DNA of 64,000 bases from Dermacentor variabilis (lineage: Eukaryota > Arthropoda > Arachnida > Ixodida > Ixodidae), in contig NC_134568.1 of assembly GCF_050947875.1 (NCBI RefSeq), forward strand, positions 252,411,267 through 252,475,266, written 5' to 3'. A program made the translations under genes and the position numbers. Below, piece by piece: positions 1-64,000 of this stretch. Position 1 is the stretch's first letter; each line of letters opens with the position of its first letter. The notes under the pieces are model-generated. The model searched no databases. It had not been told where the DNA came from and saw only the letters and a list, made by a program, of their open reading frames with translations.

Positions 1-327
1 GTATAGAGCAGACGATCTCTTCCACATCGTTTCGGCTGCGGTCCAGATTATCGCTGCGCTTATCCGAGGCGACATGCGATTAACAATATATTACGCGGTT
101 CCCACGGCGTATTTTCTTGGGAAAGCGAGAATTCAAACTTAAGGTCGTCGCACACCTCTGAGATGTGGATGCGCTTGTAAACATGTTTCATGATGTTTCA
201 GTGTTGTATACGTAAAAAAAAAAAAGAAATAAAATAAAAAAGATTGGAAATTTCTTTCTTGACTATTCTGCCATATTCAATGCTAGTTTTACAGTCGCGG
301 ACAGACTAAAATGGACCACGGCGAAGG

Positions 328-716
328 CGGCTTCGGTAGGCTTTCTCCGATAAGCTCTGCTATCGCCGAATCTTAAACGAACAGATTTTAATACTATGCG
401 CCAGAAACAGAGATAATTCCATTAAACATGGTCGCCACCCTAACAAGGCCCCTTCAGTGCAACTGTCGCCTGGAACATGCTGGCGTAAGAACTGCCCGCC
501 AGCAAGCTCACGACACCGCCCAAGCAGTCTGCTAATAGCGAGCCGCCGGCGGTAGAGCATAGAGAAAGAAATTTCAACGTTGAATTTCTGTCTCTATGGG
601 TAGAGCATGAACGCACACGGTTTACACGGCGTCAAGCGCTCTACGTTCCAGTAAAAAGAAAAAAAATCCAAGATTCGATGATGGCAGTTATCATAGGAGA
701 AAGCCTACCGAAGCCG
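328..716. repeat. Fold-back sequence with perfect 21-bp inverted arms
   Basis: The 21 bases at 328-348 (starting CGGCTTCGGTAGG) recur exactly as the reverse complement at 696-716, so the 389-bp segment could fold back. Flanking bases are also partly matched. The interior holds a short palindrome around 568-590 and no coding sequence. It could be a non-autonomous DNA element or a relic of a local inverted duplication. No target duplication is evident. Confidence 0.5.
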
Positions 717-1225
717 CTTCATCTACTGCGAATAAACCCAGCAGTGCGAGATAGCATGGGTCGCGCACTGTCATTCCAACAACCTATCGCGCACGGATAA
801 TTCCGAGTCTAGCAGACGAGACGCCGCAACGATCCTCTGTGTACGCGGTATCGTGGTCACGCGACAGAAAAAAAAAAAAAAAAAAAGTGTATAGGGCCTT
901 CAGCTTTAAGGTGGCCGCCGTCAGCTGCAGCTTGAGCTGGGCGCAGGGAACAATCGCACTCCCGACAACCCATTCCGGCAGCGCATCAGACGGCAGCATC
1001 TGGCGCTGCTAGTTGGCACTGGTCCGCGTTTTTGACCCGAAGCCGCGACTGCAAATCGCCGACAAAAACAAAAAAAAAAAGAAAACATCTGGTTTTGGTT
1101 CCTTCACATCGCGGTGGTTCGATGTCCTGCGGCCGTCCGTACTGCGCGACAGCGCCACAGAATAAAGAAACAGCGCCAAGTGGTGAACTACTGGCGATTC
1201 ACGCGCCCATTCGTCCCGACCATAC

Positions 1226-1296
1226 CTAGAGGGAAATCTGGCGCTGCGATCGTTCAACCATCATGCGAATGATGGGAAGTACAGGCTTCGGATTGG
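1226..1296 (+). repeat. Dispersed repeat, copy 1
   Basis: This stretch (CTAGAGGGAAATCTGGCGCT through GATGGGAAGTACAGGCTTCG) matches, in opposite orientation and with a length difference in the middle, the sequence at 2428-2530. The two copies share the same end motifs, so they belong to one interspersed family of unknown class. Confidence 0.5.
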
Positions 1297-2427
1297 CATT
1301 CTATTGACTGGCGAACTAGTCTACAAGTATTTTTTGGCAGTTTTGGTTTCGCTCCAAGCGCAATTGCTATAACCTGCAGTGGGACACTGCAACGCAAAGC
1401 TCTCTGCCTTTGTTATGTTGCTCGAAGTGGCGATACCGCGCTGGGCCAGCGACTGGGACGATGTTTGTGTCGCGGTGTGGTGTCGAAGCCCTGAAGAGAA
1501 AGCGACGCCATCGTAAACGTTGAAAGAACATGTTTTGAGCGTTTGGACCTTGGTTTTTTAAGTGTGTTAGGTTGGTGCTGTAGCGTTACGTGCTTTATGA
1601 AACTTCAGAATAGGAAAAAGAAGGCACTACTGATACAAGACATATACAGTTGTACTTCTGGTGGCTTGACAATCAAATTTTATTGAGGGCTTCATTATGC
1701 ATTGCTCGTTTATGTGCTCATTGAAATGCGTGTTTTAGGACTTTGAGAACACAAACTTACTTGTGGTAGGAAAGGTTGCTGCTTCCTGGCTGTAGTCTAG
1801 TGTCGCAAAATGGGTAAGTGCAAAGCTGTGCCATAACGCTTCGGAAGCGGTACGTCAATGTAAAATATGACGACGAAATACTCGTAGGAGGCCACTAGCG
1901 TCCTAGCTAGCACTGCATCAGATTTGCTTAAAAGTACTTGAAGACATTCAGCAATCGTGACAGCCGACGCAGCTTTTCGAAAGAGTGAGAGAGTTCGCAA
2001 GTCTGCGAGTCTGCGAGAAAAGTCTCGCGTTTGCAACGAGCAGGCGTCGTAGCAGACGACACTTGTCGCATTCCGCTCAAGGGCGCAACGCTTTGTCACA
2101 ATACAACATTTTTATTTCCAGAAATACTTATTGAGTATTTTTATATAAGTACATGCACGGTTGTTTTGCTGTTGCAAAAATGAATAAATAATTATTCTTT
2201 GGCGTTAAATTGGGAACAGAATCACACAAGTATGCATACCCTGGAGTGTCCTGCTGACAAACCATAGTAAGCCATGCTTCCATCTCAAAGTCATACAAAG
2301 TTTATGTAGCGTGTTGTACATTATATAACATACTGCAGAAATAAAATTAGATCTTACGCTATAATACTTGAGTATAGCTTTGTTTACTGCGCCACAAGCA
2401 AACGCCACTAGTCTAACGACGGAAGTA

Positions 2428-2530
2428 AATCCGAAGTCTGTACTTCCCATCATTCCCATGTAGGTTGAGGCAACGCTCATGAGATGCTCATGAGAACCCC
2501 CGTAGACACTAGCGCCACATTTCCCTCTAG
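2428..2530 (-). repeat. Dispersed repeat, copy 2 (inverted)
   Basis: Read on the minus strand this copy begins CTAGAGGGAAATGTGGCGCT and ends GATGGGAAGTACAGACTTCG. Those are the same ends as the copy at 1226-1296, with about 30 more bases between them. Confidence 0.5.
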
Positions 2531-2932
2531 GGTATTTACTTAGAAACTCTATGCTAATAACCGTACGGCACAGTGCAATGTCGAAACGTGTAGAGCTAGA
2601 ATCCCACCGGGGTTCTCTGGCCCTACTTTGAGTGTTGACAGCCGACCAGCCATTGACAACACGCATGGTTGGCGCACATAAGGATGGTTTTGCTAGTGGG
2701 GTTTAGTTTTGCCCAGTTGTACAGGTTGTTGCTTTCTAATTCCAGCGCGCTATCGTTTTTTTTTTATTGGACACTGGCTCTTTGTGGTATCCTAGTGGTG
2801 GCTATGTTTAAGAATAGGTAATAGTTTTATCTTTAAATGGAGTAATGATGTTACGTTGTCAACTGTAGTATAAGTACCATTACGGTCTGCACTTTCAGGT
2901 CAAGTTGATACTGGTCCTGGAATAGCGGTTCG

Positions 2933-3328
2933 ATGTACGACACTGAAGACGACGACACGCATTTGTGTCTTAAGTGCAGCGCAACCATCTCCGGTCTAAA
3001 AAACTACATCGCGCATCGCAAGCAGCACTGTTACAAAATTGTGCGTAATGACAGTGCACTTACATCCGTGGCGTCACCAACAACCGAACATCCATATGAG
3101 CCGTCATCACTGCGGGCGGACGATTTTTTTTCTTCACTTGAGCTTCAAAGCATCCAAGCTGTCATTCCAACTACTGCCACAAAAGTAGACCACACAGATT
3201 ACGACTTGGAAGACGGTGAAGACAGCGACAATGACCTTTACCCACCGACGTCGCACACGGGCGGCAAGTGGAAACCTGGCTGGGGGCCGACCGCTCGTTC
3301 CGACTGGAAGGCGGTGCCTCAACACGGG
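2933..3328 (+). CDS. C2H2 zinc-finger protein, coding exon 1
   Basis: This is the first coding exon of a multi-finger nuclear protein, presumably a DNA-binding transcription regulator. A splice acceptor (ACTTTCAG, ending 2898) precedes a true ATG at 2933, so at least one 5' untranslated exon lies further upstream. The exon encodes 132 residues in phase 0. They start MYDTEDDD, then an atypical finger CLKC...HRKQHC (residues 14-34), then acidic linker sequence containing DDFFSSLELQS and HTGGKWKPG. It ends at a consensus donor GTGAGT (3329). Exon 2 continues in the same frame. I recognise the general type but cannot name the orthologue. The intron of about 135 or 210 bases depends on which acceptor is used. 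Confidence 0.85.
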
Positions 3329-3463
3329 GTGAGTTAGAAGTGGAGCTGCGTAGTGTTTGAGACATAAAGTAACTGGCAAACCATTTTTTAAGAAGTGCTA
3401 CGGTGGATTTACTCTTTTCTAAAATCCTAAGTAAATCGGCAGTCTAGTTCGGTTGTGTTTCAG

Positions 3464-5440
3464 GCTAACGTAATACAGAAGTGCAGTGCACCTATGATTA
3501 TGTGCTTACGCTTACATTTTGGGTATGCCTGCATGCAGGAGCTCCCATCACAAGCTACAAAGGAACCTGCTGCCATTCCGGAAGGATTCATTTGTATCCC
3601 ATGCAACAGACACTATCGCAATAAGTTTACATTATTAAGACACAAAGAAACTTTGTACCATCTCAAGCGAAGTGGTGGCATTACAACAGCTAGAGTAAAA
3701 TCCAGCCAACGATGTGCAGTACCCTCGATAGCACCAATTCAGGAGAAAGGCCAGGAATGCACGAAGACAGACAAAGTATGCAAGGTCCGTGACATAGCAA
3801 AGCGACGCCGCAAGTGCCCTTCTGACTGTCCCATAAGTAAGCAGCAACGCAACAAGCACATTGCTGTTTCTACAACTCGGCCATCTTCTGCAAACCAGTG
3901 TATTGGCGGTAATGGTGCAGAAGTTCAGCTGGATAAGTCACCGGTGCCAGACAGGCATTCTAATGTAGTTATGAATTCTCAGCATGCTGCTTCAAGACAT
4001 GCCAAACAAACCATTCAGGGCACTCTTAAACCGAGCACTACACCAGTGCAAAGTCAACAACCAGCACTGCATTGTGTTGCATGTAAAACCCAGTTTCTAA
4101 CTACTTGTGAATTCAGGCTTCATGAACGTCACTGCACAATTTCGAGGCAAGCAAGCAAGCAGTTCCTGTATGGAAGCTCGACCGCATCTAAGACATCTAA
4201 AGCAACTGCTGCTTCTAATGAGCTTGGAGCCATGGAGGGAGCCACAAATGTGCCGAAGCAGCGCAAAATCGCACCACGACTCTTTTGTCCACATTGCCAG
4301 AAGCTAATCAGCAAGCCCTACATGAAATTGCACATGCACGTACACACTGGTGAAAAGCCCTTTGCATGTCATATGTGTGATCAACATTTTGCCCATCGCA
4401 GTACTCTGAACATTCACATTAAGCACCACTTAGGACTTCGGAAATTCCACTGTACCCACTGTCACTTTCAGGCTGTGCGTCGCAGCATGCTGCGTCGGCA
4501 TGAGCTTGCTGTTCACCGGTGCAAGGCTGGCTCGCAGCCCCCTTCTCCTGCAGCCAACACCCCTGTGTTGCAACAGGACTTCATTGGACAGTGTCACAGT
4601 GTCCCTAATCAGAAGTGTGCCCAGAAAAGTGCAGTGTCAGTTTGCAGAAGAAAGCGCCCATTGAACCCAAAACTCCAGTTTATTTGCGGTAGTTGCCATC
4701 GAAGTAACAGGAAGGGCCAGTTGCCTCCAAGTCATCGGAGACAGCACATGGGTGAACAGCATTTTCAGTGCTCCCATTGTGACTACAAGTCTTCACGCAG
4801 GGGCCATGTGCAGCGGCACAGCCGCATTCACTTTGGCCTCAAACCCTACAGCTGTCCTTACTGCAGCTATCGCTGCAGCAATCAAGAAAACATGCGTAAA
4901 CATATCCTTAACACTAAAAAACATGGTGGAAAGAAAATGTACCCATGTAGGCAGTGCAGTTTTGCCTGCAATGAATTCAGTGTTTACAAAAAACATGTTT
5001 CAGACAAGCATTCAAAGGTTGTGATGGCAAGTAGTACTGGTGATTTACCTGCTACTCCTAATGGTGTAACAGCTGAAAGTGCTTCACTGCCAGAGGGCAG
5101 CACTGAAATTGCCAAGGCACCATCCGATGACAAGCAAATGACGGAGGCTTGCACCGACTTGCCAGAGCCAGCAGTTTTCCTGACCATTTCAGGCTTGAGC
5201 GAGCCTGACCTCGAGAACACATCTATGGCACAGGCACTGCCTATCCTAAATGAATCTGAAAGTGGCCTTGCTTGTTCCGAGAGTGATGTACTTGCTGAGT
5301 CGAGCAATGGTGTATTATTGCCAACTGGCCTGGACACTGAATTCAGTGACCAGCTCAATGCACAACTAAATGATCAAGTGACTTTTTCCACACTGGATAC
5401 TACAGATATTGTGTACACAACTTGTTTGAATTCTTCATAA
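3464..5440 (+). CDS. C2H2 zinc-finger protein, coding exon 2
   Basis: This is the main exon of the zinc-finger gene, open from the acceptor to the TAA at 5438-5440. It carries about nine C2H2-type fingers: FICIPC..., LHCVAC... (ends H-ERHC, possibly C2HC), LFCPHC..., FACHMC..., FHCTHC..., FICGSC..., FQCSHC..., YSCPYC... and YPCRQC.... An HTGEKP linker follows the third. The last 140 or so residues are acidic and finger-free (ESASLPEGS, TISGLSEPD), as in an activation or interaction tail. Two acceptors fit phase 0: GTTTCAG ending 3463 (better pyrimidine tract) and CATGCAG ending 3538. The second would drop 25 residues that look non-conserved. The last six fingers are split into two blocks by low-complexity linkers. 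Confidence 0.85.
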   Translation, partial: ANVIQKCSAPMIMCLRLHFGYACMQELPSQATKEPAAIPEGFICIPCNRHYRNKFTLLRHKETLYHLKRSGGITTARVKSSQRCAVPSIAPIQEKGQECTKTDKVCKVRDIAKRRRKCPSDCPISKQQRNKHIAVSTTRPSSANQCIGGNGAEVQLDKSPVPDRHSNVVMNSQHAASRHAKQTIQGTLKPSTTPVQSQQPALHCVACKTQFLTTCEFRLHERHCTISRQASKQFLYGSSTASKTSKATAASNELGAMEGATNVPKQRKIAPRLFCPHCQKLISKPYMKLHMHVHTGEKPFACHMCDQHFAHRSTLNIHIKHHLGLRKFHCTHCHFQAVRRSMLRRHELAVHRCKAGSQPPSPAANTPVLQQDFIGQCHSVPNQKCAQKSAVSVCRRKRPLNPKLQFICGSCHRSNRKGQLPPSHRRQHMGEQHFQCSHCDYKSSRRGHVQRHSRIHFGLKPYSCPYCSYRCSNQENMRKHILNTKKHGGKKMYPCRQCSFACNEFSVYKKHVSDKHSKVVMASSTGDLPATPNGVTAESASLPEGSTEIAKAPSDDKQMTEACTDLPEPAVFLTISGLSEPDLENTSMAQALPILNESESGLACSESDVLAESSNGVLLPTGLDTEFSDQLNAQLNDQVTFSTLDTTDIVYTTCLNSS

Positions 5441-7236
5441 TCTCCCACTTGTTGTCTTGTTTGTGCATGACTTTTAGCTCAAAAATTAGCTTTTTGTTAA
5501 TTGCACATCTGATAAGTGCCAGAGCAGCATAAGCATGTGGGCAGCATTTGATGCTCAGTCTGCACTTGTAATAGTAGCCCACACAATGTTCTATTTCATT
5601 TCACACATGTATGGATGACATATGAAATTCTAGATTTCCTTGGCTTCGGAATTCACAAAATCCTTTGGTCACCTTTGCTATTCTTATGGCTAGCCTTACT
5701 TTACATGTGTACAAAACTTCTGAGGTTGCTGAGATCAATTGGAAAACTGTGCATACACTGCTCCATTCCTACTGTAAGCCAAGCAGGCAATTCAGCATAA
5801 TAAACGCTGGTCCACTCTAGGTAGTCTCTGGAAAATAAATAACTGGCTTTTTCTTATGTGAACAGTGTGTATCTTGAAATCCGAAAAAAGAAAGAAATGT
5901 GGCTGGTAGTTCTTTTAATTCTTTGGGTAACAGACAAGGTGAGCATCATCCGAAAGAAGTTGCTGCAACTGTCCTTAGTGTGGAGACCATGCCAATGCAA
6001 AAGTGATCAGGCCAAACGTTTCTAATAGATGTTTGTTATACTACATGCACTAAAAAGAAGTACAGTGAGAAATCACTTTTCTGATGTATAATGCTATTAA
6101 TAAACCCTGAAAAACAAAAACCATGCAGTAGGAGAGGTACTTCTGACATGCAGAGAAGTAGCTGGTCCCTACAGTTCAAAAACAAGTGTGACTCGCCAAT
6201 TATACAGAAAAGATTCACTTCAGTTCTAATGTCATATTTTTGTACGAAAGCTCCCACTTTTCAATCTCGTCATGCTTCTGGTGCAACAAATACATGAGTG
6301 CAAAACATGCGCAGCCCTTCTTGCTGAACTTACGGACTAGTCAAACATGTTTTAATGATAACACTTCAAGCTGATGCTGGTGAACGGAAAAAAATTACTT
6401 GGCATGTCATTACAGGAGATCAAGGTGCAGCAGACAATACTTTGATCCAAGTGAAAGCCTTATTTGATCATGTGCATTATGTTTAGTCTTGTACATTGTT
6501 GTCGAAACATACAATAAATGTGAACCACTTTGGGCACAAATGTCTGTTCAACGTTGGAGAAACATAAACGCAAAACAATGCTTGTATTTGAGTATATGTC
6601 AAAGTTAAAGGCCTCAGTAATGAAATGCATAAATCAGAGGCAATAGTCGCATGTAACAGCATAATCCACTGTTTTTACTGCTGCTGCTGTCTAAAAAGCT
6701 GCGGCCCAAGCAGCTAAAAACACAATTTGCATAGTTCCTTTTGCTAAGTGCAATGTAGGCAGTGTTTGGTGAAATTACACTCCAAGAACTGAAATGAAAG
6801 TCATCGGGCTCTACAGTGGGTAGCGTTTGTTGACAAATATCATCGTAGTGTGGCAGCATGTGAAAAAATATCAATCACCTTAATCAATATGGCACAGTAA
6901 AGTAAGGGTTAGCATCGTAAATTAGGGGCATAATTTGTAGTAGTCTAGTTTTTCCTAATTTTCATTCTGTTTGCCTTTCGTGACCGACTCCCACAAAACA
7001 GTGCCCTCACTATTGCTGGGATCTACCACTCGGTGCGCTGGATGATATGAAAACATTTACACGAAAAAAAAATATTAAAAATCAGGATTTAGGAATGAAT
7101 TTTTACATCTGTAAACTTGTTACCAAAGTACAAAAAATTCCATGCCATTCCACTCTGCAAAGGTGGATGACCAGTGGAACTGTAAACATTGTGGTAAGAA
7201 AATTTGTGGTAAAGACTTTATTGGCATCACTCATTG
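5441..7236 (+). other. 3' untranslated region and downstream spacer of the zinc-finger gene
   Basis: AATAAA signals at 5799-5804 and 5834-5839 are the likely polyadenylation signals, with another at 6513-6518. The rest is AT-rich sequence with no recognisable gene, RNA or element on either strand. Confidence 0.5.
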
Positions 7237-7542
7237 TCACTTAGTAACGATGGTCACAATGGCTTTGGGGTTGCTATGATATATACTGATCGGCATGTTC
7301 GCAACTGCAAACACATTCTTTGATAATGTCAAATCAATGCACGTATGCTGCTGGCTGGTAGGTTGACTCGGGTCGGTGTGGCATCGCAAGCAATATGTCT
7401 GCAACATGAAACGCATAAACCGCTCCCTTTTTGGTCCCGGCACATCCACATTGAAATCACCGACAATGACCACAGGGGTACTGTTATAGTAGCTAACCCA
7501 CGCAAAGTGAGTAGCCATGAATCTTGCAGGGCTATGAGCCAT
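7237..7542 (-). pseudogene. LINE endonuclease (APE-type) relic
   Basis: The minus-strand frame is a fragment of an apurinic-like endonuclease domain from a non-LTR retrotransposon. It shows the metal and active-site signature VVIVGDFNVDV (around residue 24) and TCIDLTLSKN. At the C-terminal motif, which is normally S-D-H in this family, the sequence reads SNPKAI, so both the Asp and the His are replaced. It has no reverse transcriptase next to it. A T run (7548-7561) borders the start of the frame. Relic status is clear from its isolation and lost catalytic residues. The exact LINE clade is not resolved. Confidence 0.7.
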
Positions 7543-7561
7543 TGCATTTTTTTTTTTTTTT

Positions 7562-8343
7562 GCTTGCTTACGGGGATATGAGTGTTTATGGGGTATGAGC
7601 TATTAACGCTAATAGTTTTTGTGTGCGGTCACGAAAATTCTGTGGTACCCTAGCCATATACAGCTCCGCTGTAAAAATGAAGCAGCATGTCGTTTTACAG
7701 GTGGTCAAGATTTATTACTGTGATTTATAAATGAATGTGCCTTACAATACATCTTGTGCTGTTGGTGAAGCACGGGAACTGTATTCTGTGCCAACTTCCG
7801 ATAAATAATTGCCACTGGGATGTATGTCAGCAAAAGCTGGTTTCATAATTACAAAGTAAAAGCACCATACTTCTCTCATATTTACATAATTTTTTTCTCA
7901 AATTGGAAAAAAAAAGCTTTGTTCTAGACTTCATGCTGTTTATTGTTGTTATAGTAATGTTGCCAACTGGCTCACTGGGACATACCTACAGGAGATTTTC
8001 TGATCTGCAAAAGTTTCACTCTTAAAAAAGTGGGACATTTGTCATTTTTGAATTTCTTTCAACTCCATTTTTGCCTTTAGTGTTCCTTTAATGTCTCTTG
8101 GCTCAGTAGCTGTTGTCTACACAGTACACCATTGTGCACATATGTTCATGCAGGTGAACATTTGTAAATGATCAAAATTTGCACATGGGCTCTGTACTTC
8201 ATGTTATTGAAGCTGGCAGCATTGAATTTCGATCATGTCCTCATGTACACACCCTGGAAGTTTTTAATATAAGTGTGTATGATCACCAGAGCAGCAAGCT
8301 TTTCTGACGTTGCGGCCAATGTTTAGCTGAAAGTGGTTCACCA
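7562..8343. other. Non-coding spacer
   Basis: AT-rich sequence without supported genes. The stretch around 8000-8100, rich in A/T with CTTTAGTGTTCCTTTAATG, has the look of a repeat end, but no second copy was found in this window. Confidence 0.3.
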
Positions 8344-9475
8344 TTTATTTATTTATTTATTTATTTATTTGAATACTTTCAGGGCCCAAAAGGCATTACA
8401 GAGGGGGTGGGTACACTGTGTTTATGCAATTGTAATAACAGAAACAACATTGTTATGTATGAAATAAGATAGAAAACTAATATAATGAACTGAGCAAGTT
8501 ATTCTAACAGAGGTCATTAATAGAGGCCTTCAATGACAATACCGTAAGCAACACTATTGCACATGGGTAACAGGAAACGGAATTAACAAATAGCAGCACA
8601 GGTTAATCTGAGAAGTGTTCATCGACGGCGGCCTTGAATAACTGCATCTTCAATGCTGGTGATGGTGCTGGGAAGGTGGTTTCATTCTGAACTAGACTTG
8701 GGTATAAATGAATCCTGAAACAGGTTAGTATGGCAAAAAGGGATGGCGACCTTATGCTGGTGATTAGTGCGGGATGACAAATACGATGGTTGCGATAAAA
8801 GTTTGCATTTCAATGACTGGTTCATGAAAAAAATTTTATGGGACACACAAAGACGTCACATTTTTCTTCTTAAAACAAGTTAGGAAGCTCAAGATTACAC
8901 TTCATCAGTGAAACACTGGCAGTACGGGAATAGTTTGATAAGATAAGGCGAGCTGAACGATTCTGAATAGATTCTATTGCGTCTGCAAGGTTATGTATGC
9001 CCGGATCCCAGACAGCAGACGCATACTCGAGTTTAGATTTAATCTGCGTTTGATATAGTAATAACTTTAAATGGCTTGGTGCTTCAGAAAAATTGCGGCG
9101 TAGGTATCCTAGTGCACGATTAGCATTGTTAATGATATAATTAGAGTATGCCATGAGAGGTCACTCGTTATGTGCACACCAAGATACTTATAGGAGGCTA
9201 CATGCTCTAGTAATGTGCCATCAATTTTATAAGTAACGAATTCAGTGGGGTTAGAATGGCGACAGAATGTCATACTCTTACATTTATTAGTATTGAGAGT
9301 CGTGAACCATTTGCTACACAAGTTAGAAATACTGTCCAAGTCAGACTGGAGGAAAGAGTAGTCAGATTCGTTAGTTATTTCACGGTAAACAACACAGTCA
9401 GCAAACAATTCTATATTGGGAGTAACTGTGTCGGGAAAGTCATTTATATAAGGAAAATTATATTAGGAAACCATT
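8344..9475 (-). pseudogene. Non-LTR (CR1/Jockey-like) LINE relic, copy 1
   Basis: This is a 5'-truncated LINE on the minus strand. Its 3' end is the (AAAT)n tail, seen on + as TTTA repeats at 8344-8371. Coding sequence survives in two adjoining frames: around 9460-9170, the end of the RT palm (YINDFPDTVTPNIE, LFADCVVYREI, thumb motif YKYLGVHIT), and around 9154-8870 the region NRALGYLRRNF...LEYASAVWDP...IQNRSARLI. The catalytic F-A-D-D box reads FADC, one Asp short. The element cannot code for an active protein. A relative of the same family lies on + at 12119-13565. Confidence 0.75.
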
Positions 9476-11224
9476 GCACTTCCATTTGTTAAAGCTTTGT
9501 CCAGTAGGCAGCAACCTAGGTGCCTATCAGCCACAAGGTACACTGCATATAGCAATAAAAAAGAAAGCTTGTGTGCAGCCTTAGCATTTAGCCCAGAATT
9601 GAAATGTACACTGCAATGGTTGCATGATGGAGTACAAGCTGCATTTTACAACTGAGGAAGTGTGTGTTGGATGCAAGTAAATCTGTTTTACAACTGCCAT
9701 GAACTTCTGCGGTTAACCTTACTTAAATGGCTCCTTTTTACTCGTCACTACAACCATTGACCTAGCACTTTGCGTTGTTTTTAATAAAATGTTATGATTT
9801 CACAAATGTGCAATAACTGGCACAAAACAAGACAAAGTACATAAATATAAGTTAAAGCCAAAAATTTAGTCAAACGTGCACTTACACTAGCATGCTACAC
9901 CTGCTTTCTGACCCTCCACAGTCCAATATAGTTACCTTAAGCTCGCAGAGGCATTCAAGGCCAACTGCAGTGGTACTTCAATTTTGCTAAATTGCTTATA
10001 AACGAGTAGTGCTACATACTGTGGAAGCAATTGGCAAAGCTGCTGGGCTGATAGTTGAATAATTCTCTTATTGACATTCTTTAAATCGCCCCTGGTGGTT
10101 AGGGGATGCGACGCAAATCTCAGCACATCACCTCTGAGAGTTCTTCTCCGCAGGTACCACTTAATCTAGGAGGTCATGCCGAGGAGCTGCACTGGTCCTC
10201 AGCATTCTATGTTCTGTGTCGTTTCCATCAAAAGCTTATGATGGCCTTCTTTCTTTCTGATTTGAGTATCAAAAACATCTGCTTTCGCAAGCTTTTCATT
10301 ATGCATCCATTCGTCTTATAAACGCAAAATTTTGCACGGATGCTCCTCTATATTTACACTACCTCAAACTATGCTTTTTTACGTGGTCTGAAATTTCGTT
10401 GCAGTTGGGCTTTATGAAGAAGCGCAACTGTTGGTCCAGCAGTAAATGGCAAGCCGTATGGTCATACTTAGCACATGTACATGGAGAAATTTATAGAGCG
10501 ATTTTGAATTAACATGACTGAATTATCATTACGATGAAGCATTGCCTCCATCCCAAGAACAGCAAGGTCACACTCGTGCACTCAAAGTTTAATTGCTTGC
10601 TAGCTGTGCGAATTGTACCTCTTGTACGAAACACTCTCTCTCAAGGGTGTGGAAAGTTCATGCCACTTCACCAGCTGGAGAGGGTTAAGGCAGAAATGTA
10701 GATCACAAGAATGCAGAGAAGGAATCTGCAAATTAATTGGCTGCTAGAAGTATGCATGTTGACTTCTAGACTTTGCAGGTGTATTAGATGTCACCTACTA
10801 TATTCACACTGCATAATTTTTGTACATACAGTAGAGGATGGGATAATGTGATTTCGATTTGGTTGCCAAGGCTGTGATTGCAGCATGTGAAGTAAACAAG
10901 CTGCTCCTTGGTGCATAATACCACTCCACTCTTTTTAACAGGCATAAGAAATGTTTGAATGTTTATTAATACAAATACCCTCTTTGCGTGCCAATGTCAA
11001 ACCAGAGATAGATTTAATTTACAGGAAATGTTGAGAAGTTGGCCTGAGCTGATGGACTCCAGTCTGCTGTGAAAGAACGAATGGGAGTGAAGGTATAGTG
11101 ATGAATGACAATGACGAAAAGGGAGCGAGTGAATGTTAACTACATAACACAAAAGGCCACTCGTCCAGGCTCATGGCATGCAACGAACTCCAACAATGCT
11201 TTCATTGCTTGCCCGACAGTTATA
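9476..11224. other. Non-coding spacer
   Basis: No gene, RNA or element could be supported here. It has ordinary AT-rich composition with scattered short frames that have no recognisable motif. Confidence 0.3.
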
Positions 11225-11450
11225 GGATCAGGCTATGCATGGGCTGAGAACAATGCCCCCTGACAGTGGTTGCCTGCCGATGCTGCCTAGGAAACTGTCC
11301 ATCGTCCATCTCTCTGGCATAAATGCTGTGCAAACACATGACGTGTTCCATTGTTTCACACATCTTGCAGTGTTCACGGTCGGGGCTATTTGATCAACCG
11401 ATGAGATAAGCATAGCGACAGGTGGAAGTAATGCCTAGACGAATCCTGTG
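11225..11450 (-). pseudogene. LINE C-terminal relic
   Basis: On the minus strand a short frame near 11370-11295 reads DREHCKMCETMEHVMC followed by LHSIYAREM. This C-x2-C...H-x3-C pattern with E-T-x-E-H is typical of the C-terminal end of I/R1-like LINE proteins. Everything upstream is missing or decayed. A similar C-terminal relic lies at 54060-54330. Confidence 0.45.
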
Positions 11451-12118
11451 TAGCAAAGATGCTTTGATACATGTAACCTTCAGTGGCATATGGAATTTTC
11501 TACGTGGATCAAATACATGCAGGCGTCTGTGGATGTTGACAGCATGAGCTTTCTATGTCATTGTAAAGTCCTGCATGGTTGACTTGATCATTGAGTTGGG
11601 TCACGAGTAGGCAATCTGCATTTTGTCAGAGGTAGAGAAGGCTGATCTTGCCTCGCTGTCGGCGAGTTAATTGTCAACCAAGACACAGCGAGCAAGTGCG
11701 CATTAAAACGTGAAGGTGTGGCGACTTCGCTGGGCACTGTTGTGAAGCTCTGCGGTTTGTAGCATGAGGATGTAGTGCTTTCTTCAAAAAGCACTCTGCT
11801 ACCAGCAATGCTGATTTGGCATCATGGAACACTTCCCAGTTCCAAGTTATGTCATAGCAACATTTCAGTATGGTCCTTGGAATTTTTCTCACTACATTGG
11901 GCCCTTCTATGGCTTATAAGCATACCATTTATTTATTTTAGCTACACAGAATTTAAAAAAATATGCCTGTGGCAGATAGCACCATTCTAATCCTTGAACT
12001 GGATTGCTGGAAGAGGTGGACATTATTCGTGTAACAAATAAACATGCATAATTGTAAAAAAAAAGAAAATCACTAATTATGTTTTTGGCTAATTATGGCA
12101 TATTGATAGGCTGACAGC
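11451..12118. other. Non-coding spacer
   Basis: No supported gene. It may include further decayed sequence of the neighbouring LINE relics, but no motif is readable. Confidence 0.25.
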
Positions 12119-13565
12119 ATTTTCCTAGACTTATCCAAGGCATTTGATTGCGTAGCCCATCGCCGCCTGATTTCAAAGTTAACCGCATTAAGATTAGATT
12201 CACTGACACTAACTTGGCTCCAGAACATTCTAATTGCCAACAGTTTACAATCGTTAACAATCTTTCTTCGCCCCTTTCCTATGTCACCTCCGGCATACCA
12301 CAAGGTAGTGTTCTTGGGCCACTACTATTCTTAATCTACATTAATGATTTTCCCAATAACTTAGCATCCCAAGCGCGAATGTTCGCAGACTGCATTATTT
12401 ACTGCCCTATAACCAGCCTCGATGACCACCTCCTTCTTCAAAACGACCTTCAGCTTATTTTGGATTGGTGTAACACTTGATTAATGACTTTAAATTCATC
12501 TAAATGCAACGTAATGTCTTTCACTCGTAAAAACTCAATCTCTAGTTTCCCTTATCACACAAATAATAAAGTTTTTTCCAGCTACTTCATACAGGTACTT
12601 AGGCATTAATCTTGTACCGAGCCTTTCCTCGAACCATCACGTTACTACTATATGTGCCAATGCTTCAAAATCACTGGGGTACTTACGCCAAAACCTACAT
12701 AATTCACCCTCCAATATCCGCAAGCTAGCTTATCAGACGTTAGTTTGCCTGCAGCTCGAATTTGCCTCTCCAATCTGGTCACCCTATCATAACCTAATCA
12801 GCTTATTAGAATCGGTTCAAAATAGGGCCGCTAGGGTCATCTCGCATAACTATATACCTACAAATCAAGCATCTTACAAATAAAGCTTGATATATCACTT
12901 CCGCCCTTAAGTACTCGACATGATTTTGCACTCATCATTACTTGACAAGTGTGTTCATGCGGTTAGAAAATCTTGAAGTCGCACCTTGCACATCCTGCAG
13001 ATTACATAATCACCTCAGCTTCACATGCATTTATGGAAACACTCGTGCATTCAATTGGTCAGTGCTTACTCATGCCATTTGGTTATGGAACGCTCTTCCC
13101 GATTTCGTCGTCTCCAAAACAAACCCTGATAAATTCCGCCAGCTACGAGTTCATAATGCACTGCATAACTTCAACAAAATTCATAGTATTTTCTTTTGTT
13201 TCGCAGTTATGTGCATTCTGTGTGCTCTGTTGTTTATGGCTTCATTATATTGCTTATTATTCTTGTATTTTTTATCCTATGACATTGGAGTGGATGCTTT
13301 TGTACATTGTTATTTTGTTTGCTGAAAGAACGATCTTTTCTCTAATATGTGTCACGTGTCATTATCATCTCCTGTCATTTTTGTGTAATGCTGTAATGTT
13401 TGTATAAAATTTTGTGTACACAATTTTATAGTGTCGATTAATCATGCAAGTATATTATGTTTTGTTATATACCCATTATATATACTCTTTTAGTCCTTAC
13501 GGTGATGCCCCCTTACCCAATGCCTCATACGAGGCATGTAAGAAAATTTTTAATAAATAAATATG
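12119..13565 (+). pseudogene. Non-LTR (CR1/Jockey-like) LINE relic, copy 2
   Basis: This is a 5'-truncated LINE on the plus strand. It opens inside the RT domain with FLDLSKAFDCVAHRRLISKL. It changes frame and continues with SGIPQGSVLGPLLFLIYIND and MFADCIIY (12376-12399), then TGA at 12478-12480. Later pieces include YLRQNLHNS, LEFASPIWSP and NRAARVI in shifted frames. The 3' end has the family tail (GCCTCATACGAGGCATG then AATAAATAAATATG). As in the copy at 8344-9475, the catalytic FADD box is reduced to FADC. Several stops and frameshifts show it is dead. Confidence 0.75.
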
Positions 13566-13869
13566 ATTAAATTTATAAATTGTAGCCGGTGAGTTTGCGA
13601 GGCATATCCACTTTGAACAAATTTCAAGGATGGCACTACTTCCGAGATGTGCACTTCAAATTTGCAGTAAAAAGCACTGTTTATGCACTCTTCACAAATG
13701 TAACTAGAACATCAATGTATTTCATTGCACACTTTGGAAATTAATATCTTGAAACTGGTGTAATCCTCATAACTAATTTCACAAATTAGTTATAAACTTC
13801 ATTACTTCAATTGTGTTAATAAGTTGTTTGTGCATTTTGATTTCTCATGCATGTAATTGCCTCTTCGAG
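13566..13869. other. Non-coding spacer
   Basis: AT-rich, nothing recognised. Confidence 0.3.
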
Positions 13870-14100
13870 TTTAACTTAGCGGCATTGTGCTGAGAAGCAC
13901 GAGATTGTGGGATCAAATCTCTGCCAACGCAGCTGCATTTTGAAAGGTGCGAAATGCAAGAACGCCTGTATACCGTGCATTGGGTGCACATTAAAGAATC
14001 CAAGGTGGCCAAAATTAATCTGGAATCATCTACTATGGCTTGTCTCATAATTAGAGTGTGGCTTTGGCACATAAAATTCCAAAATTTAAGTAATTTCTTA
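13870..14100 (+). mobile_element. tRNA-derived SINE (Ruka-like), diverged copy
   Basis: The copy starts with a tRNA-like head containing a box-B-like GGGATCAAATCT. It continues through the diagnostic body (GTGCATTGGGTGCACATTAA, CCAAGGTGGCCAAAATTAAT) and ends in CATAAAATTCCAAAATTTAA. The same body is found at 22227-22472 (minus) and 42150-42390 (plus), which makes the family assignment secure within the window. The name Ruka, a tick SINE, is from memory. Confidence 0.7.
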
Positions 14101-15354
14101 GACCAGCTGAAGACTTGCATTGTGCTATTCTGCCACACGTGATTTTTACACAGTGTATAGATAGCAAAAAAAGAAAAAAAATGCCCTGTGCAATGGAAAA
14201 AGTGGTATACAGAGGCATTGCAAAGCTTTTTGTGTCACACTTGATTTGTGTCGTTGAGGAAACTATGGTAATATGTACCTTCATCAACAAGGGCTGTCTA
14301 AAAAGTGTGTACAGTGAGTCAGCAAAGAAGTGGAAGAGGCTGTGGCAGCACCATTTCCGCTTTCCCCTCTCGAGAGGATTGAGTGGATCTACTGCATGGA
14401 CTGAACTGCTGTACGACAAGCGCAATTTTATGCCTGCATTTTTTATGCAACCCATTTTTATACTTCGTTGTAATGGAGGTCGACCAACAGAATAAACAGG
14501 ATTAATATCAAGTTTTTGAGGTTTGGTAATAATGGTGCAGAAATTTATAATGCAAAAAAGCCTATGGAAAAGACGCCCAAAAGGAAAGGACCGTCTCCAC
14601 ATGGGTTTAGCATGGTTCACACGGGTTCAGAAAACATTGCTTGTGTTCTCTCATGCTAAGCCACAGACGGAGAAAATTGTGACACAAGAGAGAGAAAACA
14701 AAGAAGGGAGGAAGACAGACAAATAATGCCCATATACGACATGGATACATGGTGCATCATGACAATGATAGTAATAAGCAAAGGAATAGCATGTTACAAG
14801 ATGTACGTTGAATGGTGTGTTAGTTGAAGTATGATCCTACAGCATCTGGCATTGTTTTAGAGGAATGTTAACATGGCGAGCTGGCCAAACAAGAATTTGC
14901 ATCGTCTAAACCAAGGCAGAAAATTTGTACGCTGTCTAAAAGTGATGTATTAATTGAATGACTGTAAATTATTGAGAATTATTTTCCCCGCACGTTTGTT
15001 CAGGAGCAACTGTGGCTCTCCTGCACCAGAATCATTTGGAGCAGCTTCCACAAATTTTTTAACAATTTCAAACAGTGAATTCTCAAAATGAATACAAATC
15101 AATAAAGACTGAGCAGCCGATTCATAATCAAAATTTATATTCACGCACTCCTACTGAAAGGGAATAGGGCGACTCTTGCTTGTATTGCTAATAGGTGGTT
15201 ACTTCTAAGTTTGTTTGTTTGTTTTTTCTTCATTTCTTTCCATAGCGTACGTGTGTGTGCAATACCAAAAAAAAAAAATTGAACGCAGCCACAAAGGAAG
15301 CACATGATGTTTTATGCCATTTTTCTGCTACAATACACTAAACAAGGACAAGCT
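14101..15354. other. Non-coding spacer downstream of CMC2
   Basis: No gene or RNA is supported. The frames at 14051-14620 and 14115-14495 overlap each other on opposite strands and show no domain. This is the 3' flank of CMC2; no clear minus-strand AATAAA was seen. Confidence 0.3.
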
Positions 15355-15704
15355 TCACGACTGTTTCTCGCGAAATCGCTTCGCGTACGATTTGTCGTAG
15401 TTCTTCGCACGTTTTTCTAGTCGCTGGAAACAATAATAGGTACAGTTAATTCGTATGCGCTTCGATACGCAACAGCAAGCAATGTATTTTACGATTACCT
15501 CTTTTTTTAAACAGCTCCTCATTGCAACGTCGACGTCATTGCAGGCCCCAATGAACTTTGCCCATTTGTTCTGTAAAAGCACAGATATGTCACAAAAGCA
15601 TTAACCCAGCGACAAATACGTACCTCTTCGTAGCACTGCTTCATCAATGCTATAATGTTGTTGCATTCCTCGGAATGCAGGTGAGGGGACAAGTCTGTGT
15701 GCAT
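15355..15704 (-). CDS. CMC2: COX assembly mitochondrial protein 2 (CMC2), three exons
   Basis: CMC2 is a small intermembrane-space protein needed for cytochrome c oxidase assembly. Proteins of its type are imported and oxidised by the Mia40 route. Three minus-strand exons join in phase 0: 15704-15624 (27 codons, MHTDLSPHLHSEEC...), 15570-15499 (24 codons, NKWAKFIGACNDVD...) and 15423-15355 (22 codons plus TGA). Donors are GTACGT and GTAATC; acceptors are TTTACAG and TTTCCAG. The 73-residue product has the twin CX9C pattern: Cys14-x9-Cys24 and Cys37-x9-Cys47. Length fits the family (about 80 residues). MHTDLSPHLHSEEC is the family's hallmark N-terminus. The gene lies head-to-head with BPHL. 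Confidence 0.92.
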
Positions 15705-16273
15705 GTTTGTCTGCTACTACAACTGTGTCTGAAAGTAAAAGTTTAGATGCACGACTTAAAGCGCAACGTATACAACACACGTTATCAAATGAGAACGTTG
15801 TTGACAAGTTGAAGAAATCTGTGCGCAAGAATAATTGCAGTTATTTAAACCTTCGTCCGGCAAGCTATCTTTTGCGAAGCAGCGGTCAAGCTCCGAGGTT
15901 GTAAGCAAATGACGCTTCAAGGCACAACTCGGGGAGGTCGGCACCACAGTTACTTCAGGTGGGTAGAAGTCGCCTCTGGGTCACAGTTCATAAGGATTTA
16001 CCACGGTATAACTTGTGGCTAGTGGGAATTCATCGTCTTTAGTTCAGTCGCTTTGCCGGGGTGCTGTGATCTTTTTTTTCCTTCGGCTTGCCATGGCTTG
16101 CTGGGAGGCATAGCATGGCTTGGCTAGGCTTGGCCGCAGTAGTGACAGTCTGTCGTGAGCATGAAGCCAGCAAGAACAAAACCAACAAAACCTCCAAAAT
16201 TGGCATTTCTTGTACGAAGGTACATAGCACAATGCGTTGGCGGGCTAGTTGGTGCAAATCCATGAATACATTG
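15705..16273. promoter_or_regulatory. Presumed shared 5' region of CMC2 and BPHL
   Basis: This spacer separates the CMC2 start codon from the first BPHL-side sequence. The two genes are transcribed away from each other, so both promoters should lie between 15.7 and 16.8 kb. No TATA box or known site is convincing. The plus-strand frame around 16088-16345 runs into a fold-back repeat and shows no domain. Confidence 0.3.
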
Positions 16274-16342
16274 TTTGGCGCAAAACAACAGACACAGCGC
16301 CTTGTCCTGTCGTCTTTTATGTGTCTGTTGTTTTGTGCCAAA
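16274..16342. repeat. Short hairpin repeat, 23-bp arms
   Basis: The arms at 16274-16296 and 16320-16342 are inverted copies with a single mismatch (TTTGGCGCAAAACAACAGAC against TTTGGCACAAAACAACAGAC) around a 23-base loop. It is followed by AATAAA. It is probably the end of an interspersed repeat. Confidence 0.6.
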
Positions 16343-16349
16343 TAAAGTA

Positions 16350-16480
16350 TTGAAGGTATATAGCTGTCATTGATTACGAGAAAGCATTTGATTCAGTGTA
16401 AACCTCAGTCATAAACCTCAGCAGTCGAAACCTCAGCAGTCATGGAGGCATTACGCAATCAGGGTGTAGACGAGCCGCCG
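16350..16480 (+). pseudogene. RTE-like LINE reverse-transcriptase relic
   Basis: A plus-strand frame reads AVIDYEKAFDSV, the RT motif with the first catalytic Asp in RTE-type LINEs. It is then broken by a stop within a triplicated AACCTCAGCAGTC-like motif (16400-16438). It resumes as MEALRNQGVDEP, the sequence expected next in this family. Only about 130 bases remain. Confidence 0.6.
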
Positions 16481-16865
16481 GATGAGGGAGGCTTTGCGCT
16501 ATATGTGCATGGCTATATAGGTGTTCTGTGCTAGAACTGGCTTGGCTTCGGCCACGTCGGCTGCTTTGGCAGCGGCTGGTCCCTGGTTATGGCATCAATG
16601 GCATCTTGAGGTCGTTTCCCCGTTTTAACTATTCCTGCTGTCTTCGATTCTTGTCAGCTAGTAACGTGAGTGTTTCTGACAACAATGCGCCCATTTTTCG
16701 CTTTCCCAAAAGCCGTGTTGTCGTCTCCTTTACTTAGACTGCAGCCCTACTGGTGTAGTTTCGCTAGATATTCCACTTCGTTGAAGCCAGCTATCACGTC
16801 CAAGTAAGTGTTTAATTTATATGGTTCGTTCGGGTATCACCTCATGAGTCCCGTTTTCTTTCCAG

Positions 16866-16963
16866 ACCTCGTCGTATTTATGTAGATGCTCTAGATTACA
16901 AAATTCACGTGGAAATTGTTGGTAATGGGCCTCGTCCGGTCGTCTTGCTACCCGGTGCGATTG
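16866..16963 (+). CDS. BPHL: BPHL-type hydrolase, first recognisable coding exon
   Basis: This exon encodes RRIYVDALDYKIHVEIVGNG followed by PRPVVLLPGAIG, the N-terminal beta strands and oxyanion-side LLPG motif of biphenyl-hydrolase-like alpha/beta-hydrolase. The acceptor is TTTCCAG (ending 16865) and the donor is GTAAGT (16964). The first base completes a codon begun in an upstream exon; the last base G joins GT of the next exon to give Gly-Ser as in the family. The preceding coding exon was not identified. A GTG-starting Arg-rich frame at 16528-16665 ends at a good donor (16666) but lacks ATG and has the wrong phase. The whole gene spans at least 16866-40573. Confidence 0.85.
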
Positions 16964-18617
16964 GTAAGTAGCACTAGTAGTTGGTTGTTTTCTTCGGCAA
17001 AAGAGAACAAGATTCCTGCTGGCCGCACTGTAACTATGTAGCTGAAGCGGCGTGACGGGAAGGGGTATGGGAGTGAAGGGCTTCACGTTGCCGGCGTCGT
17101 CGCTAAAGCTCGGCGCACATTTGGTTTCATATCGTGCCACAAATTCACTACGGTCCTGCGGCGCTACGATTCTTCTACACCGCATGTCCTTCCTCTGCTT
17201 GAATGCTGCTGCGTTGTCTGGTCCCCTCGCTAAGGCCATCTAATTGACTGACTTGATCGATGGCGTCCAGCGCCGGGCTTCGTGAAATATTTGCGCTCGG
17301 GCTCACGACGAGGCAGGAAGGTCATACCGTGCACGCTTAGCATCGTTGGGCTGGTTGTCTCTGAATGAGCGTCAAGGCATTCACAGTCCACGTTCTCTGC
17401 AGACGCCTCGATAGTTACCTCCGCGACTGTCAGCCTCAGTGTACGTCGGCAAGAGATCCGGACGAGCCGAGCCACCTCACGGCAGGACAACCAGGCACCG
17501 CGAGTCTCTGCTCCCTGCTTCCATTAATGATTTTCTATCCATCCCTGTTGCCCCACGTCATCCCCTGTCCACCACACCTGCAGAGTCCCGGGAATTCGCC
17601 AAGGCATTCACACGTCTTGCGTTTCAAGATCTGTCATAACATTGCGCTTCATCCCCCACCCCCATGATCCTACCCGTGTTCCTTTCCTGCTACTCCGCAT
17701 CCCTCCGTGAGGAAGTCGCTATTTTCACCTCACTTCCGATCATCGTCATCTCTATCGCATCTCACTTCTGTCCTTTATGGCATCATCCTTCCTTCTTTGC
17801 TTTCCACTCTACTTCCCTCTCAATCCATACTCGCACTCCTGTCATTATGTATGCATTCGTCCTTTTTTTTTTTTCTGCACTAGATGGCAGGCTTGCAGGC
17901 ACTCATGCGCCATGGTTCTTGCCTATATGTTTTGCCTAGCATGTCACCAAGCGCAGACTTACTCTTATGCAAAATAAATTACAATTTCAATATAGGGAGA
18001 GAGGATAGTCAAGGAGATGGAGAAAAGACCACTCACATACAGAGTTGGTGACTAAGTAAGTAGTTCAGTTCACGTGTACAGCACAGTAGTAGTGTTCAGT
18101 CTAGTGCCATGAATTATTTGTCCTTTATAAAGACTCCTCCTCCTTCCTCCCAACAAAAAGATTGCTCTCGAAAAAGGTTCAAATCTAAAAACTCTTTGGT
18201 GCTAGTTTGCTTGTGATTTCACACTTGCCAATTTGCAGGTGCAGCAAGTATGCTATCAGCCCTCACGTGCGTGCGATTTTTCAATATTTGGAAGTGCTGA
18301 GCTCTGCAAAATTGCACATGCAGTGCAGATGGGGAAGCAAAAAGCGGTGGAAACCATCTCATGATGACTATTGACGGTAATGTGTTTAGCATTGAATCAA
18401 TGTAGCGACACAAGAAATTGCCACAGTCAAAACAAGTTACATATAAGGTGTGTGCTGCAGTGGGATTCCTCTTTTGCTTGTTTCAGCGCTATCTAGTGCC
18501 GCAACCACGAAGCCTGCACGTGGCCTCCAATATGCATGCTGTGCGGGTGTGTGCGAATGCTGAGTAATGCATCTCGTGTTTCTTTCTCGACATGCTGCGC
18601 CATCTAATGGCGCTGCC
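16964..18617. other. Start of BPHL intron, non-coding
   Basis: This is the left part of a 14.3-kb intron. C/T-rich stretches (17500-17870) give long open frames on + without recognisable content. No element could be assigned. Confidence 0.35.
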
Positions 18618-18677
18618 AAAAAGTTCACGCACAGCCTCTGAGACGAACAAAAAGTTCACGCACAGCCTCTGAGACGA
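18618..18677. repeat. Tandem duplication of about 30 bases
   Basis: AAAGTTCACGCACAGCCTCT followed by GAGACGA occurs twice in direct succession. Confidence 0.7.
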
Positions 18678-18734
18678 GAAGCATGGTGTGCCAGTGCCTG
18701 CAAATGCTGATAATTGTTCCCTCGCTTGCTGCAC

Positions 18735-19200
18735 ACTCAGTGGCACATACTCAGTCACCCAAGTTGGCGAGAGGTTCATTGAAGAGCGGCACATACCCAA
18801 TGCATTTGTGGCGCAGCCTGCTAATGCGTCGGGCTGCTGTCTTTGAGGAACAACCCTTGTGACGGAGATTCCACTCAGCATCAAAGAAATTTAAGGAATT
18901 CTTTTCATCATTGTAAAGCAGCACATTCCCAGTGGCACATACCTAGTTGCCCAAGTTGGCGTCGAAGGCGTTCATTGAAGAGCGGCACACACCTACTGGC
19001 ACATACCCAGTGACCCAAGTTGGCATCAAAGAGGTTCACCGAGTGGCACATACACAGTGCTCCAAGTCAGCATGAAGGAGTTTCTTCGAACAGCATTGCC
19101 AACTAGTCCCACATCTAAAGCGACCCATGTTGGCATGGAAAAGGTTTGTTGAGAAGTGGCACATACGTTGCCATATACTCAGTCACCCAGTTTGGTCCGA
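18735..19200. repeat. Degenerate minisatellite in BPHL intron
   Basis: About eight imperfect repeats of roughly 50 bases contain the core GGCACATACCCAGT, then CACCCAAGTTGGC, then AGGTTCATTGAAGAG. Units near 18741, 18787, 18931, 18985, 19001, 19043 and 19159 vary by substitution and length. Nothing coding lies in it. Confidence 0.6.
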
Positions 19201-19260
19201 TGGTTGATTTCAAACCCTGTCACCTAAGCACAGCAGCCCGGTGCCCTATGGCCCCAAACC
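19201..19260 (-). mobile_element. tRNA-like SINE head (degenerate)
   Basis: On the minus strand GGGTTTGAAATCAACC resembles a B box with one extra base, preceded by GGGCACCGGGCTGCTGTGCT. It looks like the decayed head of a tRNA-derived SINE. No body or target duplication was recognised. Confidence 0.3.
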
Positions 19261-20799
19261 ATTTGATCATGGACTACACAGCGACCTAGGTAGGTGGGAA
19301 AATGGTTAGATGAATGTACACATGCATGCATACATACATAATACATAATGCTACAGCATCATATTTTGCTCCTTCAGTGAACACAACAATCTATAAGCAC
19401 CTGGAGCACATAGATTGGAGCCCCTGGAAAGCGCACGAAAAGTGCGTGAAGCACCTAAGAAAGCAAACACATTAAAAGACTGAATGAACCACAATTTTTG
19501 AACGCTGGCATTGCACCCATCCGTGCAGCAGAAGAAAAAAAAACCAAGTGGATGTGCCGAGTCTGTTCAAATTGTCTTGAAGATGGGATTATTGCCATTA
19601 GCGCGCTGAGCTCGTCCAAAGAAAAATTAACCAGGATTGCATCAACGAGCGGAGCTCATCCAAACACTTATGGGGTTAATGTAACAAGGAAGCAACATGT
19701 CACCAGATGCACATAGATTGTTGTGTTCACTGAAGGAGAAAAATATGATACTATAGCATTACACATTGTCTTAAATGGTATCCAAGTATGGTGAGACTGA
19801 CCAAATAATAAATTGCTTTGCCCAAATCAAGACAATAAATTTGTGTATAGGCTACCTAAAATCAAGGTATTCTTTGAATAACTGAAGTTATTGAGACGTT
19901 ACCTTCCCCGTGCATTTGCTCAGGAACTAGTGCATCTGCACAGCAATCACTGCTCTCCGGCAGCAGAATGACTCAGAACAGTCCTCACTTGCATTCGTCT
20001 CTCTCTCCCAAGGCTCCAGTAAGTGTTATTAGATGTGTTTGAGCAAAACAAATGTTTGACAATTTCAAATAGTGAATTTTCTTATTGAATATGAATTGCT
20101 TAACAAACACTATTCGATTTGTATTATAATGTAGAATGAGTCATATGAAGATATTAAACTTTATAATTATTTTCATTTTTTAATCCGAGAGCGCACCATA
20201 CTTCTCTTATTTGTTTTGCCAAGTTCTAGCCTTTACTAAAGCTAAATTGCTGGCCCTAGAGGCTCGGCAAGCACCCCTTCCATCAACTGTTATGGCCTTA
20301 GACTGTCACATCCTCAATTTGCGCAAATATTTTTGCTGCTTGTTTTATTTCTTGGGGGCTGTATAAATGTAGCCCAATTCTTTTGTATTAGAGTTCACAA
20401 CAGTTCACGGATTTCACATGATGCTGTATTGGTACTGTGTTTTAATGGTTACCATTTATTTCACTGCCTGACAAAGAAGATCAGCATACACTTTCCCACA
20501 AAATTTTGAAGTACCTTGTAAGGCTGCCGAAGTATAAAAAATGTTTTCTTAAGGAGGCATAAATTTATACGGAGATTTGTAAGATCTTACAAAATGTTTC
20601 TTTCTTAATTTATTTGAACCTGCTGGAAGTTTGTACCACACAATAAACTGTAGAGATGTAGTTCGTCACCTATGCAGATTTAGGAAAGTCTAGTTTCTGA
20701 AACATGATATGCTATTATGCTTTTTTCCTGCCAAATTATTCAATACCCATGCCCCACAGGTGAGGTCAATGTCATTTATAGTCTAAAATTAAAATGTTA
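19261..20799. other. BPHL intron sequence, non-coding
   Basis: AT-rich intron sequence with short CATA-type simple repeats near 19320-19350. No gene or element was supported. Confidence 0.3.
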
Positions 20800-20877
20800 C
20801 TGACATGATATTTTAGACTTCCTTATTTCTTGCATTAAATGAAGGTCCTGGACCTCTAAATCCTAGAAAAAAAAATA

Positions 20878-21055
20878 GTCACAAGCCTCAGAGCACTGCT
20901 AATAATTTAGTTTAATATTGTTTCTACAGCTAGCTTCAGTCTCATTTCCCAGGAGGATACTGTTGTGATGTCTCGGCACAGTATCCTGGAAAATGAGACT
21001 GAAACTGGCTGTAGAAAAGCCATTGTACTGTTAACAGTGCTCTGAGGCTTGTCAC
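20878..21055. mobile_element. Fold-back MITE, 178 bp, TA-flanked
   Basis: Nearly the whole length folds back. The left arm GTCACAAGCCTCAGAGCACT is matched by the right end AGTGCTCTGAGGCTTGTCAC; a second matched block is CTTCAGTCTCATTTCCCAGG against CCTGGAAAATGAGACTG. TA sits on each side (20876-20877 and 21056-21057). It lies next to the left arm of a larger TA-flanked element, so it is a nested insertion. Confidence 0.65.
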
Positions 21056-21239
21056 TATATTTAATGCAAAAGCATTATATGCCCCATTACGCAAAAATCC
21101 GGCATTTAGTCGGCGGCATGACTGAATGATAGTACAAAAAATGGCCAATGGCAAGGAGCGAAACCACATAAAGAAATACTCGAATTCACATGAAATTTTT
21201 CACGGAGGTTCGTGTAAATGAACTAAATTAATTCCTCTG

Positions 21240-21340
21240 AAAAGAATATTAAAATTTTGGTCTGGGTGGGAATTGAACTCGGGCCTCTGGGGTGCGAGAC
21301 GAGCACACTTCCTCGATGCCCTGGCGGCTCCACGGTTCTG
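21240..21340 (-). mobile_element. tRNA-derived SINE head
   Basis: Read on the minus strand, the sequence GCATCGAGGAAGTGTGCTCG, TCTCGCACCCCAGAGG, GAGTTCAATTCCCACCC looks like a D arm, anticodon arm and B box of a tRNA. There is no matching acceptor stem, and an A/T-rich body follows. It is a SINE head, not a functional tRNA. Confidence 0.5.
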
Positions 21341-21800
21341 GTTAATTAAATGTGTGTTTGGTGCATGTGTCATTGCGCATGTCACATCGCAGCCATCTGG
21401 CTGGCTAAAATGTGTGGCCTAGTGCATGCGTTGTTGGGTACGTGACAACGTAGTCAATGGGTAGGAGTTGCCACCACGTCATTGGTGTATAAAATAAAAA
21501 GCATTAACGTCCAGTTGAATGCCATTGAGTGGTCCTTCGAGTTATGAACTTGTTGCAGGCAAGCACGTTGAGACGCGTGGCGCATTTTCATATGAGCCTT
21601 ACCAAGGCCCAGTTAAAACACAGGCGAGAGTTTCTGTGGAAAAGGAACGAGCAGAAAAAAACATTTCACCAAAGTGACCATAACGCTTTCGCATTCCCAC
21701 ACCTAAGCAGTCGTAAGTGTATATGCCGAATTTTTTCTAGGGTTTAAAACTCTAGGACCTTCATTTGACGAAAAAAGAAGTCAGGAATATCATGTCAGTA

Positions 21801-22211
21801 CTCCCTTAAGAGGGATGGGCACCAAAGTCGACCAATGATTTCTTTTGTGAGTGATGCTTTCTGATTTCCTGCATTATTATTTTTTTCTTTAAAGAAGCCT
21901 AAAAACTGGTCTTTGTGTAAGAATTCAGCAATATGATAAATATGCTTGTTCACTTTAATGTTTGCATTAATTCAGTATATGTCGCAAGGAGATATTATAG
22001 CATGTTATGTCATTCGTTTCTTTAAGTTCATTTTTGTCTTCTACAATTTTGGCTTATGTTGGTTTTTGCTGCTTATATGTAAAATAATTATCTGTCTGTA
22101 TTTCCACCTCGTACAAATTCCCTGTGGGAATTGCAATATGCTTGCACGCACACGCACACAGACAATATTGCAGTAGCTTTGGTGGGAAACGTTTGTTTAC
22201 GTCTATTTTGC
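21801..22211. other. BPHL intron sequence, non-coding
   Basis: AT-rich intron. Nothing recognised beyond the target duplication of the next SINE at its right edge. Confidence 0.3.
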
Positions 22212-22226
22212 CATTGGTTATCACTA

Positions 22227-22472
22227 AATTAAATTAAATTATGGGGTTTTATATGCTAAATACACAATCTGATTATGAGGCACGCCGTAGTGGGGGACTC
22301 CACATGAATTTCGACCACCTGGGGTTCCTTAACATGCGCCTAAATTTATTAGGAACGCAGGTGTTTTCGCATTTCACCCCCCATTGAAATTCGGCTGCCG
22401 TTGCCGAGATTTGATCCTGCGACCTCGTGCTTAGCAGTGCAACACCAAAGCCACTAAGCAATCATGGCGGGT
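22227..22472 (-). mobile_element. tRNA-derived SINE (Ruka-like) with perfect target duplication
   Basis: The 246-bp element is inserted in antisense to BPHL. On the minus strand it has the tRNA-like head (GCTTAGTGGCTTTGG, B box GCAGGATCAAATCTC), the body AACCCCAGGTGGTCGAAATT and CCCACTACGGCGTGCCTCAT, and an A/T-rich tail AATTTAATTTAAT. A perfect 15-bp direct repeat CATTGGTTATCACTA flanks it (22212-22226 and 22473-22487). This shows LINE-type integration and fixes both ends. Confidence 0.85.
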
Positions 22473-22803
22473 CATTGGTTATCACTAGTTATCACCATTC
22501 TGCTTGCGAATGTCATAATTTCTTATTTCTTGAAACCTCTTGTTACGTTTCGCCTACGACGCGCGGTATAGCCGGCGCGGATGCAACGGACGCGGGGGCT
22601 TCGTTCAAAGCGGCAGACATTTTGGCCCGTTCGGCGCCGCCGCTACGCCTCCCCGCCAAGCGCGTCCAGGCATGTTCCAATGCCACGTGTCTTCGTGTGT
22701 GCGCGTGTGTGTGGGTGTGCATGTTGCTGCCCACGCTTGTCAAAGCGCGGCAGCCGGGGAGAGGAGCTCCCCCAACTGTGAAGCGAGGAGGTCCGAGCGG
22801 CAC

Positions 22804-23047
22804 CGGCCCGGCGTATGCGCCACCTTCTCATCCCATTGTTCCCGAGCGGCGCGGCCCGGCGTATGCGCCACCTTCTCATCCCATTGTGCCCGAGCGGCGC
22901 CGGCACGACGGCTGCGCCACCTTCTCATCCCAACGTGCCCGAGCGGCGCCGGCACGACGGCTGCGCCACCTTCTCATCCCAACGTGCCCGAGCGGCGCCG
23001 GCACGACGGCTGCGCCACCTTCTCATCCCAACGTTCCCGAGCGGCAC
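22804..23047 (+). repeat. 49-bp tandem repeat inside 5' LTR, five units
   Basis: Five units of 48-49 bp share GCGCCACCTTCTCATCCCA and CCCGAGCGGC. Two begin CGGCCCGGCGTAT; three begin CGGCACGACGGCT. The block lies just upstream of the TATA box, where enhancer-like repeats are expected. Confidence 0.9.
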
Positions 23048-23098
23048 AGTCACGTGCTCGTCTTTAGAGGGGTTCCTTCTTGCCCTCAACTGCGAGAG

Positions 23099-23105
23099 TA
23101 TAAAA
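23099..23105 (+). promoter_or_regulatory. TATA box of 5' LTR
   Basis: TATAAAA lies about 115 bases upstream of the LTR AATAAA; the same box is at 29143-29149 in the 3' LTR. Confidence 0.6.
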
Positions 23106-23679
23106 GCAGCTGCCCCCGGACGCCAAGAGAGGCTCCGATTTCTTCTGTTGATTAACGTGCACTCCCGTCTCTCTACTTCGGTCGACCTGACCGCCAACTC
23201 TTTGCGATGTTAGAATAAACAAGTTGTTTTGTTGTTACCAGTCGACTCATGCTTTGCCGGGACCTTCGGATGCTTCCAGTTGTGCCCCAGGCCGCCAGGC
23301 CAACGCTACCCTTGGGGCTTGCGACCCAGGTGCAACAACGGGCGTCAGCGCTGAGTTCCCAACTACTGTCTGCCAGCGGTGAGATCGCGACAACGGAGGC
23401 CAGCAGCGAAGAGATGCAGTTGACTGTATGCTGAGCAGCACAACTACCATCCGGGAGCAGTGCAACGAGCCCTGTGTGATGACTGGTTGCCTGCAGCGGA
23501 ACGACTGCGCTGAATTCTTGGCTGCGAGGTTTGGTGAGTGCGGGACTTTCTTCTTCTGAGCTTTGCCAGGCTTTTGTTAGTGTCAGAAACAGAGCTGGTA
23601 ATTGTGGTTGTCATTGCTGCCGGGTTAGTTTGCGGCAAGACAATAATAGGCAGTAGAGAAAGCAGCATTCAGAGCAGCC

Positions 23680-25401
23680 ATGGATTTGAAGTCGTTGCGC
23701 AAACCGAAATTGCTGGAGCTTGCAAGAGAGTTGGGTCTGGATGTCTCAGACAAACTCAGAAAACCTGAACTGCTAAGGGCTATTCTTGAGTTAGAAGCTG
23801 AGGATGACGAGCTGTCGGAATGCTTTGAGACCATTGAGGAGAGGGAGACGGCAAAAAGACAGGAGCGCGAAATTAAAGAACAGAAAGAAAGAGAAGAGCG
23901 TGAACGTAAAGAACAGAAAGAGCGAGAGCAACAAGAGCGCGACCACGCTTTGGAAATGAAGCGTCTTGAGGTAGAGATGGAACGCGCTCGTAATGGAAGT
24001 CAGGCACACGGTGCAGGAGAACGCGTATTGTTCAAAATGACTGACCTGATGCGGCCGTTTAAGCTTGGAGAGGACATTGGTTTGTTCCTGGTTAACTTTG
24101 AGCGAACGTGCGAGAAGCAGGGGTTCTCTCGGGAAACGTGGCCACAGCGCTTGCTCACTTTGTTACCCGGCGAGGCGGCCGACGTAGTCGCTCGCTTCAA
24201 TAGAGAGGAGGCAGAGGATTTCGACAAAGTGAAATAGAGTCTGCTAAAAAAGTACAGGCTGTCAGCAGAGGCGTTCCGTCGGAAGTTTCGGGAAAATGAG
24301 AAAGGCAGAAGTGAGTCATATACGGAGTTTGCGTACAGGCTTATGTCAAACATGCAGGAGTGGCTCAAAGAAGAGAAAGCGTTTGGTGACCACGATAAAG
24401 TTCTGCAGTGCTTCGGGCTGGAACAGTTTTATAGTCGGTTACCTGAGAACGTGCGGTACTGGGTCTTGGATAGGCCAGACGTTTGTACGGTGGCTAAAGC
24501 CGCTGAGCTAGCCGAGGAGTTTGTGACGCGTCGGGCTCGCGGAGCTAAGGACTGTCAAAAGGGTGAATTTGGCTCGAAGTTTGAGAGGCCAAAGTTCACA
24601 CCCATGAGAGCAAAGGGGAACACACGTAGTGCGGATGCGAGTGAAAGCAGTGCGACCGAACCTAAGGAGACGGCGGCAGCCGAAGCCGAACGCAGAAAGC
24701 GGTTCGAGACGAGGCAAGCGCGCGTTTGTTATACGTGCCAGAAGCCGGGTCACTTTTCGGCGCAGTGTCCGGAAACAAAACCAAAAGTTGTGTTTTTGTC
24801 ATTATGCAGCACTGACGAGAACATGAAGCTTCTCGAGCCTTACATGCGAGACCTCCTCGTGAACGGGAAAGAGTGCCGAGTGCTTCGCGATTCCGCAGCT
24901 ACAATGGATGTAGTTCACCCCTCTTACGTAGAACCCCATATGTTCACGGGCGAGTGCGCATGGATCAAGCAAGCCGTGGAAGCTCGTAGCGTGTGTCTGC
25001 CCGTAGCAAAAGTGCTTATTGAAGGACCTTTCGGAGCGCTTGAGACGGAGGCGGCAGTGTCATCTATGCTGCCCCCCCAGTACCCGTACCTATTTTCGAA
25101 CAGGTCCGATCACCTCCTGCGCGAGAAGGGGCTTTTGTTTGGTGAGGCTAGCGTTCAGGCCTTAACCAGATCGAAGGTTCGGGAGCTCGCTGCAAAGGCG
25201 GTAGTTGCGGGGCCGACGTTATCAAACAATGAGAAAGGGTCAGAGGCGCAGCAAGCCGATATTCAGAGCACGCCCGAACTGAATAAAATTGAGTCTGTAA
25301 CGTTAAAGCCACCAGATACTGGAGAGGAAAATCCCGATGCGGGAAAGTTAGAACTATCTGCAGATTTAATTGTTCATCGCGCCTACGTCAGACGGACTTA
25401 A
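23680..25401 (+). pseudogene. gag: Gag and protease-like region of the Gmr1-like element (one in-frame stop)
   Basis: A true ATG at 23680 opens a 573-residue frame interrupted once by TAG at 24235-24237 (codon 186) and ending at TAA near 25399-25401. The first 50 residues (SLRKPKLLELARELGLDVSD) look like a SAP-type helix-extension-helix. A charged E/K/R coiled-coil stretch follows at about 60-110, then a retrotransposon gag domain (WPQRLLTLLPGEAADVVARF). A CCHC zinc knuckle C-x2-C-x4-H-x4-C lies at residues 350-363 (CYTCQKPGHFSAQC). After it comes a protease-like segment VLRDSAATMDVV, where DSA stands in place of the usual D-S/T-G. The stop most simply reflects GAG to TAG. Confidence 0.8.
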
Positions 25402-28151
25402 TAGGTTGCTAAAAGTCAGCCGGTCGGCTTTGATAGCCGAGCAAAAGAAGGATGGCAGCCTAGAAAACATACGCTGCATTGTCAAGGAAGGTATCGCCAA
25501 GAAAAATGCTCGCTTGGTGGAAAGAGGTGGGGTCCTGTACCGGAAGTATCTAGACCGCAGGGGAGTGGAGTTCGATCAGCTGATCGTGCCTCAGTGCTAC
25601 CGTCAGGATCTGTTGCGCTTGTCGCACGGGGGTTCGTGGTCCGGACACCTAGGAGTTAAGAAAACTAAGGACCGTCTCTTGCAAGAGTACTATTGGCCAG
25701 GGTGTTTTCGGGACGCAGACCATTTCGTGAGGACATGTGACACCTGTCAGCGGGTGGGCAAACCAGGGGACAAATCGAGGGCGCCGTTGAGATTGGTACC
25801 TATCATTACGGAGCCTTTTAGACGGCTCGTTATTGATAGTGGGACCTCTGCCGGTAACAGCCACAGGGTACAGACACATTTTGACTGTGATCTGCCCAGC
25901 GACAAAGTTCCCTGAAGCAGTGCCGCTTAAAGAACTCAGCTCAGTTGAGATAGTCAATGCACTACTGTCCATATTTGCGCGAGTTGGTTTTCCTGCGGAA
26001 ATCCAATCAGATCAGGGCACAGTGTTTACTAGCGCTTTGACGACCACTTTTCTCGAAAGGTGTGGGGTAAAGCTGTTACACAGCTCAGTGTACCACCCAC
26101 AGTCGAATTCCGTTGAGAAGCTCCACTCCGTCATGAAGCGCGTGTTGAGAGCATTGTGTTTTGAACATCAAACTGACTGGGAGCTGTGTCTGCCTGGGGT
26201 GATGTTTGCATTACGGACCGCGCCGCATGCGGCTACGGGGTTTTCGCCAGCTGAGCTGGTGTACGGTCGCTCGCTGCGATCTCCGCTTCGCATGCTTCGA
26301 GAATCGTGGGAAGGCAGGGGCGACGACCCAGTCGTGGTGGAGTACGTGCTTAAGCTCCTCGAACGCTTAAGAAGGGCACAGGAGTTGTCAGGTGAAGCAA
26401 TGGCAAAGGCCCAGCAGAGGGCCAAGGTTTATTATGATCGGACCGCCAGGGCCCGTCGTTTTGAGGTGGGCGATGAGGTCATGATATTGCGCAAATCGCT
26501 AAACAACAAACTAGACGTGCAGTGGGAGGGCCCAGCACGGATTGTTCAAAAACTGTCAGACGTCAACTACGTGGTGAGTCTGCCAGGAAAGCGGAAAGCA
26601 CAGCAAGTTTACCACTGTAATCTGCTCAAACCTTATAGACAAAGGGAAGCAGTAGTGTGCATGATGGTAAACGTTCCCGAAGAGCTTCCGGTCGAGCTTC
26701 CGGGACTAGGCTCAGTGACGAACAGAGAAGACACCGGTCAAGTCATTAGTAACCTTATCAGTAAAGCACCGCTGTCGCCTGAGCAGAAAACCGAACTACA
26801 CCAGCTCTTACAAGAGTTTCAAGGTCTGTTCTCTGAGAGGCCTGGTAGGACTTCTGTCCTTACTCATGATATAGAACTTACCTCCCCAGAGCCAGTACGA
26901 TCCAAGGCGTATCGGGTGTCACCCCGCCAGAACGATATTATGGAGGCTGAGGTAAAGAAAATGCTACAGCTCGGTGTTATTGAGGCAGATGAGAGTGATT
27001 ATACGTCCCCTTTGATTTTAGTTGAGGTACCGGGCAAGGAACCTCGTCCTTGCGTCGACTACCGCAGGCTTAATTCCATCACTAAGGATCAAATTTATCC
27101 GATCCCTAACATCGAGGAGCGCCTTGAGAAAGTTAGTAGCGCTCAGTTTATTTCCACCCTAGATCTTGTCAGGGGTTATTGGCAGGTTCCACTTACAGAA
27201 GAGGCTAGTAGGTATGCGGCGTTCATTTTACCAATGGGAACATTCCGTCCTAAAGTTTTGAGTTTTGGTTTGAAGAACGCGCCATACTGCTTTTCAAGCC
27301 TCATGGATAAAGTGTTGCGGGGACAGCAAGAATTCGCTTTACCGTATTTAGACGACGTAGCGATATTCTCCGCATCCTGGTCTGAGCATATGGCACACTT
27401 GCGGGCAGTGCTAACCCGCCTGCGCGAAGCGGGCTTGACAATCAAGGCTCCCAAGTGCCAGTTAGCACAGGCCGAGGTTGTCTACCTCGGTCACGTGATT
27501 GGTCAGGGTCGTCGCCGCCCCTCTGAAATAAAGGTGGCCGCTGTGCGAGACTTCCCGCAACCGCGCACGAAGACCGATATTCGGTCGTTCTTAGGTGTCG
27601 CCGGCTACTATCAGAGGTACATCCCCAGGTACTCTGATATCGCGGCTCCCCTGACGGATGCTCTAAGAAAAACAGAGCCCCAAACAGTCGTATGGGACGA
27701 GACAAAGGAAAGAGCTTTTAGCGCCCTAAAGAGTGCCCTAACAAGCCAGCCTGTGCTACGATCGCCAGACTATACAAAAGGGTTCGTTGTTCAGTGCGAT
27801 GCTAGTGAGCGAGGCATGGGCGTTGTACTGTGCCAACGGGAAAATGGAGAAGTAGAACACCCCGTCCTGTATGCTAGTCGTAAGCTGACCAGTCGTGAGC
27901 AGGCGTATAGCGCCACCGAGAAAGAGTGTGCGTGTCTCGTGTGGGCCGTTCAGAAATTGTCATGCTATCTAGCCGGCTCAAGGTTTATCATTGAGACGGA
28001 TCACTGCCCTCTCCAATGGCTGCAGACCATCTCTCCCAAAAATGGCCGCCTCCTGCGCTGGAGCCTCGCTTTGCAACAATATTCCTTTGAGGTGCGTTAC
28101 AAAAAGGGGAGTCTCAACGGTAACGCCGATGGCTTAAGTCGAAGCCCCTAA
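25375..28151 (+). pseudogene. pol: Integrase - reverse transcriptase - RNase H polyprotein of the Gmr1-like element
   Basis: The integrase starts at 25375-25915 in the +1 frame relative to gag. Its HHCC zinc-binding region is H-GGSWSG-H with CDTC (25624-25750), and the first catalytic Asp is in RRLVID. A frameshift at 25838 moves to an uninterrupted 772-codon frame (25833-28151). That frame contains IVGPLPVTATG, the second Asp (SDQG, residue 60), Glu 95 (YHPQSNSVEKLH), and the C-terminal WEGPARIVQKL module ending YHCNLLKPY. It continues without a break into RT (DYRRLN, TLDLVRGYWQV, YLDD at residues 505-508) and RNase H (QCDASERG, ATEKEC, ETDHCPLQW, GNADGLSR). The gag-to-pol frame change near 25375 could be programmed or mutational. 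Confidence 0.88.
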
Positions 28152-28633
28152 CGTAGGAATCAGCCTCAAAATTGTTTGTTACTGATGTTTTTCTTCCTGA
28201 GGCAGGATTTTTAACATATTGCTTTTGTTTAGTGTTTCAAAGTGATGATGTGCTTTCTAGTGCAATTTTCCAATTTGTGGACGCGTTCTGAGTGCTGCTA
28301 GACTACTGTAAGGAACTAGGCAGTGGTATAAAAGGGGAAAGAGCCTGGCAGGGCTTAGTGAGGGTTGTGCCGTGCTTGCTGACTGAGCGGTTGAGTTTCA
28401 GCGTAGTTCTAACGCTGGCCGGGAACGAGAACAAAAATGTGAACTCTCCCGAAGTCACTTTGCAGTGTCCCGTGCGAACCTGAACGAGAGAACGAGGCCT
28501 TCTCTGTGCGCTGCGCTCAAGAAATCGTCGAGGGACGCCCGACTTCGGTTATGAGCATCATCGAGCGACATCCCTCCGGACAGCGGATGCAGTCCCCTGA
28601 CCATCGGGATCTCCTTCCCCCGGCGGGGCGGTC
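28152..28633 (+). other. Internal spacer between pol and 3' LTR
   Basis: About 480 bases with no recognisable env or other domain; a short 63-codon frame at 28292-28483 has no motif. The end (CCCCCGGCGGGGCGGTC) is the likely polypurine-tract region just before the LTR. Confidence 0.5.
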
Positions 28634-29408
28634 TGTTACGTTTCGCCTACGACGCGCGGTATAGCCGGCGCGGATGCAACGGACGCGGGGGCTTCGTTCA
28701 AAGCGGCAGACATTTTGGCCCGTTCGGCGCCGCCGCTACGCCTCCCCGCCAAGCGCGTCCAGGCATGTTCCAATGCCACGTGTCTTCGTGTGTGCGCGTG
28801 TGTGTGGGTGTGCATGTTGCTGCCCACGCTTGTCAAAGCGCGGCAGCCGGGGAGAGGAGCTCCCCCAACTGTGAAGCGAGGAGGTCCGAGCGGCACCGGC
28901 CCGGCGTATGCGCCACCTTCTCATCCCATTGTTCCCGAGCGGCGCGGCCCGGCGTATGCGCCACCTTCTCATCCCAACGTGCCCGAGCGGCGCCGGCACG
29001 ACGGCTGCGCCACCTTCTCATCCCAACGTGCCCGAGCGGCGCCGGCACGACGGCTGCGCCACCTTCTCATCCCAACGTTCCCGAGCGGCACAGTCACGTG
29101 CTCGTCTTTAGAGGGGTTCCTTCTTGCCCTCAACTGCGAGAGTATAAAAGCAGCTGCCCCCGGACGCCAAGAGAGGCTCCGATTTCTTCTGTTGATTAAC
29201 GTGCACTCCCGTCTCTCTACTTCGGTCGACCTGACCGCCAACTCTTTGCGATGTTAGAATAAACAAGTTGTTTTGTTGTTACCAGTCGACTCATGCTTTG
29301 CCGGGACCTTCGGATGCTTCCAGTTGTGCCCCAGGCCGCCAGGCCAACGCTACCCTTGGGGCTTGCGACCCAGGTGCAACAACGGGCGTCAGCGCTGAGT
29401 TTCCAACA
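28634..29408 (+). repeat. 3' long terminal repeat (775 bp)
   Basis: Matches the 5' LTR but has four instead of five 49-bp units (28897-29091). TATA box at 29143-29149 and AATAAA at 29258-29263. The right flank starts CTCT, the target duplication. Confidence 0.9.
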
Positions 29409-29412
29409 CTCT

Positions 29413-30734
29413 CAACTGTTTTGTTTTTCTTTTACAAGCACATTGTGAAAAGAAATATGCACTTTAGCTTGGCATAAAGCGCCTCAATAAACGAATCCAA
29501 ACACATACCAGTCTCTGAAGAATTTGACTTGTCACATTTGTTTGAGAAAACTGAAAATTTCTGTATATGGTGCCATTAGTTATCGTAATGAATGGGAATA
29601 ATGCTATAAAAGTATGAGGCCTTCGGTTTCACACAAGGAGGGTTTTACGATACGGTGCAGAGCAGGACAGACAATAAAATCACCAATGCATGCTTCAGGC
29701 TCTCTGCCGAAAACGAACAAGTGGAAGGCAAAGACCTGTAAGCATGTGAAAGAAACAGTTTCGAGAGGCAATCGGAAGAAAAAAATACTGAAAATTACAC
29801 TGCAAAAGGCATTCTGGCCTGACTTCTCTGGAATGAAAATTTTACTTTGTGTTTTTCTCAAAACCACATTTTTGTGGACATGGAAAACACTTTCACAACA
29901 GTTGCATGCTGGGAAAAAAAATATCTATGAGTGGTTCCCAAATATCTGTGACACCTACTGAACCAAAAGAAGCTTGTTTATTACAGAACTTGTGTTTATT
30001 GATAAGTTTGTCCAAGAGAAGACTTGTCGAAATTTGAGCCTCAATCTTAGGAAATACTTTTTGAAGGTGTGATCACAGCCACAATTCTTGTTTTGGTTGA
30101 GAAGAAAACACAGTGTACCTAAAATAGTTGAAAAAATGTCAGTTGCATACCTAAAAAAAAGTTTAAGAACTTTGTCTTCAACAAAGCAAAAAAGCTTTAA
30201 ATTCATGTCCCAATATCTTAAACCCATTTCAATATTTCTGTGTAATATTTGGCATTTTAAAGGGTAGAATTATTAAAAACAGCCTGAAAATTTTAAGAGT
30301 GCTTACTTAAAAAAAATTGACCGCCCTTCCGCTACTGCAAAGAGGGGTGCAAGCGAAGCTCAGGATCCATGGCTCTTTGTTGTAATGGCTCGGCTTCACG
30401 CTCCCTCACGGCGAGGTTGCCATGTCGACAAGGAGTCCATTCTCAAGCGAGTTCCCGGTGGCATTCATGAAACGCCACCTGTACTTCAGCTGAATGCATG
30501 ACGCACGGCCTGCACCCACTGCTGTTCCTTTAACGCAGCCTGCTCTTTGGCAGAACAAACCAAAGGCAACCTCCCTATTGGACTGTCAGGCCTGAACTGG
30601 CGGGAAACGGTGGGCACGAGGCAAGCGAACACGTGATCACAGCCTTTCGCTCCTCCAGAGAGAGGGGACGCCTGTGATTGGCTGGCGCTGCGTCCACTTC
30701 TTCATGCATACAAAACCCCGCTTTAAAGGGTGTG
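29413..30734. other. BPHL intron sequence, non-coding
   Basis: AT-rich intron to about 30300, then a more GC-rich piece that merges into the SINE at 30735. No gene is supported; the opposite-strand frames at 29604-29961 overlap and have no domain. Confidence 0.3.
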
Positions 30735-30830
30735 TATGATGAACCAACAGTGGCTGAATCAGCATGGTGGTCTCGCAACCCGGAGGTCTGTGGTTCGAAT
30801 CCGTAGCTTGACAAGCAATTTTTATTTTCA
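30735..30830 (+). mobile_element. tRNA-derived SINE head
   Basis: AACAGTGGCTGAATCAGCAT matches an A box and GTGGTTCGAATCCGTAGC a B box, with an anticodon-arm-like TCTCGCAACCCGGAGG between them. The T-arm stem is imperfect and no acceptor stem closes, so this is a SINE head and not a tRNA gene. It lies in the BPHL intron. Confidence 0.55.
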
Positions 30831-31257
30831 CGCTGCTTGAGTGTTTTTGTACAGCAACACCAACACCGATGCCAACACAAGTGAGGCAATACAAGCTTTG
30901 CCTGAAAACAGCAAAGCTTGAGGCAGCCATAGTTCAACACATTAGTCAGCTGCTCATCCCTTCTGAAGTTCCTTAATGTTGTTATATATAAAGTTGATGC
31001 CACGTGTGCATTCTTAATGGCAGTAAACATTGCAATGACAATAGTTGCATATTTGTTTGCTAATCTTAATGTCATCAAGAAAAGTCATTTAGCAGGCAAA
31101 AGTTCAAGAAATCGTGCAGAATAACATTAATAGGCACATTTTAATTGTGTAGAATTATTTCAGATTCCTTCAGAAATATGTTTATCATGTGCAGCTGTAA
31201 CTGCCATCTTGGGAACAAGAGTATACACAAGTCACCTTTGTTTGTATTCTCCTGCAG

Positions 31258-31424
31258 GTTCCACCCGCACTGACTTTGCACCTCAACTTGAAAAGCTTAA
31301 CAAACAGTTGTTCACAATAATTGCATGGGATCCTCCTGGTTATGGCTTCAGCCGACCACCAGAGCGAACTTTTCCTGTTGATTTTTATCATAGAGATGCT
31401 CGAGTGTTAGCTGCAGTCTTGCAT
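31258..31424 (+). CDS. BPHL: BPHL-type hydrolase, second recognisable coding exon
   Basis: This exon encodes (G)STRTDFAPQLEKLNKQL, then FTIIAWDPPGYGFSRPPERT and FPVDFYHRDARVLAAVLH. These match the BPHL family region with GETDFGPQL and AWDPRGYGxSRPPxR. The acceptor is CTCCTGCAG (ending 31257) and the donor GTAAGT (31425). It joins the previous exon in phase 1 and ends in phase 0. Confidence 0.93.
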
Positions 31425-34400
31425 GTAAGTTCATTATTATCCTGATTATTCTTTTTTGTGTAAATGTACTTGTCAAGGCACTTGACTTTAAAGGAGCTTG
31501 GCAAGGTTGTTGAAGATGCTAAAGATTTCTGCCCTTTTGCTAGCTGATGTTGCCAGGAACATCTTGTGTAAACTGTTGCTCATCCACATGCAGCAGTAAA
31601 CTGACAATACAGTTTTTTCTTCTCCATAAACATATTACCGTTTGCAGAACATCAGGTTATCTGTAGCCATGGATGGCAGTAGCAAGACTGGTAGCCACAT
31701 CTTGTGGTACTTTTCCCTACTGCAATGCGTTCGAACCATTTTTCTGTGACATAGTTGTTTTCGTCAACAGAAAAAATAAAAAGGGAGTGCGTGTCACAAT
31801 TATGTCACTGCCATCCCTTTACACCAGCAGTTAAATATAATATGGCTGGTCACTGCAGTAATAGGTTTAGGTCCTCTATGGTTAAACCCTGTGCCACAAA
31901 TTGGCACCTCAGCATTACCACTCATGCAGATGTCTCCAGTAGCTCAGTATATTGTGAACCGCAATACGTATACAGACAAAACATGTCTGCTGTCTCCCTA
32001 GAAATTGCTTCTCCTTCCCTGTGACTTGTTCACATCCATACCATCGTTTTTGGGTGTCCGATATCAAAGGGGCATAATGTGTATTAGCAGCATTCCTTCA
32101 CACCTCACAAGCAGTTAGTGTCAGCTCGCAAATAACAGGAGCTATTACCAGCCGCGAGCATAGTGGCAGGGAAAGCAAATGCTTATGGACAGAAACGAAG
32201 GCATCCTGTTGCAGTCAATGCTGTTGTGAGGCATGAAATCACCTGCATTAAACACAGAAACAAGCATGCATGTTCAAGAATGGCTCCATAAAAATTGTGT
32301 AGCTTTGTAGCAGCTACAAGGCATGTGGTAGTGCTTAGCACATTGCTCACAAGTATTGAAGTGCATCTTTAGCATCTAACAGCAGAATTGTCAATGGTAA
32401 AGGCATTTTTCAGAACACTTTAATATCACAATCTGCAGCTAGAAGTATTGTGCCTTTGCTATCATCACAAGCAGATGATGTTATAGACATTAGGTATGCG
32501 CTTTGTCACACTAAATTAATCTTTATTTTCTCTGCATCTAGCACTAGCTTTAGCATCACAGCAGTTTCTATGAAAAACTTGGTGAAAGAAAACTGCAATG
32601 TTAAATTAAAAAAGAAAGATAAGAAAATGCTACAAAGCAGCCTGGTCGTTGGAAGGCCTTTACAGTGGAAAATTGTGGATATGAGGGTGCTAGGAAGAAA
32701 GAAAAAAAAAAGTAAATCTTCAATAGGAATTCATATTACTTTTTGTAAATCTGCTGGTACATGATGTCTAACAAATTCCTATAGGAGAAATTTCTTGGAA
32801 GAGATGCCCTTTATACACTGGGATTGTTGATACCTACTTTTAAAAGTGTTTGCAGGGCCACTTCACCATCATGCGTTAGCCCGTGAGCTTTAATAGTATT
32901 CGAAATTCTTGTGATGACACTAGCAGTGTGTAGAGCACCATGTGCAGCCAGTAAGCTCAGCTGTGTGGTGTGAATAAACACGCACCACATGTTCAGATTG
33001 AACCTGCGAACCCGAAGTTAAATGCTCCAAGCCATAAGAACATACAAAAGGCACACACAACACGGCAACAGGCAAGTCTTTTGCATAAGTTCTTTTGGCC
33101 CAGTAGTGTGTCAACTTCAACATGTGCAACCAACTATAGTCCCAACCTTGGCCCAATAGCCAAGGCGTGTTCATCTTATCAGCAAGTTCGATCTCCATTC
33201 ATATTAAAAAATGTGCAGCCACTTTTTAACTCAACACTCTAGCTCACCAGTAGGCTTATATGCACAGTGCACCGCCTATAGAGGTGCCACTGATGGCCAC
33301 CTAGAGAGTGCTTTCGAAAATACGCTCGGGATACAGTAGCAGGCGGCAACATTTTGCAGTAAGGATGGCTCAAGCCGCAATTTTTTTTTTTTTTTTCGGG
33401 TGCCAGCCTGCTGCTTCGCCGGTGACAGCTGCAGGAAAGGCGTGGATCTTTATAAAAGCAGATATATAGATAAATGTTATGTGCGACATGCGCCCCGTAG
33501 ACAAGCGCAACGAAGCCCAGTTATATGAAGTGGAGCTTGTGCTAAGTAACCACTTAGCTTTCTTGACTAATGCAATGCCTTCATAGTTTCTTTTTAATGT
33601 ATTCTACATAACCATAACATGCATGGGTGAATAAAAGCACTAGTTAGCCCTGCACCGCCGATGCGATCCCACTGCGTATATCGACAAACTGCCTTTCCCG
33701 CAGCAGTTTTCACTATATGAAATTTGCTTAGTGACCAGCTTGGGAATTTACAAAGCTAAAGTGTCACCAAATTTTGAGTATTTCTTTTTTTAATTGTATG
33801 GAAGAGAGAAGACACGCAGTATATTTAAATGTAGAGCAGGGCCGGCCAAGGTAGACAGCACTGGCAGCAAGGCTGGCTTTACTCCTGTGCAACATTGGCA
33901 TTGTACTCCTACACCGCAAAAGATAAGAAAGAATTCAATTGAGTATAACATACACATGCAGAAAAGGCACTCTGCTGTGAAACAAAGAAATCACTTTGCT
34001 TGGTAAGTCTGCTTAGACAGCGTTAAGGTGTAATGACTTCACAATCCTGACACGAACATTTCAGCAAAAATGAAATGGCAATAACATATGTAGCAGCTAA
34101 CAGTAGTCCTTGCCCTGAGGTACCTCTTTTCTAACACATTTCCCCAGCAACTACAACATCAAAAATGCCCTCGGGCCAAAAGAATAAAGCTGTTAAAAAA
34201 GCGTTTGCCTGCAGTCATTCTGATAAACAGTGTGATTTAGGCCCCTTACATATGAGGCAATGCAAAAACCTTGTATTTAAAAAAAAAATCCACAATTCTG
34301 TATGAAGCAACTAGCAACCATTCTGCACTTGCGAAGGCATGCCTAAAATAGATAAAAAACATGAACTGTGTGACAGTTGGTGTGACGATTCAGCGGTCCA

Positions 34401-35947
34401 CATAAAACCATCAAAATCAGTCCTTGCAAGCCTCGGCAGCTTTAACACACAAAGGCATGCACTACAGTCGTGCTAGACCAACACAGTAAAGAAGTGGCAA
34501 ATAGTTGAAACGGCAAATGGCATTCAGCACCTAAGCAAAATGCCCTTAACCTGTATGCTGCATTGTGCGCAAACTAGACCAAAACATGGGTAAGCTGTGA
34601 CCAACTTCGTCGCTTCCATGTAAACACGATTTAGTGCAACAAACACCGGGATGCCAGAAGAAAGCATGAGAACAAAAGATTTCCCACCTAATGGTGACAA
34701 TCGATTGTTGCCATTTCTCACAATGATAAAGCCTCGTTGGGAATGGTTAGAACCATGTCGCTGGCAAGTTATTATAGGTATTTGAGCACTCCACCATGCA
34801 ACAATTGTTCTTAAACATGCCTTAAAGCTTTGGCCATAACACATATGCAATGGGTGTTGCTTATTTCATCCCGAAAACATGAATCAAACAGAGAAGTACG
34901 AGCAACTGTGCAGAAAATTACGGCAGGCGGCTACCTCCTTTATCGAGTGCACTTAGCAAAGACGCCACCACTGGCATGTCTGTCAGTGCGCACTATGCAT
35001 ATACAACTGAACCTAAATATAACAAACGCAGATGTTATAAATTTTCGTGTATAACAAAGCAAATATATGTTTCTTGGTGATACGGGTGTGTAGCGAATAT
35101 TAGATATCACGAACGCATTTTTGTATTGGATGCTGTTTCACTATAATGAGGTCCAACTGTAGTTATAATTTGGCATTTGATTTTGTTGTGGCTGTATTAT
35201 GAAGGCAGCAATTTTGGTACAACTTTATGTTCCTTTAAGAGGACACTGTCATGACGAGCTGAAACCAGAGTCTTTGAACTTTGTAAAATCCCTGGACTAT
35301 TGCAGATCAATACTGTTCTTTCATAAATCATTTTTAACTGCCAAAAGAACCCTCCTAATTGTATTGCTTTCCATAGACTCCCATACTTCAAACTTTTTGC
35401 GTAATTTGTAAAGGGCTTTCAGCTATTAAATACAGTAATGCTCACATGCAATGTGACACTAGTGTGTAAGACCTATTTCCTCCACACATATTTCAATACA
35501 TTAGCCTCTGAGATAAGCTGTTCACGAGAAATGGTGCTTGCTCTAATACTCTCGTGATCACTATTGCTTTGCAAAATATTCCCTAATACATTTGTCTTAA
35601 TGGATAGAAACATGAAAGGCACGAACAGCAGTATTTGAAGGAATATTGTGGTTCCTATGACATCTTGTGATACTTGTTGACTGCGAAACGTATTAGTGAT
35701 TTGCTTTACAAAAACATTTTGGATTAGTCAGTCGAACACAGCTTGTAGAGTAACTCAGCGCTAGTATCCAATCATTAGGACAAAGAGAAGAATTCACACA
35801 TGCATAATGCATCTGCATCCTCATGTGTTTGTGCTGGTGTATCTTGAGTCATCCTAAGTAATGGTAATGGTAAGCTGAACAAAAATTTCTTGTTGTATAT
35901 GAAAATCTTTTTTTGCAATAAATTAACATCAATGTTGCTATTTGCAG
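31425..35947. other. BPHL intron, non-coding
   Basis: A 4.5-kb intron. It contains a T run near 33380-33397 and one copy of a dispersed repeat (34540-34990) whose second copy is at 54405-54830. No gene, RNA or intact element was seen. Confidence 0.4.
34540..34990 (+). repeat. Dispersed repeat of unknown class, copy 1
   Basis: The sequence from TGTATGCTGCATTGTGCGCA to GTCTGTCAGTGCGCACTA corresponds along its length to 54405-54830. Shared blocks include GGGTGTTGCTTATTTCA, GAATGGTTAGAACC against GAATGATTAGAACC, and AGAGAAG. Both copies are on the same strand. No open frame is conserved between them. Confidence 0.6.
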
Positions 35948-36101
35948 AAACTGGGCCACAAACAATATTTTGTCGTTGGTTGGAGCGATGGTGCAAACAC
36001 TGGCATGATACTAGCAGCCATGTACCCAGAGCGCATTCAGAAACTTGTTGCGTTTGGAGGCAATGCTTTTGTCACTGAGCATGATGTTCAGCTTCTCGAA
36101 G
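35948..36101 (+). CDS. BPHL: BPHL-type hydrolase, nucleophile exon
   Basis: This exon encodes KLGHKQYFVVGWSDGANTG, then MILAAMYPERIQKLVAFG and GNAFVTEHDVQLLE. GWSDG is the nucleophile elbow; its Ser is the catalytic residue. The exon starts in phase 0 after TTTGCAG (ending 35947). It ends with one base of the next codon at donor GTGAGA (36102). Confidence 0.95.
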
Positions 36102-36272
36102 GTGAGAGTAATTTACTCCATTTTCACTTTGTGTGTGTGCATGCGTGCATGCATGTATGTGTCAAATTTAACTCTCATCTATATTACAGGAACAGCTTTT
36201 GCTTACACAAACCCAGCAGCAAATGAATGAATGCTGCTGAAAGGTGAAGCAGCTGGGTCATAGCTTAATGTA

Positions 36273-36485
36273 CAGTCGACTAAAAAAGTTTACGGACCAA
36301 GAGATCTGGCAAAAAGCTGAATATCTCCTCAGTCTCAAGACACAGCCTGTTATTCCCATTTCCAGCCTTTTGTGGCATATGCGAACAACATTGTGTTGCA
36401 CAATTTCACTGGCTGCCTTTAAAGGCTGCTCGTATATTATGAATTTTCTGAGATCCCATGGTCCGTAAACTTTTTTGGTCGTCTG
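36273..36485. mobile_element. Tc1/mariner-type MITE, 213 bp
   Basis: The ends CAGTCGACTAAAAAAGTTTA and (reverse complement of the right end) CAGACGACCAAAAAAGTTTA extend to a 27-bp inverted repeat ending CGGACCA, with two mismatches. TA dinucleotides flank the element (36271-36272, 36486-36487). No coding sequence. Confidence 0.75.
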
Positions 36486-36789
36486 TACCTACCGATCATT
36501 GTCAGGGTGAGGTAGAAGTGGAAAAAAGCACAGAGAATAGAGTGAAAAACAATATGCACAGCACTTATACTAACAAGCAATCTTTATTGCTTATTGACTG
36601 CAGTCTGTAGGAGTAACATAATGCACAAGCGAAACAGTATCGAAAAATTCACTGCTCTCTGAGAGCTGTCACTTGTTTGACAAATAATAAATGTGGTGAT
36701 ATGGAGGGCATGCTGACACATGAATCACTAACATTGTTTTATTACGATAGCAATTATATGGACATGCCAAGCGCATTTCCGCCGCCTCC

Positions 36790-37000
36790 GATGTCAGCAT
36801 CGCCACAATGTCCTACATAAAGTCCAAGTGCACTAACATCTCAGCCGCGCACCATATGATGCGAGTGAGTGAAAGCGTGCGATTGTGTTCCGAGGATGGT
36901 GGCTCGATCTCGCTCGTGCAGGGGATGAAGGAGGGAAGGAAGTGCTGTCTTCCATCGCACTCAAGGCACCGGAGGAGAGGGGGGGGGGTCATTCTACTCC
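36790..37000 (+). repeat. Relic of the distal part of the hAT-type unit
   Basis: The sequence from ATAAAGTCC through GAGTGAGTGAAAGCGT, GATGGTGGCTC and the G-rich end resembles 49860-50045 inside the hAT-type element and the reverse complement of about 63720-63930. It is a partial, diverged copy. Confidence 0.5.
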
Positions 37001-37109
37001 TGCAGCGGCTGTGTACGGCGTGGCGGTGTGCGGGCATGTGAGCCCTATCTTGAAAGCGATCTGCGATGGCTACAGAGTCTAGTCGCTCGCTGAGTGCTGA
37101 TAGCTTCGT

Positions 37110-37400
37110 GTGCGTTGTGTTCTCGCCGCTGAATTCGCGTTGAAGCGGGAGGCAGCGCGAAGGTCAATTTGTTCACTGCTGCTGCCGCTCTTCCTCATGC
37201 CAGCATTTTGACAGCGAGTGTGCGCGGTCTTTGAGTGACGTGTGTTCATGTTTGCCTGTGCATGCGTGACACCATGCTTGTTAATTTAGGTGGTAAGCGC
37301 ATGTTTGCAACTTCATACGGCTGATAAAACTACTATCCTTATTTCGTACAGCTGTCTACTAATTTGCTATCGCAGTCAATGTTTTGCCTTTTAGGCAAAA
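37110..37400 (+). repeat. Inverted dispersed repeat, left arm
   Basis: The sequence is matched in reverse orientation by about 40740-41050. Shared blocks are GCGAAGGTCAATT, TTTTGACAGCGAG, TGTGTTCATGT, GCTTGTTAATT, ATAAAACTACTATCCTTA and AATTTGCTATC. The arms enclose the last two BPHL exons. Confidence 0.65.
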
Positions 37401-37427
37401 CTGCAACTTCTTGTTTGTGCATTGTGT

Positions 37428-37432
<5 letters not shown>

Positions 37433-37482
<50 letters not shown>
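37433..37482. repeat. (TA)25 microsatellite
   Basis: Uninterrupted TA dinucleotides, about 50 bases, in a BPHL intron. Confidence 0.95.
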
Positions 37483-37484
<2 letters not shown>

Positions 37485-38497
37485 CAGTTGATACAAAATA
37501 AAAACTGGTTGTTAGCACTGTGTGTCACGCTTCACTTTAGGTACTGCCCAGCATTAGGAACAACACTGCAGTATTTCAGTAACAAGCATTGAAAACTTTT
37601 TTAGACTGTCTAAGTTTTTGCAAAAATGACATGGCAAAGGCATTGAATTTTTTAGCGAGTGCGCTGAATATTCTGAAAGTTTCATGACACTACATAATCT
37701 TTTGAGTAAGCCAAGAAAATTTCAGCACCCCTCTAGCATGCATGCACACTTAAATTTGTTACAAATGTGAGGTGAACTGCTAATGAACACGAATCTAGAA
37801 CAGCTGATTTTCAAATCAGTGTTTCAGGGAAATTGTCAAAATTATTTAAAATTCTTTTTCTGCCTTTATTCATTAAGAATAACAGACCTTTATTTCTATA
37901 TTTGGCATTTCACTGTCAAAGCATCTGTCTTGTTAAATGAATGCTTTGAAGACTACAATTTGATATTTTAACATCCATTTAGAATGACTGTCTGGTGCAC
38001 AAGAAGCACTAAAGAAATCCCAGGATTCTACTGGAAGAAGGGACCTTATTTTTATATACTAATGGAGGGTAACAAAGTACATTACATGTTTAAACTTTCA
38101 ACTGTTGTGCTTGCAATTGGTTATGCATTCATATATTACACTTGCGCTTTGACCATTCACGCTATCAGTAAAGAAGTTCAAACTGTTGCAGGCTTCACTA
38201 GCAGTATCATAGTATGAGTTTACAGGTTGAAGCTTTGATATCTATACTCAGAAACAAGCATAGTTTGCTAGATATGGTGAGAATAAACCTAGGAACTGCT
38301 TGCTACATGTGAGTCTTGTCCTCTTAGCACAGCCTGATCCAAACCGCTGTCCCTGTGTTGGGTGATGCATGTTATTTCTATAGCCATTTAGATAGTACTA
38401 ACTAGGTAAAAACTCTGAGCCTGTCAGTTTTCATATGAGCTGTCTTTTGTAAATTTACTTGCTTGTCAGCTCAAAAGCTGCCATGATGCTGTTTCAG

Positions 38498-38753
38498 CCA
38501 CCAGGAACATTGACAAATGGAGTGAAAAGATGCGGGCATCGATGGAAGCTATGTACGGGACTGAGCACTTTCGCCAGCTGTGGTCCAGATACTGCGACTT
38601 CTACCAGGACCTACTGCACAAAAACTATGGCGAAGTGTGCCGCAAGGAGCTGCCACTAATAAGGTGCCCAACACTGGTAGTGCAAGGAGGCAAGGACCCA
38701 CTGGTGCCAATGCATCATGCTCTCTACTTGTTGCAACACATTGCAAAAGCAAA
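38498..38753 (+). CDS. BPHL: BPHL-type hydrolase, lid and catalytic-Asp exon
   Basis: The exon encodes (A)TRNIDKWSEKMRASMEAM, YGTEHFRQLWSRYCDFYQDL, then CRKELPLIRCPTLVVQGG and KDPLVPMHHALYLLQHIAKA. The Asp in GGKDPLVP is the triad acid. The acceptor CTGTTTCAG (ending 38497) restores the codon split in the previous exon. The donor is GTAAGA (38754), leaving two bases (AA) for the next exon. Confidence 0.95.
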
Positions 38754-40482
38754 GTAAGAGCACCCACTAATTGTGTTCAATTTCTGCTTGTGCCACTGTC
38801 ACTTTTTTCTTTCTTGCAACAGTGTGAAGATTAAAACATTGTTCTGTAAAATGTTTGCTGTGGGAGGACCTTTGGGTACAAGGATCGGGGGGAGGGGGAG
38901 GAAGCTAAAAGAATATTACAGCTTCCTTTACCCACTGGTGTCCTGTGTTGCTCATGGTGCTTAAAAAAAATTTTGTTTGTCACCTTTTGCATGTCGTAAA
39001 AATTTTAGTGCCATTTCTTGGCCAAGAGCTGTAGTAAAAGCTTCTTACTAAACAAGAAACAGAAGGTACAAATGTTCCTTGTGTGACCACAGCCAGGTGC
39101 TTGCTTTCAGAGTGCTAAGAAGCAGTGAGCAGCCTCTGTACAGCAATGTGTGCTAAAAAGTTCAGGTCTTTGAATACGTTTTCATGCCATTTATGTGAAA
39201 TAAATGCAAAAGTACTATTTAAAAACAATGCAGCTCAGCTGAGCTGTATTTGGTGTACAGAACTTTGCAAAAGCACCATTTCTAGATGTGTATCCTAATC
39301 ACGTAGGAAGGTTAGCTACTGCCAAGCACAGAAATCTTATGCGTAAAATTCTGTATCTTTAATGTGAAGCATTATTGGCATCGATCCCTAGGTTCGTTCT
39401 CAAGTCGGGCCGAATAGCATGGTTTAATTTTGACAGAGTAGTGGCAGTGAGCGCCTGCGTAACAATTAATCGCAACATGAAACCGGTAAGTTTAATGTCT
39501 AAAATGCACAGACCTCTTCGTGGAATACCACATAATACTCAACTGCTTCATTGATTTTATTAATTTTGTTATATTTACACTACCCAGTTTTTGGGCCACT
39601 GGGTATGTGCCCATTCTTGGCCAATATCTTCCCCAGAAAAGGTATGTGCCACTGTGACACAAGGGCTATAAAATCCTTAAATGTCTTTAGATATATGTCA
39701 CACTTCTCTGTGCACACACTTCTCGTCCCCATTCTTTCCTCAACATTGATTAAACATTGCTTTTGTCTTCATGACGCTGCTGTGTCTATGTCTCACAGTG
39801 TGCATCTGCCTGAGTTAGTGTTCGCATTTCTGCATAGCTTAAGAATGGTTTAGTGCATAAACTTAAACATTGCGTACGAGGAAATTAAGGAAAATTGTAT
39901 GCATTGCCTTTAGCTGTATAGCATTTAACTGTATAATTTTGAAACACTCAACACTAACACATCTGAATTATCAAAAGCCACTGAACTTTGCAAACCACAT
40001 TTGATAAGTTTTGCTCAAAGTACACTCTGTCAGAATTGCACAGGCTACGTTGCCTGTGATCGCCAAGTTGACTGCAGGCTGAAAAGAACTCTCATACTGA
40101 CCATTTAGAGGTCTGGACTGTCAGGAATGCCATGGTAACCACACGACACAGCCGAACGACATGTATGATGAAGGCTCGGAGTAGCCTGTATTTTACAAAG
40201 GCTGTATGTAGAAAGCTGTCATCATCTTTGTATTGTTATATAATAATTGCTTTTTATTTCAAATCAACTAGCATGTTGTCTCGATGCACTAAGGCAGTGT
40301 ATTACCTTAAAAATCAGATTTTCTTTGTAGGGTTCCACGCTATCATTTTTTCATCTGGCAATGAAAACAGAATCTGATTATAAGTTGACCACTTATATTA
40401 AGTGACGCAGGGTATTGCATGACACATTTGTTTCATTACAGTAAAATACTGAATATAATTAATTTCTAAATTATTTTTCCAG
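38754..40482. other. Last BPHL intron, non-coding
   Basis: A 1.7-kb AT-rich intron without recognisable elements. Confidence 0.4.
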
Positions 40483-40573
40483 ACTATATTTGGTTCCTGA
40501 TGGAAAGCACAATCTGCACTTCAAGTATGCTGACGAGTTCAACAAAGTTGTTACTGAGTTTTTAATCAGTTGA
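40483..40573 (+). CDS. BPHL: BPHL-type hydrolase, last coding exon (catalytic His)
   Basis: AA from the previous exon plus A gives Lys, then LYLVPDGKHNLHFKYADEFN and KVVTEFLIS before TGA (40571-40573). The His in DGKHNLH is the triad base; ADEFNK is a family signature. The acceptor is TTTTTCCAG (ending 40482). The five exons give about 254 residues, so only a leader of about 30-40 residues is missing relative to human BPHL (291). Confidence 0.95.
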
Positions 40574-40635
40574 TATGACTGAATCATGGTAAACTAGCAT
40601 GATTGCCATTTTGTGTCCTCATTGCAAAAGGTTCA

Positions 40636-40641
40636 AATAAA
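40636..40641 (+). terminator. Polyadenylation signal of BPHL
   Basis: AATAAA 63 bases after the stop codon; the only consensus signal close to it. Confidence 0.7.
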
Positions 40642-40739
40642 CTGATGATTTGGATTTTTATCTGGTAATTACCTTACGTGACTTGCGGCCTATGTCGACA
40701 AAATAAAAGTGATATATGCCTTATAAAGTGTGGTAAATG

Positions 40740-41050
40740 TTGCTTGCAAAATAATAAAAGGTCGCAGTTTCGCCCGAAATGTGACGCATCGATTGTGATA
40801 GCAAATTATTGGTCAGCTATACGAAGTAAGGATAGTAGTTTTATCGGCTGTATAAATCTGTAAACGTTCGCTTACTAACTGAATTAACAAGCACGCTGTC
40901 ATGTGTGCATTGGTATACATGAACACATCTCGCTCTATGACCGCGGAAACTCGCTGTCAAAACACTGCAGAGAGGAAACGCAGCAATAGCAGCGAGCGAA
41001 TTGACCTTCGTACTGCCTTTCGCTTCAGTGCGAACTAAGCGTCGAAAGCA
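40740..41050 (-). repeat. Inverted dispersed repeat, right arm
   Basis: Reverse-orientation partner of 37110-37400 (see there for the shared blocks). It starts just downstream of the BPHL polyadenylation signal. Confidence 0.65.
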
Positions 41051-41063
41051 CAGCGTTTACAAA

Positions 41064-41881
41064 AGGTCTCCTCGATTTGGCTGCACTTCCTGCACTAGTT
41101 CAGGGGGTGCAGCACTCTAGCACTCGATTTGCCAGTGCAGCTAGCGCCACCTGCACTTCGGCACTCGATTTGACGTCGTGCTGCACGAGTTCATGTACAC
41201 TTTGGCACTAGACTCTCCGCAAATTCTTTTCTCATGCACGTAGTGCAAGGTTCTTGATAGCAGACGACACATGCGGTTCTGTGGCCATGCGGGTGTTGGT
41301 AGACGCCATCGACGGCGCCTGTTATTAGTAATGCAGCACGGACGCCAGTTTTCTTCAGGTTGTGTACGCAGCATCTTGTTAAGGGCGCTTTCCGGGTTCA
41401 GCTGCTGCTAAGTGCACTGAAGGCCGGGATTTTCCCGCAGGTCACAGTCATTTGTATTAATTTTCACGAGCTTACCGCTACCTCGACGTTACGTTTACAC
41501 GAAACCACATTGGTCCGTCGTTTGAAACGTTGTGCCATATATGATTCAGAAAGGTGTGGAAACTGCGCTTGGTCATGCTTTCTGAATAATGATGCCGAAG
41601 TTGAACTAATTTCCAGGTACTAATACATAAATTCTTCCCACAGGACAAAAAAGGACATTGCACACACGTTTGCGCTCGCGGCATACACCAACAAAAGAAA
41701 AGCCACAGTCGCCCAGTCGCAGCAGACGAAGGCCTGTACGTTCTTGCACTTTTGTCCTCGATTTGACCGCTGCACCGAAAGCGCTAGTGTCGCACTACAC
41801 TCACACTTCAAAAACTGGCGCTGCACTGGCACGACACTTTTCTGAACTAATGCAAAAAGTTCAGCCAAATCGAGGAGACCT
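41064..41881. mobile_element. Non-autonomous DNA element with inverted ends
   Basis: AGGTCTCCTCGATTTGGCTG at 41064-41083 is repeated exactly as the reverse complement at 41862-41881. The similarity continues inward in a diffuse way, with repeated GCACT..CTCGATTTG motifs on both sides. It has no transposase. The flanks (AAA on both sides) may be a short duplication, which is too weak to assign a superfamily. Confidence 0.55.
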
Positions 41882-42149
41882 AAAGCTATCAGCACTCAGC
41901 GCACTTTGTCCACATCGCAGACCGCCTTGAAGGTGAGGCCCCTGCAACCGCGCGCTTTGTCCACATCGCAGGTTGCTTTCAAGATACAGCTCCCGAGTGG
42001 CATTGCCATGCGTAGCAGCAGTCTTTGTACGACCTATGAATTTCAGCTTCTTCTTTCAGCACTTCACCAACTATGCAGAAGTCCCACACGGGTCGGCCAT
42101 CTCCACTACACTTTAACTTCGTCATGGCCAAGATCACATTACCCACAGT

Positions 42150-42392
42150 GGTAGCGCAGTGGCTATATGGAGTTGTGCTTATAAGCTCGAGAGCGCAGGC
42201 TGGAATCCCAGCCGCGGCGACTGCATTCCATTTCGATGGGGATTAAATGCAAAAATGCCCATGTACCGTGCAGTCGGTGCACGTTAAAGAACCCCAGGTG
42301 GTCGAAATTAATCCAGAGTTCCTGACAACGATGTGCCCCACAATCATATCGCGGTTTTGGCATGTAAAATCCCAGAATTGTTTGTTATTGTG
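42150..42392 (+). mobile_element. tRNA-derived SINE (Ruka-like)
   Basis: The head GTGGTAGCGCAGTGGC (A box) and GGCTGGAATCCCAGCC (B-box region) are followed by the same body as the SINEs at 13870 and 22227 (GTGCACGTTAAAGAACCCCA, GGTGGTCGAAATTAATCC). It abuts the truncated gag of the second gypsy-type element, so either the SINE inserted there or a deletion joined them. Confidence 0.75.
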
Positions 42393-42910
42393 TGACGAAG
42401 ATTCCCCTTACACACGGCCAGTCGAATTCTTCGTTGGCGTCCGCTCTCCAATCTGTCATCAAGGAGCAGGTAGCCGACCACATTCCACCTTCTTTCCAGC
42501 AGGCTCCGGTTGCCGCTCCCCTGACGTACGTCGAAGTCGCTTCGAGGCCTGCACCACAGACCTACGGTCCCCTTCGCCCGCCTTTGCGCCCGCCCGTATC
42601 CGCTCCAGTCCGGCCACTGGTGCAGTATGCACGACGACAAGATCATTGGCGCACGGAAGACAATCGTCCGATTTGTTTTTATTGTGGCCGTGCTGGACAC
42701 GTAGCACGTCACTGTCGCCTGCTTACACCGAACGTCCCCAACAATGTGCGTCTATATGCGCCACGTTTCCAACAAGGCTGCAACTATTCTGACACCTTTG
42801 AATCTCCTGCCGTCGAGATCGCATTCTCCGGTCTCCGTTCACCTTCTCCTCGCCACCGCTTCCTTTCCCCCATGCACTGTCGGCGGAGCCCTCTGCGCCA
42901 GGAAAACTAA
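42393..42910 (+). pseudogene. gag: Gag remnant with zinc knuckle (second gypsy-type element)
   Basis: The frame contains the proline-rich linker before the knuckle and the motif CFYCGRAGHVARHC (C-x2-C-x4-H-x4-C), then an Arg/Ser/Pro-rich tail and a stop. The capsid part upstream is absent. Confidence 0.75.
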
Positions 42911-42939
42911 AAATCGCAGTTCAGGAGGCGAGAACTGCG

Positions 42940-43425
42940 GTGTCTGCGAAATGTATAAGGCCTCACACTTCCCCGAAAAACGTTATCGAAGTCGCAATAG
43001 AAGGAACATTGACGCTAGCACTTGTCGACACTGGCGCTGCACTTTCAGCGATAGATGCCCGTATTTGCCGCAAGATAGGAAAAGTGATGACGCCGCTTTC
43101 TGGACTGTCCCTTCGGACTGTCAACGCGCAGCACGTCGAGCCATCCGGCGCCTGCACCGCTCGTGTCGTCATTCAGGAGGTCCTCTATATCATAGAATTC
43201 ATCGTGTTGCCATCTTGTTCACACGACGTCATATTAGGTTGGGACTTTCTCTCCACACATCATGCGATCATTCACTGCGCCCGCGCCGAAATCGAGCTGT
43301 TTCAGTTCATATCAGCGATATTATCACTGACCAGAGGGACCCTTGTCACAAAATCACCGTTTCTGAAGACACCGTTATACCTGCCTGGTCTTCCGCCCTT
43401 GTCAGTATCTCTTGTGACTCTGTAG
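42940..43425 (+). pseudogene. Aspartic protease remnant (second gypsy-type element)
   Basis: LALVDTGAALSAIDARIC holds the active-site D-T-G-A, and HDVILGWDFLSTHHAII is the family's second conserved block (I-L-G-x-D-F-L). The frame then ends in a stop, before the RT region in another frame. Confidence 0.8.
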
Positions 43426-43522
43426 ATGACGGAACAGCTCTCTTCGCTCCGTCTGAACTTTTCGCCGCCGTTCACTACCACTGCCGTTCGCCGTCCTCGA
43501 GTTCAAAACTGGCGCCTCTCTG

Positions 43523-45360
43523 ATGTGCGTGTCAAACCCATCGGCCGAACCAATTACTTTACGTCGCCGTGAAAGCCTTGGCAGAGCAGAACCCCTGACC
43601 TCATCTTCAATATTTGACCCGATGGACGACTCCACTTATCTTGCTGCTCTCGAGGCACCGCGTCCTCAGCCACTGCCGCGTTCTTTTACGCCAGTGACCT
43701 TACGACGACGCAGCGTGACGAACTTCTTCGCTTGCTCCAAGGCTTCTCTTCGTCTTTTGACTGCCAAGCAACATCACTCGGCCGCACAACGACTGTTTCG
43801 CACACTATCAACACTGGGAGCCATGCACGAATTCGACAGCATCCCTACCGAGTATCGGCGACCGAAAGACGTGTTATCAATGACCAGGTGAACGATATGC
43901 TGAAACGCGGTGTCATCCAGCCTTCTAGTAGTCCCTGGGCATCACCAGTCGTCCTAGTTAAAAAAAAAAAGACGGCACCATACGATTTTGCGTGGATTAT
44001 CGAAGACTTAACAAGATTACCCGAAAGGATGTATACCCGTTGCCACGTATCGACGACGCCCTTGACTGTTTGCAAGGTGCGGAGTTTTTTTCCTCCTTAG
44101 ATCTCCGCTCTGGCTACTGGCAGGTGACCATGGCTGACGCTGACTGTTCTAAAACTGTGTTTGTAACACCAGACGGCTTGTATGAATTCACTGTAATGCC
44201 GTTCGGTCTGTACAACGCGCCCGCTACTTTTGAATGCATGATGGACCGCATCCTGCGCGGCCTGAAGTGGCACACTTGTCTCTGCTACCTCGACGACGTT
44301 GTAGTCTTTTCCCCTGATTTTCCGACCCATCTTCGGCGTTTACATCAAGTTTTGAGCTGTCTCCGGAATGCTAGGCTCCAGCTTAACTTAAAGAAGTGCC
44401 TATTTGCAGCTCGAAAATTGACTATATTAGGCCATGTTGTCTCCAAAAAAGGCATCCTTCCTGATCCTGCTAAACTTCGCGCCGTATCCGAATTCCCGAA
44501 GCCCACTAACTTAAAAACACTACACAGCTTCGTTGGCCTATGCTCCTATTTTCGACGTTTCGTTCGCAATTTCGCTACTGTGATCGCACCACTAAACCAA
44601 CTCCTGCAAGGCGACAATGAACTTTCTGCTTGGTCGGAAGCCTCCGATTATACCTTTACGACTCTTCGTTGCCTACTCACGTCTCCGCCGATCTTGCGCC
44701 TCCGCCGATCCTACTCACGTCTCCGCCGATCCAAGCGCCCTACAGAACTTCACACTGACGCCAGCGGTGTCGGCCTTGGTGCCGTGCTCGCACAGCGTCA
44801 GAACCCTAATGCCGAATTCGTGGTCGCTTATGCCAGTTGTACACTCATAAAAACTGAGGCCAATTACTCAGTAACAGAAAAAGAGTGCCTGACTATCGTA
44901 TGGGCTCTTCAAAAATTTCGCCCATATCTCTATGGTCGATCCTTTGACGTGGTGACGGATCATCACGCTCTTTGCTGGTTGTCTAACCTCAAAGACCCGT
45001 CGGGCCGCCTCGCTCGGTGGGCCTTCCGAATTCAGGACTATGATATGCGTGTCGTTTATCGCTCTGGACGCAGACACTCTGACGCCGATGCCCTCTCGCG
45101 CTTCCCAGTAACTTCCTACAGCAGTACTTCTACCTACAGACCTGATATTTCACCGCTTGACATCCTGGACATGGCCTCAGAGCAACGTAAAGACCCACGG
45201 ATCGTCATGATATCCGACTTTTTGTCAAATCCTCCGGCAGCTTCGGCACCTCGAGCGTTACGCCGACAGGCGCAGCATTTCACCATCCGCGACGGACTTT
45301 TGTACCGCCGCAATTACCACAATGACGGCCGCACATGGCTTTTCGTAGTGCCCCGCCACC
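43523..45360 (+). pseudogene. pol: Reverse transcriptase - RNase H (second gypsy-type element), frameshifted
   Basis: The N-terminal RT region (LKRGVIQPSSSPWASPVVLV) is in one frame until an 11-A run at 43960-43970. After it the frame from 43992 reads [44 protein letters not shown] and CYLDDVVVF (catalytic YLDD). RNase H follows ([47 protein letters not shown]). Just before RNase H a GTCTCCGCCGATC motif is repeated three times (about 44681-44731), replacing the normal linker. The A run is two longer than needed for the frame. Confidence 0.85.
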
Positions 45361-46420
45361 TTCGACAAGATATATATGCTCCGTTTTTCACTCTGATCCG
45401 CAGTGTGGTCACGGCGGAGTGTCGAAAACCTACACACGGCTTCGCCTACGATATTATTGGCGAGGTATGTGCAACTTCGTCCACAAATACGTACGCTCCT
45501 GCGTTGCCTGCCAACGCCGCAAATGTGTCCCGCATTTCTCCACCGCACCTCTCCAGCCGCTTTCCTGCCCAGCTCAGTCATTCGACCGTGTCGGCATTGA
45601 TTTATACGGGCCTCTTCCATCTACTGGCTCCGGCAACCGATGGCTTGTTGTCGCCGTAGCTCATTTGACACGATATGCCGAAACCGCCACCTTGCCTGCC
45701 GCATCAGCAAAAAACGTCGCGTCATTCATTCTGAACAACTTTGTTCTCCGCCATGGCGCACCCCGTGAACTGCTGAGCGATCGGGGTCGCGTATTCCACT
45801 CGGACGTCCTGCAGTCACTCCTATCTGAATGCCAAATTATTCACCGCACTACTACTACTTGTCATCCACAAACCAATGGCTTAACAGAACGATTCAACAG
45901 AACTCTTGGTGACATGCTATCAATGTATGTTGCGGCTGACCACTCCAACTGGGATCCTGTACTTCCATTCGTCACATACGCCTATAACACTGCCTCTCAA
46001 GCCACTACCGGATTCTCACCATTCTTTCTGCTTACGGTTCTCCCGTACCGGTCGGACCCTGCTGAGTGCTCACCTGTTTCCACGGTCGCTCAGTACGCCG
46101 AGAAATGCCGACAACTGGCCCGTTCTTTGACGTCTGCTCAACAGTGCCGCCAAAAAGAGCGCCATGACCTCAGCCCACCCCCTCACCCTTTCCCTATAGA
46201 CTCACTCGTGTGGCTTTGGGTACCGCCTGTTGCTGCCCCTGGCCTTTCGTCCAAGCTCCTCCCGAAGTACCACGGGCCCTACCGCGTGGTTGCGCAACCA
46301 TCACTTGTTAATTACGTGGTCGAGCCCGTGTCACGATCTCCCGATCTGCGTCGTCGGGGACGAGAGACTGTGCACAGTGACCGGCTGAAGCCATATTACG
46401 ATCCTCTCACCTCTTCCTAG
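45361..46420 (+). pseudogene. pol: Integrase (second gypsy-type element)
   Basis: The frame shifts near 45370. It then reads [20 protein letters not shown] with CVAC (HHCC region), [10 protein letters not shown] (first Asp), SDRGRVFHS (second Asp) and [12 protein letters not shown] (Glu, with 35 residues between Asp and Glu). It ends with a C-terminal YHGPYRVV module and [12 protein letters not shown] before TAG. It lies after RNase H, the usual gypsy position. Confidence 0.88.
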
Positions 46421-46599
46421 ATCGCCAGGATGGCTACTCTTCAATTCCGGGGGTGATTGTGACGAAGAAGATCGGCAGGCTAAAAAGCCCCGTTGCCATC
46501 GCGTGGCTCATACGCAGTTCGTTCACTGGCTGCGCCCTAGCTGCTGCTGCCGCGTTGGTCGCTGCTTCTATAGGACCCGAATAAACCCCCTTTACAATT

Positions 46600-46964
46600 G
46601 CATGGAAATTATATGCAGTTGAAAACCTTTGCTTTACCATGTACGCTGATGATATCACCCGGTGGAAGACCTATAGGCTAAGCATAGCTGAACAAGTTAT
46701 AATGCTGCAAAACGCACTGGACATAATTGATCAGGAAGACTACAGGCATGAGGCCCTTGACGGCGAAGACTCACTACATCAGAATACATTTGACAAACAT
46801 GGAAGCTCCGACGTAACACTTAACTTATATGGACACCAAATTCGCCAACCGGAAGATGAACACCTCAAAATACTGGGCGTCCCAATTAACAAGGATGCCA
46901 CGACATGGACATGGCTGCAACAGTTGAAGCAGCAATGGAAACCAGCTGTGCACCTTATCAGGTG
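46600..46964 (+). pseudogene. Non-LTR LINE reverse-transcriptase relic
   Basis: The frame begins inside the palm (LCFTMYADDITRW, catalytic YADD intact) and continues to LKILGVPINKD, typical of I/R1-like LINEs, ending at TGA. The expected DDITLW reads DDITRW. It starts abruptly at the end of the gypsy LTR. The minus-strand RNase H relic at 60855-61600 could come from the same family. Confidence 0.65.
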
Positions 46965-47859
46965 ACTAACCTACCACAGCGGAGGGGCAGGAACAGAGGT
47001 TGCATGATGGCTGACGATAGCTGTTTTCATCGTCGATATAAGGTAAGGATTGCAAGGACGTGACCCTAGAGACGACGTTTTGCTTACATCACCCAGCAGC
47101 ATGCAGCAAGCACGGTGCGACAGCGACTCGCTAGTGGGTGACGTGACAGAACGCCTGTATACTCAAGGGTGCGGCGTGGAGCTTGCTGCCGCCTCCCATT
47201 TTCGGTTTCGTGCGCTCTGATAGTCGAAATTCGTTGTGCCACAGTTCCGCGGGTAATTGCATTTTTCCCGTTCCAAAAGTTGATATGGCATGTACGGAGA
47301 GCTCCCTTCAATCTGCCCAAATACAATGAGCACGCCGAAATTACAACTTTCAAGAATAATTATTGCATTTTTGGTTATTAGCGACTAATTACTGCTTATC
47401 ACTCGTCACCATGTGGTCGCCAGCACTGCCGGCTTGTCTCCAAGAAAAACGTCCTTTTATTTCAGAACAGTTATACGAACATCCTGTATAACTGTTTAAG
47501 GCATTCTGCAGGAAGTTCAAGTGACAAGTTCGAAAAACTGGCCCTAAATTGCCTCAGCAGTTCCTTTTTTCAAGTGAATTCTTGCATTGGCTCACAAGTT
47601 TCGGTGGCCTTGTCGTGGTCACGCAAAAAAACCCAGTTGCTCCCATGGAGAGCGGAGCAGCTGCAGGAAAGGGAGGTTGCATGAGTTGACAGCTGCGCCG
47701 GCGCCGGAGCGTGCATAGAATAAGAAGCGTGAGTCATTAGCAAGGGTTCCAGCTGCATAGGCGCGCGTTCACGTCACGCGCGCAACCAATCGGTGCCGTT
47801 TCGCCAGGGAGGGAAAGGCCAGGAAAGGGTCTCTCGCGCGCTGCGCCGGCTTCGTTTTT
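46965..47859. other. Non-coding spacer
   Basis: No gene supported. A perfect 10-bp inverted repeat ACAGTTATAC/GTATAACTGT lies at 47467-47476 and 47486-47495. Confidence 0.3.
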
Positions 47860-48094
47860 GCTCACTCACACTAGGCCGGCTCGACACCGATTTCGGTCTG
47901 TCGGCGACAATATTTTTTTCCCCTTCGTGTCAGCACCTCTGTCACACTGTACCGACGCCGACAACCTGCCGATGGTCGGTGGAGAGCTCGGCGTCGGTAC
48001 AGTGTGATAGAGGCGCCTACACGAAAGTAAAAAGCGCTGTCGCCGACAGTCGGCATACCGAAGTCTGTGTCGGGTCGGCCTAGTGTGAGTGAGC
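47860..48094. mobile_element. Fold-back MITE with ~100-bp inverted repeats
   Basis: The left arm GCTCACTCACACTAGGCCG... (47860 to about 47961) and right arm (about 47990-48094) are inverted copies over nearly their full length. Shared blocks include CTGTCGGCGACA, TTTCGTGT, CACACTGTACCGACGCCG. Only about 30 bases are unpaired. No target duplication is certain. Confidence 0.75.
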
Positions 48095-49648
48095 CTTTTC
48101 CATTCAGTTCAGTCTCTGAAAACGGATGGGACAGCCACGCGTAGTGCGTTCCCTCGAAAAACAGGCAGCCTTCGATGAGCGGCGGCGAGAACTCGCCCGT
48201 GAAAGGGCTCGCCGTCGGCGCGCCGATCCAGCCGTTAGAGCCGCCCGAGCGTAGGCCGGCACCAACGAGAAGGTGCCGAGCTGAGGGAGTCGGAAGTCGA
48301 AGCAGTCCGGCATCGTTACCTATGGGTTGCTTACAGGGGCGTAGCCGAGGGGGGGGGGGCTTATGGGGCTTCAGCCCCCCCCCCCCCCGAAATTTTTTCG
48401 TGCTGTCCATGCACCGCCGACCAAAGCAACCCCCGGCGCCGGAAATCATTCTGGATTTTGTCTAGAACGTCTTTTTCGCGCTCAAAAAAACATTTCACCG
48501 CGAACATAGCGAACTCGGGCGTGATTTTGCGACAACGTCCATGCACCAGGAGTTACATAAGGCAAGCGCAGCCCCATCCGAGCACAAAGGTGAACGGGCT
48601 CGCCGCGGCATCTCGCGGAGGTCGCCGAATCTACGGAGCGCATGGATGTCAATTCCGAATATTTATGGGCATAAAGTTCTCATAAACTTTTGATGTGAAA
48701 CGTGCATTGGGATTTCCAATGTTGTGCTTTCGATTTTCAATTGCGGAACTTTGTTGGTTTAATGCTGTTATAAACGTTTGACGCCTAAGGTGTATTGACT
48801 TTTTTAAAGTCGTACATCGAAACATGCAACAAGGCAAGCCAAATCAACACACTATCAGACAAGTTGACAAAGCACGCATCGAGGTCCGATGAGACGAAGC
48901 GTTGATGTGGTTCATTTGTGCCGCCATCTCACACAAAAAATATAAAAAAAATTGTTCACCTACTCCAAAGCATCCAAGTCAAGACACTAAAGCCAGCAAA
49001 GGTAGCTGCGCTCTTATTTATTTTTTCTACTTTTACTTTTATTGTAGAGGACACGTTGAGCCTATTCAAGTTTTTTGTTCTCGCTACCCGGGGGCTGCCG
49101 GAGCCAGCCAGAGAGCATGCGTTTTTCTCGTGTTGGCCCCGGCCACCGCGTGGCGCATTTCGGTGGGCGTTCGTTTTTCTCTGGCCGAGGGGATTTTCGC
49201 CTGGAAGAATTTTGGACGTTTTCTGGCCAGTAGACGAGAAAAACAAACAATGATCGCTGGCCGCCATCACTGTGGGGACTCGATGGATTGCAACGCGTTC
49301 GCTCGAGCGCAACCTCTCTGGAAAGGCTCGTCCAGCCGGTGTAGGATACCGAGCAGTATGCGCATGGTTCTCGGTGGACCAAACGTCTCACGTTTTCTTC
49401 GATATTACTTCGGTAGCCACATTAGAGGTCCAAAGTAGGCATTCGATTGTGGAGATACTTTGCGTTTCTTTATTTCGGTGCCCCGCCTGATAAGGAAAAA
49501 AAATAAATTGTTGTGGCGCAGCGAATTATCGCATGGTGAAAGTTCATTTTCGTTACTTCTTTTGCGGAAAGGAAAGCAATGGGCCACGGGACGCTTCACT
49601 TGCCGAATACTCTTATTATATTATTCAATTATACGGACGCTACAGGCG

Positions 49649-49826
49649 CAGTGGCGTAGCAACAGGGGGGGCCGGGGGCCCGTGGGCCCCGGGTGCAAGG
49701 GGCTAGTGAGGGGGGGGGGGGTCATATACGTATGAAGACACCCCTCTTTCCGCCGGCTACACCCGGGGAGGGGGGTGACAGAAGACCTATGGGCCCCGGG
49801 TGCCAGACGACCTAGCTACGCCACTG
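49649..49826. mobile_element. hAT MITE, 178 bp, nested
   Basis: The ends CAGTGGCGTAGCAA and (reverse complement) CAGTGGCGTAGCTA are flanked by a perfect 8-bp duplication TACAGGCG (49641-49648 and 49827-49834). The interior is G/C-rich (GGGCCCCGGGTGC on both sides). Confidence 0.9.
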
Positions 49827-50291
49827 TACAGGCGCATTCCTGCCATCGCCCTCACGTTCCGTATAAAGTCCAAAGGCGATAACAAAGGCGATAACACCGC
49901 ATACTGTATGTGTGAGTGAAAGCGTAGGGGGCTGGTGGCATGAGTGGGCCGACGATGGTGGCTCAGTCTTGTGTGCGCAAAGGAGAAAAGCGGGGAGGAA
50001 GCGAGCCACCTTCCGTCGCGCGCGATACATCGGGGGGAGTGGATGGAAGGGGGGATCTATGATTCCGTGAATCTGTGATTGCGCAACATGCTTATTTGCC
50101 TTATTTGATGCATTATATACAGCGACTTTTTCTTAGATACGTAGATTCATTGGAGACCTAATTTCAATATCTTGTTGCGAGGTCTTGTGTATACGTGCAG
50201 CGAACTTTGTTTCCAGTGGCATTTTTTTGCCCTTTATCAATCTGTATCTTCGCATTTTTATATTCCGTCGTATCTTCGCATTTCTAATATA

Positions 50292-51590
50292 CGAGGGTGA
50301 GTCAAATGAAAGTGCGTCTACACACCTCACGCAATAATGGTTCGGTTCATTATCTGCGAGGCATGCGCGTAGCACACAGGCATCTCTCATTTACAAAAGT
50401 GACAAGTAGGTATGAGGATAAATGTTCTTTAATGATATCATACACTGGGTTGAACATAGTTGCGTGACGTAATGGACGCTCCAGAAGTTGAACAGCTTGG
50501 TGTCGTGAGTTTTCTGACAGCTGAAGGGGTTCACCTCCAAAAAATTACTTGCCGTATGGCTGCCGTGTACGTTGAACATTGCATTTCGTTAATCACTGTG
50601 AAGCGTTGGAGGAAACTGTTGAAAGAAGGACGTGAAAGTTGCAAAGACGATCCAAGACCGGGCCAAAGTCACCATGCAAAAACCCCCAACAAAACTGCAG
50701 CTCAAGGTTGATGAGCTGATGAGACATGAGCGGAGGATAAGCATCGATGAACTTGCAGATCGTGTGAACGTCAGTCACGGTTCCGTTCACGCCATAATTC
50801 ATGAACATCTCGATTATCGGCTCTTGTGCGCGCAATGGATGCCCAAGATTGTGAACCATGCACTGTCAGAAGACGGAGAAGTTCGGCGCTGCTTTGACAC
50901 ATCTGATCCGGTATCACAATGAGGGTGACGACTTCTTGTCTGCAATTGTGATCGGGGACGAACCATGGTGCCACTACTACGAGCCTGAAACACGACGGCA
51001 AAGCTTACAGTGGAAACATTCGCATTCACCACCCCCAAGAAAGCAAAGGCCGTCATTTCTGCCGGAAAGGTGTTGTTGACTTTTTTTTTCGATCGTCAGG
51101 GGTCATTACTGATAGAATTTGCTAAATCTTGACAGACTATCAGTTGTTTCCGATATTGTGAAACGCGGGACCGGCTACGTGGCGCAATCAAGAACACACG
51201 ACGTGGAAAATTGGCGAATGGGGTCATCTTGTTCCACGACAATGCCCGTCCCCACGTCGCTGATGTGGTTAATATAAAACTGGCGAAGTTAAAGTGAGAA
51301 ACGCTGCAATATCCGCCATACAGCTCAGATCTGTCGCCTTGCGACTTCCACATTTTGGGGCAACTGAAAAAAAAACAGCACAAGGCAACCAGATTCTTGT
51401 CGGACGATGACGTGAAAGAGTCAGTTGCAGACTTTTTGGAGCAGCAACCCAAGGAGTTTTATGAGACGGGAATCACGCGACTCCGTAGCCAATGGGACAA
51501 ATATCTGATTGCTCATGGAGACTACTTTTAAATAAAGTACTCCGTTTGTCATATATTCGCATTGGATCACTTCCATTTGACTCGCCCTCG
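50292..51590 (+). mobile_element. mariner transposon, 1.3 kb, nested copy A
   Basis: Terminal inverted repeats CGAGGGTGAGTCAAATGAAA and CGAGGGCGAGTCAAATGGAA are flanked by TA (50290-50291 and 51591-51592). It contains a broken transposase gene on +. The same insertion site is occupied in the unit at 61625-64000. Confidence 0.88.
50472..51531 (+). pseudogene. mariner transposase, copy A (frameshifts and stops)
   Basis: ATG at 50472 opens MDAPEVEQLGVVSFLTAEG with the helix-turn-helix region. The frame changes near 50705 and again near 50910; later stops occur (for example after LLIEFAKS, and within KLK-ETLQYPPY). Three catalytic Asp are readable: VIGDEPWCHY, LFHDNARPHV and LSPCDFHILG (D,D34D arrangement). 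The end LRSQWDKYLIAHGDYF and TAA (51529-51531) are intact. It is inactive because of the frame damage, not because of lost catalytic residues. Confidence 0.85.
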
Positions 51591-52125
51591 TATATTTTGC
51601 AGAACTCCTGCTTTTTATGCGTGCTCTCTGTTGCGACTCTGTTGCGACTCTCTGGTGCAATTACTCACGATACAGAACCGGTGACAGCTGCTCCTTCGTA
51701 ATACATTGGAATAAATGACAGCGTCATTGAGATTTTTCACTGGCCGTTGCATGTGTGCAAGAATGTAAACAAGGTTCTTGAATGACAAAGATTCATTAGC
51801 ATATTTGTCCTCAACTTGTTCATTTCATGACCTTTACATTTTTCACATCAGCGGTATGCAATGCTTTGCTGGTTTCGAACTGATAAAGTTCTAAAGTTGG
51901 TGTGATATTTTCTTTACTTATTGAATAGACAAAAACATGGAAGCATTGATATCATTTACTTTGTGCACAATTTTCTGCACAAAAGAGTATATTATTTTAA
52001 TAAAAAAAAACTAAATATTTTACTTGTTCTGACAGTGCGTAGCGTTCAAGAATTCGCTTGCAGCATCTTTGGCAATGCCAATGCAGTTATTATTCATGTA
52101 TTTGATCCCTCGACAAATTGTTTAA

Positions 52126-52848
52126 GGGGAAGCTTTAGCTCGGGACCAACTTCGACGCGATCTATTCAGATACATGTAAAACGCAGAAACACTTTTCTGA
52201 GATAACCCCTGGATCGCTTCTAATGAAATTTGTTGCATTTGTGAGAGAAAGTTTAATTCTAATGCCTGTTGGAAGCGCAATTTCGATTTAGGGCCTGAAT
52301 TTTGTTTAAAATATTTTGAAAAATTCGAAAGTTCGAAAAAGATAGAAGCACGATGTTTACAAACTAATAGGTTTGCATCAAGAACAGACATCGCCGTTAT
52401 GTAAAAGGCATCTACTATAACAGTCAAAGCGGACAAATTTGGTATGCCAGTTTATATCTTACGTGAATTGGTTACGTTGTGCACAAGGGTTCTGCAAAAG
52501 CCGTATTTCCATAATACTAAATTGTTTTAGATTCATTTGTAATATATCAATTTTGTCCGCTGTAGATGCACTATTAGGTGCACTTCACAGAATTGTGATA
52601 TCATTTTTTATTGTTGAGTTAGAGTTTTAAACTTGATAGTTTCACTTTCTGGAAATGTGAAATTTTTGCCAATTTTTAATAAAGAATTGACAACCTAACT
52701 AAAAAATTCGAACCAAGCAGTCACTAGCATTTAAGTTATTATTTTAAATGCAACAAACCTCGTCAAATTTGGTGCAGTGGTTGCCGAGAAAAACTAATTC
52801 TCGTTCTACATGTATTTAGATAGGAGCACCTGAGCTAAAGCGTCCTCC
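52126..52848. mobile_element. TAA-flanked DNA element (Harbinger-like), 723 bp, nested
   Basis: The ends GGGGAAGCTTTAGCTCGGG and (reverse complement) GGAGGACGCTTTAGCTCAGG are flanked by TAA (52123-52125 and 52849-52851). The homologous unit at 61625 lacks this insert at the same point (CCTCGTTATGAAATTTGTCG), which gives an empty site. A 3-bp TAA/TTA duplication is the habit of PIF/Harbinger elements. No transposase is present. Confidence 0.75.
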
Positions 52849-52931
52849 TAACGAGGAGGCCGAACTACAACGTGAGCCCCCCCCCCCCCCCCCCCATGAA
52901 CGATATTTCTGGCTACGCCACTGGTTGCTTA

Positions 52932-54059
52932 CTCGCGACCATGGAGAAAGAATAATTTAGGAGGCGCAACTCGCCTCCTTTCCACGTCGTCATATCATAT
53001 CTAAAGAACCGTCGTAAATTCACCATGGCGGCGGCGGACGTCGTGACAGCCATAGAGTTTCCTACAAACAGCGGCCCCGAACACCGGACACATGACGTAT
53101 GATGGTATGATGTCAAATGACGGTTTGTCGAAGCGATGCAGAGGATCCGCCCGACGCGAGGCACAATATAGCTATGTATCGCATACTCTGATAGGCCCTT
53201 TTTATGGCGCATGATTATAAACTAGAACAAATTCTCGTTTTTCATTACGTCAAAACATTGAGAACACCAAGTGCAGTATTATATACGCGCAAAGTTATGG
53301 TTGCCGATCGTCTGCTCTATCTATAGGCGTCTGGCTAGGATTGCAGATCATTTGATCTTTCAAGTGCGCCAGTTTCTTGCTCTCATTGCCAGATAAAGAG
53401 CATGTGATCGTAAATATAAATCTTGAAATAAGTACACTAAAACGGGCTACAGGTCTTTTATTCCTTGAGCGCAAACTGTGCTGGCGCAAAGGTTTTATGA
53501 CGTCATCCGACAATCCAGCGCTACAGCGACGGAAAACGAAAGTAGCTCCTTGCGGCGCCGTAAGGGGCGCCGCGCCAACGTTCACCTAAACGTTCACCAA
53601 CTCGCTATAATATCACGTCTGAAGCTGCGCGTCTCCTCCTCACCCAGCGTGACATTATCACGATGATGATGGATATTGTTTCTTAGCGCAAGGGCCAGAA
53701 ATGGCCAAAGAGCGCCATGACACTTGGTGATGAATGGCAATGAGTATAGGGGAAAATGGTGGAAGTCGAGTGGCTGTATATTGGCCTAAAATATTCGCTG
53801 TAAATGGTGTAAAATATGTATCTATTAATATAATGTCAATGAAAAGTGAGTCCTATGGTTTTAAAAGTGCGTTGTGAAGGATTAGCTACTAAAACGTGTT
53901 AATTTATAGCAGCACCAGTGCCTCTGCAGAGCCCTTCAGCGCAAGGGCTGCGAGGCATGCGCTCTGTAAGTGACTTCATTGCAGCTACAGCCTCTAAGCA
54001 GAGGCTGTGCTACAAATAGCATGGCCAAATGATTTATATGGTATTCGTTTCTTCTAAGA
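52932..54059. other. Non-coding spacer
   Basis: No gene supported. The start continues the sequence interrupted by the hAT-type insertion. The part near 53680-53730 (GCGCAAGGGCCAGAAATGGC, AAAGAGCGCCATGAC) looks like a repeat end, but no other copy is in the window. Confidence 0.3.
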
Positions 54060-54330
54060 ACTTGAGTACTGATTTAAAATTAAAATGAGGGTCATTGCCT
54101 AAAAAGAAGAGTAGGTGCAAACGGTATAAGTAGGTGAGTAGGTGCAATGACTGTATAAGGAAGGGAAGAACTTTTTTGTCTCCTCTTCTAATAATGGGCA
54201 CTGAACGAGAACATGAAGGACTGTAAGTACTTCCAAACCTAGTGCATGTCGGAGGGTGAGTTCCAGTTGGAATATACGAGTGAGTGCTATAGGTGTGCCC
54301 AAATCTTAATCTACAGAGCAGTACTTCCTG
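54060..54330 (-). pseudogene. LINE C-terminal relic
   Basis: The minus-strand frame reads LGTPIALTRIFQLELTLRHA and LTVLHVLVQCPLLEEETKKF. The phrase H-x-L-x2-C-P-x2-E-E-E is typical of the C-terminal end of I-like LINE proteins. Nothing else of the element was recognised. Confidence 0.45.
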
Positions 54331-54404
54331 GTGTCTTGTTGTTTTCTCATAGATCCAGTTCCCTATTTTTGGTTTGATTAGGTGCAGTTTAACGTAATGC
54401 CTTT

Positions 54405-54830
54405 AAACCGCATGCTGCACTGCAGACGAACTTCGTCGCTACGATAACAACGATCGACTGGAAAAAAACGCGGACGAGACAAAGGAAAGGATGAGAACAA
54501 GAAATTTCCCGCCGAAGCGACGATCCATTTTTGCTACAGTTGCTCCCACTGATGAGCCTTTGCAGGGAATGATTAGAACCGCATCGCCGGCACGTACGCT
54601 TTCGCCGGTATTTGAGCCCCCAACTCTGCAACAATTCCTCTTCGACATTCCTTGAAGCTTTCGCCACCCCACACATGCGAAGGGTGTTGCTTATTTCACT
54701 GTGAAAACGTGAATGAGACAGAGAAGCACTATCAACGACACAACAAACCACGGCGCGCGGCTGGCTCCTCTCCCGTGTGTTCTGCGCAAGGCCGCCACCA
54801 GTGGCGCGTCCATCGGCGCGCACTACACGT
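54405..54830 (+). repeat. Dispersed repeat of unknown class, copy 2
   Basis: Matches 34540-34990 in the same orientation along its length, with many substitutions. It is GC-richer than that copy. Confidence 0.6.
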
Positions 54831-55879
54831 TTGCTTATGAGGTGCAGGATCACATCTATATAAAAAATTCACTTGTAATAATCTACTGTTGGGCAGTGAA
54901 CGCACTCTAAAGGAGTGATACCGACAGGCAGTATATTTATACCATGTCCATCAAAAGCTTTAAGAATCGTCCTTCGCATATATTAAGCCCATTCAAATAA
55001 TATACCCGGAACAATGTCTGCTTAAAAAACATTTTTCGAAACTTCCGAAAAAGGAAACCGGCACGAGGCGAAGACGACGAACGTCGTGTGCGACCTACGG
55101 AATGTTGGCAGTGAGCAAGGCGGACAAACTTATTGTACACAACTTAATTTCATTTAATTTCGGTTTCTATCTCATCCTCGATTATTCATCTATTTTTTAT
55201 ATATCAGTTTACCACTCGGTTCGTGGCCTATCCTCTGCAGGGGGGGGGGGGAGGGGTTCGTGCCATTGAATAAGGCGTCATCATCATCATTATCATTGGC
55301 AGCGAGAGAATGAGTTGGCTCGTAAAGAAGCGTCGAACACTTCCAGTCTGCCATGCACTGCCATGCAAGGAACGCTTCGTCAGCAGAAGAGTCAACCACG
55401 GCGAACCGGGCTATAGGGAGACAAGGTATCAGCTGCCAGATTCCCCTCCCCGAAAAGACTTGAAGACGACCAGAAGGCGTCTGAACAATGTGGGCAGCAG
55501 CATGGCGAGGCGGGTGGCGCCTTCAGCTCGGCGACACAGCGGGACGCCATCTTTGGCTGGCGGACGTTGGCTCTACGAGCCGCGGCGACCTGATTTTCTC
55601 CAAGGTGGCCAACCCGCTGCGAACACCCAGCGCACCAACGGGCTACACGGCATCTGGGACAACACAGCGCACAACGTCATCTGCACTACCGACATCCTGC
55701 TGCTGCTCGGTGAGGCGCACGCTACGAAACGCCCGCTGAAGGTGATCCTGACGAACCCTACGTTATTCGCAGCTTCACGACAGTCTCCTCAAGGCCAGTG
55801 TGCGACACCGGGCGGTCTCCGCCTATACGTGGTAGCAGCTAGCACCGAAGGCCTGACCTATCGACGGTGGTCCCTTAAT
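54831..55879. other. Spacer with an unassigned 191-codon frame
   Basis: A plus-strand frame 55310-55885 (ATG at 55310) is rich in Arg/Thr/Pro and ends at the start of the minisatellite. A second open frame (55488-55739) overlaps it. Neither has a recognisable domain. A G run at 55231-55247 and ATC repeats near 55280 precede them. It may be chance in GC-rich DNA. Confidence 0.3.
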
Positions 55880-56811
55880 TACTAACCAATTTTGTCCATC
55901 AATGTGCGACAGCGAGCGGTCCCAGTCCGCGGAGGCTGTTAGCACTAAAGGTACCTGCTAGATATGACGAATATGATCCTTGACTGTAAGCTCATCTGCT
56001 CATCAATTTGCTACCGCGAGCGGTCCCAGCCGTTCGGTGCTGTCACCGAAGTGAGCTGCTAGAGATGACAAAGCTGCTCTTTGGACGTACAGAGGGCGGT
56101 CCCAGCCCGTGGGCGCTGCTGACGCCGAAGGGAGCTGATAGGCCTCACGAAGGTGGTCCTTGATTGTAAGCTGTTTTACCCATTAATTTGCAACAGCGAG
56201 TGGTCCCAGCCCGTAGGCGCTGCTCTCACCGAAGTGAGCTGCTAGACATGACGAAGCTGCTCTTTGGACGTACAGCGGGCATGCCCAGCCCGTGGGCGCT
56301 GCTATCGCTGAAGGGAGCTGATAGGCCTCACGAAGGTGGTCCTTGATTGTAAGCTGTTCTACCCATTAATTTGCAACAGCGAGTGGTCCCAGCCCGTAGG
56401 CCCTGCTATCACCGAAGTGAGCTGCTAGACATGACGAAGCTGGTGTTTGTACGCTGTTCTGCCCGTCAATTTGTAACAGGGGGCTGTTCCACCCCGCGGG
56501 CGCCGCTATCACCAAAGAGAGCTGCTAGATATGACGAGACTGGTGTTTGTGTCCTGTTCTGTCCATCAATGTGCAACAGTGGGTGGTCCCACCCCGTGGG
56601 TGCTGCTATTACCGAAGAGAGCTGCTAGGCGCGACGGTCGTCCTTGATTGTAAGCTGTTCTACCGATCAATTTGCAACAGCAAGCGGTCCCAGCCTGTAG
56701 GAACTGCTATCACCAAAGGGAGCTGCTAGATATGACGAAGCTGGTGCTTGTATGCTCTTCTGACCATTATTGTGCAACAGTGGGCGGTCCCACCACATGG
56801 GTGCTCCTATT
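55880..56811. repeat. Minisatellite, ~95-105-bp units
   Basis: About ten degenerate units share GCGGTCCCAGCCCGTGGG, GCTGCTATCACCGAAG, GGAGCTGCTAGATATGACGA and GTAAGCTGTTCTGCCCATCA. The array runs into the N gap and resumes after the 46-bp array. Confidence 0.85.
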
Positions 56812-57011
56812 NNNNNNNNNNNNNNNNNNNNNNNNNNNNNNNNNNNNNNNNNNNNNNNNNNNNNNNNNNNNNNNNNNNNNNNNNNNNNNNNNNNNNNNNN
56901 NNNNNNNNNNNNNNNNNNNNNNNNNNNNNNNNNNNNNNNNNNNNNNNNNNNNNNNNNNNNNNNNNNNNNNNNNNNNNNNNNNNNNNNNNNNNNNNNNNNN
57001 NNNNNNNNNNN
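56812..57011. other. Assembly gap, 200 N
   Basis: Exactly 200 N inside the tandem array, so probably a placeholder. The true missing length is unknown. Confidence 0.99.
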
Positions 57012-57790
57012 TGTGCAACAGTGGGTGGTCTTGATTGTAAGCTGTTCTGTCCATCAATGTGCAACAGTGGGCGATCTAGATTGTAAGCTGTTCTGTCCAT
57101 CAATGTGAAACAGTGGGCGGTCTTGATTGTAAGCTGTTCTGTCCATCAATGTGAAACAGTGGGCGGTCTTGATTGTAAGCTGTTCTGTCCATCAATGTGC
57201 AACAGTGGGCTGTCTTGATTGTAAGCTGTTCTGTCCATCAATGGGCAGCAGTGGGCTGTCTTGATTGTAAGCTGTTCTGTCCATCAATGCACAACAGTGG
57301 GCTGTCTAGATTGTGAGCTGTTCTGTCCATCAATGTACAACAGTGGGCGATCTAGATTGTAAGCTGTTCTGTCCATCAATGTGCAGCAGTGGGCGGTCTT
57401 GATTGTAAGCTGTTCTGTCCATCAATGTGCAGCATTGGGCTATCTTGATTGTAAGCTGTTCTGTCCATCAATGTACAACAGTGGGCGATCTAGATTGTAA
57501 GCTGTTCTGTCCATCAATGTGAAACAGTGGGCGGTCTTGATTGTAAGCTGTTCTGTCCATCTATGTGAAACAGTGGGCGGTCTTGATTGTAAGCTGTTCT
57601 GTCCATCAATGGGCAGCAGTGGGCTGTCTTGATTGTAAGCTGTTCTGTCCATCAATGTACAACAGTGGGCGATCTAGATTGTAAGCTGTTCTGTCCGTCA
57701 ATGTGAAACAGTGGGCGGTCTTGATTGTAAGCTGTTCTGTCCATCAATGTGCAGCAGTGTGCTGTCTTGATTGTAAGCTGTTGCGCCCGA
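57012..57790. repeat. 46-bp tandem array, about 17 copies
   Basis: Units read TTGATTGTAAGCTGTTCTGT, then CCATCAATGTGAAACAGTGG, then GCGGTC, with alternative states (GAAACA/GCAACA/GCAGCA/TACAAC and GGCGGT/GGCTGT/GGCGATCTAGA). The unit is a sub-fragment of the larger minisatellite. Because 46 is not a multiple of 3, open minus-strand frames across it are a by-product of the repeat. Confidence 0.92.
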
Positions 57791-58205
57791 TTGTAAGCTG
57801 TTCTGCTCATCAATTTGTAACGGGGCTGTCCCAACCCTTGGGCGCCGCTATCACCAAAGAGAGCTGCTATATATGATGAGACTGGTGTTTGTATGCTGTT
57901 CTGTCCAGGGTCGTCCTTGATTGTAAGCTGTTCTGCCCATCAATTTGTAACGGGGCTGTCCCACCCCGTGGGCGCCGCTATCACGAAAGAGAGCTGCTAG
58001 ATATGACGAGACTGGTGTTTGTGTGCTGTTCTGTCCAGGGCCGTCCTTGATTGTAAGCTGTTCTGCCCATCAATTTGTAACAGCGGATGGCCCTAACCTA
58101 TGGCACTGCTACCACCGAAGAGAGCTGCTAGACATACATGATGAAGCTCGTGTATGTAAGCTGTTCTGTCCATCAATTTCTGTAAGCTGTTCTGCCCATC
58201 AAACA
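57791..58205. repeat. Minisatellite, right part
   Basis: Two to three further long units (GGGGCTGTCCCAACCCTTGG, GCTATCACCAAAGAGAGCTG, GACTGGTGTTTGTATGCTGT) follow the 46-bp array. Confidence 0.8.
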
Positions 58206-59700
58206 AACCTTAGTACCTCTGATCTCAACAGTGTATTTTCGTGTCTGTGACTACTGGAACTGCTCCTTCAGGATGACTAGTAAATTGTGCAGCATACCCG
58301 GCATCTCTTCTGTTCTGCATCTAAAACTATGGACGAGACTTCAGCCAGCATGTGGCGACTTCCTCATGGACCGATGTACCTGTGAACTCTGGGTTAATTT
58401 TTGTCTCTGGGACTATTCAAGCAAGTCCAGAGAAATGCCCCACTAAATTTCTTAGTACACGCTAACTGCAATGTAGTTGTCTTCGACCGCTGAGCCAGCC
58501 TGCAGTGGGCCTTAGTAAAATATTTAGTCGCTATGATACCTGCGATCTTTTCAGAAGTATTTGTATCTGCTGCCATGGAAGCACAGCCACGCTCTGCCTC
58601 TGGTAACTTCCAGTGAGGCCGTCTGGTACCCGCGAATTTTTAGGATGAAACTGTGTGTGTGTGGCCGCTGAAGCAAGCCCACACAAATCCTCTGTTAGCT
58701 TTCGGTACGGGTGAACTCATAATGCATCTTTCTGTCTATGACTGCTGAAGTGAGCATGCTGCAAGCTTTTATTTAATTGTGTAGTCGCCAAGGTACCTGT
58801 GACGACTTCAGCATTATTTGGCTGTGACCACGGAAAGGTCACATTCAGCTTCTGCTTACTTGCTTAGAAGCCTTCAAGCCTATGAACACTGACGGTTAAT
58901 TTGTGTTTGTGACCACTCAAGTGCAGCAAGTGTCTAGTATCTTCTAGTACCTGTTAAATCAGTTTGGTATATTGTTGAAGCAAGTGTCATGTAACTGCCT
59001 ATGTATCTCTGAACTCTCCAGTGATGTTCGTGTTGGCAACTGCTAATTGATCCTTCAGTAATTTTTTTAATGCCCAGTGTGTCTATGAAATATTTAGTAC
59101 TGTTACTGTGTGCGACCACTGAAGCAGGCCTGCAGTAAGTCTGGAGTAGCTTCCTTTATGGCTAAGACACCTGTGAACTTTCCAGCAAATATTGAATTTA
59201 TGTGCCTGCGACCGTTGAAGTCAGCCAGCCCACAGTAGCCCTCCTACTAACTTCCTTTGTACCCCACCCTTGCAGAGAGCTTTTAAAGTTCTTTTACTGG
59301 CCGAGGTGCATCTGCAAATTATTAGCTCAACTGAAATGGTCTCGTCACTACGCAAAAGTGTTTGTTTGCTCTGGTGACCTTTACCAGAACTTGTTATGGA
59401 TGCTAGTGCATTTGCTCTATAAATGGATTATCGTACAGCAGCTGTCTGTGTATATGTGATCACTGAACTAGTCAAGTAATTTTGTTAAATGCCTAATGCA
59501 GTTGTGACATCTTTAGCGTAACTCGTGTTGGTGTAACTACTGAATATGGCCCAGGGAAAGGCTGTGGCAACCTAAAGTGGCTAACATATCTGAACTGTTC
59601 AGCAAATTTTGCATTGATGTGCCTGCGACCACGGAAGTGAGCCCACAGCAAGCCTCATAAGTTCAGTCGTGGCCCCACTGCAAATTCTTAAATTTTCTTG
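58206..59700. repeat. Diffuse degenerate repeat
   Basis: A motif like TGTGCCTGCGACCACTGAAG, then TGAGCCCACAGCAAGCC, recurs about every 70-200 bases (near 58240, 58405, 58480, 58660, 58735, 58905, 59108, 59200, 59615). Between the motifs are AT-rich pieces such as AACTTTCCAGCAAAT. It reads like an old satellite continuous with the minisatellite to its left. Confidence 0.5.
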
Positions 59701-60369
59701 CTACCCAAAGTGCATTTGTAAACAGTTTCATTCATGTGCACTTTTACTAACCATGGTGCGGTATAAATAACTCCTAATGGCTGAGCTTGTATGATGAAAT
59801 TATTGAGTTTTATTTGTTTGCATTCATGGGCTTTACTGAAATCTGCTGAGTGCATTTATTTCAGAGTTGAACTAGTGATCTTCCTGCAACTGTTGAAATA
59901 AATGCTGTATTTTTAATGAGATTGTCAAATGATTCAGCAGCCTGCAGAACTTAGTTCTGTAGCTTCATTCCCGCTAGCACAAAAGAAGTATAGCTTGCAT
60001 GTCTGTATGTTTTCAATTAATGCTTTTTTATCAAGTTGTATGTAATGTATTTGCTTAGCTAGCAGGGAACCATGTGCACAATGCTTAGCTGCACTGCAGC
60101 CTTCATTTAACATGCTTTGAGATGCGGTGAGCTGTATTCCGGGCCTGTCTGGTGGTACTTCAGCTTTTGCATCACAAAAATATTTGGTTGCCTTATTGGA
60201 CTGCTGGGATGGATCTTCAAGAGCCATGCAGTTCCTTTTCATCATTGCCCACAAGCCATCACAAAACCAGAGCAAGCTTACTTTGTTAACTGTATGTAAA
60301 TTGCAGCAGGTTTGCTGCACTGCTAGGGCCCATTCTGAGGAACGTGCCAATGATGGTAATTTATAATCG
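59701..60369. other. Non-coding spacer
   Basis: Nothing recognised; the overlapping frames on both strands near 60117-60366 have no motif. Confidence 0.3.
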
Positions 60370-60790
60370 ATATGGACGCCCTGTGGATATCCTAAATCCA
60401 CAACCAAATGTCCTAGAAGCATCCTACATCCTGACAAAAATGTCCTTAGGATGTACTCATGATTATGCAATAAGAATAATCCGTATTTAAACATCTCTTG
60501 GACGTCCGACTATCCCATGGACGTTCGAGTGTCCCGTTTTGGATCTCTGTTGGACATCTGTAGGATGTTGGTGCTCCAATGGTTTATCTTCAAATGTCCT
60601 GTGGACGTCCGAAAATTTGAGTTTTATGTACGATGGACGTTCGTTGGATGTGCAATTCTCTTGCGTCGGACGATCCCATAGACATACGTAGTACATCATC
60701 GGGACTTCTAGGGATGTCCGACGGATGTCAAAATATCCTTTGTAGGACGTCCTTTCGACATTTCCTGGAGATCTGTGGTCCAATGGGTTG
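60370..60790. repeat. Degenerate palindromic GGACRTCC repeat
   Basis: Many variants of the self-complementary octamer GGACGTCC/GGATGTCC (for example at 60500, 60603 and 60716) are spaced by 10-60 bases. Confidence 0.5.
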
Positions 60791-60854
60791 TTGGATACCT
60801 GAGTGTCCCATTGCCTTTGCCAACATTTCTGTAGCTTATACTGTAAAAATGGCT

Positions 60855-61600
60855 TAAGGTCTGTGTAGGGTACAGGTATATTAATGTCTGCATCACAAAA
60901 AGGTACATATGTGGCCCTTTCGTCAGCAGCTACGTTGCCCTCTAGGCCTCTATGGCCAGGCACCCAACAAATAATCATTTGGTTCGACATCTATGCTGAG
61001 CATAGAAGGTTGTAGACTTCATTAAGGATAGTTTTTGTGTTTTCGTAGACTTGAAATGCAACTAACGACGCTTAATGAATCTGTGAATATGACAGCCTTT
61101 ATTATACCTGTTTGTTTTATGTTTCACAGCAGAGAAGATCGCGTATGCCTCCGCTGTGAAAATGCTGGTGTTTGGATTTAATGCACCGGACGTTGAAAAT
61201 GAAGGTCCGAGCGCTGCATAAGCTACACCATAAGTAGACTTTGAAGCGTCTGTATAAAACTCTGCGCAGGAGTACTTCGCCTGGAATTCGAGAAAGTGTG
61301 AATGTATGTGCACCTCAGGCGCATGTTTTGTTATTGTGACGAAAGACATATCACACTGGATAGTCTGCCATTCCCAAGGTGGTGCAAGGTTAGTGGGACT
61401 CATTAGGACTGTTTCTCGATGTTGGATACCAGTTTCATTAGCCAGTTGTTTTAAGCACACAGACAGAGGCGCTCGAACAGATGGGCGCACCGAGGCGGAC
61501 CGGATAGCTCGAGAGTACACTAATTGCCGAGCGTCCAACGTCGACAGCCTCGAGGAACCCACGCCTGTACTCCGAGTGTACTCGGCCATTTTAGACAATT
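60855..61600 (-). pseudogene. LINE RNase H domain relic
   Basis: Minus-strand frames carry a complete set of RNase H landmarks of an I-like LINE: EFYTDASKSTYGVAYAALGP (first Asp), FTAEAYAIFSAVKH (Glu), FTDSLSVVSC (second Asp), then after a stop IICWVPGHRGLEGNVAADER (His and the last Asp). Upstream text PPWEWQTIQCDMSF is typical of these elements. Stops and frame changes show decay. Confidence 0.75.
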
Positions 61601-62216
61601 ACAGAGGCCGCAGGAAGCGGTACCCAGTGGCGTAGCCAGAAATTTTGTATGGGGGAGGGGGGGGGGGCTCACGTTGCTGCAGCTCGGTCTCCTCGTTATG
61701 AAATTTGTCGAGGGATCAAATACATGAATAATAGCTGCATTACCATTACAAAATATGCTGCAAACGGATTCTTGAACGCTACGCACTGTCAAGACAAGTA
61801 AAATACATATTTTTTCGTGAAAAATATACTCGTATGTCCCAAAAATTGTACCCGAAATAACTGATATCAATACTTCCATGTTTTTGTTTATTTAATAAGT
61901 AAAGAAAACGTCACGAACTTTATATCTATATCAGTTCTAAACCAGCAAAGCAGTGCATGCCGCTGATATGAAAAATGTAAAGGCCATGCAATGAACAAAT
62001 TGAGGACAAATATTTTAATGAAACCTTATCATTCAAGAACCTTGTTTACATTTTTGCACGAATGCAACGGCCAGGGAAAAATCTCAGTGACGCTGTTCTT
62101 TGTTCCAATGTATTGCGCTGGAGCAGCTGTCACCAGTCGTGTATCGTGAATAATTCCACCGAAATTACAGTCGCAACAGACAGCACATATACGAAGCAGG
62201 AGTTCTGTAAAATATG

Positions 62217-63482
62217 CGAGGGCGAGTCAAATGAAAGTGAGCCAATGCGAATATATCACAAACGGCGAACTTTATTTAAAAGTAGTCTCCATCACCATTT
62301 AGACATTTACCCACTGACTAACGAGTTGCGTAATTCCCGTCTCATAGAACTCCTTGGGTTGCTACTTCAAACGTCTGTAACTGACTCTTTCACATCATGG
62401 TCCGACGCGAATCTGGTTTGCTTGAGCTGTTTGTTCAATTGCCCCAAAATGTGAAAGTTGCAACGCGACAGGTCTGGGCTGTATGGCGGATGTTGCAGCG
62501 TTTCCCACTTGAACTTTGCCACATCAGCAACGTGGGGACGGGCATTGTCATGGAGCAAGATGCCCCCCCCCCCCCATTTGTAGAAGTTCCACGTAGTTTG
62601 TTCTTGATTGCGACATGCAGCCGATCCGGCGTTCCACAATATCGGAAACGATTTATAGTCTCTCCAGGTTTAGCAAATTCGATCAGTAATGGCCCCCTGA
62701 CCATCTAAAAAAAAGATGTCGGCACCTTTCTGGCAGATATGACGGCCTTTGCTTTCTTTGGGGGTGGTGAATTCGAATGCTTCCACTGTAAGCTTTGCCA
62801 TCGTGTGGCATAGTGGCACCATGATTCATCTCCGGTCACGATTGCAGACAAGAAGTCACCCTTATTATGGTATCGAATCAGACGAGACAAGGCAGCGCCG
62901 AACTTCGTCTTCTGGCGGTGGTTCAAAATCTTGGGCATGCATTGCGCTCAGAAAAGCCGATAACCTGATATGTTCATGAATTATGTTGCGAACCAAACCG
63001 TGGCTGATGTTCGCATGCTCTGCCAGTTCATCGATGCTTATCCTCCGCTCTTGTCTAATCAGTTCATCAACCTTCGCAATTGTGTTGGGGGTGATTGCAC
63101 TGTGGCTTTGGCCCGGTCTTCGATCGTCTTTCCAACTTTCATGTCCTTTTTCGAACCGTTCGCACCAATGCTTCACAGTGGCCAGTGAAATACAATCTTC
63201 AATGTGGACGGCAGCCATATGGCGACTAATTTCTTTTGGGGAAACACCTTCAGTTGTCAAAAGCCTCACAACACCACGCTGTTCAATTTCTGGAGCGACC
63301 ATTATGTCACACAACCATGTTCAACCCGGTTTGTGAGATCATTAATGAACATTTATCCTCACACCTGTGTGTCACTTTTGTAAATGAGAGATGCCTGTGT
63401 GCTACGCGCATGCCTCGCAGATAATGAACCGAACCATTATTGCACGGGATGGGTTGGCTCACTTTCATTTGGCTCGCACTTG
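62217..63482 (-). mobile_element. mariner transposon, nested copy B
   Basis: The ends CGAGGGCGAGTCAAATGAAA (62217) and, at the other side, CAAGTGCGAGCCAAATGAAA (reverse complement, ending 63482) are followed by TA. The left TA has decayed to TG. Flanks on both sides are homologous to those of copy A, so it is the same original insertion. Confidence 0.85.
62276..63302 (-). pseudogene. mariner transposase, copy B (frameshifted, catalytic Asp lost)
   Basis: ATG at 63302 reads MVAPEIEQRGVVRLLTTEG, and the helix-turn-helix region continues to DELIRQERRISIDELAEHAN. Frameshifts separate the parts. VTGDESWCHY holds the first Asp and LLHDNARPHV the second. The third motif reads LSRCNFHILG, where Asn stands in place of the Asp present in copy A. 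A C run at 62563-62573 breaks the frame as well. Confidence 0.82.
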
Positions 63483-64000
63483 TACATTAGAAATGCAAAG
63501 GTACAATGGAATGTACATGTGCGAAGACGCAGCTTGACAAAGGGCAAAAAAGTGCCCCTGGAAACAAAATTCACTGCACGTATGCACAAAACCTCGCAAC
63601 AAGATATTTAAATATACGTGAATGTATCCAATAAATCTACGTATCTAAGAAAAAGTCACTGTGTATAATGCGTCAAACAAGGTAAATATGTTGCGCAATC
63701 ACAGATTCACAGATCACCAAATGCTAAGGCTCGCTTTCCCCCCGCCCTCCCTCTACTCCTCCTGATGTTACGCGCGCGACGGAAGGCGGCGCGCATCCTC
63801 CGCTTTTCTGCCTTGTGCGCAATCGTCAGCTCACCCCCCTCCCCCCGATAGACGCCGCTACGTTTCACTCGCACATACAGCATGCGGCGCGCGGTCATGA
63901 TGTTATCGCCCACGGACTTCATACGGAACATGACTGTGACGGAGACGGCAGGAATGCGCCTGACACTGGCGTAGCCAGAAATTTCGTTCGTGGGGGGCTC

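What the first reader, a model, noticed from the sequence alone, without database searches (positions are those of the whole stretch)
25375..28151. Ty3/gypsy-type retrotransposon with integrase upstream of reverse transcriptase in a tick
Seen: one uninterrupted 772-codon frame runs from the integrase core (SDQG, VEKLH) and its C-terminal module straight into gypsy-type RT (YLDD) and RNase H. The integrase zinc-binding region lies further upstream. Known: ordinary gypsy elements have PR-RT-RH-IN; the Gmr1 group has PR-IN-RT-RH and was first described in deuterostomes. Inference: this is a Gmr1-like lineage in a chelicerate, intact enough to define LTRs, ends and target duplication. The other gypsy-type element in this window (42393-46590) has the normal order, so the two can be compared directly.
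Basis: partly seen in the sequence, partly recalled or inferred. Interest (0 to 1): 0.88.

Follow-up and report, generated by a model that had tools for sequence, protein, structure and literature searches.

The report
Integrase-first gypsy retrotransposon in a tick
This is a decayed copy of an abundant, recently active jumping element of what is very probably a tick genome; its integrase is encoded before its reverse transcriptase, a layout known from one rarely described group (Gmr1-like) and here read directly in a tick.

Summary
Window 22541-29408 is one LTR retrotransposon: gag (SCAN-type capsid, zinc knuckle), protease, integrase, RT, RNase H, with 824/775-bp LTRs and a 4-bp duplication CTCT. 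It is not a local rearrangement: all 40 scored DNA and all 150 scored protein matches to the IN-RT junction in the same genome, the window included, are full length at 98% or more, and 30 of 30 loci have H2C2-IN-RT-RH order. RT and IN trees separate integrase-first from standard-order elements. The Gmr1-like reading is supported, but as a new host record: such elements were already reported in crustaceans and an annelid, and no named Gmr1 sequence was in the trees. The window copy is broken (gag stop, two frame changes); 83 of 150 copies have one open frame of 1480-1560 codons. Unforeseen: the protease motif is Asp-Ser-Ala, not Asp-Ser/Thr-Gly, in 19 of 20 sampled copies and in 7 relatives, four of them named ticks; the domain shows purifying selection.

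The parts
22537..22540 (.). target-site duplication, left (CTCT)
   Evidence: flank read; 4-bp duplications also at 8 of 10 other copies
22541..23364 (+). 5' LTR, 824 bp, with TATAAAA (offset 558), AATAAA (offset 673) and a 49-bp tandem repeat
   Evidence: both window LTRs lack a 27-bp end segment seen in the other copies read
23680..24234 (+). gag, N-terminal part (first ATG at 23680), closed by an in-frame stop at 24235-24237
   Evidence: aligns with the start of P0008 and P0012
24268..24534 (+). SCAN-type capsid domain (PF02023)
   Evidence: E 1e-13
24721..24774 (+). CCHC zinc knuckle (PF00098)
   Evidence: E 2.3e-6
24844..25125 (+). aspartic protease domain, active-site motif DSAAT at 24889-24903
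   Evidence: structure model of the piece and Foldseek match to retropepsins, best 3slz E 3.2e-6; motif
25586..25759 (+). integrase zinc-binding domain (H2C2), in frame 25370-25915
   Evidence: E 1.1e-18
25863..26099 (+). integrase core (rve), in frame 25791-28151; SDQG and VEKLH follow in the same frame
   Evidence: E 3.9e-8; the first catalytic Asp lies in the other frame
26529..26633 (+). integrase C-terminal domain (p58_C)
   Evidence: E 2e-10
27036..27500 (+). reverse transcriptase (RVT_1, YLDD)
   Evidence: E 5.2e-30; closest solved relative Ty3 RT, E 8.7e-69
27693..28082 (+). RNase H
   Evidence: PF17919 E 4.7e-34 and PF17917 E 4.5e-36
28613..28633 (+). stretch next to the 3' LTR with a purine-rich core (putative polypurine tract)
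   Evidence: identical in 9 of 10 other copies, one base different in the tenth
28634..29408 (+). 3' LTR, 775 bp, TG...CA
   Evidence: 2 substitutions and one 49-bp unit different from the 5' LTR
29409..29412 (.). target-site duplication, right (CTCT)

Best explanation
A damaged copy of a high-copy, recently active Ty3/gypsy-type LTR retrotransposon family of the Gmr1-like kind. Inferred life cycle: the LTR promoter makes a transcript read as one Gag-protease-integrase-RT-RNase H polyprotein (a single frame long enough for this is shown for many copies); the SCAN-type capsid packages it; the protease must cut integrase free on both sides, or it acts as an IN-RT fusion; RT-RNase H copies the RNA; integrase inserts it, leaving a 4-bp target duplication (the duplication is shown). 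The integrase-first order is an old, inherited feature of the lineage. The window copy cannot supply its own Gag-Pol as read: gag has an in-frame stop and the frame changes between 25.33 and 25.40 kb and near 25.84 kb.
For: LTRs, ends, 4-bp duplication. Domain order. Of the 120 relatives listed of 1161, 113 have IN before RT, 6 show RT only, and the one apparent exception, P0041, has a second RT after its IN and reads as two elements in a row. Of the 120 listed relatives of the standard window element, 0 have IN first (80 RT-IN, 40 RT only). Same genome, window included: 40 of 40 scored DNA and 150 of 150 scored protein matches full length, 30 of 30 loci in the same order, 83 of 150 with one open frame of 1480-1560 codons. 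Trees: careful RT tree, the 24 rows of the integrase-first group one clade at 100/99; IN tree 35 against 18 rows, 100. pN/pS 0.17-0.25 in RT-RH, IN and PR.
Against: No named Gmr1 reference in the trees. No recognisable tRNA primer site (TGG) next to the 5' LTR. The protease motif is DSA, not D[ST]G. The rows came from searches seeded with the two window elements, which favours two separate groups. In 6 of 15 copies checked the protease and RT are in different phases, so the single frame is not universal.
Confidence: 0.92

Rival explanations
1. A local rearrangement, or two adjacent partial copies, that placed integrase in front of RT in this copy only.
For: Some copies of the family lie at a fixed short spacing (6095 bp), which can fake an order; P0041 is such a case at protein level.
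Against: No LTR match between IN and RT; the frame is open across the junction; 30 of 30 loci have the order; 150 of 150 scored protein matches cross the junction without a stop; relatives in other animals share it.
Confidence: 0.01
2. A separate integrase-first lineage of arthropods that reached the order independently of the vertebrate Gmr1 elements.
For: Ticks, spiders, the beetle and four unnamed rows form their own subclade at 100/100, with the DSA protease in some ticks and the beetle.
Against: All integrase-first rows form one clade in RT (100/99) and one side of a branch in IN (100); SCAN gag is listed for tick, beetle, frog, turtle, lizard and fish members (table).
Confidence: 0.05
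3. A Ty1/copia element, since copia has the integrase-first order.
For: Pol order only.
Against: RT matches PF00078 and, among solved structures, Ty3 RT best; H2C2 and p58_C integrase domains and SCAN gag.
Confidence: 0.005

Closest known systems
Gmr1-like clade of Ty3/gypsy (Goodwin and Poulter 2002, recalled, not read; described in passages of PMC3587641, PMC8220671, PMC6238403)
   Same: Integrase upstream of RT; gag related to the SCAN domain (passages of PMC3406341, PMC4592553)
   Different: Host is a tick (inferred); protease motif DSA; high recent copy number. Whether vertebrate members differ in copy number was not tested
Crustacean Gmr1-like elements GyRex4, Gychoro2, GyMaja1, GyLiva4 (PMC3587641, passages read)
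   Same: Arthropod hosts, placed near the Gmr1 clade
   Different: For R. exoculata the RT/RH and integrase pieces did not overlap, so the order was not read there; here it is read directly with LTRs and target duplication
Annelid LGF3 family of Lamellibrachia (PMC8220671, passages read)
   Same: Gmr1 clade in a protostome
   Different: Other phylum
Tick gypsy lineages Mag, CsRn1, Squirrel and Toxo of Ixodes scapularis (PMC4748124, passages read)
   Same: Tick gypsy elements with TG..CA LTRs and 4-bp duplication
   Different: Described there with two ORFs, gag and pol; Gmr1 and domain order are not mentioned in the passages read, so identity with Squirrel or Toxo is not excluded

Membership tests
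Ty3/gypsy (Metaviridae) | RT-RNase H of the Ty3 type | tested here: met
   PF00078, PF17917, PF17919; best solved match Ty3 4ol8, E 8.7e-69
Ty3/gypsy (Metaviridae) | LTRs TG..CA and short target duplication | tested here: met
   the last base of the window's 5' LTR is T, not A
Ty3/gypsy (Metaviridae) | Retropepsin-type protease fold | tested here: met
   predicted model matches retropepsins, 3slz E 3.2e-6
Ty3/gypsy (Metaviridae) | Protease motif D[ST]G | tested here: not met
   DSAAT in the window and 19 of 20 sampled copies; read as a variant within the family, since RT, IN, fold and LTRs all fit
Gmr1-like | Integrase upstream of RT | tested here: met
Gmr1-like | RT in one clade with integrase-first elements of deuterostomes | tested here: met
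   100/99
Gmr1-like | RT or IN grouping with the named Gmr1 element of cod | not tested
Gmr1-like | Gag capsid related to SCAN | tested here: met
   PF02023 E 1e-13; link between SCAN and Gmr1-like gag in passages of PMC3406341 and PMC4592553
Ty1/copia | copia-type RT | tested here: not met
   PF00078 and the Ty3 match; that copia RT has another Pfam family is recalled

The most novel reading that the evidence does not exclude
The tick branch of the integrase-first lineage spread, probably to thousands of copies, with a working retropepsin whose catalytic triplet is Asp-Ser-Ala, a change at a glycine usually held fixed in this enzyme class (recalled); a beetle element carries the same change, so it may have arisen twice or moved between hosts.
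Probability: 0.45. Interest if true: 0.5.

Novelty: new member of a known kind. Interest (0 to 1): 0.42.

Why it matters
It gives a directly read integrase-first gypsy element with ends, target duplication, a lower bound on copy number and coding state in what is very probably a chelicerate, and shows the arrangement as one lineage in the rows sampled, shared by arthropods, an oyster and vertebrates. Because SCAN domains of vertebrate transcription factors are traced to Gmr1-like gag (passages), SCAN-type gag in ticks and a beetle widens the outgroup for that history. The abundance in one genome makes the family a usable system for asking how integrase works when it precedes RT.

Tried and rejected
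Local rearrangement or tandem artefact: rejected. The 3794-codon frame reported for one copy was looked at in two pieces: the upstream piece is open in all three frames for about 4 kb, as a stretch of N would be, so it was dropped as an artefact (it is still one of the 150 counted). Viral contigs: no relative found in one scan. Primer: no TGG beside the LTR, no tRNA gene found in the window, longest exact complement of the presumed primer site in the LTR only 8 bases; left unexplained. The third protein search, meant to widen the standard-order set, returned plant elements in every row that bears an organism name; six were added to the first tree. An attempt to read LTR ends by a fixed motif failed because the other copies have a longer LTR end; ends were then read by pairwise alignment and by eye. 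Rows dropped: 18 of 240 relatives without a 300-residue RT-RH match, P0041 among them; the rest were thinned by identity; 45 rows were chosen by hand from 81 for the careful tree (the 80 plus gen_L003); genome loci L001 and L007 were left out for a stop codon. The IN tree was thinned to 53 rows. Paper searches (listings only) gave nothing on domain order in ticks.

Full report
What is there. It is part of an LTR element with both ends, 22541-29408. The LTRs are 824 and 775 bp; they differ by two substitutions and one 49-bp tandem unit. The 3' LTR ends in CA; CTCT stands on both outer sides. Upstream lie gag with a SCAN-type capsid and a zinc knuckle, then a protease domain, then the integrase zinc-binding domain.

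State of the copy. Pieces of the window align colinearly with P0001, one frame of 1349 residues from an unnamed source: gag 1-53 and 55-426, zinc-binding part 436-581, core to RNase H 582-1349. Against it the window copy has an in-frame stop in gag (24235-24237), a frame change between about 25.33 and 25.40 kb, and another near 25.84 kb inside integrase. So it is complete at its ends but cannot make Gag-Pol as read.

Not a local accident. In the same genome (2.48 Gb; the window is on its contig 1) the DNA of the junction 26560-27060 had 40 of 40 scored matches over all 501 bases at 98-100% identity (1285 candidates). The 200-residue junction protein had 150 of 150 scored matches over the full length at 98% or more and without a stop (35,235 candidates). 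Both include the window itself and are lower bounds. Thirty of the 40 DNA matches came with loci; all 30, one of them the window, have H2C2, IN, RT-RH in that order, and 18 of 30 keep the frame open over all 1029 codons tested. Of the 150, 83 have one open frame of 1480-1560 codons, which is the length of gag to RNase H here (23680-28148 would be 1490 codons), and 13 have less than the window's 786. Comparing phases without joining, 9 of 15 copies have protease and RT in one phase with the protease frame open to the end of the piece; the other 6 do not, among them three whose IN-RT frame is open over the whole locus.

Ends and age. For 10 other copies the two ends were fetched apart. Reading the aligned LTR pairs by eye, 8 of 10 show a 4-bp duplication next to the LTRs; in one the 5' LTR head is altered and in one the 3' end lies outside the piece. 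In the nine pairs that could be compared, LTRs differ by 1 to 14 substitutions over 652-803 alignment columns. The sampled copies are young. No absolute date is given, for lack of a rate.

Relatives. One search listed 120 of 1161 relatives. By blastp of window pieces, 113 of 120 have IN before RT, 6 show RT only, and P0041 at first read RT-IN; P0041 has a second RT after its IN, so it is two elements in a row. Among rows with an organism name tick proteins are nearest (Ixodes scapularis, Ornithodoros turicata; an Amblyomma americanum protein, P0012, is 98% identical in RT), then spiders, a beetle, frog, turtles, fish and an oyster. By my reading of the Pfam columns, 26 of 120 relatives carry SCAN and none of the 120 listed relatives of the window's other element.

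Trees. Of 240 relatives, 222 had an RT-RH match of at least 300 residues. In the quick tree of 80 rows a branch of support 99 holds all 45 integrase-first rows plus 3 RT-only rows and no standard-order row. In the careful tree of 45 rows the 24 rows of the integrase-first group (P0012, itself RT only, among them) form one clade at 100/99; inside it 12 rows form a subclade at 100/100: the window, named ticks, spiders and the beetle, and four rows without an organism name. A standard-order element of the same genome (L003) falls beside the 24-row clade with weak support (89/83) on a very long branch. The IN tree separates 35 integrase-first from 18 standard rows at 100; it has no outgroup. Agreement of RT and IN argues for an inherited order. 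Limits: the rows were seeded by the two window elements, apart from Ty3, plant rows and L003, and no named Gmr1, Mag, Mdg or CsRn1 sequence was present.

Protease. The active-site region reads DSAAT. A structure model of the 387-residue gag-protease piece (mean pLDDT 72; protease part mostly above 90) matches retropepsins, best XMRV protease at E 3.2e-6. The motif is DSAAT in 19 of 20 sampled genome copies; the pattern found no motif in the other. Of 120 relatives, 32 gave a readable motif by a fixed pattern: 7 DSAAT (four named ticks: Amblyomma americanum, Ixodes scapularis, Haemaphysalis longicornis, Ornithodoros turicata; three unnamed), 1 DSAAS (beetle P0029) and 24 D[ST]G, including three tick proteins with DSG. 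pN/pS is 0.25 for the protease piece (19 copies, chosen for having the motif), 0.18 for IN and 0.17 for RT-RH (18 copies of 30, chosen for an open frame). This points to a protease under selection despite the lost glycine; activity is not shown. In the one literature search for the motif, 8 of 853 papers holding two of three terms were listed and none of the 8 had Asp-Ser-Ala; that is weak evidence of novelty.

What is known. Gmr1-like elements have integrase upstream of RT (passages of PMC3587641, PMC8220671 and PMC6238403). They were reported in crustaceans as the first in protostomes (PMC3587641, passages) and in an annelid (PMC8220671, passages; PMC8556966, passages, lists Gmr1 among clades present in several phyla). 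The Ixodes genome paper names Mag, CsRn1, Squirrel and Toxo (PMC4748124, passages). In the held library no paper holds both gmr1 and tick as whole words; one holds gmr1-like and arthropod, the crustacean paper; the 33 papers with gmr1 and gypsy (listing) include no tick title. Subscription papers and Repbase were not searched. Goodwin and Poulter 2002 is recalled; Emerson and Thomas 2011 is not held and is known here only through passages of PMC3406341 and PMC4592553.

Verdict. The protease variant and the abundance are what a specialist would not expect.

Noticed in passing
24889-24903; copies L059-L078: Protease motif Asp-Ser-Ala in place of Asp-Ser/Thr-Gly, in 19 of 20 sampled copies and in 7 relatives, four of them named ticks, plus one beetle protein.
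   Followed up: partly
23340-23400 and 29390-29408; L039-L058: Both window LTRs lack a 27-bp end segment that the 10 other copies read carry in some form; that segment resembles the first internal bases (CCAGCGGTG twice), as if the LTR end had once been extended over the primer region.
   Followed up: partly
23365-23400: No TGG-type tRNA primer site follows the 5' LTR, though the first internal bases are conserved among copies; the primer is unknown.
   Followed up: partly
G000 contig 1, 11.79-11.83 Mb: Six copies in one orientation at an exact spacing of 6095 bp, about internal part plus one LTR: probably a tandem array sharing LTRs.
   Followed up: no
P0012 (Amblyomma americanum): Annotated protein joins SCAN gag directly to RT and lacks integrase: a gene-model artefact or an integrase-less deletion form.
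   Followed up: no
P0022: A 48% identical relative is filed under an Asgard archaeon metagenome bin, probably animal DNA in the bin.
   Followed up: no
42368-46420: Second gypsy-type element, order zinc knuckle, PR, RT-RNase H, IN, spread over all three frames.
   Followed up: partly
L059-L078 against L009-L038: Synonymous divergence among copies is higher in the protease piece (0.10) than in IN and RT (0.04), perhaps from recombination between subfamilies; the copies compared are not the same set.
   Followed up: no
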